A stretch of 64,000 nt of DNA, taken from Parvularcula sp. IMCC14364 (lineage in GTDB: Bacteria > Pseudomonadota > Alphaproteobacteria > Caulobacterales > Parvularculaceae). Within the stretch, counting starts at the first letter, position 1. Each line of letters opens with the position of its first letter. The notes under the pieces are model-generated. The model was given only the letters and a program-made list of their open reading frames with translations, was not told where the DNA came from and searched no databases. Positions 1-64,000 of the stretch are shown here, piece after piece. Location: positions 1,488,001 to 1,552,000 of the forward strand of contig NZ_CP132334.1 in assembly GCF_030758415.1 (NCBI RefSeq), read 5' to 3'. Position numbers and translations under genes: made by a program.

Positions 1-316
1 CGTTGACGTTCCCCTCGCTGGCAAACTCCAGCGCGAGCGCAAAACCCGGGATTTTGACATACTCACCGTCCAGTTCTTCCACGGTGTTGAAGGTGCCGTA
101 TTGCACCGGCGGGAAGCCGCCCATTTCGCCGCCACCAAGGTCACCCGTCATGTCGCCGAACAGGGGAATGGACTGCTCATGCTGGACATTGTTGCCAGGC
201 CCCGCATCCTCGCCTGCCGGCAGCAAGTCGTCCCAGCCGATCTCCCGCGGCTCTTTGGCCATCGCGGACGGGCTGACCGCAAAAATCATCAGGATGAGAA
301 ACAGTGCAACTCTCAT
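1..316 (-). CDS. DUF3299-type secreted protein, N-terminal part only
   Basis: The gene runs off the left edge; about 105 codons from the ATG at 316 are visible. Residues 1-20 form a signal peptide (hydrophobic LFLILMIFAV, then SPSAMA). After it comes W-D-D-L-L-P, a Gly-rich acidic stretch, and L-D-G-E-Y-V-K-I-P-G-F, which I recognise as the start of the DUF3299 domain. Proteins of this family are periplasmic, of unknown biochemistry, and often lie next to MacB/LolE-like ABC transporters linked to metal homeostasis. It lies 91 bases downstream of the ABC permease on the same strand, so it is probably the last visible gene of that operon. The assignment is from memory of the family. Confidence 0.6.
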   Translation of the reverse strand, partial: MRVALFLILMIFAVSPSAMAKEPREIGWDDLLPAGEDAGPGNNVQHEQSIPLFGDMTGDLGGGEMGGFPPVQYGTFNTVEELDGEYVKIPGFALALEFASEGNVN

Positions 317-407
317 GTCAGGTATCCTTGTTACTTATCCTTCAAATACGATCCCCGGCCCGGGTTGGCCAGTGACAATGACGTCAGCCACAGCAAACAG
401 ACAGAGG

Positions 408-1859
408 TCAAACCCGGATTGTCAGCCCGTCGCTGAGCGAATCCCGGAACGCTTTCCAGGCCGGGAACAGCGACATGAGCGCGGCAAGGAAGGTGACGCC
501 CGCCACCAGCAACAGGTCAAAAAGACCGGGTTTCTGGCTGATGATGGCAGCAAAGGCGGGGATGCTGGCGCTGTCGGCAAACAGAGTGCCGGCCATCCAG
601 AAACCACCATACAGGATACCCAGCCCCAGCAGCGCGCCAACAAAGGCACTCAGCATGGTTTCGCAGACAAGCAGGCTGAAAATATGCCCCGGACGCGCGC
701 CCAGCGCCCGCAGGATAGCCATTTCCCGGCGGCGTTCATTCAGGCTGGCAAGAATGCGGATCAGCATCCCGATGAGACCAACGGCAATGACGAAAGCGGA
801 AATGGCGAACAGCGCTTTTTCCGCGACACCAAACATGGACCATAGTTGTTGCAGGGTGACCCCAGGCAGGATCGCCATCAGCGCCTCGCCCTGATAATTG
901 TTGACCTGTCCCTGCAGGCGCAGAGCCAGCGGCCGGGATGTCATGCCCACGAGGAAGGCAGAGATCTGTCCCGGCTCATGTGCATGATCGTGGTCATGAT
1001 CATGACCTTCCGGATGGTTAGCGCTTTCATTATGGGCTGGGTCACCGTCTTCAGCGTGACCCTCATGACCATGGCTGTCATGGTCATGACTTTCATGGTC
1101 ATCATGATGTGCATGGTCGTCGGGCGCGCCAGCTCCTTCATGATGATGCGCATCGCTGTGCTCATCATGCGTACTCGGCTCTGTGCGCGGTGTATTCGTC
1201 GGTGCAGGACTGCTTTCATCCGCATGAACCAGTTCCAGCCCGTCAAGCGTGACATGAACCGAAGCATCAACGGGGGTTCCCGTCGGGCGCAGAATGCCGG
1301 TAATCTCGAATTCAGCTTCCTGATGTTCGGCGAAAGCGGCCGAGACGAGACCATGGGCAATGCGAATCCTGTCGCCCAGCGCATAGCCCAGATCAGCGGC
1401 AACCGTTGCGCCGATCACCACATCCGTCGGGGCATCAAAGATGCCACCTTCAGCGAAGGCGAGATTGCGCTGCTGGCCATATTTATAATGTTCAAAATAG
1501 TTGTTGTCCGTACCCACCACACGATAGCCCTGATGGGAGTCCCCAAGAGACAGCGGGATCGTCCAGGCCACATCCGGCCGGTTGGCCACAAGCTGATAGC
1601 TTTCCCAGCTGATACCAGGGGTGCCTTCACCAATCCGGAAGATCGTGTACAGAAGAAGATTGATCTGTCCGGTACGCGCCCCGATGATGAGGTCCGTGCC
1701 GGAAATTGTGGTTTCAAACCCGGTGCGCACCCCTTCGCGGATTTTCTCAACACCGGCGAACAGGGTGACGCTGAGGGCGAGCGACAGGACCGTGAGAAAA
1801 ACACTGACACGCCGGTTGAGCAGGCTTTTATAGCTGAGAGACAGGAGCGGGAAACGCAT
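408..1859 (-). CDS. ABC transporter permease with histidine-rich periplasmic loop
   Basis: 483-residue FtsX/MacB-type permease. It has an N-terminal membrane helix (about residues 15-37), a large periplasmic region, and three C-terminal helices (about 345-370, 395-420, 455-475), with the family signature L-N-E-R-R-R-E-M-A-I-L-R-A-L-G-A near residue 373. The odd feature is residues 231-294, which contain about 21 histidines mixed with Asp and Glu (D-H-D-H-D-H-D-H-A-H type). That composition suggests zinc or nickel binding. The start overlaps the stop of the ATPase gene, so the two are translationally coupled. Family knowledge: such permease/ATPase/DUF3299 sets resemble the zinc-regulated Zrg-type loci. 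Metal transport is an inference; the sequence shows only the His-rich loop and the fold. Confidence 0.8.
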   Translation of the reverse strand: MRFPLLSLSYKSLLNRRVSVFLTVLSLALSVTLFAGVEKIREGVRTGFETTISGTDLIIGARTGQINLLLYTIFRIGEGTPGISWESYQLVANRPDVAWTIPLSLGDSHQGYRVVGTDNNYFEHYKYGQQRNLAFAEGGIFDAPTDVVIGATVAADLGYALGDRIRIAHGLVSAAFAEHQEAEFEITGILRPTGTPVDASVHVTLDGLELVHADESSPAPTNTPRTEPSTHDEHSDAHHHEGAGAPDDHAHHDDHESHDHDSHGHEGHAEDGDPAHNESANHPEGHDHDHDHAHEPGQISAFLVGMTSRPLALRLQGQVNNYQGEALMAILPGVTLQQLWSMFGVAEKALFAISAFVIAVGLIGMLIRILASLNERRREMAILRALGARPGHIFSLLVCETMLSAFVGALLGLGILYGGFWMAGTLFADSASIPAFAAIISQKPGLFDLLLVAGVTFLAALMSLFPAWKAFRDSLSDGLTIRV

Positions 1860-2572
1860 CAGGCAGTCTCCCGCTGTCTGGCACTGTATGCCGTGTTGAT
1901 TTGCTCCAGCATGATGGCCCGGTCAAAGCTGTCAGTCAGGGTCCGGTCATGGCTGACAAACAGGACAGCCGCGCCAGCCCGGTCAGCTTCTTCCAGCAGG
2001 AGGGTAAGGAAGTCCCGCTTGGCATCCTCATCAAGGGAGGATGTTGGCTCATCGGCAATGACCAGTTTGGGGGACCCGATCAGCGCCCGCGCGGTCGCCA
2101 CCCGCTGCTGCTGACCGATACTAAGCGCTGTGACAGAGCGTTTCAGCAGCGCAGGGTCTTCCAGGCCAAGGGTTTGCAGCAGACGCTTGGCGATGGCTGA
2201 GGTGCTGCCTTGCACATTGCCCGCACGGACACTCGACAGGCGGCAGGGCAGGGTGACATTTTCGACAACTGAGAGATACGGCACCAGATTGAAGCTCTGG
2301 AAGATATAGCCAATATGGTCGGCGCGGATCATGTCGCGCTTGCTTGCCCGGAGGCTGACAAAATCCTGCCCCAGCACATTAAGGGTGCCAGCGGCCCCTT
2401 CCACAACGCCGGTAATCAGGCCCAGCAGCGTGCTCTTGCCAGAACCGCTGTGGCCGGCGAGCATCACTTTTTCGCCCTGCGCGATGGTGAGCGCCTCAAT
2501 ATCAAGCAGGGGCTGATTGCGCTGATAGGCAAAAGTCAGGTTCTTGACTTCTATCGCCGGATGGATCGACAT
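1859..2572 (-). CDS. ABC transporter ATP-binding protein (MacB/LolD-like)
   Basis: 237 residues. Walker A is G-H-S-G-S-G-K-S-T near residue 41, the Q-loop is in Y-I-F-Q-S-F-N-L, the signature is L-S-I-G-Q-Q-Q-R, and Walker B is L-V-I-A-D-E-P-T-S-S-L-D, followed by the H-loop V-S-H-D. The signature begins L-S-I-G rather than L-S-G-G. It is the cytoplasmic motor of the His-loop permease, with which it overlaps by one base. A second lolD gene lies at 8.0 kb, so this copy is not the lipoprotein-sorting one. A diverged, internally deleted fragment of the 5' end of this gene and its leader recurs at 4211-4289. Confidence 0.88.
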   Translation of the reverse strand: MSIHPAIEVKNLTFAYQRNQPLLDIEALTIAQGEKVMLAGHSGSGKSTLLGLITGVVEGAAGTLNVLGQDFVSLRASKRDMIRADHIGYIFQSFNLVPYLSVVENVTLPCRLSSVRAGNVQGSTSAIAKRLLQTLGLEDPALLKRSVTALSIGQQQRVATARALIGSPKLVIADEPTSSLDEDAKRDFLTLLLEEADRAGAAVLFVSHDRTLTDSFDRAIMLEQINTAYSARQRETA

Positions 2573-2631
2573 ACGCGACTTTCCTCTGAAACCAAGGACA
2601 GCATAGCTGGCTTATGGCAGAATATGAAGAC

Positions 2632-2661
2632 GGTTCCTGATCGGCTTTTCCGTGCGTTGCC
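2632..2661. repeat. 30-base direct repeat, copy 1
   Basis: These 30 bases recur exactly at 4260-4289. This copy is in the leader of the ABC ATPase gene. The two copies flank the anchor/HupE gene pair. Identity was checked by eye over all 30 positions. Confidence 0.85.
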
Positions 2662-2706
2662 TGGTTGAGCAGCTGGGCGGATATACTGTTTCCGCTTTTG
2701 GCTACT

Positions 2707-3363
2707 TTACAGAACGCGTCTCACTTCAGCGTAAGCGCCGCGCACGCGAAGAGTGAATGTGACTGCCTCGCCGCTGCGGTTTCGCCAGAACCAGCCATGA
2801 GAACCATCAAATGCCGCAGTTAATTTTCCTGCACCACCCTCTACGGCACGGCCCCGTTTGTAACTTGTCGATTCGCCGGTTGTTCCATCCCCATGAAGAT
2901 CATAATTGAGGTGTCCATTGGCAACGACCCATTCATATTCTGCGACAGCACCTTTTGACATCACCAGCTTGATTTCGGCAGCGGCATCAGGGGCGAGCGT
3001 TAGTGTACGCTCATCCTGCCAGACAGGGACTGCCGATTCTGTTGGTATCGGTGCTGTGACCGGTTCCTCAGAGGCCACGGATTTTGACTCAACGGGTTCA
3101 AGCGCCGTTTCAGGGGCAACTGTAGCTGCTTCAACAACACTGAGGCCATCTGCTTCAGCTTCTTGATGCAACTGCATCTTGATCTCACCCATCTGCGCAA
3201 GACCAAGGACACGTCCGATCCTTGTCGGATCAATGCCATATTCAGCCGGTAAAACAACGGTGACCAGCAATATGGCAGCTACGCCAAAAGCAATGGCCGT
3301 CGAGCGCAGTAACTGCCGTGTCGTGGGAAGTTCGTCTTTGTCTGGTGTATTTGCGTTGTACAT
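2707..3363 (-). CDS. Transmembrane anchor protein next to HupE/UreJ
   Basis: 218 residues. A short cytoplasmic N-terminus is followed by one membrane segment (about residues 22-42), an Ala/Glu/Pro/Val-rich linker (about 85-120), and a compact beta-rich C-terminal domain. The C-terminal domain carries Y-E-W-V-V-A-N-G-H-L-N-Y-D-L-H-G-D-G and S-H-G-W-F-W-R-N-R-S. I recognise this as the family annotated simply as transmembrane anchor protein, which is found beside HupE/UreJ_2 genes in proteobacteria. It follows the HupE gene by 21 bases on the same strand, so the two are probably cotranscribed. Biochemical function is unknown. Confidence 0.65.
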   Translation of the reverse strand: MYNANTPDKDELPTTRQLLRSTAIAFGVAAILLVTVVLPAEYGIDPTRIGRVLGLAQMGEIKMQLHQEAEADGLSVVEAATVAPETALEPVESKSVASEEPVTAPIPTESAVPVWQDERTLTLAPDAAAEIKLVMSKGAVAEYEWVVANGHLNYDLHGDGTTGESTSYKRGRAVEGGAGKLTAAFDGSHGWFWRNRSGEAVTFTLRVRGAYAEVRRVL

Positions 3364-3384
3364 GACTGACCTTTACGATTTTGG

Positions 3385-4098
3385 CTAAGCGACAAAATAC
3401 CCTGTCAGTTGGTAGCCAATTAAGATGAACCCCGCGGCCATAAGCAGCATGTTGGCCGTGTAAGCGTGACGAAAAAAACTCTCAGTACGGCGCCAAAATC
3501 CCATCACGATTAAGATAGCACTTAGCGCCAGGATCTGACCTATTTCCACGCCGACATTAAACGCGAGCAAATTTGGCAGTAACCCGTCCGGAGAAATCTC
3601 GTAGTCGATAATTTTGCTTGCGAGACCCATGCCGTGGAATAAGCCAAAAACTAACGTGGCTGCTTTGGTATTGGGCTGAAAGCCAAACCACCGTTGATAA
3701 GCACCCATATTATCAAGTGCTTTGTACACAACAGAAAGGCCAATGATGGCATCGATGATGTAGCTGTTAATTCCAAAACCGAAATAAACACCGGCAAGCA
3801 TTGTGGTGGAATGACCAATGGCAAACAGACTGACATAGGTTGCAACTTCCTTCATTCGGTAAAGGAAAAAAATAACCCCCAGCAGAAAAAGGATGTGGTC
3901 ATATCCGGTAATCATGTGCTTTGCGCCGAGATACAGAAATGCCGTCAGGTGAACACCGGATGTTTCCTGAATGTAACCCTTATCGCCCTCGATAACGGAA
4001 TGGGCCGCAGCATCGGGAGCAATACAGAACATTAGTCCGGCGACCGATAAAATAGCCGCGCAGTAAAGTAGTTTGTTCAATTTCAGCATCGTTCCCAT
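3385..4098 (-). CDS. HupE/UreJ-family membrane protein
   Basis: About 237 residues with a cleavable signal (K-L-L-Y-C-A-A-I-L-S-V-A-G then A-A-A-H-S) and about six membrane helices. The family hallmark H-M-I-T-G-Y-D-H-I-L-F-L-L-G is near residue 55, and a second histidine motif F-G-L-F-H-G-M-G-L-A near residue 150. Family knowledge: HupE/UreJ proteins are implicated in nickel or cobalt uptake; the HupE_UreJ_2 branch is less well defined. The start is uncertain: ATG at 4098 or 4089 (a TTG lies at 4113), and none has a good ribosome binding site. No urease or hydrogenase gene is nearby. Confidence 0.75.
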   Translation of the reverse strand: MGTMLKLNKLLYCAAILSVAGLMFCIAPDAAAHSVIEGDKGYIQETSGVHLTAFLYLGAKHMITGYDHILFLLGVIFFLYRMKEVATYVSLFAIGHSTTMLAGVYFGFGINSYIIDAIIGLSVVYKALDNMGAYQRWFGFQPNTKAATLVFGLFHGMGLASKIIDYEISPDGLLPNLLAFNVGVEIGQILALSAILIVMGFWRRTESFFRHAYTANMLLMAAGFILIGYQLTGYFVA

Positions 4099-4153
4099 TT
4101 CGCCAAATGGCAAATCTGATCATGTTTTATCGGGTGTCTAATTATGGGTAAAG

Positions 4154-4168
4154 CAGTTTTGGAAACTG
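4154..4168. promoter_or_regulatory. Inverted repeat upstream of HupE gene
   Basis: CAGTTT and AAACTG form a perfect 6-base inverted repeat with a 3-base spacer, 55-70 bases upstream of the HupE start. It could be an operator for a metal regulator controlling the HupE/anchor pair. Only the symmetry is seen; the regulator is unknown. Confidence 0.35.
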
Positions 4169-4210
4169 TTTCAACGTAGGATCGGAAGCCACCGATATTT
4201 AAGGCCTACG

Positions 4211-4289
4211 TTTTCGCCCTGCACAATGGTGAGCGCTTCAATATCAAGTAGGGGTTGATGGTTCCTGATCGGCTTTTCCGTGCGTTGCC
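4211..4289 (-). pseudogene. Relic of the ABC ATPase gene 5' end
   Basis: Bases 4211-4258 match 2469-2516 (inside the ATPase gene) with only a few substitutions. The match then jumps directly to 4260-4289, an exact copy of 2632-2661 in that gene's leader. About 115 bases in between are deleted. The relic is non-coding. It shows that part of the ABC operon was once duplicated around the HupE/anchor module. From 4290 to about 4490 I see no gene; the stretch ends with the ribosome binding site of the gene at 4512. Confidence 0.75.
4260..4289. repeat. 30-base direct repeat, copy 2
   Basis: Exact copy of 2632-2661, at the right border of the anchor/HupE module. Confidence 0.85.
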
Positions 4290-4511
4290 GTTTAGTTACG
4301 CGAGCTCTGCTCAGCTTTCAGGATGATGCCTCATGATATGACACTGCCGTGCCTAATTCCGCACATGGCGCTCTTTCCTGCAACTGACCACAAGCCGCTG
4401 TTACGTGTTAAAGGTTCACACCAGTCCGCTCGCCAAGACACAAATAACAGGATATAAAAGTGCAAGAACGATTTAAGTGGATATTAGTGTTCTGGACGAG
4501 GATTGAATAGT

Positions 4512-5018
4512 ATGCGGAAAATTTTATTTTTCATTGTGCTGAATTTGTTTTTTGGCATTTGCGCTGCGGAAGAGATTAGCGTCTACCACCTGGAAGAGGG
4601 AGCAAGCAGCCATCCAGCTACGATCAAAGATATATCCTGGTTGGCCGGGTATTGGGAGGGGAAAGGCTTTGGTGGCAAAGTCGTCCAACTGATTTCACCA
4701 GCTAGCGGGTCCCAGATGATGGGCGCTTTTCAGGCGCAGACATCAGAAGGTGACACTACCATGTATCAATTTTACACTTTCGTGGAAAAGGATGACACTG
4801 TTGTCCTGCGGATGAAGCATTTCTCTTCTGACTTCACAGGCTGGGAAGAAAAGTCTGACTACGCGGAGTTTCCTCTCGTTTCTGTTGAGCATCATGCGGT
4901 ATATTTTGATCGCCTCAGTTTTGTAGAAACTCAACCAGGGCGTATGGAAGCAGCGGTCGATTTCAAGAATGGTGGCATTCAGAGGTTTTATTACGAGAAA
5001 GTTCCTTTACCCCACTGA
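4512..5018 (+). CDS. DUF6265-type secreted protein
   Basis: 168 residues from the ATG at 4512. An in-frame TTG at 4503 overlaps the GACGAGGA ribosome binding site, so it was rejected as a start. Residues 1-18 are a signal peptide ending C-A-A-E-E. The mature part carries I-S-W-L-A-G-Y-W-E-G-K-G-F-G-G and, 30 residues on, M-M-G-A-F-Q, the pattern I associate with DUF6265. It ends in beta-strand-like sequence with R-F-Y-Y-E-K. Function is unknown. It stands alone between the HupE region and proS, on the opposite strand to the metal genes. Confidence 0.6.
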   Translation: MRKILFFIVLNLFFGICAAEEISVYHLEEGASSHPATIKDISWLAGYWEGKGFGGKVVQLISPASGSQMMGAFQAQTSEGDTTMYQFYTFVEKDDTVVLRMKHFSSDFTGWEEKSDYAEFPLVSVEHHAVYFDRLSFVETQPGRMEAAVDFKNGGIQRFYYEKVPLPH

Positions 5019-5171
5019 CTTCTGACAGCCAGGCTTGAGTCCTGTACCTTCACACCTAATGGTTTCAGTCTTTGTGTTTGCCCCATTGCAGAGCCATTCA
5101 GTTTCGGCAGTCCTTGTAGACAAGCGCGAGCGGGCTTCCTAAACAGCGCTTTCAATCAAGGATCATAACTC

Positions 5172-6515
5172 ATGCGCCTGTCGAAATTCTTTTTGCCTGT
5201 CTTGAAGGAAACGCCTGCGGAGGCGTCTATTGTCTCGCACCAGTTGATGCTGCGTGCGGGCATGATGCGTCAGGGGGCTGCGGGCATTTATTCCTGGCTA
5301 CCGCTCGGCCATCGCGTGTTGCAGAAAATCGCGCAGATCGTGCGCGAGGAGCAGAACCGCGCCGGGGCTGTCGAAATGCTGATGCCGACAATCCAGTCAG
5401 CCGACCTCTGGCGCGAGAGCGGGCGGTATGACGCCTATGGCGCAGAGATGCTGCGCATCTCCGACCGGCAGGAGCGCGAAATGCTCTATGGCCCCACAAA
5501 CGAAGAGCTGATTACGGAAATTTTCCGGGCCGGTGTGCGCTCCTACAAGGACTTGCCGAAAATGCTCTATCATATCCAATGGAAGTTCCGGGATGAGATA
5601 CGCCCGCGTTTCGGGGTCATGCGGGGCCGGGAATTCCTGATGAAGGACACCTATTCCTTTGATCTCACACCGGAAGATGCGCGCAAATCCTATTACAGGA
5701 TGTTTGCCGCTTACCTGCGCACATTTGCCCGCATGGGCCTGCGCGCGGTGCCTATGCGGGCCGATACGGGACCGATTGGCGGTGATCTCAGCCACGAGTT
5801 TATTGTGCTGGCAGAAACCGGAGAGAGCGAAGTTTTCTGTCACCGGAAGCTGGTGGATATGGATATTCCGCCTGCGGATACAGACTTTGACGGCGACCTG
5901 ACAGACATTTTTGAGGGACGGACCTCCCTTTATGCGGCAACAGATGAAATGCATGATGCGGCAGAGTTTGCGCAGATCCCCGCAGAGGAGCAGTTGTCTG
6001 CGCGCGGCATCGAAGTGGGCCATATCTTTTATTTCGGCAACAAATATTCCGAGCCGATGAATTGCAAGGTTATGGGGCCGGATGGCCGTGAAAGCCTCGT
6101 TGAAATGGGGTCGTATGGTGTCGGTGTCTCGCGTCTGGTCGGGGCGATTATTGAAGCGCATCATGATGAGAGTGGCTGCAACTGGCCTGTCTCCGTTGCG
6201 CCCTTCCATGTTGGTCTGGTTAATCTGAAAGCAGGTGACGCTGAAACAGATCGTGTTTGTGCAGACATTTACAGCAAGCTGGAACAGGCGGGCATCGAAG
6301 TCCTCTATGATGACAGGGATGCCCGGGCGGGTGAGAAGTTCGCCACCATGGATCTGATCGGCCTGCCGTATCAGTTGGTAGTGGGGCCGCGTGGCCTGAA
6401 AAACGGTGTGATCGAAGTAAAGAACCGCAATACAGGCGAAAAACAGGAACTGGCCCTGGATAAAGCCGTTGAACTGGTTTCAACAGCTATCCTGGATGCG
6501 TTGAAGGTTGCATAG
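5172..6515 (+). CDS. proS: Prolyl-tRNA synthetase
   Basis: 447 residues, class II synthetase that charges tRNA-Pro. Motif 2 is in [19 protein letters not shown], and motif 3 in [14 protein letters not shown]. The C-terminal anticodon-binding domain starts near residue 345. At about 440 residues it is the short alphaproteobacterial form that lacks the editing insertion found in the 570-residue enterobacterial enzyme. The start [15 protein letters not shown] is the usual N-terminus, preceded by AAGGA. It is followed by lolC/E and lolD, a common neighbourhood in this class. Confidence 0.97.
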
Positions 6516-6674
6516 GCCTCACGTCATTTTGCCTTCGTGACTGAGCGCGCGACAGGTGGGACTTACCGATGGATGACAGCCGTGTTACGCCATTGACACT
6601 TGCTGCCAGGCCTAAATCCGGGCAGGTACACAAGTCGGACAGGTTAAGACCAAACAACAGACAAAGAGACGCAA

Positions 6675-8009
6675 ATGGCTGGTGACGACACCACGGGAAA
6701 TGCCGCTTCGCAGTCAGCGGGCAGGGAAACTGATTCTTCACCCAGCTTTGTGTTCGAGTGGATGGTTGCCCGCCGCTATATCAGCGCGACCCGAAAGGGC
6801 GCGGGTGTCTCCCTGATTTCTATCATTGCCTTCGTCGGCATCCTCCTGGCCGTTGCTGTGCTGATTATCGTCATGTCGGTGATGCAGGGCTTTCGCGCAA
6901 AGCTGCTGGACCAACTGCTGGGCGTGAATGGTCATGTCTTTGTGGAATCCGGTACAACCGAGCCGCTGAACGCGTATCAGCAGCTGGCCGATGAATTACG
7001 CACAATTCAGGGTGTCACGAGTTCTGTGCCGATCATTCAATCGCCGGTCGCGATGATTGCCGGTGAACAGCAGACGGCCGGGGTCGTTTTTGGCATCAAT
7101 CCCGCGGACCTGAGAGCGATTGAACTGATCGCTGGTGAAGAGCATCTGATTGAAGGCTCACTCGACGACTTCGGCGTAGGCCGAAAAGGCGGCAACAAGA
7201 TTGCCCTGGGGGTAGGGCTCGCCCGCAGTCTGGGAGTGCGCGCCGGGGACCCGATTACACTCGTGACGGCGGGCGGTGTGGAAACCCCCATGGGCACGTC
7301 ACCTGTCCGTAACAAGACATATGAGGTGGGGGCGGTCTATCGTATCGGCAACTCCGAATATGACGGGTACTTCGTCTACATGCCACTTGAACAGGCGCAG
7401 GTGTTTTTCAAGCGGGGCACATCTGTCGACAAGATTGAAGTGCGCGTCAGTGACCCGACCAAGGCCACAGACTTTGAGCGTAGCATCGCTGTTGCCGCCG
7501 GTGACGGCACGTTCACCTATAATTGGCAGGACGTGCATCAGAGCTATTTCAACGCCTTGCAGACAGAGCGGGGGCTGATGCGGATTATCCTGTCGCTGAT
7601 TATCGCGATTGCCGCACTCAACATCATTTCCGGTCTTGTCATGCTGGTGAAAGACAAACGCGGCGACATCGCCGTGATGCGGACCGTTGGCGCAACGCAA
7701 GGGGCGGTGATGCGCATTTTCTGTATCTCCGGCTCCCTGATCGGGGTCGCCGGATCTATCATCGGTGTCATACTTGGCGTGCTGATCAGTCTGAACATCT
7801 CTGCCATCGAAAAATTTCTCTCAAACCTGCGGGGCAGCCCCATCTTTGCTGCGGACATTTATCTCTTTGATGAGATGCCGGCGCAGGTGCAGCTCGGGGA
7901 AGTGGCATTTGTGGCGATCTTTGCGCTGGGTGTATCATTCCTGGCAGCCTTGTATCCGGCCTGGCGTGCCGCGCAGCTCGATCCGGTTGAAGCATTGAGG
8001 TACGAATAA
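6675..8009 (+). CDS. lolC: Lipoprotein-releasing ABC permease (LolC/LolE)
   Basis: 444 residues. The N-terminal cytoplasmic signature F-E-W-M-V-A-R-R-Y-I and a helix (about 50-75) are followed by a large periplasmic domain (about 75-300). Three C-terminal helices follow, with V-M-R-T-V-G-A-T-Q-G near residue 335. It ends D-P-V-E-A-L-R-Y-E. Family role: inner-membrane permease that extracts lipoproteins for transfer to LolA. A single LolC/E-type gene is present, as in other alphaproteobacteria, so it probably acts as a homodimer. It overlaps lolD by one base (TAATG). Confidence 0.95.
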   Translation: MAGDDTTGNAASQSAGRETDSSPSFVFEWMVARRYISATRKGAGVSLISIIAFVGILLAVAVLIIVMSVMQGFRAKLLDQLLGVNGHVFVESGTTEPLNAYQQLADELRTIQGVTSSVPIIQSPVAMIAGEQQTAGVVFGINPADLRAIELIAGEEHLIEGSLDDFGVGRKGGNKIALGVGLARSLGVRAGDPITLVTAGGVETPMGTSPVRNKTYEVGAVYRIGNSEYDGYFVYMPLEQAQVFFKRGTSVDKIEVRVSDPTKATDFERSIAVAAGDGTFTYNWQDVHQSYFNALQTERGLMRIILSLIIAIAALNIISGLVMLVKDKRGDIAVMRTVGATQGAVMRIFCISGSLIGVAGSIIGVILGVLISLNISAIEKFLSNLRGSPIFAADIYLFDEMPAQVQLGEVAFVAIFALGVSFLAALYPAWRAAQLDPVEALRYE

Positions 8010-8752
8010 TGCCGCAAAACCCCGCACAGCCTCAGACAATAGAGCCTGCCGACACTGTGCCGGTCTTGGCCTTGAAAAACATCACCCGTTCTTACGGCGA
8101 CTTATGCGTTCTGGAAGAGGCCAGTCTGGCTGTTGCGCGCGGCGAAATTATCGCGCTGCTCGGGCCATCCGGCTCCGGCAAGTCTTCACTGCTGCATATC
8201 GCGGCACTGTTGGAGGCACCGACGTCCGGCGAAGTCTATATCAAGGGACGCCCGACAGCCGCCATGACGGACACCCGCAAAACAGCCATGCGCCGCAATG
8301 AGCTTGGTTTCGTCTATCAGTTCCATCACCTGTTGCCGGAATTCAACGCCCTGACCAATGTCTCCATTCCGCAGATCATTGCGGGCAAATCCCGGAAGGA
8401 CGCTGATGACAGGGCCCGAAAACTGCTCACAGGGATGGGGCTCGGCGAGCGTCTGGAGCACCAGCCGGCGCAGCTGTCGGGCGGTGAAAAGCAGCGCGTT
8501 GCCATCGCCAGGGCGCTCGCCAATCAGCCATCACTGCTGCTTGCAGACGAGCCGACAGGCAATCTTGACGTGGAAACCTCGGCGCAGGTCTTTGAACAGT
8601 TGCTGCTTCTGGTACGCGAGCAGGGGCTGGCTGCCATTATTGCAACTCATGACCGCGCGTTGGCACAAAAAATGGATAGGATAATTGCCATTCATGATCG
8701 CAAGCTTGTTCGGGTGCGCCTGAAGGCAAAGGAACTGGAACCGCAAGGATAA
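8009..8752 (+). CDS. lolD: Lipoprotein-releasing ATPase LolD
   Basis: 247 residues. Walker A is G-P-S-G-S-G-K-S-S near residue 56, the LolD-type Q-loop is in F-V-Y-Q-F-H-H-L-L-P-E-F, the signature is L-S-G-G-E-K-Q-R, Walker B is L-L-L-A-D-E-P-T-G-N-L-D, and the H-loop is A-T-H-D. It powers lipoprotein release with the permease immediately upstream, to which it is translationally coupled. The Q-F-H-H-L-L-P-E-F motif separates LolD from other MacB-like ATPases, including the one at 1859-2572. Confidence 0.95.
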   Translation: MPQNPAQPQTIEPADTVPVLALKNITRSYGDLCVLEEASLAVARGEIIALLGPSGSGKSSLLHIAALLEAPTSGEVYIKGRPTAAMTDTRKTAMRRNELGFVYQFHHLLPEFNALTNVSIPQIIAGKSRKDADDRARKLLTGMGLGERLEHQPAQLSGGEKQRVAIARALANQPSLLLADEPTGNLDVETSAQVFEQLLLLVREQGLAAIIATHDRALAQKMDRIIAIHDRKLVRVRLKAKELEPQG

Positions 8753-8794
8753 TAAGGCAGGGCTTTTCCTGTCGTCAGATGACGGGAGAGCACC

Positions 8795-9646
8795 GTGGCC
8801 GAGACTGATTATATTCTGAAAATCCGGTCACCGGACAGGCCCGGCATTCTGGCGGAAGTATCGACATTTCTTTCCTCAAAAGGGGCGGATATCCGTGATG
8901 CTGCCCAATATGGTGACCCGGAACCCAGCAGCTTTTTCATCCGGATACACCTGACATCACCGCAGGCATCTCATGAAGAATTGTGTGCCGCATTTGGCCC
9001 CGTCGCACAAAAGCGCGCATTCGATTGGGGGCTGCATCCAGCAGAAAAAAAATGCCGGGTGCTGCTGGCTGTATCGAGGCACGGCCATTGCCTTGTTGAC
9101 CTCTTGCATCGGTGGCAGATCAATGCCCTGCCGGTCGATATTGTCGGCGTTGTCTCCAATCACCGGGTCATGGAAGACATCACGAACGTCTACGGCCTGC
9201 CATTTCATTATCTGCCCGTCAGCAAAGAAACCAAACAGACGCAGGAAGAACAGTTCCAGCGGCTGATTGACGAAACAAGCGCTGATCTAGTGGTGCTGGC
9301 GCGCTATATGCAAATCCTGTCAAACGCCTTTGCGCAACGGCTGGAAGGGCGCTGCATAAACATCCACCACTCTTTTTTGCCCAGTTTCAAAGGCGCACGC
9401 CCTTATCATCAGGCGCATGGCCGGGGCGTCAAGTTGATCGGCGCAACGGCGCATTACGTCACGCCAGACCTGGATGAGGGGCCAATCATCGAGCAGGATG
9501 TCAAACGCGTCACCCATGCGCAGACACCAGACGCGCTGGTGAGTATTGGCCGGGATGTGGAATCCCAGGTGCTGGCCAGGGCCATTCGCTGGCATGCCGA
9601 GCACCGCGTCTTTATCAGCGGCCGCAAGACAGTCGTGCTTGCCTGA
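8795..9646 (+). CDS. purU: Formyltetrahydrofolate deformylase
   Basis: 283 residues. An N-terminal ACT domain (about 5-80, S-P-D-R-P-G-I-L-A-E-V) is joined to a formyltransferase-fold hydrolase domain. The latter has N-I-H-H-S-F-L-P-S-F-K-G-A-R-P-Y near residue 193 and G-A-T-A-H-Y-V-T-P-D-L-D-E-G-P-I-I. It hydrolyses 10-formyl-THF to formate and THF. The start is GTG at 8795. The GGGAGAG ribosome binding site partly lies in a 6-pair hairpin (arms 8768-8773 and 8781-8786), which could modulate translation; that is an inference. Confidence 0.95.
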   Translation: MAETDYILKIRSPDRPGILAEVSTFLSSKGADIRDAAQYGDPEPSSFFIRIHLTSPQASHEELCAAFGPVAQKRAFDWGLHPAEKKCRVLLAVSRHGHCLVDLLHRWQINALPVDIVGVVSNHRVMEDITNVYGLPFHYLPVSKETKQTQEEQFQRLIDETSADLVVLARYMQILSNAFAQRLEGRCINIHHSFLPSFKGARPYHQAHGRGVKLIGATAHYVTPDLDEGPIIEQDVKRVTHAQTPDALVSIGRDVESQVLARAIRWHAEHRVFISGRKTVVLA

Positions 9647-9687
9647 ACCTGTATCCGGGAAATTTTGGACGCCTGATAAAAATGTGC

Positions 9688-9716
9688 TTGCAATGAGAAC
9701 ATATAGTGAATATATG
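9688..9716 (+). promoter_or_regulatory. Promoter of the small SOS-type gene
   Basis: TTGCAA at 9688-9693, a 17-base spacer and TATATG at 9711-9716 form a good sigma-70-type promoter. Initiation would fall near 9723, inside the LexA-type operator. An imperfect operator half-pair (GAAC-N7-GAAT, 9697-9711) lies across the spacer. Confidence 0.6.
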
Positions 9717-9721
9717 ATTGA

Positions 9722-9736
9722 GAACATAAGCTGAAC
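9722..9736 (+). promoter_or_regulatory. LexA operator (GAAC-N7-GAAC)
   Basis: GAAC at 9722-9725 and GAAC at 9733-9736 are separated by exactly seven bases. This is the alphaproteobacterial LexA box in reverse orientation. It matches in type the site in front of this window's own lexA (37406-37420). Its position at the predicted transcription start fits repression. Confidence 0.75.
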
Positions 9737-9751
9737 ACAAGGAGACAGGTA

Positions 9752-9847
9752 ATGTCAAATGAAGTCAATATCCGTGATGCGCTGGGCCTGACTGTTTTGA
9801 TCGGCCTGATTGCCACTGTGAACATGTGGAGCGGTCTTTTGATCTGA
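9752..9847 (+). CDS. 31-residue single-pass membrane protein, SOS-type (SidA-like)
   Basis: The ATG at 9752 is preceded by AAGGAGA at a seven-base distance, an excellent ribosome binding site. The product is 31 residues: a charged N-terminus (M-S-N-E-V-N-I-R-D) followed by one hydrophobic segment (residues 10-31, A-L-G-L-T-V-L-I-G-L-I-A). It ends four hydrophobic residues after a Trp-Ser-Gly. Upstream sit a good promoter and a LexA-type operator. Family knowledge: Caulobacter SidA is an SOS-induced inner-membrane division inhibitor of about the same size and topology. Sequence homology to it was not tested, so the shared role is inferred. dnaE starts 75 bases downstream and may share the transcript. 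Confidence 0.65.
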   Translation: MSNEVNIRDALGLTVLIGLIATVNMWSGLLI

Positions 9848-9922
9848 ATGACAGGCATTTTTTTCCGGCGGTGTGGGAAACAGGGAGCTGCCTGTCAGCA
9901 TGACTCCGGTTAGGAATATTCT

Positions 9923-12900
9923 ATGCAGCCTTTTATTCATCTTCACCTCCACTCGTCCTATTCGCTCGCTGAAGGGGCGATCCACATCAAGAAGCTGAAA
10001 GAGCTATGCCTTCAGCACGAGATGCCAGCGGTTGCGGTTACGGATACCAATAATCTTTTCGGGGCACTGGAAGCCTCAGAAGTCCTGAGTGACGCAGGCA
10101 TTCAGTCAATATCAGGCTTGCAGATAGCGCTCGATCCCGAAGAACTGGATCTCCATCTGGAGCGTTACGAGCCTTTGCCGTCGCTGGTACTTCTGGCGCA
10201 AAATGAGCGTGGCTATCTCAACCTGATGAAGCTGACGAGCCAGGCGTTTCTCAAAACCGCAGCCGAAGGTACAATTCACACCACCATGGCCGCGCTGGAA
10301 CAGCATGCCGAGGGGCTCATTTGCCTCACTGGCGGCGTCAACGGTCCAATAGACCGGTTACTCAAAGACAGTCGCAAGGATGAAGCCAGAAACTTTCTTG
10401 GCAGATTACAGGCGCTCTATCCTGACAGACTGTATATTGAAATACAGCGCATCGCGGATGCCAGAGCACATCACATGACTGCCTACGAAAATGAATTGCT
10501 GGCACTGGCTTACACGACAAGTCTGCCGCTGGTTGCAACCAACGAGCCATTCTTTGCTGCCCGCGACGACTATGAGGCACATGATGCCCTTTTGTGCATC
10601 TCTGGCGGCGCCTATATCCAGCAGGACGACCGGCGCAAGGTAACGCCTGACAATTATTTCCGCTCCAGCGCCGAAATGATCGCCCTTTTTGAAGACCTCC
10701 CTGAAGCAGTTGAAAACACCTGTGTTATCGCAAAGCGCTGTGCTTTCCGGCCGCGCACCCATGCGCCGATCCTGCCGAACTTTGTCGAGGGGGATGTTGA
10801 CGGTGAAGCGAAGGAGCTTGAGCGGCAGGCGCGCGATGGTTTGCGCGCGCGGCTGGAACAGGTTGAACTTGCTGAACCGGAGGAAGAATACTGGAACAGA
10901 TTGGATATCGAGCTTGGCATTATCAACCGCATGGGGTTTCCCGGCTACTTTCTGATCGTTGCTGACTTCATTAAATGGGCCAAGCAGCATGACATCCCTG
11001 TCGGGCCGGGCAGGGGGTCGGGGGCAGGCTCGGTGGTTGCCTGGGCTCTAACGATTACAAATCTGGACCCGTTGCGGTTTGGCCTTCTGTTTGAGCGTTT
11101 CCTTAATCCGGAACGTGTCTCCATGCCGGATTTCGACGTTGATTTCTGTCAGGACCGGCGTGATGAGGTCATCTCCTATGTGCAGGACAAATACGGGACG
11201 GACCGTGTTGCCCAGATCATCACCTTTGGTAAATTGCAGGCCCGCGCGGTGCTGCGTGATGTCGGGCGTGTACTGAATTTACCGTTCGGACAGGTAGACC
11301 GTCTCTGCAAGATGGTGCCAAACAATCCCGCCAACCCTGTCACCCTGGCTGAGGCTATCGAAACCGAGCCGCGCCTGCGGCAGGAGCGGGACAGCGAGGA
11401 GCAGGTGGCGGACCTGATGACAAAGTCGCTCAAGCTTGAGGGGCTCTATCGGCACGCTTCCACCCACGCTGCGGGTGTTGTCATCGGTGACCGGCCACTG
11501 GATGAGCTGGTGCCACTATATCTTGATCCGCGCTCTGACATGCCTGCCACGCAGTTCAACATGAAGTGGGTTGAGCCAGCCGGTCTCGTCAAGTTCGATT
11601 TCCTCGGGCTCAAAACCCTGACCGTGATTCAGCGTGCCCTCGATCTGATGAAACAGAACGGCGTCAGTGTTGATATTGATGCGATCCCGCTTGATGATCG
11701 GGGCACGTTCGAAATGCTCGGGGAAGGCAATGCGGTCGGTGTGTTCCAGCTGGAAAGCACGGGTATGCGCTCAACTCTGAAAGGGCTCAAGCCGGATACA
11801 CTCGAGGACATTATCGCGCTCGTCTCACTGTACCGCCCCGGTCCAATGGAAAATATTCCAACTTATATCGAGCGCAAGTTTGGCCGTGAAGAGCCTGATT
11901 ATCTGCATGAGAAACTGACCGGTATTCTGACTGAAACCTATGGGGTCATCATCTATCAGGAGCAGGTGATGCAGATTGCCCAGATTCTTTCTGGCTACTC
12001 GCTGGGCGAAGCTGACCTTTTGCGCCGGGCGATGGGCAAGAAGAAAAAAGAGGAGATGGACAAGCAGAAAATCCGGTTCGTCGAAGGCGCAGAAAAAAAT
12101 AATGTCGACAGGTCCAAGGCTGAATCCATTTTTGAGCTTGTGGCCAAATTTGCCGGTTACGGTTTCAACAAGTCACATGCTGCTGCCTATGCCCTGATCG
12201 CCTATCAGACTGCCTGGCTCAAGCATAATCACATGGCGGAGTTTTTTGCTGCCTCGATGTCCCTCGATAAGGCCAACACCGACAAGCTCGCGATTTTCAT
12301 GAAGGACGCTAGACGATGCGACGTTGAGGTGAGGGCACCGGATGTCAATTTGTCAGAAGCGGATTTCACCGTTCACGAAGGGGCGGTCGTTTATGCCCTG
12401 GCGGCGATCAAGAATGTGGGCGAACAGGCCATGGCCCATATCGCGGAAACACGACGTGCAGGGGGGCCGTTTACAGATATCTATGATTTCGCGGAACGTG
12501 TTGACGGCCGTCAGATCGGCAAGCGCGGGTTTGAGAATCTTGCAAAGGCCGGTGCTTTTGACACGATCCACAAAAACCGTGCGCAGATTGTGGAAATGGC
12601 GGACTTTCTGGTGCGCTATTCCGCAAAGGCAGCGGATGAGCGTACCAGCGATCAGGGGGGACTGTTTGATCTAGGGGGCGGCACCGCCCTCGAGCGCCCC
12701 ACGCTCAAGGCTGTTGAGGAGTGGTTGCCGATTGATCGACTGGACTTCGAGCGTGCCGTGATCGGTTTTTATTTTTCCGGGCATCCGCTGGATGATTATG
12801 CCAGCAGTCTCGAGAAGCTGAAGGTGATCCCCTATAGCGATGTCGCTGCCACCGTTGAAGCAGAGGGCGGGCGTGTTTTCATCAAGCTTGCTGGTGTCAT

Positions 12901-13372
12901 CCGTGCTTTCAACCCTCGCCGGGCCAAGTCCGGGAAGCCTTTCGCCTGGGTAGAACTGTCCGATCAGAGTGGTGAGTTTGAAATTACCGTCTTTTCGGAA
13001 CTTTTGGAAACTGCCCGTGATATGCTTCAGCCCGGCACACTTGTCATGGTGGGCCTCTCGGCGGAGGAGCGTGAGGGCGATATCAGGCTGACCGGTGAGA
13101 CGATACAGCTTCTCGACAAGGCAGCCGCCGCGACGCAGGCTGAACTCAGAATATCTGTCACCAGTGCAGATGCGTTGAATTCTGTTCGCCGCCGCCTCTA
13201 CGAACTCGGCAGCAAGGGCGGCACCGGAACGGGGACAGCCCTGCTGCATTTTTTCCTGCCGGATAATGGTTATGAGGTTGAACTGAAACTCCCCGGCGAC
13301 TTCAACACCACTGCAGCACTCAAAGGTGCCTTGAAAACCATCGACGGGGTTGCCGATGTTGAGTTGCGATAA
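9923..13372 (+). CDS. dnaE: DNA polymerase III alpha subunit
   Basis: 1149 residues, the replicative polymerase. The N-terminal PHP domain begins F-I-H-L-H-L-H-S-S-Y-S. The palm carries G-P-G-R-G-S-G-A-G-S near residue 360 and the catalytic P-D-F-D-V-D-F near 402. G-F-N-K-S-H-A-A-A-Y-A-L-I-A-Y is in the fingers (about 748-762). The OB-fold spans roughly residues 960-1050. Length and domain order are those of DnaE1, not the error-prone DnaE2. A LexA-type operator and promoter lie about 190 bases upstream, before a small membrane ORF, so dnaE could receive SOS read-through; no terminator is seen between them. Confidence 0.97.
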   Translation: MQPFIHLHLHSSYSLAEGAIHIKKLKELCLQHEMPAVAVTDTNNLFGALEASEVLSDAGIQSISGLQIALDPEELDLHLERYEPLPSLVLLAQNERGYLNLMKLTSQAFLKTAAEGTIHTTMAALEQHAEGLICLTGGVNGPIDRLLKDSRKDEARNFLGRLQALYPDRLYIEIQRIADARAHHMTAYENELLALAYTTSLPLVATNEPFFAARDDYEAHDALLCISGGAYIQQDDRRKVTPDNYFRSSAEMIALFEDLPEAVENTCVIAKRCAFRPRTHAPILPNFVEGDVDGEAKELERQARDGLRARLEQVELAEPEEEYWNRLDIELGIINRMGFPGYFLIVADFIKWAKQHDIPVGPGRGSGAGSVVAWALTITNLDPLRFGLLFERFLNPERVSMPDFDVDFCQDRRDEVISYVQDKYGTDRVAQIITFGKLQARAVLRDVGRVLNLPFGQVDRLCKMVPNNPANPVTLAEAIETEPRLRQERDSEEQVADLMTKSLKLEGLYRHASTHAAGVVIGDRPLDELVPLYLDPRSDMPATQFNMKWVEPAGLVKFDFLGLKTLTVIQRALDLMKQNGVSVDIDAIPLDDRGTFEMLGEGNAVGVFQLESTGMRSTLKGLKPDTLEDIIALVSLYRPGPMENIPTYIERKFGREEPDYLHEKLTGILTETYGVIIYQEQVMQIAQILSGYSLGEADLLRRAMGKKKKEEMDKQKIRFVEGAEKNNVDRSKAESIFELVAKFAGYGFNKSHAAAYALIAYQTAWLKHNHMAEFFAASMSLDKANTDKLAIFMKDARRCDVEVRAPDVNLSEADFTVHEGAVVYALAAIKNVGEQAMAHIAETRRAGGPFTDIYDFAERVDGRQIGKRGFENLAKAGAFDTIHKNRAQIVEMADFLVRYSAKAADERTSDQGGLFDLGGGTALERPTLKAVEEWLPIDRLDFERAVIGFYFSGHPLDDYASSLEKLKVIPYSDVAATVEAEGGRVFIKLAGVIRAFNPRRAKSGKPFAWVELSDQSGEFEITVFSELLETARDMLQPGTLVMVGLSAEEREGDIRLTGETIQLLDKAAAATQAELRISVTSADALNSVRRRLYELGSKGGTGTGTALLHFFLPDNGYEVELKLPGDFNTTAALKGALKTIDGVADVELR

Positions 13373-13515
13373 CTCTGGCAGCAAAAAATTCGGCTTTAGC
13401 TATTGATAAGTTCAGATAAACCGCGTAACGCCCGCCGCTATCAAACACACGGGACCAATCTTCGGTGGCCTTTTGGCTGTCTGGCTCCGTGGAAGCACAA
13501 CCGAGGAGATATTTG

Positions 13516-14370
13516 ATGGCGCTTCCTGAATTCTCAATGCGTCAGCTGCTTGAAGCTGGCGTTCACTTTGGTCACCAGACACATCGCTGGGACCCCAAGA
13601 TGAAATCCTACATTTTTGGCGACCGTAACGGTATCCACATTATCGATCTGTCACAGACAGTGCCGCTTCTGCATCAGGCACTGGTGAAAGTGCGTGACGT
13701 TGTTGCTGGTGGTGGCCGTGTGCTTTTTGTCGGCACAAAACGTCAGGCCCATGCGCCGGTCGCAGAAGCCGCGCAGCGCTGTGCTCAATACTACATGAAC
13801 GTCCGTTGGCTTGGCGGTACGCTGACGAACTGGGAAACGATCTCCGGTTCGATCAAGCGCCTCAAGTATATGGAAGAAACCCTTAATGACGGGGGTGCCG
13901 GACTGACAAAAAAAGAACGCCTCCAGATGACCCGTGAGCAGGAGAAGCTTGAAGCGTCTCTCGGCGGTATTCGCGATATGGGTGGCGTGCCGGATCTGAT
14001 GTTTGTTGTTGATGTGAAGAAAGAAGCAATCGCCATTCAGGAAGCCAAAAAACTCGGCATCCCGGTGGTTGCCATTGTCGACACAAATTGTTCCCCAGCC
14101 AATGTAGATCACATCATCCCCGGCAATGATGACGCGGCTCGAGCGATCGCACTTTACTGTAATCTCGTCGCAGACGCAGTTATCGACGGCCTTTCCGCCA
14201 GTCAGGCATCTCTCGGTATTGATATTGGAGAGATGGAAGAAACACCGGCAGAAATTCTGCCCGAACCAGCTGCGACGGAAGAGGTTGCTGCTGAAGCACC
14301 CGTCGAAGCAACTGAGCCGGCAATCGCACCGGCCGCAGAAGCTGAGCCAGAGCAGAAAACAGACGCCTGA
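13516..14370 (+). CDS. rpsB: 30S ribosomal protein S2
   Basis: 284 residues from the ATG at 13516 ([21 protein letters not shown]), preceded by CGAGGAGAT. An upstream in-frame start at 13465 would add 17 atypical residues and was rejected. The S2 core ends near residue 230, followed by an Ala/Glu/Pro-rich tail of about 50 residues common in alphaproteobacteria. A possible promoter lies at 13403-13431 (TTGATA, 17 bases, TAACGC). It is first in the rpsB-tsf-pyrH-frr cluster. Confidence 0.97.
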
Positions 14371-14505
14371 TTGCATCATCAGTCTTTCAGGCAAGATGGC
14401 GGTCGTCACCGGGTTGTCACAAACTCAGTCTAACCGCTGTCTCGCATTCCGAACATAACATGAGGCCGCGCCAGCGCCTCAAGACACTTTAGACAGGAGA
14501 AGAAA

Positions 14506-15435
14506 ATGGCTGCAATTAGTGCTGCAATGGTGAAGGACCTGCGCGACAAGACAGGCGCAGGCATGATGGACTGCAAGGCCGCGCTCAAGGAAACTGACGG
14601 TGATGTTGAAGCCGCAGTGGACTGGTTGCGCAAAAAAGGTCTCGCGAAGGCTGCAAAAAAAGCTGGCCGCACGGCGGCTGACGGACTTGTCGCTGTGGCG
14701 ACATCCGGTGAGAAAGGTGTGCTTGTTGAAGTAAACGCCGAAACCGATTTTGTTGCTCGCAACGAGACGTTCCAGAAAATGGTTGCCAACATTGCCGAGA
14801 TCGCTCTGGGCGTTGATGGCGATACGGAAAAACTCAAGGCGGCAAATTATCCTGGCTCGGACAAAACCATCGATGAGTATATTTCCGAGATGATTGGTCA
14901 GATCGGGGAAAACATGGCCCTGCGCCGTGCTGCTGGTCTGTCTGTAGATGAAGGCGTTATTGTTCCTTACATCCACACGCAGGTTTGCGAAGGTGCCGGA
15001 AAAATCGGCGTCATCGTTGCGCTCAAATCATCCGGTGACAAGGACGCGCTCAATGCACTGGGCAAACAGATTGCCATGCATGTTGCTGCCGCGCGCCCGC
15101 TTTCACTGAAAGTAGAAGAACTCGACGCCGCCGTTGTCCAGCGTGAAAAAGATGTTCTGTCAGATCAGGCCCGTGCCTCTGGCAAGCCTGAGAACATTAT
15201 TGAGAAGATGGTCGAAGGTCGCTTGCGCAAGTTCTACGAAGAATCAGTGCTGCTGGAGCAAATCTTCGTTATTGATGGCGAGACCAGGATTGCCAAAGTG
15301 GTAGAGAACGCAAAAGGCGCTGCTGGCGCAGAGGTCGAGCTTGTCGGCTTTGAGCGTTTTGAGCTTGGTGAAGGCATCGAAGTTGCCGAAGATGACTTCG
15401 CCGCTGAAGTGCAGGCGATGGCAGGCGGCAATTAA
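14506..15435 (+). CDS. tsf: Elongation factor Ts
   Basis: 309 residues. It exchanges guanine nucleotides on EF-Tu. The N-terminal UBA-like domain has [16 protein letters not shown] and ends near residue 50. The core contains T-D-F-V-A-R-N near residue 82. An AGGAGAAG site precedes the ATG. A strong intrinsic terminator follows at 15458-15491, separating rpsB-tsf from pyrH-frr. Confidence 0.97.
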
Positions 15436-15457
15436 GCACCGCTTCACAGCATAAATA

Positions 15458-15491
15458 AAGGGAGGGGACACAGTCGTGGCCCCTCCTTTTG
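15458..15491 (+). terminator. Rho-independent terminator after tsf
   Basis: AAAGGGAGGGG pairs with CCCCTCCTTTT (one G-T pair) around a loop of about 12 bases. The 3' arm ends in a short T run. It ends the rpsB-tsf transcript. Confidence 0.85.
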
Positions 15492-15649
15492 TATGTGGCA
15501 CGATATTGACGCGCTCAGCGGGTTGCCACATGCATCATGGAGACAGGCGCCGGTGTGTTTTGCAACACTCTGACAGTCGTGAAGGCTGGCCGGAATCAGC
15601 AAGCGGTGCTAAGCGATAGGCATTCGCCCAATCATCAGGATATGAGTTC

Positions 15650-16405
15650 ATGACCCAGACTGCCCCTGCACAAAACCTGACTGCAGACGCTGCAGTCCCG
15701 GCTTTCAAGCGCGTCCTCCTGAAAATCTCCGGTGAGGCATTGATGGGGCCTGAGTCATTCGGGATCCATCAGGACACCGTAGAGCGGATTGCCCAGGAAA
15801 TCGGTGCCGGCGTGGAGCTTGGTGTGCAGATATCCCTTGTGATCGGCGGCGGGAACATCTTCCGTGGCCTTTCCATGGCCGAGAATGGCATGGAGCGCGC
15901 AAGTGCCGATTACATGGGTATGCTTGCCACCGTCATGAATGCGCTGGCGATGCAGAATGCGCTGGAAAGTATTGGTGTACAGACACGGGTCATGTCTGCG
16001 ATTGAAATGACCTCCGTTTGTGAGCCCTATATTCGCCGCCGCGCCCTGCGCCATATGGAAAAGGGCCGTGTGGTCATTTTTGCCGCTGGCTCCGGAAACC
16101 CGTTTTTTACGACGGATACAGCAGCGGCTCTGCGCGCCGCTGAAATGGGCTGTGATGTATTGATGAAGGGCACGCAGGTTGACGGCGTTTATTCTGCTGA
16201 CCCGAAAACCAACCCCGATGCTGAAAGATACGAGTCCCTTACCTATATGGATGTGTTGAAGAATGACTTGCGCGTGATGGATCAGGCCGCAATATCGTTG
16301 ACCCGTGAAAACGCGATTCCAATCGTCGTGTTTCCGCTGGCCGAAGAAGGCGGTGTTGTCGGTGCATTGACGGGGCAGGGCACGTTCACGATTATCAAAG
16401 ACTAG
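15650..16405 (+). CDS. pyrH: UMP kinase
   Basis: 251 residues. It phosphorylates UMP to UDP. It has the amino-acid-kinase fold with [11 protein letters not shown] near residue 23, G-G-G-N-I-F-R-G near 71, and [15 protein letters not shown] near 143. The N-terminal extension of about 20 residues is somewhat longer than usual. It is followed 24 bases later by frr, the normal pair. Confidence 0.96.
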
Positions 16406-16429
16406 AAGACGACAAGGAAAAACAAGAAA

Positions 16430-16990
16430 ATGGCAGACGATACAGCCGGTCCGGATATGAAAGATCTCAAGCGCCGCATGGAAGGTGCTTTTGAGTCCCT
16501 GAAAACAGAATTTGGCGGCCTGCGCACCGGGCGCGCCTCAGCCAGCCTTCTCGACAGTGTAAATGTCAATGCCTATGGCTCCATGATGCCGATGAATCAG
16601 GTTGGCACCGTAAATGTACCAGAGCCCCGGATGCTGTCCGTACAGGTATGGGACCAGAGCCTTGTCGGGGCTGTTGAAAAAGCGATCCGTGACTCAGGTC
16701 TGGGTGTGAACCCCGTTACCGATGGCCAGAATGTCCGGGTTCCCCTGCCAGCGCTGACAGAAGAGCGCCGGATAGAGCTGACCAAAATTGCCGGCAAATA
16801 TGCAGAACAGGCGCGTGTTGCCATTCGCAACGTCCGACGGGATGGTATGGAAGGCCTTAAAAAAGCCGAAGGAATTTCAGAAGATGAACAAAAACGTCTG
16901 GCAGATGATGTACAGAAATTGACTGACAGTATCATCAAGGAAGTCGACGCCTCACTTGAAGCAAAAGAGCAGGAGATCATGCAGGTCTGA
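16430..16990 (+). CDS. frr: Ribosome recycling factor
   Basis: 186 residues. With EF-G it splits post-termination ribosomes. Landmarks are [15 protein letters not shown] and [11 protein letters not shown]. The C-terminus is a long charged helix. An AAGGAAAAA site precedes the ATG. It lies between pyrH and uppS as in most alphaproteobacteria. Confidence 0.97.
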
Positions 16991-17035
16991 TCTGGTTCAG
17001 GCGTGATATGACGTATTGGAAGGAAAAAAGTCCGG

Positions 17036-17896
17036 GTGCCAATCAAGGGTTCAAACAAGCTGGTGAAAGGCATATCCGGCATTTTCTCTGGTCAGGATCG
17101 GCGTGTGCCGGATAGCATTCTTGATCTGCAGGCGAAAGTCTCCAACATCACTGACCTGCAAGAGCAGGAAAGCAAGGAGCCGCCAGTAGACAAGCCGCTG
17201 TCGCACGTCGCCATTATCATGGACGGTAATGGTCGCTGGGCAGAAAAGCGCGGCCTTCCGCGTCAGGCCGGGCATCGTGAGGGTGTTGCGGCCGCTCGCC
17301 GCGCGATTGAGACAGCAAAAGAACTGGGCCTGTCGCACCTGACGCTTTACAGCTTTTCGACCGAGAACTGGGGCAGGCCAGAGTCTGAGGTGCGTGACCT
17401 CATGAACCTGATGCGTACATATATCGAATCTGATTTGCCCAAACTGGTATCTGAAAATATTCGGATACGCATCATTGGAGATAAGAAAACACTTCCTGCT
17501 GACATAAGATTACTGGTCAACCGCGCTGAAAAAGAAACAGCCGACAATACAGGATATACATTACAGATCGCCTTTAACTATGGTGGGCGAGACGAGATCA
17601 TCCGGGCCATGCGCGCGCTGGCTCAGGACATTTCGCAAGGCGCTGTATCGCCGGACGAAATTGATGAGCAGAAGATTGCCAGCGTTCTGGATACGGGCGA
17701 TGCGCCTGATCCTGACCTTGTTATCCGCACTAGCGGGGAGCGGCGGATCAGCAATTTCCTGCTTTGGCAGGCAGCTTATGCTGAATATATTTTCCTCGAT
17801 GAATACTGGCCAGATTTCAGCCGCGACGTATTTCTGCGGGCCGTTGATGATTACCATGCCCGTGAGCGACGCTTTGGACGCCGCAACGCTGGTTAA
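17036..17896 (+). CDS. uppS: Undecaprenyl diphosphate synthase
   Basis: 286 residues from the GTG at 17036, which has an AAGGAAAAAAG site. The cis-prenyltransferase core begins at about residue 55 with V-A-I-I-M-D-G-N-G-R-W-A and contains G-H-R-E-G. Near the end it has R-T-S-G-E-R-R-I-S-N-F-L-L-W-Q. It makes the C55 lipid carrier for peptidoglycan and LPS. The 50-residue N-terminal extension is unusual; no better-supported internal start precedes the core. Confidence 0.95.
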   Translation: MPIKGSNKLVKGISGIFSGQDRRVPDSILDLQAKVSNITDLQEQESKEPPVDKPLSHVAIIMDGNGRWAEKRGLPRQAGHREGVAAARRAIETAKELGLSHLTLYSFSTENWGRPESEVRDLMNLMRTYIESDLPKLVSENIRIRIIGDKKTLPADIRLLVNRAEKETADNTGYTLQIAFNYGGRDEIIRAMRALAQDISQGAVSPDEIDEQKIASVLDTGDAPDPDLVIRTSGERRISNFLLWQAAYAEYIFLDEYWPDFSRDVFLRAVDDYHARERRFGRRNAG

Positions 17897-17904
17897 GTCT
17901 CGCC

Positions 17905-18741
17905 ATGAAGCCCGCAGAAAATTCCCCCTGGCAGGCACTTGCCGCAAGCAAAGTATTCAAGCGGACTGTGATGATCCTGCTGCTCGCACCCGTTGCCATA
18001 CTGATTGTCTGGTTCGGGGGCCGGATGTTCTCAGCGCTTATTGCCTTTACGAGTATCGTTCTGGTTTTTGAATGGACCCGGATTGTTGACCGGACGGAAT
18101 TTTCCACTGCTTTCTATGTCCTGTCTTTCACTGCTATTTCATCAATCTTTCTGGCAGCCGGAGGATCATACCAACTGGCATATGCAACGGCCCTGGCTGG
18201 CGGGCTTATCAGCGCCATTTCCGAGCGACTGAAAGGGCGCTCCTCACAATGGCCGATGATCGGTATTTTTTATCTCATCATGCCGTGCATCGCCTTTGTC
18301 TGGATACGCAACGGACCAGAGACAGGCCGCAGCTTGACCCTGTTGTTGCTGGTCGCTGTATGGGCAACGGATATCGGGGCCTATGTCTTTGGTAAAATGA
18401 TCGGCGGTCCGCTGATGGCCCCTGCTATTTCTCCCGGCAAGACCTGGGCTGGTGCCTTTGGGGGCATTCTGACGGCCATGACCTGCTGCAGCTTTATTGC
18501 CTTGCTGGGCAGCGAGAACTGGTCCATCTGGGTTTTGGCCATGATCGGTATCAGCCTTTCCATAGCAACGATTGTCGGTGATTTTGCCGAGTCTGCGCTC
18601 AAGCGTTATTTCGGGATCAAAGACTCAGGTGGTTTCATTCCGGGCCATGGCGGTCTCCTCGACAGGCTGGACGGAATGCTTTTTGCCACAGCTGCATTGG
18701 CATTGGTGCTATTCATCTATAGCTTCACATCGACGGGATAA
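17905..18741 (+). CDS. cdsA: Phosphatidate cytidylyltransferase
   Basis: 278 residues with seven or eight membrane segments. It makes CDP-diacylglycerol. The family signature G-D-F-A-E-S-A-L-K-R-Y-F-G-I-K-D-S-G and I-P-G-H-G-G-L-L-D-R-L-D lie near the C-terminus; S-P-G-K-T-W-A-G-A-F-G-G precedes them. It starts eight bases after uppS ends and is followed 12 bases later by dxr. Confidence 0.95.
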   Translation: MKPAENSPWQALAASKVFKRTVMILLLAPVAILIVWFGGRMFSALIAFTSIVLVFEWTRIVDRTEFSTAFYVLSFTAISSIFLAAGGSYQLAYATALAGGLISAISERLKGRSSQWPMIGIFYLIMPCIAFVWIRNGPETGRSLTLLLLVAVWATDIGAYVFGKMIGGPLMAPAISPGKTWAGAFGGILTAMTCCSFIALLGSENWSIWVLAMIGISLSIATIVGDFAESALKRYFGIKDSGGFIPGHGGLLDRLDGMLFATAALALVLFIYSFTSTG

Positions 18742-18753
18742 CGAGGAAACGGG

Positions 18754-19992
18754 ATGAACCTGCCATTGCAGTCTGTGAAGACAGATCATGTATCAAACGC
18801 AAAAGATCAGGTGCCGCGGCGCATCAGCATCTTTGGCTCTACGGGCTCGGTCGGAGAGAACACGCTGGATCTCATCAGCTTTGCGCAGTCAAACGGCGCC
18901 GCCAACATGGAAGTTGTCGCATTGACTGCGAATCGCAACGCGCGCCTTCTGGCCGAGCAGGCAATACGTTATGGAGCAGATTTTGCTGTCGTCGCTGACG
19001 ATAAAAAATACGATGAGTTGAAGGCGCATTTGCAAGGCACCGAGATTGCGTGCGGCGCAGGTGACGCTGCCATGCTCGAAGCGGCCGAGATGGAGGCTGA
19101 CTGGGTTATGGCAGCCATCGTAGGCGCTGCCGGACTGCAGCCTACACTCACAGCAGCGCGACGCGGTGCTGATATCGCTTTCGCCAACAAGGAATGCCTG
19201 GTTTGCGCTGGCAGTGTCTTTACAGGTGCCATGAAGCAGGGGGGCGGTCGCCTTCTACCCGTCGATTCTGAACATAACGCCATTTTTCAGGTCTACGACT
19301 TCGATAGACCGGAGCGCATTACCCGCATCCTGCTGACAGCTTCCGGCGGACCGTTCCGCACTTGGACACGCGCGCAGATGGCAGCCGTAAGTGTGGAACA
19401 GGCTGTCGCCCATCCCAACTGGTCCATGGGCGCAAAGATTTCAATCGATAGCGCCACCATGATGAACAAAGGTCTGGAACTCATTGAAGCTGCTAGGCTT
19501 TTCCCGACGCCTTCAAGTGATATTGAGATTATTGTTCATCCGCAATCTGTCATCCATTCCATGGTCGAATATGTTGACGGCTCGGTTCTGGCGCAGATGG
19601 GGACGCCGGATATGCGCACGCCAATCGCCTCCGCTCTGGCCTGGCCGGACCGCGTTGCCTCACCCAGCCCGAAGCTGGATTTCAGCAATCTTGCTAACCT
19701 GACCTTTGAGGAGGCTGATGCGGAAAAGTTTCCAGCTTTACGCCTTTCCAGAGAGGCTTTGGAACTTGACGGGCTGGCGCCAACCGCGCTGAATGCTGCA
19801 AATGAGATCGCAGTCGAGGCCTTTCTGAAACGTCATCTAAAATTTCTGGACATTACTGCTGTCACAGAGCAGGTTTTGACTTCATTCGGATTTGCAAAGT
19901 GTGACGGCGAGATTACGCTGGAGGATGTTCTGGAAACTGACAAGGAAGCACGCCGAAAAGCGTCTGATATAGTTGCAACTCTCTCCGCTTAG
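18754..19992 (+). CDS. dxr: 1-deoxy-D-xylulose 5-phosphate reductoisomerase
   Basis: 412 residues. It carries out the committed step of the MEP isoprenoid pathway. NADPH site: I-F-G-S-T-G-S-V-G-E-N-T near residue 25. Substrate and metal site: N-K-E-C-L-V, then L-P-V-D-S-E-H-N-A-I-F. Further motifs are A-H-P-N-W-S-M-G and N-K-G-L-E-L-I-E-A. The N-terminus is about 20 residues longer than the core. It supplies precursors to uppS upstream. Confidence 0.96.
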   Translation: MNLPLQSVKTDHVSNAKDQVPRRISIFGSTGSVGENTLDLISFAQSNGAANMEVVALTANRNARLLAEQAIRYGADFAVVADDKKYDELKAHLQGTEIACGAGDAAMLEAAEMEADWVMAAIVGAAGLQPTLTAARRGADIAFANKECLVCAGSVFTGAMKQGGGRLLPVDSEHNAIFQVYDFDRPERITRILLTASGGPFRTWTRAQMAAVSVEQAVAHPNWSMGAKISIDSATMMNKGLELIEAARLFPTPSSDIEIIVHPQSVIHSMVEYVDGSVLAQMGTPDMRTPIASALAWPDRVASPSPKLDFSNLANLTFEEADAEKFPALRLSREALELDGLAPTALNAANEIAVEAFLKRHLKFLDITAVTEQVLTSFGFAKCDGEITLEDVLETDKEARRKASDIVATLSA

Positions 19993-20037
19993 CCCCTCAA
20001 ACACTTCAAATCTGTCCAGGTGATACGAGCTATATAA

Positions 20038-21309
20038 ATGGATATTATCTTCGGTTTGCTGGTCACACTGGCGTCTTTCATCGTTCTTTTGTCGTTTATC
20101 GTATTTTTCCACGAACTCGGCCACTTTCAGGTGGCACGTTGGTGCGGCGTAAAAGTGGACGTATTCTCTATCGGGTTTGGCCCGGTACTCCTCAGAAGGA
20201 CCGACAGACAGGGCACCGAATGGCGCATCAGTGCGTTGCCTCTGGGGGGGTTCGTCAAGTTTTTTGGCGATGCCGGACCGGCCTCAGCACCATCTTCAGA
20301 GGTTAATGAAGAGAAATCTGCCGATAACGCGGATAGTTCTGACGACACTCCGGGCATGACCCAGTTTCCAAAAGGCAGCGAAAGAGACGAGCTTGAACAC
20401 CGCCTGACCGCAGAAGAGAAAGCTGTCTGCTTTCATTTCAAGCCGTTATGGCAAAGAGCAGCGATCGTCGCTGCCGGGCCAATGGCGAACTTCGTTCTGG
20501 CGATCGCGATCTTTTTTGTTCTGCTCATGTCGCTTGGTGAAACGGTACGAGAGGCAAGAATTGTCTCTGTGGAGCCGGATTCACCTGCTGCGATAGCCGG
20601 TTTCGAACCAGGTGACAAAGTGCTGTCGGTTGAAGGCAAGAGAGTGCGCGACTGGACTGACCTTACCCAGGCCGTGAAACTCGGCACCGGTGAAGAACTT
20701 GATTTTGAAGTCGAGCGCAACAACTCAGTTATTTTGTTGCGTGCCACACCTGAGCGCCGCGAAATGCTTGATCGCTATGGCAACACCGTCAGCGCAGGTT
20801 TTCTGGGGGTCAGCTCTACGCCTGAGTTTCAGAATGTTCGCTACGGACCGCTCGAGGCTATGGGAAAATCCATTGCCCGGGTTGGCGATATGATTGGCCT
20901 GACGGTGAAGTTTCTCGGCCGTATAATCCTGGGTAAAGAAGATTTCTCGCAACTTGGCGGACCCGTCAAAATTGCCAAATATGCCGGTCAATCTACCATG
21001 TCCGGCTTTGACGAGGCTGTGCCCGAAGAAGTCAGTCTTGGGCGCAGACTGCTTATTAGTCTTGTGGATTTCGTGCAGATGGCAGCAATGATCTCGATCA
21101 GCGTGGGTTTCCTCAATCTGCTGCCTGTGCCGGTGCTGGATGGCGGGCATCTGGTGTTTTACGCCTATGAGGCGATTGCCGGAAAACCCTTGAGTGAGGC
21201 GGTGCAGGCATTCAGCTTCAGAATCGGGATTGTTATTTTGCTGTTCTTGATGGTATTCGTCACTTGGAATGACATTAGTCAGGAATTCCTATCGAAACTG
21301 ACCGGATAA
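20038..21309 (+). CDS. rseP: Site-2 protease RseP
   Basis: 423 residues, intramembrane zinc metalloprotease. The active site is F-F-H-E-L-G-H near residue 22. A PDZ domain (about 175-260) has E-P-D-S-P-A-A-I-A-G-F-E-P-G-D. The second membrane motif is N-L-L-P-V-P-V-L-D-G-G-H near residue 359. A Ser/Asp-rich insert of about 40 residues (80-120) separates the first helix region from the PDZ part. Family role: cleavage of anti-sigma factors and signal peptide remnants. It lies just upstream of bamA, as usual. Confidence 0.95.
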   Translation: MDIIFGLLVTLASFIVLLSFIVFFHELGHFQVARWCGVKVDVFSIGFGPVLLRRTDRQGTEWRISALPLGGFVKFFGDAGPASAPSSEVNEEKSADNADSSDDTPGMTQFPKGSERDELEHRLTAEEKAVCFHFKPLWQRAAIVAAGPMANFVLAIAIFFVLLMSLGETVREARIVSVEPDSPAAIAGFEPGDKVLSVEGKRVRDWTDLTQAVKLGTGEELDFEVERNNSVILLRATPERREMLDRYGNTVSAGFLGVSSTPEFQNVRYGPLEAMGKSIARVGDMIGLTVKFLGRIILGKEDFSQLGGPVKIAKYAGQSTMSGFDEAVPEEVSLGRRLLISLVDFVQMAAMISISVGFLNLLPVPVLDGGHLVFYAYEAIAGKPLSEAVQAFSFRIGIVILLFLMVFVTWNDISQEFLSKLTG

Positions 21310-21346
21310 CCATCCGGGGCTGAAAGGCCAAACTTAAGGGTATGAC

Positions 21347-23914
21347 ATGAGTATAACTGGGCAGGGGTCTTCCATGGGAAATCGTAAAGTATCAAGTCTT
21401 ACAGCAGCTTTTCTGTTTGCTGTCTCAGGCATGGCGACTTTTGCAACCGGCACTTTAGTGAGTGGGGGCAGTGCCATTGCCCAGGAAGGCGGCGTTCTGG
21501 TTCAGCAGGTGCTGGTGCGTGGTAACCAGCGTATTGAGGCTGATACTGTCCGCTCGTATCTCATCATTCAGCCGGGTAGTCGCGTCGACCAGCAGTCTCT
21601 CGACGTTGCGCTGAAAACCCTTTTCGCAACAGGTCTTTTCAAGGACGTTAACCTTTCCCTCAACGATAATGTTGTTCTCGTTGAGGTTGAAGAAAACCCG
21701 ATCGTCAACAGGGTGATCTTTGAGGGCAACAAGCAAACTAAAGAAGACAAGTTCAACGAAGAAATTCAATTGGCACCTCGCGCAGTATACACAGTTGCAA
21801 AAGTGCAATCGGATGTTCAGCGCGTAATCGAAGTTTATCGTCGCTCTGGTCGCTTTGCGGCTACTGTTACGCCTAAGACAGTGCAACTCCCCCAGAACCG
21901 TGTTGATATCATTTTTGAAATTGATGAAGGGCCAACTACAGGTGTTGCCAAAGTGAACTTCTCTGGGAATGAGGTCTTCTCAGACAAGGACTTACGGGAT
22001 GTTGTCCTTACGTCAGAGAGCCGCTGGTACAAGTTTTTTGAGAGTAATGACAATTATGATCCGGATCGTCTTGAATATGATCGGGAATTGTTGCGGCAGC
22101 ATTATACCAGATTGGGCTATGCTGATTTTCAAGTGGTCGCTGCGACAGCTGAATTAACCTCTGATCGGGGAGACTTTTTTATCAGCTTTCAGGTCGAGGA
22201 AGGACCGAAATACGATTTTGGCAAGATAAATGTCAAAACGACGCTCTCCAAAGTGAACGAGTCATTGCTGGAACGCAGTCTACCCATACGCAGTGGCACA
22301 ACCTTTAATAGCGAACTTATTGAAAACGCCGTAGAGTCTATCACTTATGCCACCGGTATTTCCGGTTACGCCTTTGTAGACGTAAATCCTCGTTTGACAC
22401 GAAATGAGGAAGCGAAAACCGTCGATATTACTTTCGAGGTTAATGAGGGGCCTAGGGTTTATGTCGAACGTATCAATATCGGGGGTAATACACGTACACT
22501 CGATCCTGTTATCCGGCGCGAAATCAACCTTGTAGAGGGCGATGCCTTTAACCGCGTACTTGTTGACCGTTCACAGCGCCGTGTTAATGGATTGGGCTTT
22601 TTCAGCGATGTTGCCATTAGTGAACTACCTGGATCTGCTCCTGACCGGACAGTTCTCGATGTACAAGTTGCCGAACAATCCACTGGCTCCTTCTCAGTTG
22701 GGGCAGGTATATCATCACAAGATAGTTTTATCGCAAACCTTTCTGTCTCTGAGCGCAATCTACTAGGGCGCGGCCAATTCTTGCAGCTTGATTTGAGAGC
22801 TAGCGCACGTACGCAATCTGCGACAGTGCGATTCAGAGAACCCTATTTCCTTGGTAGAAATCTGGCGGCAGGTTTCGACCTGTTTAGTAGTAGCGTAGAT
22901 TTTGAGGAATCAGGTTTTGTTAGAGATAGTCTGGGTGCCGGGGTTAATATGAGTTTTCCGGTTTCAGATTCTGGTAGGCTGGGGCTGAGCTACACACTTA
23001 GAAATGATAATCTGGAAATTAGTCAGCCAGGAATACAGTCAGTTGCAGGCACTTTAGATCTGAATAACCCTTCAGAACTACAAACTGTTCTGATCGCAGG
23101 CGCTACTCCGGACGACATCACTGTTGACGCTAACGGACAACAGGTCGTTCGAGCTGATTTTTGTGATTTTGTTGTAAATCAGTTAGACTCAACATGTGAA
23201 TCTCGAGGCGAGTTTCTAACGTCAGCTGTTGGTTACAGTCTGAATTACAATAAATTAAACAATCCTTTTCTACCCTCGCGTGGTTGGCGCATAGGTATTA
23301 GTCAGGCTTTTTCTGGTTTGGGCGGGGACGTACAGAATCTGAAAACTACCGTTCAAGGTGCTTATTATCGCCCTCTTCCTTTTGACTTCGTGGGCGCACT
23401 GAAATTTGACGTCGGTTACGTTGACGGTTGGGGTGATGACAATATCCGCATATCCGATCGATTCTTTAAAGGCGGCGCCTCCTTCCGTGGGTTCGAGGTT
23501 GCTGGGGTCGGACCCCGCAGAGTATTTCAAGATGGTACTCCTGGTGGAGGACGAGGCAGGGCACTTGGCGCGAAAACCTATGCAGTTGGTTCATTGGAGG
23601 CACGTATTCCGCTGCCTATTCCTGATCAATACGATATCAATACGTCCCTTTTCACTGATTTTGGCACGGTCGGCATCATTGATGAGGAAAGTAAAATCCT
23701 TAACGATGATGTGACGAATTTTGTTGACTTCAACGGTGACGGAATTTTTGATGAGCCGATCCAGGATGACATGTCTATTCGCGTTTCCGCCGGCATTAGT
23801 ATCGACTGGCGTTCACCATTCGGACCGGTGCGTATTGATCTTGCTGAAGTGCTGATACAGGAAGATTATGATCAGACAGAAGCGTTCCGTTTCAGTGCTG
23901 GTGGTCAATTCTAG
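21347..23914 (+). CDS. bamA: Outer membrane assembly factor BamA
   Basis: 855 residues. After a signal peptide (cleavage near S-A-I-A-Q-E), five POTRA domains span about 45-440 and a 16-stranded beta barrel fills the rest, ending in phenylalanine. F-K-G-G-A-S-F-R-G-F near residue 707 is the conserved L6-type loop. It inserts outer-membrane proteins. An alternative ATG at 21374 would give a more ordinary signal peptide. An extracellular loop near residues 590-620 carries a Cys pair 11 residues apart. Base composition looks lower in GC than the neighbours. Confidence 0.95.
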   Translation: MSITGQGSSMGNRKVSSLTAAFLFAVSGMATFATGTLVSGGSAIAQEGGVLVQQVLVRGNQRIEADTVRSYLIIQPGSRVDQQSLDVALKTLFATGLFKDVNLSLNDNVVLVEVEENPIVNRVIFEGNKQTKEDKFNEEIQLAPRAVYTVAKVQSDVQRVIEVYRRSGRFAATVTPKTVQLPQNRVDIIFEIDEGPTTGVAKVNFSGNEVFSDKDLRDVVLTSESRWYKFFESNDNYDPDRLEYDRELLRQHYTRLGYADFQVVAATAELTSDRGDFFISFQVEEGPKYDFGKINVKTTLSKVNESLLERSLPIRSGTTFNSELIENAVESITYATGISGYAFVDVNPRLTRNEEAKTVDITFEVNEGPRVYVERINIGGNTRTLDPVIRREINLVEGDAFNRVLVDRSQRRVNGLGFFSDVAISELPGSAPDRTVLDVQVAEQSTGSFSVGAGISSQDSFIANLSVSERNLLGRGQFLQLDLRASARTQSATVRFREPYFLGRNLAAGFDLFSSSVDFEESGFVRDSLGAGVNMSFPVSDSGRLGLSYTLRNDNLEISQPGIQSVAGTLDLNNPSELQTVLIAGATPDDITVDANGQQVVRADFCDFVVNQLDSTCESRGEFLTSAVGYSLNYNKLNNPFLPSRGWRIGISQAFSGLGGDVQNLKTTVQGAYYRPLPFDFVGALKFDVGYVDGWGDDNIRISDRFFKGGASFRGFEVAGVGPRRVFQDGTPGGGRGRALGAKTYAVGSLEARIPLPIPDQYDINTSLFTDFGTVGIIDEESKILNDDVTNFVDFNGDGIFDEPIQDDMSIRVSAGISIDWRSPFGPVRIDLAEVLIQEDYDQTEAFRFSAGGQF

Positions 23915-23973
23915 AACTGGCATGGTTTTTTAATCAGATAGGGGAAGATAACCTTTTTGGGACAGGTGGTATT

Positions 23974-24603
23974 ATGAGTGTAAGAAGTTTTACAAAATTA
24001 TGTAGCGTTATGGCCTTGGCTGTTGCGGGGAGCTTTGCAAGCAGTCTCGGTATGAGTACTGTTGTAGCACAGGAAGAAGCAGCTCCTGTCATCCTGATTG
24101 TTGATCAGTCCAGACTTCTGGCAACTTCAAAGGCAGGAAAATCTGTTACCGAGCAAATGCAGGCCTTGCAGACTACTGCAAACAAGGAGCTTGAGGAGAC
24201 TATCGGTATGATTATCGCCGAAGCCGAAGAATTGAAGTCAAAAGAAGGCAGCATGGATGAGTCTGTGTATCTTGCCGAGGCACAAAGACTGGCTATTGCA
24301 CAAAACAACATTCCCATGTTGCGCGAAATCAAGGTGCGTGAACTACAAGCCGCTGAACAAAAGGCACTTGGAGAAATCAGTGAAATCATGCGTCCTATCC
24401 TCAAAGAGATCGTTGACTCCAGAGGTGCCACACTTTTGCTTGACCGTTCCGCTGTCATGTATGCCTCAACGGATACAGACATAACAGAATATGTACTGGG
24501 CAAACTGGATGAAGAAATCACCACTGTGAAGGTCGAGCGCATTGATCTGATCCAGCAGCGGTTGGCAGCGCAACAACGTGCCGCCGCCTCACAGCAGCAA
24601 TAA
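23974..24603 (+). CDS. skp: Periplasmic chaperone Skp/OmpH
   Basis: 209 residues. A signal peptide ending near V-V-A-Q-E is followed by the Skp core that starts I-L-I-V-D-Q-S-R-L-L-A-T-S and continues as a long alpha-helical hairpin rich in Glu, Lys and Gln. The C-terminus is Gln/Ala-rich. It holds unfolded outer-membrane proteins for BamA, whose gene is directly upstream. It is followed by an intrinsic terminator. Confidence 0.9.
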   Translation: MSVRSFTKLCSVMALAVAGSFASSLGMSTVVAQEEAAPVILIVDQSRLLATSKAGKSVTEQMQALQTTANKELEETIGMIIAEAEELKSKEGSMDESVYLAEAQRLAIAQNNIPMLREIKVRELQAAEQKALGEISEIMRPILKEIVDSRGATLLLDRSAVMYASTDTDITEYVLGKLDEEITTVKVERIDLIQQRLAAQQRAAASQQQ

Positions 24604-24624
24604 TATTTTCCAAAATGGAATAGT

Positions 24625-24652
24625 AAGGCCCGTCCTATGACGGGCCTTTTTC
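24625..24652 (+). terminator. Rho-independent terminator after skp
   Basis: GGCCCGTC pairs with GACGGGCC around a four-base loop (CTAT), followed by TTTTT. It closes the bamA-skp transcript ahead of lpxD. Confidence 0.9.
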
Positions 24653-24714
24653 TTGAGTTTTTTTGTCACGTGAGCTTGCCGTTTCAAGGACAAGCAATCT
24701 AGGTAAGCAGGATC

Positions 24715-25740
24715 ATGATAGATTCACGGTTTTTCCAATCAGCCAGCCCACTGTCTATTGCTGAACTGCAGCAACTATTGGGCAAAAAGGCGGTCGCGAC
24801 AGGGGCACAAGCTTACGTGAGCCATGTAGCAGACTTTTCAGACAATGATCTTGAAGGGGCGGTCATTTTCATCACTGATGCAAAATACCTGTCGGAAAAA
24901 CCGAAAAGCCTGCCGTCCGTTTGTCTGATTTCTCCGAAAGTTGCAGCTAAAGCTAACCTGAGTACAGACTTGCCGGGTGTAACAATCCTGGAGACGCCTA
25001 ACCCACGCGCTGATTTTGCAACAATTGCTATTGCGCTACATAAAAGCATCGCTGAGGAAGTTGGTTATGGTGATCGCAAGGATGCGATTATCGATGATAG
25101 CGCTAACATTGACCCAAGTGTGATCATCGGGGCAGGGGCAAACATTGCCGCAGATGTCACGATTTGCGCAAACAGCGTGATTGGTCCGGGCGTGAGTATC
25201 GGGCCGGGTTCGATCATCGGGGCTAATGTTTCTATCACGCACGCCCGGCTTGGATCGCATACACGCATTTCCAGCGGTGCGAGAATAGGTGAAGCTGGTT
25301 TTGGCTTTGTGCAGATTGATGGCAAGCAACGTCGAATACCGCAGCTTGGCCGCGTTATCATTGGTGATGAAGTTGAAATTGGTGCAAATACAACAGTTGA
25401 TCGTGGGGCGTTGAATGACACTATCATTGGTGCGCAAACCAAGATCGACAATCTTGTACAGATCGGCCACAACTGCCGGATAGGGGCACGATGTGCTATC
25501 GCCTCTCAAACTGGCATATCCGGCAGTACAAGCCTTGGCGACGACGTGATGATTGGTGGACAGGTAGGATTGGCCGACCACTTGTCTATTGGTGATGGTG
25601 TTGTCATTGTTGGTCGTGCCGGTTTGATGAAAGACATACCCGCTGGTGAGAAATGGGGGGGATACCCTGCAAAGCCAGCGCGGCAATGGTTCAAGGAAGT
25701 TGCCGCTGTAAGCAAACTTGCCGGCACCGGTAAAAAATAA
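24715..25740 (+). CDS. lpxD: UDP-3-O-acylglucosamine N-acyltransferase
   Basis: 341 residues. It adds the N-linked acyl chain in lipid A synthesis. An N-terminal uridine-binding domain (1-100) is followed by hexapeptide repeats of a left-handed beta helix (about 110-320). The catalytic-histidine region I-G-H-N-C-R-I-G lies near residue 248. It starts the lpxD-fabZ-lpxA-lpxI-lpxB operon. Confidence 0.96.
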
Positions 25741-25756
25741 ACAAGAGAAAAGATTG

Positions 25757-26233
25757 ATGAGCGATATTGAGCAAAAGGATTATCTGGACCCTCTCGACAT
25801 TCTTGCCTTGATGGAACTGCTGCCGCATCGCTACCCGATGCTGATGGTCGACAAAATCATCAACATTACACCAGATAATGGGGCAACAGGTATCAAGAAC
25901 GTTTCAATAAACGAACCTTATTTTCAGGGGCATTTCCCCGGTAAACCCGTGATGCCGGGCGTCTTGATCATTGAATCAATGGCGCAGACTGCTGCAGCTT
26001 ATACGGCGTATGCTGAGAAACTGGACACAAAAGGTAAAGTGGTCCTTTTTATGGGACTGGATAAAGTCAAATTCCGGCGCCCGGTTGTACCTGGTGACCA
26101 GTTGGAAATACATGTCAAAACCTCACAGAAAAGACCACCCGTCTGGAAATATGAGAGTAAAGCTATCGTTGATGGCAAAGTGGTCGCCGAAGCAAATTAT
26201 GCCGCTATGCTGGCAGATCCCGGAGGCATTTGA
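25757..26233 (+). CDS. fabZ: 3-hydroxyacyl-ACP dehydratase FabZ
   Basis: 158 residues from the ATG at 25757. An upstream start at 25718 would overlap lpxD and was rejected. Hot-dog fold with L-L-P-H-R-Y-P-M-L-M-V-D, the catalytic His in G-H-F-P-G-K-P-V-M-P-G-V-L, and the Glu in I-E-S-M-A-Q. It dehydrates hydroxyacyl-ACP in fatty acid synthesis and competes with LpxA/LpxD for the same substrate pool. Confidence 0.97.
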   Translation: MSDIEQKDYLDPLDILALMELLPHRYPMLMVDKIINITPDNGATGIKNVSINEPYFQGHFPGKPVMPGVLIIESMAQTAAAYTAYAEKLDTKGKVVLFMGLDKVKFRRPVVPGDQLEIHVKTSQKRPPVWKYESKAIVDGKVVAEANYAAMLADPGGI

Positions 26234-26235
26234 CC

Positions 26236-27030
26236 ATGGCAGACACAGTCATCCATCCGACGGCAATAATTGAGGACGGGGCCAGTCTGGGAACAGGTGT
26301 AAGGGTGGGGCCCTTCTGTCATATCGGCAGTAAGGCCGTTCTGGAGGATGATGTCATTCTCAAGAGCCATGTTGTTATTGACGGAAATACGATAATAGGT
26401 GAGCGGACTAATATCGCCCCCTTTGCCTCACTTGGCAGCGCACCACAGCATCTTGGCTACAAGGGTGAGGATACAAAACTCATCATAGGACAGGACAATA
26501 ATATCCGTGAATATGTTACCATGAACCCCGGCACCGTTAGTGGGCGTGGCCAGACTGTGGTGGGTAATGGTTGTCTTTTCATGGCCTCTACTCATGTCGC
26601 CCATGACTGCATCGTGGGCAATAACGTTATCATGGCAAATAACGCTACCCTGGGCGGGCATGTTTCGGTGCAGGATTTTGTCTTCATGGGCGGCATGTCA
26701 GCCGTGCACCAATATTGCCGTGTAGGCATATATGCTTTTGTTGGCGCGGCCGCACTCGTGACGACAGACGTTATACCATATGGGTCTGTGATCGGAAATC
26801 ATGCGCGCCTCGAAGGATTGAATATCGTTGGTATGAAGCGTCGCAATACGCCGCGCGCGGTGATTCACAAGATACGATCTGCTTACAGACTTCTTTTTGC
26901 GCAAGAGGGCACATTACAGGAGCGCATTGAAGACGTGTCAGAAATGTTCAGTGACAGCGAAGAAGTATCCAGAATAATCAGCTTTATAAAAGCTGAAAGT
27001 TCTCGCCCTCTGTGCACACCGAAAGCCTGA
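26236..27030 (+). CDS. lpxA: UDP-GlcNAc acyltransferase LpxA
   Basis: 264 residues from the ATG at 26236, with GGAGG nine bases upstream. A TTG at 26230 is too close to that site. Left-handed beta helix begins H-P-T-A-I-I-E-D-G-A; M-A-S-T-H-V-A-H-D-C holds the catalytic His near residue 123. It transfers the first acyl chain onto UDP-GlcNAc. The start lies three bases after the fabZ stop. Confidence 0.97.
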   Translation: MADTVIHPTAIIEDGASLGTGVRVGPFCHIGSKAVLEDDVILKSHVVIDGNTIIGERTNIAPFASLGSAPQHLGYKGEDTKLIIGQDNNIREYVTMNPGTVSGRGQTVVGNGCLFMASTHVAHDCIVGNNVIMANNATLGGHVSVQDFVFMGGMSAVHQYCRVGIYAFVGAAALVTTDVIPYGSVIGNHARLEGLNIVGMKRRNTPRAVIHKIRSAYRLLFAQEGTLQERIEDVSEMFSDSEEVSRIISFIKAESSRPLCTPKA

Positions 27031-27033
27031 CAT

Positions 27034-27900
27034 ATGCAACGCTGGACCAGATTGGGAATTATTGCCGGGGGTGGTCAGCTACCCTTAAAGCTGGCCCAGA
27101 CCTGCAAGGCCGCCGGAAAACCATACTTCGTTATCCGACTCAAGGGGTATGCCGACGATTCGCTCGCTGGTTTCGATGGTGAAGAATGTGGTATTGCCGA
27201 ATTGGGAAAGACCATACGATTACTCAAGCAGGAATCCTGCGATGCGATTGTTATGGCAGGCCTTGTACCAAGGCCAAATTTTTCGGTGTTGAAACCTGAT
27301 TGGCGCGGTGCCGCATTGCTCCCCAAAGCCTTATCCGCTGCGCGCAAGGGCGATGGCGCCATTTTGAATGTACTCGTTGACACCTTTGAAGCAGAAGGCT
27401 TTCTGGTCATTGGTGCTGAAGAAGTAGCAGAGGATTTGCTCGCCCCATCAGGGCATCTGGGCAGTGTTCAGCCGACAGTTAAAGACAAATCTGATATGCG
27501 AAAAGCGGCGGACGTTATACGCGCTCTCGGGCCATTTGACATCGGGCAGGGAGCCATTGTCAGAAATGGCTTTGTGCTGGCTATTGAAGCTGCCGAGGGA
27601 ACGGACCAGATGCTACGTCGGTGTGCCAATCTACCCGAAGACATGAAAGGGTATGAGCCTGACGAGACACAGGAGCGACGGGGCGTTCTGCTTAAAAGAC
27701 CAAAGCCCGGGCAGGAGCTGCGTGTTGACCTGCCAACGATTGGTGTAGAGACGATCAGAGGGGCTGCCGCTGCTGGTTTGGCTGGCATAGCCATCGAGGC
27801 GGATGCCGCCTTGATTATGGACCGGCAATCCCTGATTACACTTGCTGACAGGGAAGGGCTTTTCGTGTACGGGTTTAACGAAAGCGACCTTCAAAGCTGA
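27034..27900 (+). CDS. lpxI: UDP-2,3-diacylglucosamine pyrophosphatase LpxI
   Basis: 288 residues, former DUF1009. I-A-G-G-G-Q-L-P marks the N-terminal domain. K-S-D-M-R-K-A-A-D-V and G-Q-G-A-I-V-R-N-G-F-V-L-A-I-E-A-A-E-G-T-D mark the catalytic C-terminal domain. LpxI replaces LpxH in alphaproteobacteria and makes lipid X, the LpxB substrate. It lies between lpxA and lpxB with gaps of three and eleven bases. Confidence 0.95.
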   Translation: MQRWTRLGIIAGGGQLPLKLAQTCKAAGKPYFVIRLKGYADDSLAGFDGEECGIAELGKTIRLLKQESCDAIVMAGLVPRPNFSVLKPDWRGAALLPKALSAARKGDGAILNVLVDTFEAEGFLVIGAEEVAEDLLAPSGHLGSVQPTVKDKSDMRKAADVIRALGPFDIGQGAIVRNGFVLAIEAAEGTDQMLRRCANLPEDMKGYEPDETQERRGVLLKRPKPGQELRVDLPTIGVETIRGAAAAGLAGIAIEADAALIMDRQSLITLADREGLFVYGFNESDLQS

Positions 27901-27911
27901 GGCAATTATAA

Positions 27912-29075
27912 GTGACCAAACCACTTAAAGTCCTGCTGGCCGCAATTGAGCCTTCTGGCGATGCGCTTGGAGCAAGCCTATATAAAGTGCTCAAAAAATC
28001 ACTGCCTGACGACACGGTATTTTTCGGATGTGGTGGCATGTTGATGGAACAGGAAGGTTTCTCAAGCTCTTTCCCGGTCGATGAGTTTTCCATCATTGGG
28101 CTGACAGGTTTCCTCAAGGCAATTCCTGAAGGTGTAAAGAGAGCCCGAGAGATAGGGCAGCTTGCAGCCAGCCTTCAGGCCGATATTGGTATCTATATTG
28201 ACGGCTGGGCGTTTAGCTGGAGAGCTGCAAGATACACCAAAATGTATTCACCTGATACATTGACGGTCAAATATGCTGCGCCGCAGATATGGGCCTCAAG
28301 ACCGGGCAGGGTTGAGCGCGTTAAACAGCATTTTGACTCGGTGCTGACATTGCTGCCTTTTGAACCGGCATGGTTCAGGGATGCTGGCATTCACGCTGAA
28401 TTTGTGGGCAATCCAAATTTCCAGACTGTTTATGCTCAGAGTATGGACGGTGCCGGTTTCAGAGAAAAATATAACCTCGAAGGCAAGTCTATTCTTGTCG
28501 CTTTACCCGGCAGCAGGAAGTCTGAAGTGTCGCATTTGGCACCGGTGTATGGCGATATATTTACTGCACTTGCCGACAGGAACTCAGCTCTTTCTATTGT
28601 TATCCCGCCAGCGCCTAATGTTGCCAGTCTGGTGAAAGACTCTTTTGCTGACCATCAGGATCTGATCACTTTTATTCAGCCAGAGGAGCGTTTTGACGCC
28701 TTTAATGCTGCAACGGCAGCGCTGGCAGCATCTGGTACGGTGACGACAGAACTTGCCATCGCCGGAACACCAATGATTGTCGCTTACAAGACGGACCCGC
28801 TAACGGCTTTCTGGGCTAAATCTGTTGTGACCACTGATTATGTGACGATCCTGAACAATGCAGCAGGGCGCGAAGTAATTCCGGAATTTTTACAGGAAGA
28901 CTGTACCGCTGAATTAATTGCCCCAGTGCTTGAGATATTGCTAACGGATGACACCGAACAGACCATACAGAAAAAAGCCTTCGGACAACTTCTTTCTGAT
29001 CTTGATGTCGACAAGGAACCAGCGGCTGAAAAGGCCGCTGAAGTGATCCTGTCATTACTAAACGAGCGGCAGTAA
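27912..29075 (+). CDS. lpxB: Lipid-A-disaccharide synthase
   Basis: 387 residues, GTG start. Glycosyltransferase family 19: A-I-E-P-S-G-D-A-L-G-A near the N-terminus, Q-I-W-A-S-R-P-G-R-V near residue 127, L-P-G-S-R-K-S-E-V near 199, and A-A-S-G-T-V-T-T-E-L-A near 276. It joins UDP-diacylglucosamine and lipid X. It is the last gene of the lipid A operon and runs tail to tail with gltA, one base apart. Confidence 0.95.
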   Translation: MTKPLKVLLAAIEPSGDALGASLYKVLKKSLPDDTVFFGCGGMLMEQEGFSSSFPVDEFSIIGLTGFLKAIPEGVKRAREIGQLAASLQADIGIYIDGWAFSWRAARYTKMYSPDTLTVKYAAPQIWASRPGRVERVKQHFDSVLTLLPFEPAWFRDAGIHAEFVGNPNFQTVYAQSMDGAGFREKYNLEGKSILVALPGSRKSEVSHLAPVYGDIFTALADRNSALSIVIPPAPNVASLVKDSFADHQDLITFIQPEERFDAFNAATAALAASGTVTTELAIAGTPMIVAYKTDPLTAFWAKSVVTTDYVTILNNAAGREVIPEFLQEDCTAELIAPVLEILLTDDTEQTIQKKAFGQLLSDLDVDKEPAAEKAAEVILSLLNERQ

Positions 29076-29076
29076 C

Positions 29077-30381
29077 TTAACGCTGATTGCGATTGATAAA
29101 GTCGCGCTGAGGTGCACCAGTATATATCTGCCGTGGGCGTCCAATTCTCTGGTTCGGATCTTCTATCATCTCTGACCATTGTGCAATCCAGCCAACAGTA
29201 CGGGCGAGCGCAAACAGCACAGTAAACATGTCGGTCGGGAAGCCTAGTGCCCGCAGCGTAATGCCAGAGTAGAAATCAATATTCGGATAGAGTTTTTTCT
29301 CGACAAAATACTCATCTTCAAGGGCAATTTTCTCCAGCTCCAGTGCGATATCAAGGAGTGGTTCATTCTTGATCTGCAGGGCATCCAGCACTTCATGGCA
29401 GGCCTGCTGCATGACTTTCGCGCGGGGGTCATAATTCTTGTAAACACGGTGGCCAAAACCCATCAACCGGAACGGGTCAGACTTGTCCTTGGCTTTGGCG
29501 ACATATTCCGGGATACGATCAACAGAGCCAATTTCTGCCAGCATATTCAGAGCGGCTTCATTCGCACCACCATGGGAAGGACCCCAAAGACAGGCGATAC
29601 CAGCTGCAATGCAGGCGAACGGATTGGCGTTGGACGAACCAGCCAGGCGAACCGTAGACGTCGACGCGTTCTGCTCGTGGTCCATATGCAGAATGAAAAT
29701 CTTGTCGAGTGCGTCTGCCAGCACTCGATTGACTTCATAATCTTCCGCAGAGACCTGAAAACACATCTGCATAAAATTCTCTGTGTATCCAAGGTCATTC
29801 CGAGGAGACACGAACGCCTGACCAACACTGTATTTGTAGGCCATCGCCGCGATCGTCGGCATTTTGGCGATCATTCTGTGTGTTGCGATCCGGCGCTGCT
29901 CAGGATCGTTAATGTCAGTTGAGTCGTGGTAAAAAGCAGACAGCGCACCGACAGCACCACACATGATCGCCATCGGATGCGCATCCCGGCGGAAACCGCT
30001 CAGGAAATTCTTGAACTGCTCGTGCACCATGGTGTGGTAAGTGATGTCGTGCTTGAATTGCTGATATTGATTTTCACTTGGCAACTCGCCATCCAGCAAC
30101 AAATAAGCAACTTCTATAAAGTCGGAGTTTTCAGCAAGCTGATCAATCGGATAGCCGCGATAAAGGAGGATACCTTCATCACCATCAATGAATGTGATTT
30201 GCGATTCACAACTTGCAGTTGAAGTGAAGCCGGGATCAAGCGTGAACAGACCGGTATCTTTATAGAACTTGGATATATCAACGACATTCGGGCCATGCGT
30301 GCCGCTATAGACACCAAACTCAACGTCCTTGCCACTCACATTCATCGATACATTACCGGCAGGCTTGATCTTGCTTTCCAT
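29077..30381 (-). CDS. gltA: Citrate synthase
   Basis: 434 residues from the ATG at 30381, chosen for its GGAGAG site; ten upstream in-frame residues are atypical. Type II hexameric-type citrate synthase: active-site [23 protein letters not shown], and a C-terminal [13 protein letters not shown]. It condenses acetyl-CoA and oxaloacetate. It is located between lpxB and gltX, a familiar alphaproteobacterial arrangement. Confidence 0.96.
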
Positions 30382-30508
30382 CATATCTCTCCATTGTGCG
30401 CTGCAGCGCATAGTGATTTCGCGCGATACTAGAAGTCTTGCTGAAATTATCCAGTCTCTAAGCTGTAAAAATTATCACAAACTGACGCGTATCGATCTCA
30501 GGCGGTAT

Positions 30509-31912
30509 TCAGCTTATCTGATAATCCAGTCTGGCGAGGGCCACGTCTCTGCCAAGGACATACAAAACCTGACCAAGAGATGGTGAGGGATTCCCCCCTG
30601 TCAAAGCTGCCCTGACCGGTGGGCCAATCTGCCCGAATCCGACATCTTTTGCTTCTGCATGTTGTTGCAATGCTTCTTCAAGCTGCGTTTCGTCCCATGC
30701 GCTCATCTGCGTCAGGAGGTCACGCACCTCTTTCAGCGTATCAAGGGCACCTTCCTTCTTGAGGGGTTTGGCGGCCTTGCCTGTGAGGTCAAATGGTTCT
30801 GCTGCCATAATAAACATGGCGGCCGTTGCGGTGTCTGCCAGGTTGCTGGCACGCTCTTTCAGAAATGGGACGGCCCGTAATAATTGTTCATTCTGTTCTT
30901 GCGTAATGCTGAGACCAGCCTGTTGCAGGAATGGCGTTGCCAGTTCAATGAACCTGTCTGGTTCAAGATCGCGCAGATAATGCGCGTTAATATAGTCCAG
31001 CTTGTCCAGATCAAGCCGGGCCGGGGACTTGTTGATACCACTGAAATCAAACCACTTTTTCGCATTGTCGACAGGGATGATTTCATCATCACCATGCGCC
31101 CATCCAAGACGCAGCAAATAATTCGACAGTCCTTCTGGCAGATACCCAAGGTCACGGTAGGCTTCCACGCCGAGCGCACCATGGCGTTTTGACAGTTTGG
31201 CACCGTCAGAGCCGTGGATCAGGGGAATGTGGGCGAAAACGGGTGTTGTCCAGCCCAAGGCGTCATAAAGCTGCATCTGGCGTGCGCCGTTGATCAGATG
31301 ATCGTCGCCGCGAATGATATGCGTCACAGCCATATCGTGATCGTCTACGACCACAGCCAGCATATATGTGGGCGTACCGTCTGAGCGTAATAGCACCATG
31401 TCATCAAGCACGGCGACAGAAAACCTCACCTCTCCCTGTACCTGGTCGGGTAGTCTGAGATCGCCGCTTGAGGGTGCCTTGAGGCGAATAGCATATGGCC
31501 CATCAGGCGTCTGGCCCTCATGATCCCGCCACGGGCTCTCGAAACGGGTGTTGTTTTCTCTGGCATGCTGCCGGGCTGCATCCAGTTCTTCACCGGTAAG
31601 CCAGCATCGATAGGCATGACCTGCTGAAAGAAGCTGCCGGGCCACTTCGGCATGACGTTCGGCTCTGGCGAATTGCGAAATCGGCTCGCCATCCCAATCA
31701 ATCCCGAGCCAACTAAGCCCGTCGAGAATCGCTGCCACGGCAGCTTCATTGTGGCGAGCCCGGTCTGTGTCTTCGATCCTGAGCAGAAACTGACCTTGAC
31801 CGGCTGCTTTCTCTCCTCTGGCATACAGCCAGTTGAAGAGCGCTGTTCGGGCCCCGCCGATATGCAGGTACCCGGTTGGGGAGGGGGCAAAGCGCGTGAC
31901 AATACTGTTCAT
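30509..31912 (-). CDS. gltX: Glutamyl-tRNA synthetase
   Basis: 467 residues from the ATG at 31912 (M-N-S-I-V-T-R-F-A-P-S-P-T-G-Y-L-H-I-G-G); an upstream start at 31996 was rejected. The HIGH motif is L-H-I-G and the KMSKS motif is K-L-S-K-R-H. It charges tRNA-Glu; many alphaproteobacteria carry two GltX proteins of which one also serves tRNA-Gln, and this sequence alone does not tell which this is. It diverges from comEC. Confidence 0.95.
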   Translation of the reverse strand: MNSIVTRFAPSPTGYLHIGGARTALFNWLYARGEKAAGQGQFLLRIEDTDRARHNEAAVAAILDGLSWLGIDWDGEPISQFARAERHAEVARQLLSAGHAYRCWLTGEELDAARQHARENNTRFESPWRDHEGQTPDGPYAIRLKAPSSGDLRLPDQVQGEVRFSVAVLDDMVLLRSDGTPTYMLAVVVDDHDMAVTHIIRGDDHLINGARQMQLYDALGWTTPVFAHIPLIHGSDGAKLSKRHGALGVEAYRDLGYLPEGLSNYLLRLGWAHGDDEIIPVDNAKKWFDFSGINKSPARLDLDKLDYINAHYLRDLEPDRFIELATPFLQQAGLSITQEQNEQLLRAVPFLKERASNLADTATAAMFIMAAEPFDLTGKAAKPLKKEGALDTLKEVRDLLTQMSAWDETQLEEALQQHAEAKDVGFGQIGPPVRAALTGGNPSPSLGQVLYVLGRDVALARLDYQIS

Positions 31913-33772
31913 TGCGGACAAGTGATCCTGTAGGATAGATTTATATGAAGACGCGCGCATAGCATGAACGAGGGAGTGGTGCCACGCCGAAGTCATTTGT
32001 AGCGGAACGCCTTTTTGCTGACGAAAGGCTGGTTGCCCGATGTCGCAACTGGATTCAGGCAGAGCGGGGGTCTCTGATCCTGTGGGCGCCGGTGCTGGTT
32101 GGTATCGGTATTGCCATATATTTCAGCCTGAAACAGGAGCCACCCTTGTTAGCTGGGCCAGTTGTTTTGACCGCTATCTTGGTACTGCTTTTCCTGCGAT
32201 CGAAATATTTGCACTGGATCAGGCCTGTCTTGATTGTCTTGATCCTTGTGGCGCTAGGATTCAGTACAGCGACAATTCGCACGGCGAGTCTCGCGACACA
32301 GTTTCTGCCTGACGGGCTGGCGCCTTATCTTGTCGAAGGCCGCCTTCTGCTCGTGGAAGACCGGTTGGATTCTGCGAGATATACTGTCGCTGTAACCAAA
32401 ATAAGTGGTTTGGCTTTCACGGATATGCCGACAAGGGTGCGCCTCAGTTGGCGCGGCCAAAGGCCAGACCTGACTGCTGGTGATATCATTCGTGTGCGCG
32501 CCATGTTGTCGTCGCCGCCTGAACCTGTCAGGCCGGGCGGATATGACTATGCACGACAGCTTTATTTTGAAAAAATAGGCGGCGTCGGCTATGCGACATC
32601 CCCCCCTGTAACTGTATCCTCTCATGAGGCAAAGCCTGCTCTTGCTTTGTCCATAGAGCGTATCCGCACTTATCTGGCAGCACGAATATCCAACGCCCTG
32701 AGCTCAGCAACACCAGAGGCGCGCGCCGTATGTGTGGCGCTGGTGACGGGTAAGCGTGACAGTATTGATGAAGACACTGAGCAAATATTGCGCGACGCAG
32801 GTCTCGCTCATTTGCTGGCAATTTCTGGGTTACATCTTGGCCTCGTTGCAGGGTCCTTGTTCGCAGGGACACGTTTCCTGCTGGCCTGTAACGAGCATCT
32901 GGCGCTGAAATATCCGATCAAGAAAATAGCAGCTCTGGTCGCCTTGGCCGGGGCCTTTTTATATCTCTTTATTTCAGGCGGCGCATGGTCCACACAGCGC
33001 GCATTCATTATGGCGGCAGTTGTTTTCGTAGCTATAATCTTGGACAGGCGCGGCATTTCTCTGCGCAATGTCGCTCTGGCAGCACTTTTTATCCTTATAC
33101 TGAGGCCTGAAGCACTCTGGCAGGCAGGCTTTCAGATGTCTTTTGCTGCCGTGACCGTGCTGATTTCTGCCTATGAATGGTATCACCGTAAACAGTTCTC
33201 TCTCAGCAATAGTGCAATAGGTGGCATCAACGATCGTGGATGGTTCGGTAAGTCAGCATTATACTTTTCAGGTTTGACTGCAACCAGTATTCTGGCTGGT
33301 ATCGCGACGGCACCATTCGGGATATTTCATTTCAATCGCTATGCTGCATACGGCCTTGCCGGGAACCTGCTGGCAATGCCGGTAATGGCAGTGCTTATCA
33401 TGCCGGTAGCAATCTTCGCAATTTTGCTGATTCCAACGGGACTGGACTGGATCCTGTGGAGAATTATGGCTTTCGGTGTTCAGACAGTCCTTGGCGTTGC
33501 TGCATTTGTTTCGGCTATACCGGGGGCTGTGACAAATGTTGCACAAATCAGCACTTACTCTTTCAGCATGATGATCATTGGGGGGCTGATATTATGCCTG
33601 TTTCAGTCGCCGCTCAGAATGGCTGGAGGGGGTATTATTGCAGCTGGCTGCTTCTTGATGATCTGGCCGTGGCGGAGCGATATGCTTATCAGCCGGGATG
33701 GCGGCAATATGGCGATAAGGTTACACCATGGCGGCGCGGAAGACCTGGTCCCGCTAAGCATTTCCAGGGAGA

Positions 33773-33776
33773 AATT
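33773..33776. repeat. Target-site duplication AATT, left copy
   Basis: AATT directly precedes the outer IS element and is repeated at 36215-36218 after it. Removing the element and one copy restores the comEC reading frame. Confidence 0.8.
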
Positions 33777-33881
33777 TGTAAAGCCCCATTGTTATGGGCC
33801 ATTTCTTGTTAGAGTCTCAGGCACAGTTGAAGTGCTCCCCGATGTTGGACCACCTGGCCGGAGGATTTTCCGGTTTGATGA

Positions 33882-34691
33882 TCATGGCGGTGATTGGTCC
33901 GCCATTCGATTTACCAGTTCGACAGGCGAGATATTGCCAATCGCACTGTGGGGTCGAAACTCATTATAGTCTCTACGCCAGTTCTCCAGTTTTTCCCGCG
34001 CATCGTCAAGGTTCATAAACCAGTGCGTGTTCAGACATTCCGCCCGGAACTTGCCGTTGAAACTTTCAATGAAGGCATTATCCGTCGGCTTGCCCGGCCG
34101 TGAGAAGTCCAGTGTGACGTTTTTTGTGTATGCCCACAGATCAAGATCTCGAGAGATAAACTCAGGACCGTTGTCCGCCCTAATAGACTTTGGATAGCCG
34201 AACACCCGGCAAGCCTGCTCCAGTGTTCTGACGACATCTTCTCCTTTGTAGCTGAACCTTGCATCAATCACTGGAGAGAACCGGGAGAATGTATCCACTA
34301 CAGTCAATACTCTCAGCTTACGTCCTGTCACCAGTTGATCATGAACGAAGTCCATGGCCCATGTTTCATTGACGGCTGTCGCCTCCTTTCTGTCATCGCG
34401 CAGCTTTGCCTTTACCCGGCGTTTGGGCGTCTTGTTCCTCAGCTGCAGCCCCATTTCATGATAGAGTCGATAAACGCGTTTCGCGTTTATCGCCCATCCT
34501 TCTCTTTTCAGAAGAACATGGATGCGCCGATAGCCATATCTGACCCGGGTTTCAGCAATCTCTTTGATACGTTTCTTCAGATCGGCCTGACCGTCTCGCC
34601 GGGTTTTGTACTGTTGTGTCGATCGCGGCGCCTGCAGGACACGGCAGGCACGCCGTTCACTGACTTTCCAGACAGCAATCAGATCATTCAC
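33882..34691 (-). CDS. IS3-family transposase OrfB (inner element)
   Basis: DDE transposase. Catalytic residues lie in W-A-M-D-F-V-H-D, A-D-N-G-P-E-F and N-A-F-I-E-S-F-N-G. An HTH_21-type region (Y-G-Y-R-R-I-H-V-L-L) precedes it. The frame is open upstream of the annotated start (A-L-R-P-A-R-R-R-D-L-V-N-D-L), overlapping the end of orfA, as expected for a -1 frameshift OrfAB fusion. It appears complete. Confidence 0.9.
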   Translation of the reverse strand: MNDLIAVWKVSERRACRVLQAPRSTQQYKTRRDGQADLKKRIKEIAETRVRYGYRRIHVLLKREGWAINAKRVYRLYHEMGLQLRNKTPKRRVKAKLRDDRKEATAVNETWAMDFVHDQLVTGRKLRVLTVVDTFSRFSPVIDARFSYKGEDVVRTLEQACRVFGYPKSIRADNGPEFISRDLDLWAYTKNVTLDFSRPGKPTDNAFIESFNGKFRAECLNTHWFMNLDDAREKLENWRRDYNEFRPHSAIGNISPVELVNRMADQSPP

Positions 34692-34714
34692 AAGATCCCG
34701 GCGGCGAGCAGGCC

Positions 34715-34981
34715 TTAGAGCTTTCGCTTGATAACGTCCTGCAGCATGGCTTTGTCGAGAGACAGGTCAGCCACAAGCTTCTTCAGATTGTTGTTCTCTT
34801 CTTCCAGCTGTTTTAACCGCTTCATCTCGGATGGCATCAGCCCAGCATACTTTTTCCGCCAGTTATAGAAGGTGGCATCCGAGATGCCTGCCTTTCGGCA
34901 AACCTCCTTTACTGGCGTTCCTTCATCTGCCTGCTTCAAAATAAATGCTATCTGTGCGTCGGTGAACTTCGTTCGTTTCAT
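34715..34981 (-). CDS. IS3-family transposase OrfA (inner element)
   Basis: 88 residues. Helix-turn-helix (D-A-Q-I-A-F-I-L-K-Q-A ... I-S-D-A-T-F-Y-N-W-R-K-K-Y) followed by a Leu/Glu-rich coiled coil ending L-Q-D-V-I-K-R-K-L. It binds the element ends and is translated with orfB by frameshifting. Full length for the subgroup. Confidence 0.9.
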   Translation of the reverse strand: MKRTKFTDAQIAFILKQADEGTPVKEVCRKAGISDATFYNWRKKYAGLMPSEMKRLKQLEEENNNLKKLVADLSLDKAMLQDVIKRKL

Positions 34982-35009
34982 GGAATTCTCCTCGTCCCGT
35001 AAAGGGACC

Positions 35010-35828
35010 CTAAATTAGAAAATTCCAGCCATAAATGGTCCAGTTTTTGGGAAGCACGTCAACAGGTGGACGCATATTGAGTGCCTGATGAGGCCGGATA
35101 TGATTGTACTGTCTGAGCCACCTGGTGATGACTGTTCTTGCTTGATCTATTGTATGGAACCATTCAGCATTCAGAACTTCTCTGCGTAGTGTCCCATTGA
35201 AACGTTCATTATAACCGTTCTCCCAGGGACTGCCGGGATAAATGCGTATCGGCTTGATGCCAACCTTGCTCAGCCATTTCTGGAACGCTTCCGCTTTAAA
35301 CTCTGGGCCATTATCTGACCGAATATAGTCAGGCTTACCTCTCGCCAAGAACAATGGGTACAGCGCCTCCAGCACCTCTACATTGCCCATCCGAGGCTTC
35401 ACGGTCACGCAGAGAGCCTCTCTGGTGTATTCATCCAGCACAGTCAGCATCTTGTACTGGGTACCATTGCTGAGCTTGTCATGTACGAAGTCAATCGCCC
35501 AGACATGGTTTGGATACTTCGGACGCAGCCTGATAATCGAGCTGTCTTTATGATAGAGGCGTTTGCGTCTCTTGTGACGTTTGGGGAGTTGCAGTCCTTC
35601 TTCTCTCCACAGGCGCTCGACCTTCTTGTGATTGACTTTCCAGCCTTCAACCTGCAGCAGCTCAGTGATCTTGCGGTAGCCGTACCGACCATACTGCTTG
35701 GCCAACCTGATTAATGCCAGCCGCAGGCTGTCATCATCTTTGGGAACTGCTCGATAGTGATAGGTCGATCTGGCAAGGCCAATCGTTCTGCATGTATGCC
35801 GTTCAGACGATCCAAACTTCTTGCGCAC
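35010..35828 (-). CDS. IS3-family transposase OrfB (outer element), C-terminus replaced
   Basis: 272 residues. DDE residues lie in W-A-I-D-F-V-H-D, S-D-N-G-P-E-F and N-E-R-F-N-G. Native sequence ends at V-D-V-L-P-K-N; the last ten residues (W-T-I-Y-G-W and on) are read from the inner element's end. Joining the outer element across the inner one gives P-K-N-I-G-E-H-F-N-C-A and a stop. All catalytic residues are present, so the protein could still act. Confidence 0.85.
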   Translation of the reverse strand: MRKKFGSSERHTCRTIGLARSTYHYRAVPKDDDSLRLALIRLAKQYGRYGYRKITELLQVEGWKVNHKKVERLWREEGLQLPKRHKRRKRLYHKDSSIIRLRPKYPNHVWAIDFVHDKLSNGTQYKMLTVLDEYTREALCVTVKPRMGNVEVLEALYPLFLARGKPDYIRSDNGPEFKAEAFQKWLSKVGIKPIRIYPGSPWENGYNERFNGTLRREVLNAEWFHTIDQARTVITRWLRQYNHIRPHQALNMRPPVDVLPKNWTIYGWNFLI

Positions 35829-35860
35829 ATGAATGACGGCCTGACGTAGATTGGCAATCG

Positions 35861-36148
35861 TCAGACCTTGGGCTTTAAATAATCGAGACTTTCTTTGAGG
35901 ATGAGTTTGTCTAACTCAAGCTCTGCGACAATCTTCTTCAGCCGGCCGTTCTCTTTCTCCAGCCCTTTCAGTTCCTGAAGCTGTGACTTACCCATGCCGC
36001 CATAGCGTTTGCGCCAGTTGTAATATGTCGCATCGCTGATACCTGCTGATCGACACGCCGTCTGCACGTCGCTTCCTGATGCCAGGCTCAGCTCAATCTG
36101 GCGCAACAGGTTCAATATGTCCTCGTCTGAAAATCTCTTCCTTGCCAT
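35861..36148 (-). CDS. IS3-family transposase OrfA (outer element)
   Basis: 95 residues. N-terminal F-S-D-E-D-I-L-N-L-L-R-Q-I then the helix-turn-helix I-S-D-A-T-Y-Y-N-W-R-K-R-Y-G-G-M, and a coiled coil with L-K-K-I-V-A-E-L-E-L-D-K. It is related to but clearly distinct from the inner element's OrfA, so the two elements are different IS types. Confidence 0.9.
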   Translation of the reverse strand: MARKRFSDEDILNLLRQIELSLASGSDVQTACRSAGISDATYYNWRKRYGGMGKSQLQELKGLEKENGRLKKIVAELELDKLILKESLDYLKPKV

Positions 36149-36214
36149 CTCAATACCTCCACATTCTCATAGAATAATACGATTTAAGTGGCACAGTTAT
36201 AGGGGGCTAAGACA

Positions 36215-36218
36215 AATT
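36215..36218. repeat. Target-site duplication AATT, right copy
   Basis: Second copy of the four-base duplication, directly after the outer IS end. Confidence 0.8.
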
Positions 36219-36616
36219 CACAGTGCAGAATTGGCGGCGTGCCAACGGGCAGGGTGAAGATCTGACAGGTGTGCAAACCATGTTTCAGATCTTGCGCAAC
36301 AATCCTGCGCACGGAGGGTGCGATGGCAAAACCTGTTCAATAACCTTGAGGGACAGGCACACGGTATGGATCAGTACACAATACAATGCAGCCATTCTGG
36401 ACTGTCAGGGTAAAGACCTGATCGTAATACCAAATGCGATTTTCAGTTATGAACCTGGTGAATGCTCCACAGCCATCATAGACAAAAACTATCTGGCAAA
36501 TTCCGGGGCCGTGAGCATTACCTTTGGCAAGTCTGGCCCGGTAATTTCATCAAACCGTCACTTCAGGGGTGACAGGCCATGGGCGCAAAACCCATAACCT
36601 GTGAAACGTCAGTAGT

Positions 36617-37339
36617 TTAATATTGCCGAAGGAGGCCAACCAGCCTGCCCTGTACCTTCACGCGATTGGGACCAAATATGCGCGTCTCATAAGCTGGGTT
36701 GGCGGCTTCCAGGGCTATTGAAGCACCTTTCTTCCGCAAGCGTTTCAGTGTCGCTTCTTCTTCATCAACCAGTGCAACCACAATGTCGCCAGAGCCAGCA
36801 TCATCAGACTGCTTGATAAGCACAATGTCACCATCGTGAATACCAGCGTCGATCATTGAATCACCCTGAACTTCAAGCGCGTAATGCTCTCCCGACCCAA
36901 GCATGGCTTTGGGGACAGAAAAACGGTCCTGTTCATGCTGAATAGCGCTGATCGGCGTACCCGCTGCGATACGCCCCAGGACAGAAACCTCTACGACATT
37001 ATCATTATTGCTGACAGGCAGCTCCGTAACATTGTCGCGTTTTTGCCTGTTGCCGCCTGTGCCCTCAATAACTGAAGGCGAAAAGCCTTTTTTACGCTGC
37101 TTGATTGATTCTTCAGAAGCCAGGTCATCAGGCAATCTCAGTACCTCTAGAGCACGGGCGCGATGTGGCAGGCGACGGATAAATCCACGCTCCTCGAGCG
37201 CTGTAATGAGCCTGTGAATGCCGGACTTGGATTTAAGGTCCAGCGCCTCTTTCATTTCATCAAAAGAGGGAGAAATACCTGTTTCGCGGATCCGCTTGTC
37301 GATAAAAACCAGTAATTCGCGTTGTTTCGCAGTCAGCAT
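36617..37339 (-). CDS. lexA: LexA repressor
   Basis: 240 residues from the ATG at 37339, with AGGA upstream; the in-frame TTG two codons earlier was rejected. The N-terminal winged helix (1-65) is [10 protein letters not shown]. The autocleavage site Ala-Gly is in G-R-I-A-A-G-T-P; the catalytic Ser is in [10 protein letters not shown] and the Lys in E-A-T-L-K-R. A GTTC-N7-GTTC operator lies upstream, so the gene is autoregulated. It ends next to the 3' part of comEC, in the opposite direction. Confidence 0.96.
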
Positions 37340-37405
37340 CTTCAATCCTTTTCCGGGTGGTCAGATAACGAATCTGCACAACCTCCATGAGAACAAATCA
37401 TGTAT

Positions 37406-37420
37406 GTTCTAGTGATGTTC
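37406..37420 (-). promoter_or_regulatory. LexA operator (GTTC-N7-GTTC) of lexA
   Basis: GTTC at 37406-37409 and GTTC at 37417-37420, seven bases apart, 67 bases upstream of the lexA start. This is the canonical alphaproteobacterial SOS box. A further GAAC at 37391-37394 lies beside it. Confidence 0.85.
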
Positions 37421-37472
37421 ACTGTGTCGGTCAACATGCACCGGCGTCAGGAAGGAGGGGCCATGCGAATCT

Positions 37473-38255
37473 TCAGGCAAGCAGCTTGCACGTTGCCTCT
37501 TTGACATCGTGCTGTCGCATGAGGCTTTCGCCAATCAGGAAGGTCCGGATACCGGTGCGGGCCATCCTGTCCAGATCATCGCGTGATGAAAGGCCACTTT
37601 CACTGACAAGGAGTCTGTCGGACGGGCACAGGGTGGCTAACCGTTCGCTGGTCTGCAAACTGGTTTCAAACGTCCTGAGGTTACGGTTATTCACGCCAAT
37701 CAGTTCTGACCGGCATTGCAGAGCACGCTCAAGCTCCTGTTTGTCATGTGTTTCTATCAGGACATCCATATCATAATGGAGCGCTGCCTCTTCGAGTTCA
37801 GCAAGCTGCTGGTCTGAGAGGCAGGCAACGATTAACAGAATACAGTCAGCCCCCCAGGATCGGGCTTGCGCCATCTGATACGGATCAATCATGAAATCCT
37901 TCCGCAGGACGGGCAGTGATACGGCGTCGCGCGCCTGTTGCAGAAATTCAGGCTTGCCCTGAAAGCTCGGCGTGTCTGTGAGAACAGAAAGGCAGGTTGC
38001 GCCACCAGCCTGATAGGCGCGGGCAAGGTCAGGGGGATCAAAATCAGCTCTGATAAGAGCCTTGGACGGGCTGGCTTTTTTTATTTCTGCGATCAGCCCG
38101 TAGCCGTCGTGTGAAGCGTTGCGCAGCCGCTCAAGAAAGGGACGCACAGGCTCTGCGCTGGCAATCTCCTGCTCTAGGACAGATAGTGGCTTGTCCCTTT
38201 TGCTCGCAGCAACTTCCAGTTTCTTATACGCAACGATGTCATCAAGAATGGTCAT
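37473..38255 (-). CDS. trpC: Indole-3-glycerol phosphate synthase
   Basis: 260 residues, TIM barrel, tryptophan pathway. Starts [12 protein letters not shown]. Active-site parts are [12 protein letters not shown] near residue 55, L-R-K-D-F-M-I-D near 117, I-G-V-N-N-R-N-L and V-S-E-S-G-L. It overlaps trpD by four bases. Many relatives have moaC and moeA between trpC and lexA; here they are absent. Confidence 0.97.
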
Positions 38256-39277
38256 GCGTTTGTCCGCTCCACAAGCAGTTGCAGCTTTCTGGCGGCCTTG
38301 CCGGTATCAATGGCCTCAGCGGCACGTGAGGCACCGTCTTTGAGGTTGACAGCACGACCCGCAACGATGAGGCCGGCGGCAGCATTGAAAAGAACAATAT
38401 TTCTGTAAGCTGATTTTTCACCTTCCAGCATGGCATGTAACGCGGTTGCGTTATGGCTGATATCGCCACCACGGATTTCATCGGCTGTATTGATATCAAG
38501 TCCGGCATCGTTCGGGGTTACGTCAAAATGTCTGATATTGCCGTCAGCAAGCGCTGAGACAAAACTTGGCCCTGTTGTCGTCAGCTCGTCCAGTCCATCA
38601 GAGCCGTGCACAACCCAGGCTGAAATCCCGCCCAGTTGTTGCAATACTTCAGCTACAGGCGCTGTCAGACTCCTGTTGAATACGCCGAGCAGCTGGTGTT
38701 TTGCGCCTGCCGGGTTGGTGAGCGGCCCGAGCAGATTAAACAATGTACGTACACCCATATCCTGACGTACAGGCGCGACGTGTCGCACAGCGGGGTGATG
38801 CCTTTGGGCAAAAAGAAAGGTAATGCCAATTTCATCAAGGCAGTTCTTTACAACGTCCATAGGGGCCATCAGGTTAACACCAAGCTCAGCCAGGACATCA
38901 GATGATCCTGACGAGGAACTCACAGCCTTGTTGCCATGTTTGGCAACGGGTACTCCGCACCCGGCCAGCACAAAAGCCACCGCAGTTGAGATATTATACG
39001 TATGTGCCCCGTCGCCGCCGGTCCCACAGGTGTCAAGGCAGCCCTCAGGCCCGTTGAAACGGTTTGCTTCCTGCCGCATTGCATAGGCCGCAGCAGCAAG
39101 TTCAGCTGGCGTTTCTCCACGCATTTTAAGGGCAGTGAGAAAAGTCGCTATCTGGACCGGCTTCACATTGCCGCTGAGCATTTCCTGCATGGCTTGCGCC
39201 ATCTGGTCTTGTTGCAGTGTGTCGCCGCTCGCGCTTTTGCGAACAATATCGCTGAAAGTCATGGTTTCATTCATCAT
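38252..39277 (-). CDS. trpD: Anthranilate phosphoribosyltransferase
   Basis: 341 residues. PRPP-binding [15 protein letters not shown] near residue 84, [14 protein letters not shown] and [10 protein letters not shown]. It converts anthranilate to phosphoribosyl anthranilate. The start overlaps the stop of trpG (TAATG), so translation is coupled. Confidence 0.97.
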
Positions 39278-39852
39278 TATACTGCCGCATTCAGGAAATT
39301 ACGCACCAGAGTAACGCCATGCTGCGTTGCGATGCTCTCCGGGTGAAACTGTAACCCAAAAACAGGTTTTCCCTTCACTTTGAGCGCCATAATTTCATTG
39401 TCATCTTCCGACTCAGCGGTGACTTCAATATCTTCCGGCAGGCTCTGCCTGTTTACAGCGAGAGAGTGATAGCGGGTTGCCTCAAAAGGAGAGCGGATTT
39501 CCTCAAATATCCCGGTTTCCGTGTGGCGCATCCTGCTTGTTTTGCCGTGCATGAGATTTGGTGCTCTCACAATCTCACCGCCACATGCCTGCGCGATCGA
39601 CTGATGTCCAAGGCAAACCCCCAGTAAGGGGAAGGATTTATCTATAGCCGTTCTGGCAACTTCCAGGCAGATGCCTGCCTTGTCAGGTGTGCAGGGGCCT
39701 GGTGACAAGACAATGGCCTGCGCCCCAGATGAAAAAACATCATCAGGGCTAATCGAGTCGTTCCGGTATACAACAATATCGGGCTCTATCTCGCCAATCA
39801 GATGCACGAGATTGTAGGTAAAACTGTCGTAATTATCGATGACAAGAATCAT
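39277..39852 (-). CDS. trpG: Anthranilate synthase glutamine amidotransferase subunit
   Basis: 191 residues from the ATG at 39852, with GGAG seven bases upstream; the open frame extends to 40086 but that part overlaps the divergent deacetylase gene and is not TrpG-like. M-I-L-V-I-D-N-Y-D-S-F-T-Y-N-L. Catalytic Cys in G-V-C-L-G-H-Q-S-I, and His-Glu in F-H-P-E-S-I. It supplies ammonia to TrpE, whose gene is separated by an opposite-strand gene. Confidence 0.96.
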   Translation of the reverse strand: MILVIDNYDSFTYNLVHLIGEIEPDIVVYRNDSISPDDVFSSGAQAIVLSPGPCTPDKAGICLEVARTAIDKSFPLLGVCLGHQSIAQACGGEIVRAPNLMHGKTSRMRHTETGIFEEIRSPFEATRYHSLAVNRQSLPEDIEVTAESEDDNEIMALKVKGKPVFGLQFHPESIATQHGVTLVRNFLNAAV

Positions 39853-39899
39853 GAAAAACTCCAAGAGAGTTTCATAACGATGATCCGGCGGCACGCAAG

Positions 39900-40895
39900 A
39901 TGCGCGATATTTTTCGATACTACAGAAAACGCGTGCGTGAAGGCGGGAAACTTTACAAACGAACAGTTTACGGCGTAGCCGTATGCCTTGGCACCATCGC
40001 AGGAGCCGTACTGGCGCATTCTTCCGGTTTTGGCGGACAGATACAGGCAACGCCGGGTGAGCAGGCATATATCCTACCGACACCAATTTCGAGCACTGGC
40101 AAGACGTCCCCGATAAATGAGGCTATAGGACCTGTAGCATCCGACAGCCTTCGTCCATTACCAGCAATGCGCGATTTCGGAGGGAGACCAAAAATCGTCA
40201 TCATTTTTGACGATATTGGCCTTGATGCATCTGCATATACGCAGTTGAGCATGTTACCCGGACCACTGACTTTTTCGATACTACCTTACGCGCAGGATGC
40301 TGAGGCACTTGCAGGGGATGCAAAGCGCAAAGGGCACGATGTCTTCCTGCACCTGCCAATGCAGCCTGCCTCAAACGTGACAAATGCTGGACCGGGTGCC
40401 TTGCTGGTCGAAGATTCTCCCAGAGTGATCAGACAGAAGATCGCCAGAAACCTGGACAGCTTTTCGGGATATGCCGGGGTTAATAACCACATGGGCAGCC
40501 TGTTTACACAGGACAGGCAAAAGATGCGTATTGTCCTGTCCGAGATTGATTTGCGTGGGTATTATTTTGTTGATTCCGTCACCAGCGGGCGGACCGTTGC
40601 AGCGACTGTGGCGGCAGAACTCGGTCTCACCATCCTGTCACGCGATGTCTTTCTTGACTCGGACTATACCAATCTCAGCGCCCGTATTGTCCGGGAACGG
40701 TTGGGTGAACTGGAGGCTATCGCACAGAACAGGGGATATGCCATTGCGATTGCCCATCCCTATGACACCACAATAGAGACAATACGCCCATGGCTGGTGT
40801 CGCTTGAAATGCGCGGGTTTGAACTGGTAACCGTCGCCGACCTACTGGAGGATAAAATGCCGCCAGAAACCCTTTCAGCAACGGCGCTGAGATAA
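39900..40895 (+). CDS. Divergent polysaccharide deacetylase family protein
   Basis: 331 residues. One N-terminal membrane anchor or signal (about residues 22-45), a Pro/Ser-rich linker, then a Polysacc_deac_2 (YibQ-like) domain from about 100. Landmarks are I-V-I-I-F-D-D-I-G-L-D, D-V-F-L-H-L-P-M-Q-P, N-N-H-M-G-S and I-A-I-A-H-P-Y. Family knowledge: periplasmic, often beside envelope proteases or division genes; the substrate is unsettled. It is inserted opposite to the tryptophan genes, between trpE and trpG, with a 47-base divergent gap to trpG. Confidence 0.85.
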   Translation: MRDIFRYYRKRVREGGKLYKRTVYGVAVCLGTIAGAVLAHSSGFGGQIQATPGEQAYILPTPISSTGKTSPINEAIGPVASDSLRPLPAMRDFGGRPKIVIIFDDIGLDASAYTQLSMLPGPLTFSILPYAQDAEALAGDAKRKGHDVFLHLPMQPASNVTNAGPGALLVEDSPRVIRQKIARNLDSFSGYAGVNNHMGSLFTQDRQKMRIVLSEIDLRGYYFVDSVTSGRTVAATVAAELGLTILSRDVFLDSDYTNLSARIVRERLGELEAIAQNRGYAIAIAHPYDTTIETIRPWLVSLEMRGFELVTVADLLEDKMPPETLSATALR

Positions 40896-40913
40896 GCAGA
40901 GCGGCGAGCCTGT

Positions 40914-42437
40914 TTAGTGACCCGTGGCTGTGAGGGCCGCTTTCATCAAGGCACCCGCTTTGTTTCTGCACTCTTCATTTTCTGCTGCGGGATCTGAATC
41001 AGCGACAATGCCTGCGCCGGCCTGAACATGCATCGTGCCGTCTTTTATGACGGCCGTGCGCAAGGCAATGCAGGTATCCAGATTGCCTTCGGCTGAAAAG
41101 TAACCAATGCAACCGGCGTAAGGACCACGACGATCTTTCTCCAATTCAGCAATAATTTCCATGGCACGTATCTTCGGCGCACCTGAAACCGTGCCGGCAG
41201 GAAATCCTGCCATCAGGGCGTCAACTTCATGCATGTCTGCTGCAAGTTCTCCAGTCACATGGGAGACAATATGCATCACGTGACTATATCGCTCGATGCC
41301 GAACTTCTCCGTCACTTCAACACTGCCAAGTTTTGCAGCGCGTCCAACATCGTTTCGCCCCAGATCAAGCAGCATGAGATGCTCGGCAAGCTCTTTTGGA
41401 TCAGCGAGTAATTCTGTTTCGTAACGCTGATCTTCCTCTGGCTGATCACCTCTGGAGTGCGTGCCCGCAATGGGCCTTATATGTACTTTGTTATCGCGTA
41501 CGCGCACGAGAATTTCAGGGCTTGAGCCGACCAGCGTACAGTTATCGAAATTGAGATAAAACAGGAAGGGTGAGGGATTGTGACGCCTTAACGCCCGATA
41601 CAATGTGAACGGATCAGCCTCAAAAGAGGCAGAATAGCGCTGGCTCAATACAACCTGAAAAATATCCCCTGCGCGGATGTAACTCTTGCTCCGCTCAACC
41701 ATCTCGTAGAATTCGGCTTCCGTGAGATTGGAGGTGAAAACCGGTTTCACCCCTGCCGGACTCGGGTTGCTCACGGGCAATGAGCCGTTTGTCAGCGCAG
41801 CGACGGTAGTCTCCAGCCTGTCACAGGCATCCGCATACGCATCATCAGATTTCTGGCCAGCTGACGGGCGCACTGGTGTGATCAGTGTAACTTCACGCAG
41901 TACTACATCAAAAACGGCAATTATCGTGGGGCGGATGAAAAGGGCATCATCAAGATCGAGATTGTTGTCTGCATTGTCTGGTAACTTTTCCAGTTGATTG
42001 ACAACATCATAGCCAAAATAGCCAAACACACCTGCAAACATCGGGGGGAGTTGGTGCGCGATCTCCGGAGGCAGATCAATTTGCGATTCCGCCAGTAATG
42101 CTTTCAGGCTTGACAGGAACGGGCGATCCTCCTGCTCGGATACGGCCTGATTATCGGCATCATATCGCACACGTTTGACGGCGCCGTCACGAAACTGCCA
42201 GACAAGGTCCGGCTGCAGGCCAATGATAGAGTAACGCCCTAAAGCTTCACCGCCCTCTACAGATTCAAGCAGAAAGGCATTCTTCCGGTTGCCGGCAATT
42301 TTGAGATAGGCAGAAACGGGTGTGTCGGTGTCATTGACGAGTTTGCGCCATACCACTTGTGGTTTGCCGCTATCAAAAGTCTCCGCAAAAACGTCTTGCG
42401 CAGGCAGGGGCGTTTTGAAACCGTCCTGTCCAGTCAT
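40914..42437 (-). CDS. trpE: Anthranilate synthase component I
   Basis: 507 residues. The N-terminal regulatory domain contains L-L-E-S-V-E-G-G near residue 54, the Trp feedback site region. The chorismate domain has R-P-I-A-G-T-H-S-R-G, D-L-G-R-N-D-V-G-R and F-P-A-G-T-V-S-G-A-P-K-I-R-A. It makes anthranilate with TrpG. Its start overlaps the ppiD stop by one base, so ppiD-trpE form a coupled pair. Confidence 0.97.
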   Translation of the reverse strand: MTGQDGFKTPLPAQDVFAETFDSGKPQVVWRKLVNDTDTPVSAYLKIAGNRKNAFLLESVEGGEALGRYSIIGLQPDLVWQFRDGAVKRVRYDADNQAVSEQEDRPFLSSLKALLAESQIDLPPEIAHQLPPMFAGVFGYFGYDVVNQLEKLPDNADNNLDLDDALFIRPTIIAVFDVVLREVTLITPVRPSAGQKSDDAYADACDRLETTVAALTNGSLPVSNPSPAGVKPVFTSNLTEAEFYEMVERSKSYIRAGDIFQVVLSQRYSASFEADPFTLYRALRRHNPSPFLFYLNFDNCTLVGSSPEILVRVRDNKVHIRPIAGTHSRGDQPEEDQRYETELLADPKELAEHLMLLDLGRNDVGRAAKLGSVEVTEKFGIERYSHVMHIVSHVTGELAADMHEVDALMAGFPAGTVSGAPKIRAMEIIAELEKDRRGPYAGCIGYFSAEGNLDTCIALRTAVIKDGTMHVQAGAGIVADSDPAAENEECRNKAGALMKAALTATGH

Positions 42438-44329
42438 TACTCCTGACCTGAATTAAAGACCTGTGCTATTCTGGTATCATTCTGTTTGATGCCGATATCA
42501 TCCTGCAACGCCCGGACATAAGCCTCAGATAGTTCCTGCGTGAGAACCTGACCTGCGTTAGCCTGATAAATCTGTGACAGGAATTCCGCCTGGGCCAGTG
42601 GAGGGAAACTGGCATCGACGACATTGGCAACATACGCTGATTGTCCATCAGCGCTATCACCGGTAACAGCTTCGCTCAAGTCGGCCCTGAAAAGTTCATC
42701 TATAAAGGATGGCGGAAAAATCGCTGCGGCATCCTGCAATCCAACGGTTAGCGTATTGATCTCAAGACCTTCTGCATCGGCGATTGTCGTCAGTGTTTCG
42801 CCAGCGCCAAGACGCGCCACGATATCACTCTGTTTACTGTCGATCAATGCAGCCTGTTTTTCAGCGCGCCAGCCTCGTCGCACATCTTCCTGAACGGTTT
42901 CAAATGATTGCAGGGCAGGGGGGACGACTTCCTGAAGGGTGACGGCGAAATATCCGTTATCATCATCCAGTGGCAGGATTTCGGACTCTTCCCCTTCACG
43001 AAGGGCAAAAGCCTCCGCCAGCGCTTCGACAGGCAGATCGTTCAAAATAGCTCCTTCCGACGTCAGGAGATTACGGTCTACAGGACCGAAAGTCTGTACA
43101 GACGCATCTGGAACCTCAGCCATGGCATCTGCCAGCACGGCGCCTTCATCTCTTGCTGTTTCAATAATCTCTATTGCATCAAGCAAGGAGCGCGTTGTTT
43201 CTTCCCCCAGCAGTTCAGAAACAAGGACCTCACGCTGCTCTTCAAATGTACTTTCCTGTCCTTCTGTGATCGAGATGACCCTGGCCACAATATGATTGCC
43301 GAACAAATCCGAGATCGGGCCAATAATATCATTCTGCTCGGCCTCAAATACAGCCGACGCGACGGCCGCATCAGCGAGGTCACCCTCAGTAACGTCAGTG
43401 TAAGTTACAGAGTCGAGTGTGAAAGATTGCTCCTGCGCGAGTTCACTGACATCAGCACCCGTTTGGAGACGAGCAATCGCGGCAAGCGCTTCGCTTTCGC
43501 TAGCATAAGGAATCTGGACGATGGTGCGTGTCTCCGGCACATCAAGCCGCGCCTTTCGCAACTCAAAGAGTTTACGAATATCTTCTTCGGATACCGTCAG
43601 GTCACCCTGAAAGTTTTCCCTTGTCAGTAATACCAGTTCAAAAACCCGATATTCAGGCTCCGTATATTTGACAGTGTTGGCCTGATAATAGGCTCTCAGC
43701 TCTTCCTCGGAAGGGTCAGCAGAGAAGGGTGTGTTTTCAGGGTTCAGTGTCAGGTATTCTAATGAACGGGACTCAGCAATACGCAGAAGACTGGCTTCAA
43801 CAAATCCTGCAGGCGCCTGCATTGGTGACGCAATCGAATCAAAAAGCTGCCCACGGATCAAGTCAGTACGTACATCTTCCCTGAACTCGGTGATAGAGAC
43901 ATTATTCCGCTGCAACAGATTTTGCAGCACGACCTGGTCGAACTGTCCTGTTGCCGGATTTCTCAACCCTTCGAGGGACTGAAGAAATTCAGCCACCATT
44001 TCGTTACTTGATGTCAGTTTGAGGTTACGGGCTTCTTCGTTCACGGCAGCGCGCGCCTTCATGGTGTCCAGCACTTCAGTCACCAGACCAGCATTGATCG
44101 CTTCTTCTCTTGTCAGCGGTTGTCCTGACTGTCTGCGGATATCCAACTGGCGGTCAAATTCCCGCTGGATGTCAACGGTACTGAAATTGGTATCACCAAC
44201 TTCCAAGGCAGGGCTTTGCGCAAAATTACGCAGGTCCGGAATCCCGAAGAGACCGAAAGCCAGAACCAGCAGGGCAATGATAAACCATGCCACTACACCT
44301 TTAAGAGCGCCGCGAAACTGCGTCAGCAT
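42437..44329 (-). CDS. ppiD: Peptidyl-prolyl isomerase / chaperone PpiD-like
   Basis: 630 residues. One membrane helix (residues 12-30) anchors a periplasmic SurA_N-type domain (about 35-200), a parvulin-like rotamase region (about 240-390) and a further C-terminal chaperone domain. Family role: folding of newly exported proteins near the Sec translocon. Position upstream of trpE and divergent from tpiA is the usual alphaproteobacterial arrangement. The rotamase part is only loosely parvulin-like, so catalytic activity is uncertain. Confidence 0.88.
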   Translation of the reverse strand: MLTQFRGALKGVVAWFIIALLVLAFGLFGIPDLRNFAQSPALEVGDTNFSTVDIQREFDRQLDIRRQSGQPLTREEAINAGLVTEVLDTMKARAAVNEEARNLKLTSSNEMVAEFLQSLEGLRNPATGQFDQVVLQNLLQRNNVSITEFREDVRTDLIRGQLFDSIASPMQAPAGFVEASLLRIAESRSLEYLTLNPENTPFSADPSEEELRAYYQANTVKYTEPEYRVFELVLLTRENFQGDLTVSEEDIRKLFELRKARLDVPETRTIVQIPYASESEALAAIARLQTGADVSELAQEQSFTLDSVTYTDVTEGDLADAAVASAVFEAEQNDIIGPISDLFGNHIVARVISITEGQESTFEEQREVLVSELLGEETTRSLLDAIEIIETARDEGAVLADAMAEVPDASVQTFGPVDRNLLTSEGAILNDLPVEALAEAFALREGEESEILPLDDDNGYFAVTLQEVVPPALQSFETVQEDVRRGWRAEKQAALIDSKQSDIVARLGAGETLTTIADAEGLEINTLTVGLQDAAAIFPPSFIDELFRADLSEAVTGDSADGQSAYVANVVDASFPPLAQAEFLSQIYQANAGQVLTQELSEAYVRALQDDIGIKQNDTRIAQVFNSGQE

Positions 44330-44466
44330 GAGAAACTCCAGATTGTCTATAACTCGGCTTTGAGCGATACGGCATCGTGGCTGATCTTGGCAAGGGACTT
44401 GTGTTTCCTTGGCGCTTTCAGCAGAACGCTTTCACGAAAAAAAAATAAAAGAAACGGGAGACCAAT

Positions 44467-45177
44467 ATGCGCCACCTGATAGCCGGAAACTGGAAAATGA
44501 ACGGCCTCAAGTCTTCTCTTGGCGAAGTGACCAGGCTGAAAGAGCTTCTGGCGGCCAACACAGCCAACGCTGACGTCCTGATCTGTCCTCCCTTCACGTT
44601 AATCAGCGACCTTGCCAAAGAGGCAAACGGCACTACCATCATGTGCGGCGCGCAGGATTGTCATACCGCTGTGTCAGGCGCGCATACAGGGGATGTAAGT
44701 GCTGAAATGCTCAAGGAGGCGGGGGCAATGTTTATCATCGTTGGCCATTCTGAACGCCGTGCAGATCATGGCGAAACCACCGCACTGGTAAAGCAGAAGG
44801 CAGAGGCTGCACAAGACGCAGCCCTGACACCCATCATTTGTGTCGGTGAAACCAGAGAAGAACGGGAACTGGGTAATGCTGCCGCGGTTGTGTCTGCCCA
44901 GCTTTCAGGCTCACTCCCGGAAGACACAAATTATGTCGTTGCCTATGAGCCAGTATGGGCGATCGGTACGGGGCTGGTGCCAAGCCTTGATGACATCCGT
45001 GAAATCCATGCGCTTGTCCGGGAAAAAACGACGCCTGACACGCGGCTTCTATACGGGGGCTCTGTCAAACCCGCCAATGCAGCAGAAATTCTGGCCATCG
45101 AGAATGTGAACGGCGCGTTGGTTGGCGGCGCAAGCCTGAAAGCAGATGATTTCTACGGGATCATTCAGGCCGTTTGA
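44467..45177 (+). CDS. tpiA: Triosephosphate isomerase
   Basis: 236 residues, slightly short for the family (about 250). Catalytic Lys in N-W-K-M-N, His in G-H-S-E-R-R and Glu in A-Y-E-P-V-W-A-I-G-T-G. Phosphate loop L-Y-G-G-S-V-K. Interconverts DHAP and GAP. Preceded by GGGAGA; divergent from ppiD. Confidence 0.97.
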   Translation: MRHLIAGNWKMNGLKSSLGEVTRLKELLAANTANADVLICPPFTLISDLAKEANGTTIMCGAQDCHTAVSGAHTGDVSAEMLKEAGAMFIIVGHSERRADHGETTALVKQKAEAAQDAALTPIICVGETREERELGNAAAVVSAQLSGSLPEDTNYVVAYEPVWAIGTGLVPSLDDIREIHALVREKTTPDTRLLYGGSVKPANAAEILAIENVNGALVGGASLKADDFYGIIQAV

Positions 45178-45206
45178 TGCAGAATACACGCAGGCCTTAA
45201 GCTCAT

Positions 45207-46148
45207 ATGATCATTGCGCTTTTTCTGATCCTGATCTTCGCAGGACTGCTCATACATGGCTTTGCTTATGTCAATGATGTACAGCGCCGTTATCACCCAA
45301 CCGGCAAGTTCCTGACCGTTGACGGGATAAGATTGCATTATCTCGACCTGAATTCCGAGGCTGAGGGAGATCCCTTGCTGCTTATTCATGGGGCCAGTTC
45401 AAGTCTCATGGATATGAAGCTTGCTCTGGGAGACCTGGCACAAACGCACCGCTTGATACTTGTCGATCGTCCGGGATGCGGCTTTTCTGATTACAGCCAG
45501 GAGGTGAGCGATCTGGCGTTTCAGGCACAGTTGCTCGATGGTCTGCTTCAACAGCTTGGCATAGAGAAAGCTGTTGTCATTGCCCAAAGTCTTGGAACGG
45601 CGATCGCGCTTTCCATGGCGTTCAATCATCGCTCACGGCTCTCGGGTCTCTTGTTGCTGGCCCCGGTCAGCCACAGATGGCCCGGCGGTGTAGATTGGTA
45701 TAACCATTGCGCCGTGATGCCAATTCTGGGTCATTTTTTCCGATATGCGGTCATGCCTTTTTACAGCCGCTTGAATGCCAGCAAGGTTACCAGAGATGCT
45801 TTCTGGCCAAACACAATGCCTGAAAATTACACCGAAAAAGCGCAAATTCCGCTGGTTTTTCGACCTCGGACATTCAAAGCAAATGCGGAAACACTCATCA
45901 GGCTTTATCCGCAGATTGCCCGTATGGAGGCGCAATATGAAACCCTGTCGCTTCCTTTAAGGATGCTCGCCGGGACGCATGATGCGGTTGTTCTGTCCAC
46001 CATTCACGGGATGTCGTTGAGGAACAAGGTTCCTGGCGCGACCCTCAGATATGTCTCTGGTGTTGGACATCCCCTGCATCATTTCTGCCGGAAAGAAATT
46101 CGCGAGGAGCTGGCCGAACTTGAAAAAGCAATCTCTGCCGATGCATAG
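45207..46148 (+). CDS. Membrane-anchored alpha/beta hydrolase
   Basis: 313 residues. An N-terminal membrane segment (2-20) anchors an alpha/beta hydrolase domain. Oxyanion loop L-L-I-H-G-A-S-S-S near residue 58. The nucleophile elbow is I-A-Q-S-L-G-T, where the first glycine of G-x-S-x-G is replaced by alanine. Asp in G-T-H-D-A-V and His in G-V-G-H-P-L-H complete the triad. Substrate unknown. It sits between tpiA and secG and may share their transcript. Confidence 0.85.
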   Translation: MIIALFLILIFAGLLIHGFAYVNDVQRRYHPTGKFLTVDGIRLHYLDLNSEAEGDPLLLIHGASSSLMDMKLALGDLAQTHRLILVDRPGCGFSDYSQEVSDLAFQAQLLDGLLQQLGIEKAVVIAQSLGTAIALSMAFNHRSRLSGLLLLAPVSHRWPGGVDWYNHCAVMPILGHFFRYAVMPFYSRLNASKVTRDAFWPNTMPENYTEKAQIPLVFRPRTFKANAETLIRLYPQIARMEAQYETLSLPLRMLAGTHDAVVLSTIHGMSLRNKVPGATLRYVSGVGHPLHHFCRKEIREELAELEKAISADA

Positions 46149-46230
46149 CGAACAGAGGCTTGGCAAGCAGGTTGTGTTTGACTATATGCAGTCCTCTTGG
46201 GGCCGACAGAGCCGCTAATAGAGATTTTCA

Positions 46231-46707
46231 ATGTTTACGATTTTCCTTGTTTTACAGGTATTTATAGTCATCGCGCTGATCGCGCTTGTCCTGCTGCAAA
46301 AATCCGATGGTGGCGCACTTGGTATCGGCGGTGGCAGCGGCGGCGGATTGATGAGTGGTCGCGGAGCAGCCAACACGCTGACGCGCGCGACCTCCATTCT
46401 GGGCGCCATTTTCATGCTCAATTCTCTGGGCCTTGGCATTTATGCGCCAAAAGGTGTGGACCAGGCCGAGATTGCGCGTGAACTGACCGGTGACGACAAT
46501 TCGCTTCTCGCACCTGACGATGGCAACATCACTGCGGGTGACCTTCTGGAAGGTTTCGGCGTTGAAACTGATGCGACCAATGAAGCCGTCTCTGATGATC
46601 TGCTCAGTCTGCCTGTGACACCTGATGCGACAGACAGTGAGGGGGCTGATAGATCATCGCCTGCACCTGAGGGTGAATCCGACGACGACAGTTCTGATCC
46701 ACAATAA
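46231..46707 (+). CDS. secG: Preprotein translocase subunit SecG
   Basis: 158 residues. Two membrane helices (about 2-22 and 52-72) flank the Gly-rich cytosolic loop (G-G-G-S-G-G-G-L-M-S-G-R-G-A-A-N). A long acidic Ser/Asp/Glu tail follows, common in alphaproteobacteria. It is a SecYEG channel accessory subunit. It lies between tpiA and pyrG as in relatives. Confidence 0.93.
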   Translation: MFTIFLVLQVFIVIALIALVLLQKSDGGALGIGGGSGGGLMSGRGAANTLTRATSILGAIFMLNSLGLGIYAPKGVDQAEIARELTGDDNSLLAPDDGNITAGDLLEGFGVETDATNEAVSDDLLSLPVTPDATDSEGADRSSPAPEGESDDDSSDPQ

Positions 46708-46719
46708 TTTTTTGCCTGA

Positions 46720-48402
<1,683 letters not shown>

Positions 48403-48412
48403 CGACGGCTGC

Positions 48413-48886
48413 CTAAACGGCGCTGTCTCTTGATGTTCGGTCAACATGCAGCGCGGGTTTCAGATCCAGCTGATCGATTGCGTAAAGCCGGAAAGGGGCC
48501 TTCTGCTCTGCTGTCAGCAGATTGTATGCGCCACCACTGGAAAGGCGTGCACGTGCCTTTTCAGCCTGACTCTTTGCCTGCCACTCCGCACGTCTTGACG
48601 CCCTTATCTGATCTCGGGTTGGTGCTTCACCATCTCGATATTTGCGCCCCTGATTCGTGACGATGCGGTTTTGCTGCACATCAGACAGCTCATTCTGAAA
48701 AAAATCTTCTGCCAGCAGGTCGACCATTTTTCTCTGCTCGGGGGCCAGCCGTGACCAGATTGTACCGACCTGCGAGAAGGGGCTAACAGACTGTTCTGGT
48801 GACTGGGCAATGGCCTGCCCTGAGAAGGAAACACACAGACTGAAACCTATCGCGCATCCTGCGGCGAACGCTTTACTTAACGACAT
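48413..48886 (-). CDS. Predicted secreted protein, unknown function
   Basis: 157 residues from the ATG at 48886, which has GGAG six bases upstream (a longer frame starts at 48922). Signal peptide with cleavage near A-I-A-Q-S. The mature part is helical and charged, with R-R-A-E-W-Q-A-K-S-Q-A-E-K-A-R-A-R-L near the middle. No family recognised. It faces pyrG tail to tail, where relatives often have kdsA. Confidence 0.6.
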   Translation of the reverse strand: MSLSKAFAAGCAIGFSLCVSFSGQAIAQSPEQSVSPFSQVGTIWSRLAPEQRKMVDLLAEDFFQNELSDVQQNRIVTNQGRKYRDGEAPTRDQIRASRRAEWQAKSQAEKARARLSSGGAYNLLTAEQKAPFRLYAIDQLDLKPALHVDRTSRDSAV

Positions 48887-49088
48887 ACACAACTCCGTTA
48901 CACCGACAGATGTAACAGCCACGGGTTGAAGCCCGTTGAAGCGAAATGTTGCAATTATAAAGGTTGCGATTAACCAAGCAGGATTGCCCGCTAACCATTT
49001 TATTTCCTTGCCAAGCAGACACTGAATGGGTATGTGCTGCCGTTCAAATCAGGTTGTATGATTATCAACAGAATTCGACGAGGCACTC

Positions 49089-49268
49089 ATGGCTGTCCCT
49101 AAGAGTAAGATCACCCGCTCCAAGCGTGGTATGCGACGTTCGCACGATAAACTGTCCCCAGCAGCGTATATTGAGGACAAAAAATCAGGCAATCTTCGCC
49201 GCAATCATCACATAGACCTCAAGTCTGGTGAGTATAACGGTCGGCAGGTTACAGAGCCGCGCGACTAG
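49089..49268 (+). CDS. rpmF: 50S ribosomal protein L32
   Basis: 59 residues. [20 protein letters not shown] at the N-terminus and [14 protein letters not shown] at the C-terminus are diagnostic of L32. It is the Cys-free alphaproteobacterial form. GAGG lies six bases before the ATG. Stands alone; a hairpin follows at 49310. Confidence 0.95.
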
Positions 49269-49309
49269 TCTGTCAGGCTGACACTTCATTGTGTGAATAA
49301 TGTTCAGGT

Positions 49310-49330
49310 CGAAACCGATAGAGGGTTTCG
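49310..49330 (+). terminator. Hairpin downstream of rpmF
   Basis: CGAAACC and GGTTTCG form a perfect seven-pair stem with a seven-base loop. It is followed by a T-rich but interrupted tract, so termination may be partial. Confidence 0.45.
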
Positions 49331-49400
49331 GCCTTGCCTTGTTTTGGCCATTTCCTGCTGGCACCTTCCCCAATAATCTTCGTTGTTAACGGTTTTCTGC

Positions 49401-49416
49401 CGGTTAAAGTTAACCG
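49401..49416. promoter_or_regulatory. Palindrome upstream of the Cys-rich lipoprotein gene
   Basis: CGGTTAA and TTAACCG form a perfect inverted repeat with a two-base spacer, 32 bases upstream of the gene start. A similar half site, GTTAACGG, lies at 49385-49392. Looks like an operator; the regulator is unknown. Confidence 0.4.
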
Positions 49417-49447
49417 AGCCGGGTGGCGTCAGAAAAAAGGATGAATA

Positions 49448-50155
49448 ATGGCTGACAAGATTCTTCTTCAAAACAGTACATTTGTGAAATCAGGCCTGAA
49501 AGTGCTTCTGCTGGCGGGACTGGCTCTAGGGATTTCTGCCTGCGTGACCACTGAAGACCGATATTCCAGACTTTACGACGCCTGTGACGCGCGGGCGAAT
49601 GTCTGCTTCAGCCAGTGCAGTGGTTATTCCCTGTCTCAAGGACGAGACCAGTGCCAGCGTGATTGCGCTGTAGAAGCCGACAGATGCTTCGCCGATATCA
49701 GCGCACTGGCGGCCAGTGAGTCTGCTTATTATGCGAGCCGCAGCAGCTTTTATGGCCGCTATGGCGCATGGTATCCCGGCAGAGGCTATCAGTACGGACC
49801 GCATGGATATCCCTATGGTTATGGCCGATACGGATATGGCGGCTACTCGCGTGGGGGATATTCCAACAATGATAATGGCCGCCCTTCGGATAATTCCAGC
49901 GAGTATCCGCTGACGGAGACGCGCCGGAGCGACGGCAAGCCCAATGTACAGCGTCAGAAGCCATTGCCTGGCTCTGGTGGCACAAGGCCTTCTGCAGCAC
50001 CATCACGCCCGACCGGGAAGCCCAACACGGGTAAACCGGCCCTGCCACCGAAAACGCCCAAACCTGCGCCGCCGGTTAAGCCCTCAACGCCAAAACCGGC
50101 CACGCCCAAGCCATCAGGCCAGCGTAAACCGATCAAGGAAATTGAGCGCGACTAA
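49448..50155 (+). CDS. Lipoprotein with Cys-rich head, Tyr/Gly and Pro-rich tails
   Basis: 235 residues. Lipobox L-G-I-S-A-C near residue 32. The first 50 mature residues hold six further cysteines in C-D-A-R-A-N-V-C, C-S-G-Y and C-Q-R-D-C patterns. Residues about 95-140 are Tyr/Gly-rich (Y-G-R-Y-G-Y-G-G-Y), then a Pro/Lys/Thr-rich tail (P-K-P-A-P-P-V-K-P). No family recognised. The layout suggests a disulfide-bonded head with a flexible, perhaps wall-spanning tail. Intrinsic terminator follows. Confidence 0.75.
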   Translation: MADKILLQNSTFVKSGLKVLLLAGLALGISACVTTEDRYSRLYDACDARANVCFSQCSGYSLSQGRDQCQRDCAVEADRCFADISALAASESAYYASRSSFYGRYGAWYPGRGYQYGPHGYPYGYGRYGYGGYSRGGYSNNDNGRPSDNSSEYPLTETRRSDGKPNVQRQKPLPGSGGTRPSAAPSRPTGKPNTGKPALPPKTPKPAPPVKPSTPKPATPKPSGQRKPIKEIERD

Positions 50156-50185
50156 ATCGACGATGCCGGCATATTTCAGTTGTTG

Positions 50186-50213
50186 CAACGCCGCCCACAG
50201 GGGCGGCGTTTTG
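50186..50213 (+). terminator. Rho-independent terminator
   Basis: AACGCCGCC pairs with GGCGGCGTT, ending in TTTT. It separates the lipoprotein gene from eno. Confidence 0.85.
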
Positions 50214-50244
50214 CATCTTGCGAACAGCTTCGGCTAGGGCCTAG

Positions 50245-51561
<1,317 letters not shown>

Positions 51562-51676
51562 TGCCAGGACGGTAACAGGTTTAGCCGGTCAATAATTTGC
51601 GACAATATAAATTGTGCGCCTCTTTGGTGCTGGCAATTCGCCGCGCACGAAAGCCTCGATGCCATTGAATGTTGTT

Positions 51677-51853
51677 CTAAGCTAAACCCCGTTTGAAAAA
51701 TTTTCGTAAAAATACAACGGGTGCAAACCATGCGAAGAACATTGAAGCTATTCCAATTAAGTGCAGAAAATAATGGATCCAAAATACCAGAACAGACTGC
51801 ATGCTTGAGACTTCACTGAACGAACCATAATAGCCACTAAAAGGACTTAACAT
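51677..51853 (-). CDS. Small membrane ORF (58 residues), unknown
   Basis: From the ATG at 51853, the product has one long hydrophobic stretch (about residues 20-48, V-L-V-F-W-I-H-Y-F-L-H-L) and a basic end (L-R-K-F-F-K-R-G-L-A). It overlaps the stop of the ORF at 51847-52041 (ATGTTAA), which would allow coupling; alternatively both are one frameshifted gene. AT-rich. Not recognised. Confidence 0.3.
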   Translation of the reverse strand: MLSPFSGYYGSFSEVSSMQSVLVFWIHYFLHLIGIASMFFAWFAPVVFLRKFFKRGLA

Positions 51854-52041
51854 GCTGAAAAATGTTTCTCCGTCGGAAAAGGCGACCAAAACCTATCTAA
51901 AAAGTACAAATTCCAATTTGCAAATTCTGTTTTGTACAACCAAGTATTTTCCACCACGAGAAAAAAGAAACCATGGGCTACCACCCAAAACAGAAAACAA
52001 AAGTAGAAAATTATTTTCACGAGTACCGCTATATTTTCCAT
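51847..52041 (-). CDS. Small membrane ORF (64 residues), unknown
   Basis: From the ATG at 52041 it encodes one hydrophobic segment (about residues 5-30, V-L-V-K-I-I-F-Y-F-C-F-L-F-W-V-V-A-H) and then W-L-Y-K-T-E-F. The ribosome binding site is weak. AT-rich and unlike the neighbouring core genes. May be the first half of a gene split by a frameshift at the T-rich tract near 51880. Confidence 0.3.
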   Translation of the reverse strand: MENIAVLVKIIFYFCFLFWVVAHGFFFLVVENTWLYKTEFANWNLYFLDRFWSPFPTEKHFSAC

Positions 52042-52091
52042 TTCTTTAAAAGGGAATATAGCAAATTTCCGAAAACAGCTCAAGTGAATTG

Positions 52092-52262
52092 CCCTATTCA
52101 GAACGGCCCTCCGCTCCGGGCCGAGGGGCACTCTTTCACCGCTGCGCCTAGGTCGAGGGCGAGACTCGTATGAGCGGTCATCCCTCGCCCATTAACGGCC
52201 CAGCTTAGTCCGGAAAGACCATCAAAATCCAGCCCCGATGAGACTGTTCTATCTTGCTGAGC
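52092..52262. other. GC-rich foldable patch, possible structured RNA remnant
   Basis: Inside an AT-rich stretch lies a short GC-rich segment with hairpins: CGGCCC/GGGCCG with an 8-base loop (about 52101-52120) and GGGCGAG/CTCGCCC (about 52154-52188) enclosing a smaller CTCGTATGAG stem. The minus strand also has a 71-codon frame, which I take as incidental. It could be a fragment of a group II intron or other structured RNA; no reverse transcriptase is present. Confidence 0.3.
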
Positions 52263-52575
52263 GCCAAGAAAGATCCTACTATATACGAACCATAAACCAG
52301 TCCCCTGTCGCATTTCTAAATAGCTGAGACTTTCGCAAATCTACTTTGCCTTAACATTTTGATTTAATTAATTTATAAATAGCACTTGCTATCCGAGAAG
52401 ATTAGCCATGCCTGTTGCCTGAATACCTGTGTGAGGACCCGGTTGTTTTCAGTTTTTCCGAGTTCCCATTCAGGCTTCAGGCTCTATACGAAGCATTCCT
52501 GATCTTGAAAGATTATGCTTCGCTTATCCGCCATATTGGCTTGTGTTTTCGTTGAGCACACAAATATCCCCTCAC
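52263..52575. other. Intergenic stretch without recognised genes
   Basis: AT-rich, no ORF with coding character on either strand, no clear terminator or tRNA. Confidence 0.5.
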
Positions 52576-53172
52576 TTAGGGGTATTGGAAACGAATCTCG
52601 CAAGAGTCGAATGGATCCGTACTAATCCGAAAATCTTCATAGGCTTGCAGAGTCAGTCCCAATTGCGACAGTGCGCCGGAATTTATTTCACGCTGCATAG
52701 AAGTGTATGTCTCAAGACTAACTTGCGAGAGGTCACTGTATTTCTGTGCTGAAAGCAACTTCGCTTCCGAAGGATCATTCCGAAGTATTGCATCGTAACA
52801 CTCCCGAGGCCTTAGAACCATGTACGTTACGTTGTTCGTACCACTGGGCTGCACCAACCCAAGCATGTAATATGGATTTCCGCTTTTATGGTAAATCGCA
52901 AACCCTGATGGCAAATTGTTTTCACCGTCCGGATCTTTGGCAGCACTACTCTCTGGCAAATGAAAGTAAATACCTGCTCTGTTAATACTCCCATCAAATA
53001 TTTGTTCTGTGCAGACATATTCATTTATGCGGGTAGTTTCCTTGCAAGTCTGCCAATGACCACTACCGCCCCAGTTCCCGCCTGTAAATACCGAGTCCGG
53101 ATCTACAGCAGCAGGCCTTTCCGGCGCACACGCTGATAATAACAAGACAAGGCTCACAACTTTCATTCTCAT
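52576..53172 (-). CDS. Predicted lipoprotein, unknown function
   Basis: 198 residues from the ATG at 53172 (AGGA seven bases upstream). Signal V-V-S-L-V-L-L-L-S-A-C gives a lipobox near residue 15. The mature protein has Cys at about positions 43, 54, 123 and 192, W-G-G-S-G-H-W-Q-T-C near the start, and mixed strand/helix content. No family recognised. It begins nine bases after the truncated NxC-motif ORF, so the two were probably one operon; by analogy it could be a cognate periplasmic partner or immunity protein. That is inference. Confidence 0.55.
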   Translation of the reverse strand: MRMKVVSLVLLLSACAPERPAAVDPDSVFTGGNWGGSGHWQTCKETTRINEYVCTEQIFDGSINRAGIYFHLPESSAAKDPDGENNLPSGFAIYHKSGNPYYMLGLVQPSGTNNVTYMVLRPRECYDAILRNDPSEAKLLSAQKYSDLSQVSLETYTSMQREINSGALSQLGLTLQAYEDFRISTDPFDSCEIRFQYP

Positions 53173-53181
53173 TTTTTTGTC

Positions 53182-53379
53182 CTACGGTCTGTATGAACAT
53201 CCCCAAACACGGGACCTGAAAAAACCCTTCTGCCGTTCCCTGAAGTTTTGCACATTTGGAGCCACGTGAAAATCCAATTGCCTCCTTGGAACACCAGCCT
53301 CAAGAGCCAAAGCATTCGCCACATCACCACAATTATGGTTAGTGAGTCCATACTCCACACCGTCCCTAGGCCAGTGCAA
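53182..53379 (-). pseudogene. C-terminal stump of a larger protein with N-x-N-C motif
   Basis: About 65 codons, W-P-R-D-G-V-E-Y-G-L-T-N-H-N-C-G-D-V-A-N then D-F-H-V-A-P-N-V-Q-N-F. The Y-x-L-x-x-N-N-C pattern is typical of papain-like or NlpC-like domains at the C-terminus of secreted effectors and amidases, where the Cys is catalytic. A stop codon lies three codons upstream of the first possible (TTG) start and the frame has no credible start, so the 5' part is missing. The break lies just beside the core gene at 53402. Confidence 0.45.
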
Positions 53380-53401
53380 CTGGACTTAATTCCAGCCTTA
53401 T

Positions 53402-53581
53402 TTAGCGCCGTGTGCGTAATAGCAGGAGTGAGATTGCGATGCCGCCAAATGCGATAAGGGGATTGGGCACAAGGCTCACCGAGAATGGCGATATGCCGAG
53501 GGCTTCAAGCACACCTATGATGGCTGCCAGAGAACAGAATATCAGTACAAAATAGAGAAAATAGCGCAGCAGACTATCCAT
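53402..53581 (-). CDS. 59-residue membrane protein
   Basis: ATG at 53581 with a perfect AGGAGG five bases upstream. Two hydrophobic segments (about 5-28 and 40-55), ending L-L-R-T-R-R. Too short for many gene callers. Follows the hydrolase gene by about 47 bases on the same strand. Its ribosome binding site lies in a 16-base perfect palindrome (53587-53602). Function unknown. Confidence 0.65.
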   Translation of the reverse strand: MDSLLRYFLYFVLIFCSLAAIIGVLEALGISPFSVSLVPNPLIAFGGIAISLLLLRTRR

Positions 53582-53586
53582 TCAAA

Positions 53587-53602
53587 CCTCCTGATCAGGA
53601 GG
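53587..53602. promoter_or_regulatory. Perfect palindrome covering a ribosome binding site
   Basis: CCTCCTGATCAGGAGG is fully self-complementary. On the minus-strand transcript its 3' half is the AGGAGG site of the 59-residue ORF, so folding would hide it. It may also help end the hydrolase transcript. Confidence 0.55.
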
Positions 53603-53627
53603 ATACCAGAGTTTTCCAGCCTTGCAA

Positions 53628-54356
53628 TCAGGCCGCCTCTTCCGCCGTCTCGGCCAACTTCCTGGCAATGATAGTCCAGACCTTGGGGTTCACGCCGAGG
53701 CCAAAATGCGACCCGGAAACTTCGATATTATCGGCTTGCGCATTATAGACATCGACGGAGGCGCGCCAGCCAACAACACCATCAGTTTTTGAATAAACGG
53801 ATGTTACAGGCTGCGTGAAACCGATCGAGTTACGCTCGTGCACTTCCTCTTCAAATCTGTCGAGATCTATGCCCCGTGCCCGCGCGTAGAATGCGCCTAC
53901 GGATGTATATTTCGGGCCACCAATGATAGGTGTGCCGAGCGTAATGACTTCACGGACCGAGTCCGCATAAAGCCGCGTTACTTCGCGCGCGACAACGCCG
54001 CCAAGGCTCCAGCCAATCAGGGTGACCTGCTGGCCGAACGTCTGTTCAAGATCCTCGACCCGCGACCCGAGACGCTCAATATCTTCATCCACGTTGCCCC
54101 GATTGGTGCCAAGGCCCCACGGATAGACATCATAGCCGAGAAACTTGAGATACTGGGCCAATGGCTCCATCGATAATTCTGGCGCGAGATAGCCCGGCAA
54201 AAGTACGACCGGACGGCCATCACCGCGCGGCGCGGTCAAAAGGCCGGGCGCTGTGTGAATGAAAGAAAAGAACTGGAACGGTGTACGTGCTTCCATCAGG
54301 AAGGAAAGCGGCCCCGGACGCCTGCAATAATCAGGCATTTCGATGGTGGCGGTCAT
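53628..54356 (-). CDS. Alpha/beta hydrolase (lipase/PGAP1-like)
   Basis: 242 residues. V-V-L-L-P-G-Y-L-A-P-E near residue 49 is the oxyanion loop; the nucleophile elbow is I-G-W-S-L-G-G-V-V-A near 114; the terminal G-S-H-F-G-L-G holds the probable His. No signal peptide. Resembles the esterase family with class-2 lipase features that recognises acyl or membrane-linked substrates; the substrate is unknown. Confidence 0.8.
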   Translation of the reverse strand: MTATIEMPDYCRRPGPLSFLMEARTPFQFFSFIHTAPGLLTAPRGDGRPVVLLPGYLAPELSMEPLAQYLKFLGYDVYPWGLGTNRGNVDEDIERLGSRVEDLEQTFGQQVTLIGWSLGGVVAREVTRLYADSVREVITLGTPIIGGPKYTSVGAFYARARGIDLDRFEEEVHERNSIGFTQPVTSVYSKTDGVVGWRASVDVYNAQADNIEVSGSHFGLGVNPKVWTIIARKLAETAEEAA

Positions 54357-54412
54357 AGGCGCAAATCCTTACTTTCGGCGATTACGTAATATAGCGCAAT
54401 AAATTAGAATTG

Positions 54413-55261
54413 TTATTCTAATTCCCACTCCAGCGTCATGCCATCAAAAGCAGGCAGAACGCCCGCAGGCAGCGTTTTCTCCAGGCTGCGATAGTCCATA
54501 TCCACATGCAGGTTGGTCAGAATGGCACCCTTTGGCCGCACGCGGGCAATCCAGTCCAGGGCTTTGTCGAGATGCGCATGACTGACATGCGGCTTATAGC
54601 GCAGTGCATCTACAATCCAGATTCTGGTGCCCGTCAGCAACGCAAAGCTTTCTTCAGGCAGGTCATGCACATCACTGGAATAGGCGATGCCCCCCTGCCC
54701 GCCAAAGATAAAGCCGAGCGAATCAACATTCCCATGATGTTGCAGGAACGGTGTGAATGGGACGGGGCCTGTCGGACCATCAATTTCCTGCGTGGTCCCG
54801 TTAACCGGCATTTCGCGATGCTCAAGGATGGAGGGATAATAACTGCCCGGTGCCTGTTCGAAGCAATAGGAAAAGCGGTTCAGCAGATGGCCAGTTGTTG
54901 CCTTGTCCACATAGGTAGGTATGCGCGCCATCATGTTCAGGGCAATAACACGCAAGTCGTCTATGCCGTGGCACTGATCTGCATGATCATGCGTATAAAG
55001 AACACCGTCCAGACGACCACATTGCGCCATCAGCAACTGCTCGCGCAGATCTGGAGAAGTATCCACCAGAACAGTCGTAAGCTCCGGTGCTGCCCACCCG
55101 TGCGTTTCATGCGCCCGCTGCACCAGCAAAGAGCAACGCCTGCGCCTGTTTTTGGGCTCGGCAGGATCACACGCCCCCCAATTACCCTTCCCGTCAGCCC
55201 CTCCCGGACGCGGCACACCGCCGGACGAGCCACAGCCGAGAATGATCGCGCGCAGCTTCAT
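54413..55261 (-). CDS. MBL-fold metallohydrolase (PhnP-like)
   Basis: 282 residues. L-G-C-G-S-S-G-G-V-P-R near the N-terminus; metal motif Y-T-H-D-H-A-D-Q-C-H-G-I-D-D-L-R, in which the His after Asp is Gln. I recall this HADQ form as common in alphaproteobacterial members. Later S-D-V-H-D-L and H-A-H-L-D-K. Likely a phosphodiesterase acting on a small molecule. Overlaps tatD by four bases (ATGA), the conserved tmk-holB-tatD-MBL block. Confidence 0.88.
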   Translation of the reverse strand: MKLRAIILGCGSSGGVPRPGGADGKGNWGACDPAEPKNRRRRCSLLVQRAHETHGWAAPELTTVLVDTSPDLREQLLMAQCGRLDGVLYTHDHADQCHGIDDLRVIALNMMARIPTYVDKATTGHLLNRFSYCFEQAPGSYYPSILEHREMPVNGTTQEIDGPTGPVPFTPFLQHHGNVDSLGFIFGGQGGIAYSSDVHDLPEESFALLTGTRIWIVDALRYKPHVSHAHLDKALDWIARVRPKGAILTNLHVDMDYRSLEKTLPAGVLPAFDGMTLEWELE

Positions 55262-56052
55262 GTCACCAGCGCTTTGCTACGGTCAGCTTTGCTGAAGAGA
55301 CGGAAAAAATTGTCGGTCGTCACACGCGCAATTTCTTCGGGGGTCACATTTTTGAGTTCGGCCAGCTTGTCAGCCACATGCACGACATGGGCTGGCTCGC
55401 AGCGCCGCCCCCGATGTGGTACTGGCGCCAGATATGGGCAATCTGTTTCGATCAGCAACCGGTCTAGCGGCACCATGTCAGCGATGGCGCGAACATCATC
55501 GGCTTTCCTGAAAGTCAGGATCCCTGAAAAGGAAATATAAGCGCCCAGCTCCAGCGCTTTCTGTGCCAGGGACATGCCGGACGTATAGCAATGCATCAGC
55601 AAGGGTAGAGGCTTCACCTGATCTGCTTCCGAAAGCATTCCCTGCATCTGATCATCAGCGTTGCGCGTATGGATAATCAGGGGCAGCTGCAGCTCCTGTG
55701 CGGCTTCTATATGGGCCTGAAACACCGGCTCCTGATCAGAGAGTTTCGAGTACTCATAGTAAAGATCAAGGCCACACTCCCCAATGCCTACTGCCTCTGA
55801 TTGCCTTGCCAACTCTATCAGTTCTGCAGCTGTAAGCTCGGGATAATCTTTCGCGTGATGCGGATGAACACCAACAGAATGCCAGATATGCTCATGCGCA
55901 GAGCTGATCGCCTGAATAGCTGGTTGCGAACTCAGCTGGTCAGAGATAGCAAGCATGGCCCCTATCCCGGCTTCATGTGCACGTGCCAGAACCTCGTCGA
56001 GATCATCCTCGTACTTCTCTCCATGCAGATTCACATGACTATCAACCAGCAT
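55258..56052 (-). CDS. tatD: TatD-family metal-dependent deoxyribonuclease
   Basis: 264 residues from the ATG at 56052; a longer frame to 56166 overlaps holB and was rejected. TIM-barrel hydrolase with G-E-C-G-L-D, I-H-T-R-N-A, H-C-Y-T-S-G and E-T-D-C-P-Y-L. The first metal motif reads D-S-H-V-N-L-H rather than the usual H-x-H, so one ligand is Asn. Coupled to holB upstream (TGATG) and to the MBL gene downstream. Confidence 0.9.
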   Translation of the reverse strand: MLVDSHVNLHGEKYEDDLDEVLARAHEAGIGAMLAISDQLSSQPAIQAISSAHEHIWHSVGVHPHHAKDYPELTAAELIELARQSEAVGIGECGLDLYYEYSKLSDQEPVFQAHIEAAQELQLPLIIHTRNADDQMQGMLSEADQVKPLPLLMHCYTSGMSLAQKALELGAYISFSGILTFRKADDVRAIADMVPLDRLLIETDCPYLAPVPHRGRRCEPAHVVHVADKLAELKNVTPEEIARVTTDNFFRLFSKADRSKALVT

Positions 56053-57095
56053 CAGGCCGCCTCTCTCAGGATTGCGCGGCTCTTGATGCCCATTGTCAGC
56101 AAAAGCTGTCCGCGCTCTGTGTTCAGTGCCTCGCCCGCCTCGACAAGTAGTTTCAACTCTTCCCATATGCGCACGAGCGTGGCGGGTGATGTAGAAGCAA
56201 AGGCCTGAATGTCATTTGCTGCTTCACCAACGGCATTCTGACGCGCCTGTTGGCTGATCTTCTGTAACAGGATCATGCGGAAGCTGCGCCACAAATCATC
56301 GGCTGACTTCGGTGATAATTTGTCAGCAAGGGTATTGAATCCTGCGCTGGATACAAGAACGGATAAGAATTCATCAGCCAGCGCCGCAGCTTCAAGCCCC
56401 TCTCCTTTTGCCAGATGTATGGCGTAGCCGGGCCTGCCCCCACTGATCGCAGCAATATGCCGGGCATCACCAGAGGACAGTTGCGCATCAGTTTCAAGGA
56501 AGTCAGCGACCGTTTCTTCAGGTAATGTCTGCAATGAAAGAACCCGGCATCTTGAGCGTATCGTGGGCAGTAAACGACCGGGCGCGTTGACCAGCAGTAA
56601 TACCAGCGCACCCTTGGGCGGCTCTTCCAGCACTTTCAAAAGCGCATTTGCTGCGTTACGGTTGAGATCATCAGCACTGTCAATAATGGCAACACGCTTA
56701 CCGTTTGCGCTGGTGCGCCCCATATCAGAGATGAGGTTGCGAATGGTTTCTACTGATATTTCAGTGGCATAGCGCTGCTTCTTCTCATCCCAGATGCGCT
56801 CGGCAATATAAAGATCAGGGTGCGCCTTCTGGTTGATGAGCCGTACTATCTTCGAAGACATATCAACAGCAAGTGTCTCATCATCCTGAAATGCCTCAGC
56901 TCCGGAAAGCACAGCCCGTGCCAGACGATAGGCCAGCGTTGCCTTACCGATGCCAGACGGACCACAGATCATCCATCCATTGCTCAGGGCATTTGCGTTC
57001 AGCAGGCGGCGCAGGAATCTTTCCTGCTTCAAATGGCCAACAAATGAATGGCGCTGCTCGGGCAGCAGAATGATGTCAGGTTCCGTATCAGTCAT
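56052..57095 (-). CDS. holB: DNA polymerase III delta-prime subunit
   Basis: 347 residues, AAA+ clamp-loader subunit. P-loop I-C-G-P-S-G-I-G-K-A-T near residue 43; sensor-1-type region L-L-L-V-N-A-P-G and arginine-rich R-S-R-C-R-V-L. Overlaps tmk by eight bases. metG, often between holB and tatD in relatives, is absent here. Confidence 0.93.
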   Translation of the reverse strand: MTDTEPDIILLPEQRHSFVGHLKQERFLRRLLNANALSNGWMICGPSGIGKATLAYRLARAVLSGAEAFQDDETLAVDMSSKIVRLINQKAHPDLYIAERIWDEKKQRYATEISVETIRNLISDMGRTSANGKRVAIIDSADDLNRNAANALLKVLEEPPKGALVLLLVNAPGRLLPTIRSRCRVLSLQTLPEETVADFLETDAQLSSGDARHIAAISGGRPGYAIHLAKGEGLEAAALADEFLSVLVSSAGFNTLADKLSPKSADDLWRSFRMILLQKISQQARQNAVGEAANDIQAFASTSPATLVRIWEELKLLVEAGEALNTERGQLLLTMGIKSRAILREAA

Positions 57096-57732
57096 GATGC
57101 CCCCCGCCTTTTACCGGCAGCCATGCTTTTATAATGGCGAGAATATCCTGTGTGACTTTATCCTGCGTCTGATCAGCCTGAATGACCTTGCAGCGATCCG
57201 GCTCTTCTGCGGCAATCTGGAGAAAAGCAGATCTTACCCGCTCGTGATAGGCGCGCCCCTTTTTCTCAAAACGGTCATCGCCTCCTCGCGTCTTTGCCCG
57301 TTCCAGCCCCGCTGCAACCGGCAGATCGAATATGAATGTCAGATCAGGGCCGGTATTGCCAACAACAGCCCTTTCGATCTGGCGCAGGGCTGTCATGTCG
57401 ATGCCCCCCGCACCGCCCTGATACGCACGCGTTGAATCCATGAACCGATCGCATAGCACTATACTACCCGCCTTGAGTGCCGGACGAATAGTGCGTGCCA
57501 AGTGCTCTGTGCGCGCTGCATTCATTAACAGGCATTCGCCCATATCCGTCCATGAAGCCGTATCCCCGCTGACCAGCAGGTCCCGGATCTGCTCTGCTTG
57601 TGGTGCGCCGCCAGGTTCACGTGTCATCATAACAGTGTATCCAGCATCACGAAGCCAGTCAGCAAGCACAACAATCTGGGTGGACTTTCCAGCGCCTTCA
57701 ACGCCCTCAAAGGTAATGAAGGAACCGTGCAT
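57088..57732 (-). CDS. tmk: Thymidylate kinase
   Basis: 214 residues. P-loop F-E-G-V-E-G-A-G-K-S-T-Q at residue 8, dTMP site T-R-E-P-G-G-A-P near 36, D-R-F-M-D-S-T-R-A-Y-Q-G-G near 96. Makes dTDP. Three bases downstream of the D-Ala-D-Ala carboxypeptidase gene; this block forms one tightly packed operon. Confidence 0.97.
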   Translation of the reverse strand: MHGSFITFEGVEGAGKSTQIVVLADWLRDAGYTVMMTREPGGAPQAEQIRDLLVSGDTASWTDMGECLLMNAARTEHLARTIRPALKAGSIVLCDRFMDSTRAYQGGAGGIDMTALRQIERAVVGNTGPDLTFIFDLPVAAGLERAKTRGGDDRFEKKGRAYHERVRSAFLQIAAEEPDRCKVIQADQTQDKVTQDILAIIKAWLPVKGGGHHD

Positions 57733-57734
57733 AT

Positions 57735-58934
57735 CTATTCTATATCAGCCGCACTGGGCGGTGTCAGCAATGCCCGCGCGCCCTGTGCCAGTTTGCCGAA
57801 CAACCCGATGCCCGGAACTCTCTCAGCAGTAAACAGAGGATATTCCTGCGCTTCCTCTCCCGGCAAATCAATGCGCAACAATGCAACCTGCTGATTGGCT
57901 TGAAGCGGCGCTTTCAGCGGCCCCGTATAGACAAGAGTTGCTCTTGCGCCGGCCAACTTTCGGCGATGCATTGTGTAAGCGACATTGTTGCTCAGCCGCA
58001 AAGGCACGGCCGCTTTCTCGCCCATGAAGACCTCCGCCTCCCCCACAATATCTCCAGATGCAAAAAATGTCCGCGTGTCAAACTCGGAAAACGCAAGCCC
58101 CATCATGCGGTTCGCTTCGCGCGCACGCTCGTTCATTGTAGGTAGCCCCGCCAGTACGACAATGCGCCGTTGCCCGTTAACGCTCGCGGCACCAACAACG
58201 CCATATCCTGCTTCTTCCGTATGACCTGTCTTTAGCCCCTCTGCCCCGTCAAAGCCGGCAATCAACGGGTTACGGTTTTGCTGGGTAATGTTCGACCAGG
58301 TAAACTCCGGCAGCTGGAACAGGGAATAATACTCTGGATAGGTATGAATAATATGCTGTGCCAGCAGCGCCAGGTCGCGCATGCTCATGCGCTGACCTGG
58401 ATCAGGCAAACCGGTCGGATTGGCGAAACTGGACTGCACCAGTCCCAGTGCACGCGCTTTCCGGTTCATCAAGGAAACAAATTCCGCCGGGTCAGCAAGC
58501 TGGCTTTCATTTTCGATACGACCGACCAGTGGCGCCGTCAGGTTTTGTGCGACAACAAGACAGGCATCATTTCCGGAAGCAACGATGATACCCTTTAACA
58601 ATTCCCGTAACGGTATCGTTGTATCCACCAGCACAAACATTTTGGAGCCACCAAGCTGCCAGGCTTCAGTACTGACATAGAATTCCGTATCAAGAGTGAC
58701 GCGCCCTTCCTTGAGGGCATCAAAAACCACTGCCAGAGTCATCAATTTACTCATTGAAGCAGGCGGTATGCTCTCGAAAGCATTCTTCTCATAAAGGATG
58801 ACGCCAGAGGTATCATCAATGATGATGGCGTGTGTCGCCTGCGTACTGAAATATCGCTCAGCCGCAAAAGCTGGCAGGCTGAGTGCCGTAATAACAAGAG
58901 ACAGAAATGAGATTGTCGCTGAACGCGCAAACAT
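57735..58934 (-). CDS. dacF: D-alanyl-D-alanine carboxypeptidase (PBP5/6 type)
   Basis: 399 residues. Signal peptide ending near A-F-A-A-E. Active-site motifs: S-M-S-K near residue 60, S-G-N-D near 122, K-T-G-H near 226. The C-terminal PBP5_C domain ends in a possible amphipathic anchor. Trims pentapeptides in peptidoglycan. First gene of the dac-tmk-holB-tatD-MBL run; rlpA lies upstream on the same strand. Confidence 0.93.
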   Translation of the reverse strand: MFARSATISFLSLVITALSLPAFAAERYFSTQATHAIIIDDTSGVILYEKNAFESIPPASMSKLMTLAVVFDALKEGRVTLDTEFYVSTEAWQLGGSKMFVLVDTTIPLRELLKGIIVASGNDACLVVAQNLTAPLVGRIENESQLADPAEFVSLMNRKARALGLVQSSFANPTGLPDPGQRMSMRDLALLAQHIIHTYPEYYSLFQLPEFTWSNITQQNRNPLIAGFDGAEGLKTGHTEEAGYGVVGAASVNGQRRIVVLAGLPTMNERAREANRMMGLAFSEFDTRTFFASGDIVGEAEVFMGEKAAVPLRLSNNVAYTMHRRKLAGARATLVYTGPLKAPLQANQQVALLRIDLPGEEAQEYPLFTAERVPGIGLFGKLAQGARALLTPPSAADIE

Positions 58935-58978
58935 GTGGCCGACTTTACGAGATTGCTTGCCTTCTTATACGGCGCTCA

Positions 58979-60097
58979 TCAGAGCCGGACAATACGTGCG
59001 TCTGCAAAGCCTTCGCTTTTTGCCCGCTCCAGGGCTGATTCAGCCTCTTCGCGTGACGTGAACGGGCCAAGGCGAACCTTGTATAACCAGCCGCCCCCAC
59101 GTTTTTCTGTTCGCAGGGATCTGACCGGCTGGCTATCCTCGAAAAGGGCAATCACCTTGTCAGCATTGCTGCGAGCTGAAAATGCTGCAACCTGAACGGT
59201 GTAACGCCCCGCAACCGGGCTGTCGGGTTCTGATAGGCTGTCGCTGGCTCTATCCACACCAACTGGGCGCCGTGTCACTTTGGGTGGGGCGATCGTGCTG
59301 ACATTAGCGAGGTTTTCCGCCGGTATCGCCGTTTCGACAACCATCTCCTCAGCCCGGGCCACAGCCACTTTTGCATCCCTGATAAGCGCAGCATCAAGGT
59401 CTGACTCAGATGCCAGCGGTTTGGTGACGGTAATTTCGGGCCCAGTGGCAATACGTGTCCTGACGGTATCATATTGCGGGTTCGCCTGATTGCTCGCGGC
59501 ATGGGTTACGCGCGCCAGACGCCCGTTTTGAAATGCTTCCGGCTCACCAAGGGCCAATATGGCATCATCTAAACTTGCCTCTCCGAGATATTCAACGCGT
59601 ACCCGCGCCAGTCCATCATGGCGATAGCCGATTTCTTCAGCCGCAGCCCGGGAGAGATCTATCACCCGCCCATGCGCAAACGGGCCCCGGTCATTCAATC
59701 TCAGGTTGATCGACTTCCCGTTTTCCAGATTAGTCACACGCACGATAGAGGGAAGCGGCAGGGTAGGATGTGCCGCTGTCAGCCGGTTCATGTCAAAAAT
59801 CTCGCCATTGGCTGTCTTACGGCCATGAAACTTCGGCCCGTACCAGGAAGCGACGCCCTGTGCGTCATAATCCTCATCCACTTCGGGGTAATACCAGATG
59901 CCAGCCACCTTGTAGGGGTTACCGACTTTCCGGTGCGGGCTGGCTTCACCATATGGGTTTTTGCCCGCTGGCTGCGAGGTGCCCCCCGTAATGGATGACG
60001 GGGCTGGCGGCAGATCCGTGTTCGAGGCACAGGCCGAAACCAGTACAAGGCCTAACGCGACAAGACAGCTATGCCGTAAGGAATTTGAGACAGCCAT
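58979..60097 (-). CDS. rlpA: Septal ring lytic transglycosylase RlpA
   Basis: 372 residues from the ATG at 60097 (AAGGG upstream; TTG at 60103 rejected). Lipobox L-V-S-A-C near residue 22. DPBB domain (about 85-175): A-S-W-Y-G-P-K-F-H-G-R-K-T-A-N-G and catalytic Asp in R-L-N-D-R-G-P-F. C-terminal SPOR domain from about 295 (Y-T-V-Q-V-A-A-F) binds denuded septal glycan. Confidence 0.94.
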   Translation of the reverse strand: MAVSNSLRHSCLVALGLVLVSACASNTDLPPAPSSITGGTSQPAGKNPYGEASPHRKVGNPYKVAGIWYYPEVDEDYDAQGVASWYGPKFHGRKTANGEIFDMNRLTAAHPTLPLPSIVRVTNLENGKSINLRLNDRGPFAHGRVIDLSRAAAEEIGYRHDGLARVRVEYLGEASLDDAILALGEPEAFQNGRLARVTHAASNQANPQYDTVRTRIATGPEITVTKPLASESDLDAALIRDAKVAVARAEEMVVETAIPAENLANVSTIAPPKVTRRPVGVDRASDSLSEPDSPVAGRYTVQVAAFSARSNADKVIALFEDSQPVRSLRTEKRGGGWLYKVRLGPFTSREEAESALERAKSEGFADARIVRL

Positions 60098-60250
60098 GAT
60101 CAACCCTTCTGAATCAGAAAATCACAGCATGTTTCATTCATATTCCCTACCAGACCGTTAACCAGGAACGAACGCCCGATTTCCCGCAACTCTTGCAGCA
60201 AAGAGGGCTTGTTTTTGCCTGTGGTGAGCGCTAGGAACCGATGTCTGATC

Positions 60251-60340
60251 GGGCAGGTGGCTGAGTGGTCGAAAGCGGCGGTCTTGAAAACCGTTGGGCG
60301 TTTGCGCGTCCCGGGGGTTCGAATCCCTCCCTGCCCGCCA
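60251..60340 (+). tRNA. tRNA-Ser (anticodon UGA)
   Basis: Acceptor GGGCAGG pairs with CCTGCCC, then discriminator G and encoded CCA. The anticodon stem GCGGT/ACCGT holds the loop CTTGAAA, so the anticodon is TGA. A variable arm follows and the T-loop GTTCGAATC is present. The 3' end is a classic phage attachment site and an integrase gene lies 47 bases downstream. Confidence 0.95.
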
Positions 60341-60386
60341 GACTCAGTGCCTACTAAGTGATTGATTTCATTAGGCTGGTTCATAC

Positions 60387-61538
60387 TCATTTCCCATCTC
60401 CGCCAGTTGTGTTCACACTTTGAACCGCGAGAACATTTCGTCCTTCCAGTCGTTTGTTTCTGATCTGCCTGGACCTCTGCACGGTTTTGGGGGTGTAAGT
60501 TTTCTCAAGGAAGCTGTCCTTATTGAGAGTATTTGCGAGCATTTCCGCGCGTTCGTCGGGGCTCGCATCACCAAGCTGTGCTTCTAGGTTGGCCGATCGC
60601 CTGATATCCTGAAATCGACGCTTCTCATTCTCACCAAATGCAGCCTCGCGTACTAGTCGAAAATCACTAAGGAATCTGGGTTTCAGATACTCGTGGCTAT
60701 CACGAGAAGTGCGAAGAAACGGTTGGTTACTAGGAATTACAATCCCTAGCTGATTGACATACGAACGTATGTCTTTGTGTAACCGGTCGCTGATTGCGGC
60801 AATTACGTCGCTACCTGTTTTTGACCGAGATGTATCGATCCAAGCACCAAAAGCATCACTTTCGATACAATCGAGATTCAGACTTCGCACATCTACGGGC
60901 GATAGCGCTGTCTCCCATCCGATTCGGATTGCGAGCGACATTGCAGGCTTGCCGATGTCATTTGCTGTCATCACGAGACGTGAAATCTCGGCTGCAAACC
61001 AGTATTGGCTCCTGCCTTTTGGTTGAGTGTTTTTCACAACTGCGGCTGGCGATTGGCTGAGAACATGATGCTTGACCGCAGCATTAAAGAGAGCCTTTGC
61101 AATCTTCACGACGCGCCAGCGAATGTTGATTCCCTTACGGTCTTCCAAGTCGTACGCGAACGACTCAAACTCACCTGGTGTTATCTGGTTGATGATCCTG
61201 CGCCCGTAAATTGGATCAAGATACTTCCAGCAGTTCTCCCACTCCGTTCGGGTGGTAGGCTTTTTACGCGACCAGGTCGGGGTCTTGCGATACGCCTCAA
61301 AAAACGCGCCTAACGACGCCTGGGGGTAAGCTGATGTTTTAACAACATCCCCCCTGCCCGCCAGCTCTAGGAACTCGTGATACAATCTCCAAGCCAACGC
61401 CTCTGAATTGCGTCCATGTACACCTAGCGGCGTGCTAGAGTTCATGCCTGTTTCGCTCGCACGCTGTTTACCTAATTCGAAATAGGCTCTGCCCTTGCGA
61501 ATTTTATAATATGGTGGTTTGTCACGCCTGACCATCAT
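60387..61538 (-). CDS. Tyrosine recombinase / phage integrase
   Basis: About 383 residues from the ATG at 61538. SAM-like N-terminal core-binding domain about 100-190. Catalytic domain: T-A-L-S-P-V-D-V-R-S-L where the canonical first Arg is Ser, beta-hairpin Lys in R-S-K-T-G-S-D, second Arg in D-I-R-R-S-A, and the nucleophile in K-T-Y-T-P. It reads toward tRNA-Ser, its probable attachment site. The start overlaps the stop of the 69-residue ORF. Confidence 0.88.
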   Translation of the reverse strand: MMVRRDKPPYYKIRKGRAYFELGKQRASETGMNSSTPLGVHGRNSEALAWRLYHEFLELAGRGDVVKTSAYPQASLGAFFEAYRKTPTWSRKKPTTRTEWENCWKYLDPIYGRRIINQITPGEFESFAYDLEDRKGINIRWRVVKIAKALFNAAVKHHVLSQSPAAVVKNTQPKGRSQYWFAAEISRLVMTANDIGKPAMSLAIRIGWETALSPVDVRSLNLDCIESDAFGAWIDTSRSKTGSDVIAAISDRLHKDIRSYVNQLGIVIPSNQPFLRTSRDSHEYLKPRFLSDFRLVREAAFGENEKRRFQDIRRSANLEAQLGDASPDERAEMLANTLNKDSFLEKTYTPKTVQRSRQIRNKRLEGRNVLAVQSVNTTGGDGK

Positions 61539-61731
61539 CCACCATGCTTTCAATTTTTGCTTGGATGTCGTCAGCGCCGGAATCTAAACTACCGACTAGG
61601 ACGTACACTTCCTTACCACGCTTACCAACTTTGTATTCGGTCAAGCCTTCAGCACGCGCCGCCGCGATAGCCCTCTGTATTTGCAAGTCAGGCTTAGAGG
61701 GGAGAATATGGTTAGCCTTTCGAGCGCTCAT
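61522..61731 (-). CDS. Small phage-island protein, unknown
   Basis: 69 residues. Charged and helical, with Q-R-A-I-A-A-A-R-A-E-G-L then a beta-like Y-K-V-G-K-R-G-K-E-V-Y-V-L-V. Begins two bases after the stop of the HTH gene and overlaps the integrase start, so the three are one operon. It might act with the integrase, but no family was recognised. Confidence 0.6.
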   Translation of the reverse strand: MSARKANHILPSKPDLQIQRAIAAARAEGLTEYKVGKRGKEVYVLVGSLDSGADDIQAKIESMVDDGQA

Positions 61732-61733
61732 CT

Positions 61734-62333
61734 TTATTGCTCAGCCTCCAGTATCTGAAACAGTTCTTCAAGGACATCCCCGAAAATTTGCTCAACAGGC
61801 AGAATAACTATGGGTTTCCTTGCCCAATCTTGCTCGTCGCCTCTGTCAGGCACCTTCATTCCTAAAAGTGATTCACCCCAAGCATAGGGTGCCATTACTG
61901 GAGTGCCCGTCTCCCTGTCCAAATGAATAATCAACCGGGTTTCTTTACGGTAACCATTCTCATCGGAGTGTAGGTGGCTGTTCTCTCGACGCATCCAGGC
62001 CGCGCAGTGATTAACAACATGTTCCGCAACAGGCGCCGCGGATGATGGGTCTACTGACAGCAGTTTGTTTAGGTCACCGATAACTCGTAGCCGAACAGTA
62101 TCTAATGCCGAGAACATAATTCTACCCAGCCTGTTTTTCTTTCCGACCGGTAACGTTTCACGCCTAAGAAAATTTCTTATGCTACCCTCCGAGAGTCCGG
62201 ACGCCTTACTGGCTTCAGCGACAGTGAAGGCGTAATCTGTGGGATCAAAGGGAGTACCAGAAAGCTCATGCTGCTCATCAAGCGTGGGCATATGCCTTGC
62301 TAAAATACGTGCCGCTTCATTTTCTTTTGCCAT
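61734..62333 (-). CDS. HTH (MerR-like/excisionase-type) protein
   Basis: 199 residues, GGAG seven bases before the ATG. Residues about 33-70 form a MerR-like winged helix: F-T-V-A-E-A-S-K-A-S-G-L-S-E-G-S-I-R-N-F-L-R-R. The C-terminal half is not recognised. Upstream of the integrase in the same operon; a regulator or recombination directionality role is possible. Confidence 0.65.
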   Translation of the reverse strand: MAKENEAARILARHMPTLDEQHELSGTPFDPTDYAFTVAEASKASGLSEGSIRNFLRRETLPVGKKNRLGRIMFSALDTVRLRVIGDLNKLLSVDPSSAAPVAEHVVNHCAAWMRRENSHLHSDENGYRKETRLIIHLDRETGTPVMAPYAWGESLLGMKVPDRGDEQDWARKPIVILPVEQIFGDVLEELFQILEAEQ

Positions 62334-62506
62334 GCGAATTCTCCATTATTCGCACAACTTACCATGAGTCACGTGACTAACTCAAGCGTCAAATGAAATA
62401 AAATGCACCTTCCGTTAAGGTTGCAACAGCATTCACCTGTAATCTGCTAAACCAGCAGGGAGTAGGTGGCTCTGCGCGAGCCACCTGTCCGCGATACAGT
62501 AAAGGA

Positions 62507-62698
62507 TTAAACCAGCAGCTTGTGTTCTTTTCGGAGCTTGTCCTTCAGCACTTCCTGCTCGTCCAAAGCGGCAGCCCTGATCCAGCTAAGATTATCGCGG
62601 TGATCCCGATCCAACCATTCATCGCCAGCACTCATGGCCCATATGAACGCCTGCAATCGGCTGAAGCGCTCTTCAATGGAAAATTTTGTATCAGTCAT
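62507..62698 (-). CDS. Small phage-island protein, unknown
   Basis: 63 residues from the ATG at 62698 (GGGAGGT five bases upstream); an ATG at 62713 would overlap the upstream gene. Helical, W-A-M-S-A-G-D-E-W-L-D-R-D-H-R-D-N-L. Same operon as 62710-63030. Not recognised. Confidence 0.5.
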   Translation of the reverse strand: MTDTKFSIEERFSRLQAFIWAMSAGDEWLDRDHRDNLSWIRAAALDEQEVLKDKLRKEHKLLV

Positions 62699-62709
62699 AT
62701 CTACCTCCC

Positions 62710-63030
62710 TCATTTGACATGCCGCATAACGTCAGCCTTGATTGCAGCAAACCAAACCAGCTGCCGGTAGTTTTTGAAATCACTCATCGATTCCAGGATT
62801 TCCTCCTCATAAAGGCGAAATTTGGCTCTGATAATCCAATCGAGGCTCGCGGGCATCGTCATGAAACGATCTAACGAATCATTCAGTTCATCGAATAATG
62901 CCTGCCCTTCCTTCTGGGACGAATTTTGGGCTGCATTGTCAAAATCAGCCCGCGCTTGGGAAAGCCTTTTCCAAGCCTGAACCTGATCCTCTCTTTCTTT
63001 CGCGTCGATTTGATTCACTGTATCCGACAT
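62710..63030 (-). CDS. Helical phage-island protein, unknown
   Basis: 106 residues, GGAG site. Almost entirely predicted helical and charged (A-K-E-R-E-D-Q-V-Q-A-W-K-R-L-S-Q-A-R), ending F-A-A-I-K-A-D-V-M-R. First gene leftward from the divergent regulatory region. Not recognised. Confidence 0.5.
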   Translation of the reverse strand: MSDTVNQIDAKEREDQVQAWKRLSQARADFDNAAQNSSQKEGQALFDELNDSLDRFMTMPASLDWIIRAKFRLYEEEILESMSDFKNYRQLVWFAAIKADVMRHVK

Positions 63031-63053
63031 TGCTATCTCCGTTGCTAGATTTT

Positions 63054-63068
63054 CGTAACAGTGCTACG
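63054..63068. promoter_or_regulatory. Palindromic operator-like site 1
   Basis: CGTAACAGTGCTACG is symmetric at 12 of 15 positions. It lies between the divergent genes 62710-63030 and 63113-63352, the usual place for a phage repressor site. Confidence 0.5.
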
Positions 63069-63102
63069 ATACATATTATCAAAAACACATCAAGAGAAAT
63101 CG

Positions 63103-63113
63103 TAACCCGGTTA
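63103..63113. promoter_or_regulatory. Palindromic operator-like site 2
   Basis: TAACCCGGTTA is a perfect inverted repeat around a central base and ends on the first base of the XRE gene's ATG. This suggests self-control of that gene. Confidence 0.45.
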
Positions 63114-63352
63114 TGAATTTGACTAGCACACAAGTAAAAATGGCACGTGCCGCACTCGGTCTGGGCGTCAGGGATCTAGCCGAACTAGCGGGCGTTTCTC
63201 AGGATACGATATCCAGAATTGAACGAGGAGAAGTGTTAAAGACGGCTACAGTGGCAACTATCTACCAAGCACTAGAAACGGCTGGCGTTCAATTTATTCC
63301 CGAGAATGGCGGCGGTCCTGGAGTGAGATTAAGAAAATGTCCCACAGACTAA
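63113..63352 (+). CDS. XRE-family helix-turn-helix regulator
   Basis: 79 residues. M-A-R-A-A-L-G-L-G-V-R-D-L-A-E-L-A-G-V-S-Q-D-T-I-S-R-I-E-R-G is a clean Cro/CI-type HTH (residues about 8-40), followed by a short C-terminal E-T-A-G-V-Q-F-I motif common in small alphaproteobacterial XRE proteins. Flanked by palindromes and divergent from the 62.7-kb genes. Likely the local switch regulator. Confidence 0.85.
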   Translation: MNLTSTQVKMARAALGLGVRDLAELAGVSQDTISRIERGEVLKTATVATIYQALETAGVQFIPENGGGPGVRLRKCPTD

Positions 63353-63401
63353 AGAACAGAGACTTCAAAGCCCTTATGGTGGAAGATTGTAGGAGATTTA
63401 T

Positions 63402-63620
63402 ATGAACAAATGGCACATGGACGCATTGCAACACGTCAGAACCGAAACGGACCAAGCTAAGGTCGTGGGATGTGACTTCTTCGCCAAAGGACAGCTACCA
63501 GCTGGGATTGGATGGGGGACTCTAGAAGATTTGGAAAAAGCTGGGTTTGTGGAATTCTCGAGTAAGAGTCCAAACCGACAGATCAGAATCACCGATCTCG
63601 GCAGGAAGCAACTGGATTAA
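63402..63620 (+). CDS. Small winged-helix-like protein
   Basis: 72 residues, GGAG site upstream. L-E-D-L-E-K-A-G-F-V-E-F-S-S-K-S-P-N-R-Q-I-R-I-T-D-L-G-R looks like the wing and last helix of a MarR-like winged helix. Unknown function; follows the XRE gene by 49 bases and may share its transcript. Confidence 0.5.
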   Translation: MNKWHMDALQHVRTETDQAKVVGCDFFAKGQLPAGIGWGTLEDLEKAGFVEFSSKSPNRQIRITDLGRKQLD

Positions 63621-63735
63621 CCCCGTCGCGATAGGGGAGAGTACCATCCACGGGGTCTGGGGGTTGATCAATGCACGGCACTCACCCAGTAATCCGTGCC
63701 CGCGCCAAGTCCATCAGGACACCCCGCGGGAAGGC

Positions 63736-63999
63736 TTAACTTGATTGCCAGTCAACCAATGACAAAGCCGAATTCATTTCCGAATCAGTCAGGCCGCCTT
63801 CCTTGGCGGAAATCATGGCGCTGACTATTGCAGTCAGGGATCTTGCCCTGCCCCCGGCATCAAAAGCCTGGAGCGGGCGCATCACATCGAGCCTCACGTT
63901 TGTTCCCAGCTTCTTTGACAATTCCTGGGCCATGCAGTGAGCGATAGGCTGCAACTGCCACTGCGCAAGATGTCTTTGCGCTTCACGTGTCATCGGGCC
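63736..63999 (-). CDS. HK97-type phage portal protein, C-terminal part
   Basis: About 87 codons visible; the gene runs off the right edge. G-P-M-T-R-E-A-Q-R-H-L-A-Q-W-Q-L-Q-P-I-A-H and L-D-V-M-R-P-L-Q-A-F-D-A-G-G-R-A-R-S-L are patterns I associate with the C-terminus of HK97-family portal proteins, including gene-transfer-agent types. The portal is the DNA entry vertex. Whether the rest of the gene is intact cannot be seen. Confidence 0.65.
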   Translation of the reverse strand, partial: GPMTREAQRHLAQWQLQPIAHCMAQELSKKLGTNVRLDVMRPLQAFDAGGRARSLTAIVSAMISAKEGGLTDSEMNSALSLVDWQSS

Positions 64000-64000
64000 A

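Follow-up and report, generated by a model that had tools for sequence, protein, structure and literature searches.

Organisation of the locus upstream of dnaE

The window, which is the whole 64,000-nucleotide stretch of DNA that was analysed, carries a short open reading frame (ORF) whose predicted product has one hydrophobic segment, located between a replicative-type dnaE gene and an upstream gene whose sequence reads as purU-like (Table 1). The elements described at this site in the initial annotation, namely a promoter (TTGCAA-17-TATATG), an exact GAAC-N7-GAAC box with a near copy ahead of it, a strong ribosome binding site and a 31-codon ORF directly upstream of dnaE, are all present. 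The consensus scan found no promoters (0); the one read here falls short of its threshold and is thus a weak match as read. The near box sits inside the promoter spacer, its last base forming the first base of the -10 element, and the exact box is expected to cover the transcription start. The same -35/-10 arrangement around two boxes is also visible in relatives. No terminator-like site was found in the 75-nt gap between the ORF and dnaE, the one respect in which the cotranscription suggested as possible in the initial annotation was examined. The purU-like neighbour recurs in three of the 26 loci fetched. Elsewhere in the window, a gene for the presumed repressor LexA is preceded by an exact box, through which it is expected to regulate itself.

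Table 1. Features of the peptide-dnaE locus and of the lexA locus in the window
Feature	Position	Strand	Remarks
Upstream gene, purU-like	8795..9646	+	
Putative promoter, TTGCAA (9688-9693), 17 nt, TATATG (9711-9716)	9688..9716	+	Direct reading
Predicted second LexA-type operator GAACATATAGTGAAT	9697..9711	+	Near box, GAAC-N7-GAAT, one mismatch
Predicted exact LexA-type operator GAACATAAGCTGAAC	9722..9736	+	GAAC-N7-GAAC
Ribosome binding site AAGGAGA	9739..9745	+	
Probable SidA ortholog, 31 aa MSNEVNIRDALGLTVLIGLIATVNMWSGLLI	9752..9847	+	One hydrophobic segment; ATG at 9752, stop ends at 9847, 31 codons
dnaE, replicative type	9923..13372	+	ATG at 9923; begins 75 nt past the peptide stop
lexA, presumed repressor	36623..37342	-	TIGR00498, 175.6 bits, over cut-off
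Exact LexA box	37406..37420	-	About 64 nt before lexA

An inverted repeat (TGACAGGCA / TGCCTGTCA) lies within the gap between the ORF and dnaE (window 9848-9895) and, judged by eye, shows no conservation in the two closest relatives (G001 and G004). Near this repeat, TGTGGGAAA is kept in four of six members of the genus.

Conservation and selection of the peptide

The 31-residue product has matches at E ≤ 1 in 23 of the 61 genomes searched, and dnaE adjoins the peptide match in 20 of the 26 loci fetched. An exact GAAC-N7-GAAC box is found upstream of the start in 17 of these 20 dnaE-linked loci, with a GAAC-N7-GAAT copy further upstream in fifteen; an exact box is lacking upstream of the peptide start in the remaining three loci (L012, L013 and L014). 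Codon-level counts for three genomes of the window's genus give a dN/dS of approximately 0.09 (dN 0.079, dS 0.845), the ratio ranges from 0.15 to 0.22 in four other peptide sets, and third positions account for the majority of variable sites in every set. The peptide ORF is conserved as a gene and evolves under purifying selection. Conservation in close relatives, the lack of which the initial annotation had named as one refutation of its own reading, was observed, with the peptide and LexA-type boxes occurring upstream of dnaE in three families of the order. When four of the peptides were compared against Pfam and NCBIfam, none exceeded the cut-off, and two Pfam names, Asp4 and VUPS, appeared below it.

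Synteny with dnaE across the order

The dnaE gene could be located in 197 of the 200 genomes of the order, and the upstream DNA of 128 dnaE genes, chosen by family and by listed coordinates, was examined with a rule that makes no use of sequence similarity. It selects an ATG or GTG ORF of 24 to 40 codons with a hydrophobic product, located 15 to 90 nt behind a box (at most one mismatch) and within 520 nt of dnaE. Such an ORF was found in 37/41 genomes of the window's own family (f1), 30/31 of the Caulobacter family (f3) and 31/31 of family f5, and in 0/12 and 0/13 genomes, respectively, of families f2 and f4 (0/25 together). With exact boxes only, the counts are 37 (f1), 21 (f3), 23 (f5), 0 (f2) and 0 (f4), while the reverse-complement control yielded 1/128 and dinucleotide shuffles an expectation of about 0.1 in total. 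The f1 genomes missed are G003 and G009, in which the peptide is present with no box inside the limits, G526, where a copy lies on another contig, and G029; in the sole f3 genome missed (G042) the peptide is present with a hydropathy below the limit. The distance of the peptide start to dnaE varies, from approximately 104 to 436 nt. At least two boxes (at most one mismatch) occur within 110 nt of the start in 35/37 f1, 29/30 f3 and 24/31 f5 positives, spaced mostly 18 nt apart in f1 and 17 to 18 nt in f3, and 25 nt apart in the window and in nine f5 pairs.

A profile built from alignment A3, which comprises 27 peptides, matched 106/200 genomes of the order at E ≤ 0.001 (29 in f1 and 77 in f3 or f5, with no f2 or f4 genome among them), which is not an independent count, since many rows of the profile stem from the matched genomes. 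In G526 the family peptide (G526:C33:21719-21802) and the dnaE located in this genome are on different contigs, which may reflect relocation, a second dnaE or contamination.

The box motif and SOS genes of the genome

Two copies of the exact box occur in the window, against 1.74 expected by chance, and 74 occur genome-wide, against 103 for the reversed control pattern. Since the box counts alone are not above chance, the significance of a box derives from its place and its conservation, and it is on conservation that the present case rests. The motif also precedes recA (box at 662821, gene from 662993). Twenty regions around boxes out of the 74 were inspected, a biased sample picked mostly for A/T-rich spacers, and among these a box precedes lexA, ssb, dprA and two IMS-family (pol IV-like) polymerase genes. 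A second dnaE-type gene (G000:C1:1353199) follows an IMS-family gene with a box, an imuB-dnaE2 arrangement. A box also precedes a yifB-like and a DNA-glycosylase-like gene, both names being derived from matches below the cut-off or partial. The remaining regions of the twenty sampled gave no such gene, and include two ORFs without a family match and one phage portal gene. This biased sample supports GAAC-N7-GAAC as the putative SOS box of the genome. The motif is GTTC-N7-GTTC on the opposite strand, which is the motif reported for the Caulobacter LexA protein (PMC12700426).

The two ORFs without a family match, of 105 (L285, G000:C1:1362463) and 123 residues (L278, G000:C1:115637), lie behind A/T-rich boxes, have no Pfam or NCBIfam match at E ≤ 0.01, and are candidate SOS genes of unknown type. 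A LexA-type box just ahead of the HK97-type phage portal gene (L295, G000:C1:2627320) is possibly a sign of SOS control of a prophage, or a chance occurrence.

Relationship to the Caulobacter peptide

Caulobacter belongs to family f3, in the same order as the genome of the window. A scan of named genomes with a DnaE N-terminus yielded 63 loci. In 44 of the 45 loci L184 to L228, the titles of which are mostly Caulobacter, Phenylobacterium, Brevundimonas or Caulobacteraceae, with a few less precise, such a peptide, mostly of 29 to 30 residues, is encoded with a box (at most one mismatch) upstream of dnaE; the lone exception, L192, includes only 42 nt of upstream DNA. No boxes were found in the seventeen loci L230 to L246, which belong to other groups (exact boxes sought within 500 nt, boxes with one mismatch within 300 nt). 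The Caulobacter vibrioides peptides upstream of dnaE (L185 and L190) have 29 residues and a box, and a C. vibrioides peptide showed no match at E ≤ 1 among solved structures. SidA is described as a 29-aa inner-membrane inhibitor of cell division which interacts with FtsW (PMC4211646). Its gene carries the locus tag CCNA_02004 (PMC10769358), while dnaE is tagged CC1926 (PMC1839093) and the recN pair CC1983 and ccna_02062 places an offset of 79 between the two tag series. With this offset, the tags of sidA and dnaE indicate that the two genes are neighbours or lie within a gene or two of each other. On the basis of length, slot and locus tags, the 29-aa peptide encoded before dnaE in C. vibrioides is taken to be SidA.

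A direct match between the f1 and f3 peptides fails, as the f1 profile recognised 0/13 f3 peptides and the f3 profile 0/23 f1 peptides over the 1% shuffle threshold. At the same threshold the f5 profile recognises 12/13 f3 and 10/23 f1 peptides, and a profile of family f8, built from three sequences only, recognises 12/13 and 12/23, respectively. Homology between the f1 and f3 peptides would thus be transitive, by way of f5 and f8, and positional. The SidA-like character proposed in the initial annotation is supported by the conserved peptide and its boxes at dnaE in three families, including that of Caulobacter, and by purifying selection, and "positional ortholog of SidA" would appear to describe the ORF better than "SidA-like".

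Occurrence in the class Alphaproteobacteria

A peptide-only search with the first alignment matched 17/385 genomes of the class at E ≤ 0.05, with dnaE present in three of the seventeen loci, all of family f8. A later profile search of 385 class genomes matched 29 at the same threshold, and twelve of the 28 newly fetched loci contain dnaE, eight of them outside the order. As the peptide-only search with the first alignment was weak, synteny with dnaE was used instead. The dnaE gene was found in 149/153 class genomes, and under looser limits the synteny rule retained 18 of 110 class regions (92 failing), compared to three in the reverse-complement control. Two candidates were dropped before scoring: that of G216 reads, by eye, like the tail of an ABC-transporter protein, and G038 belongs to the same order as the window, the ORFs listed there being other frames. 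Sixteen candidates in fourteen further families remain, two of which (G063 and G202) had already been found by profile search, and eleven of the sixteen exceed the 1% shuffle threshold when scored with a profile restricted to peptides of the window's own order. Recurring features are a charged pair (for instance KD, RD or RE), a run of small residues or AL, and frequently a tryptophan late in the span. This distribution suggests a gene that is old in the Alphaproteobacteria and has been lost many times. The five weakly scoring candidates (both of f46, those of f57 and f127, and one of f9) could instead be peptides of other descent that occupy this position, or chance occurrences.

Proposed function and alternative explanations

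The ORF is very probably an ortholog of Caulobacter sidA, and would code for a SidA-type divisome-inhibiting peptide, repressed by LexA and released upon DNA damage. Binding by LexA, induction, insertion into the membrane, and the target and effect of the peptide are inferred. In the undamaged cell, LexA would silence the gene from two operators, located in the promoter spacer and at the start site. DNA damage would activate RecA, leading to LexA cleavage and release of the promoter, whereupon the 31-residue peptide, with its single span, would be made and enter the inner membrane. By analogy with SidA it would bind the late divisome (FtsW and FtsN) and hold septal wall synthesis inactive, with the divisome not dispersed, until repair is complete. 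SidA has been described as acting on the FtsW/FtsI/FtsN complex inside the assembled divisome (PMC4211646), and a low-confidence AlphaFold 3 prediction places it at FtsW TM7 (PMC13396833). Counting against this assignment are the failure of direct profile recognition between f1 and f3, the f1 genomes with the peptide but no box inside the limits or with a copy on another contig, the lack of the peptide at dnaE in families f2 and f4, and box counts that do not exceed chance.

Overproduced SidA blocks division, with suppressors in ftsW and ftsI. FtsW is encoded in the genome of the window (L416, G000:C1:1888211-1889248, minus strand), and ten FtsW sequences, from 11 genomes searched, were compared. 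At the published SidA-escape positions A31, F145 and A246, the FtsW of the window's genome has C, V and the original A, respectively, and the two differences count against the SidA assignment. Across the ten sequences A31 varies and A246 is invariant. The published escape change at position 145 (F145L) is the natural state in the three compared genomes that lack the peptide at dnaE (two from f2, one from f4), but L also occurs in f8, where the peptide is present. With L found both with and without the peptide, and V in the FtsW of the window's genome, this position decides nothing. At a conserved loop for which the nine other aligned sequences have G-x-GPGEG, the FtsW of the window's genome reads GGLLGNPDTE--IK; the change is an unusual one and affects the protein targeted by SidA.

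A LexA-controlled membrane peptide could also serve another purpose. TisB is a small SOS-controlled peptide with a single hydrophobic span, and toxic peptides of the TisB/DinQ type have an antisense RNA partner and depolarise the membrane. Depolarisation of this kind, or modulation of other membrane processes during damage, is an improbable role for the window peptide: it has its size, single hydrophobic span and presumed SOS control in common with such peptides (for DinQ, PMC3567139) and its C-terminal third is unlike that of the Caulobacter peptides, but the slot and the boxes match those of the Caulobacter peptide taken to be SidA, and the recurrent charged pair before the span and a tryptophan conserved in most rows of the window's family go beyond mere hydrophobicity.

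The proximity of dnaE, 75 nt away with no terminator-like site found in between, and the tight synteny in three families would agree with an ORF that acts as a leader or upstream ORF to control how dnaE is translated or transcribed and yields no functional peptide. Selection at the amino-acid level, the variable distance to dnaE, the SOS-type boxes and the G526 copy, which does not adjoin the dnaE located in that genome, nevertheless make such a role very unlikely. That a chance ORF lies next to a chance box is hardly credible; the box counts in the window and the genome would allow it, but it is refuted by the conservation, the dN/dS values and the reverse-complement and shuffle controls.

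Under the favoured interpretation as a sidA ortholog, a more tentative possibility, which we consider somewhat doubtful, is that sidA arose outside Caulobacter and is an ancient alphaproteobacterial checkpoint gene physically locked to dnaE, forming a LexA-operated sidA-dnaE unit whose derepression would stop division and raise or reshape dnaE transcription, with patchy loss. Its occurrence before dnaE in three families of the order, and less certainly in fourteen further families of the class, would turn SidA from a single-species factor into a general alphaproteobacterial checkpoint. Natural peptide variants could then map the FtsW contact, while dnaE together with a LexA box would provide a simple annotation route for peptides that fall below the Pfam and NCBIfam cut-offs, as the four members compared do. 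It also raises the question of why a division brake is tied to a polymerase gene. SidA is studied in one species in the cited papers, and no description of it outside Caulobacter was found among the matches listed from titles and abstracts of the open-access literature; the 2011 discovery paper may discuss its conservation.

Comparison with known division inhibitors

The window peptide resembles SidA in its length of about 30 residues, its single hydrophobic span, the [R/K][D/E] pair before this span and its slot directly upstream of dnaE, as in the C. vibrioides records. The SidA hallmark of a LexA box in the promoter has its counterpart in the exact and the near box, both predicted operators. 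It differs in its longer acidic N-terminus, in a tryptophan near the C-terminus which most rows of the Caulobacter family lack, and in an identity of just 17% with the C. vibrioides row of A3.

Among the other small membrane inhibitors of division, YneA carries a LysM domain. DidA of Caulobacter crescentus is described as induced by DNA damage and acting on the FtsW/FtsI/FtsN complex (PMC4211646); unlike the window peptide, it has 71 aa, is SOS-independent and DriD-driven, and is encoded at another locus. YneA, SosA and ChiZ, the latter also with a LysM domain, are the damage-induced small membrane division inhibitors of Bacillus, Staphylococcus and Mycobacterium, respectively, for which contact with FtsW TM7 is predicted, SidA being placed on the opposite side of TM7 (PMC13396833). 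SulA of Escherichia coli, an SOS-induced division inhibitor, disrupts FtsZ polymerisation (PMC4211646). The comparison of the window peptide with YneA, SosA and ChiZ, and equally with SulA, is made at the level of description.
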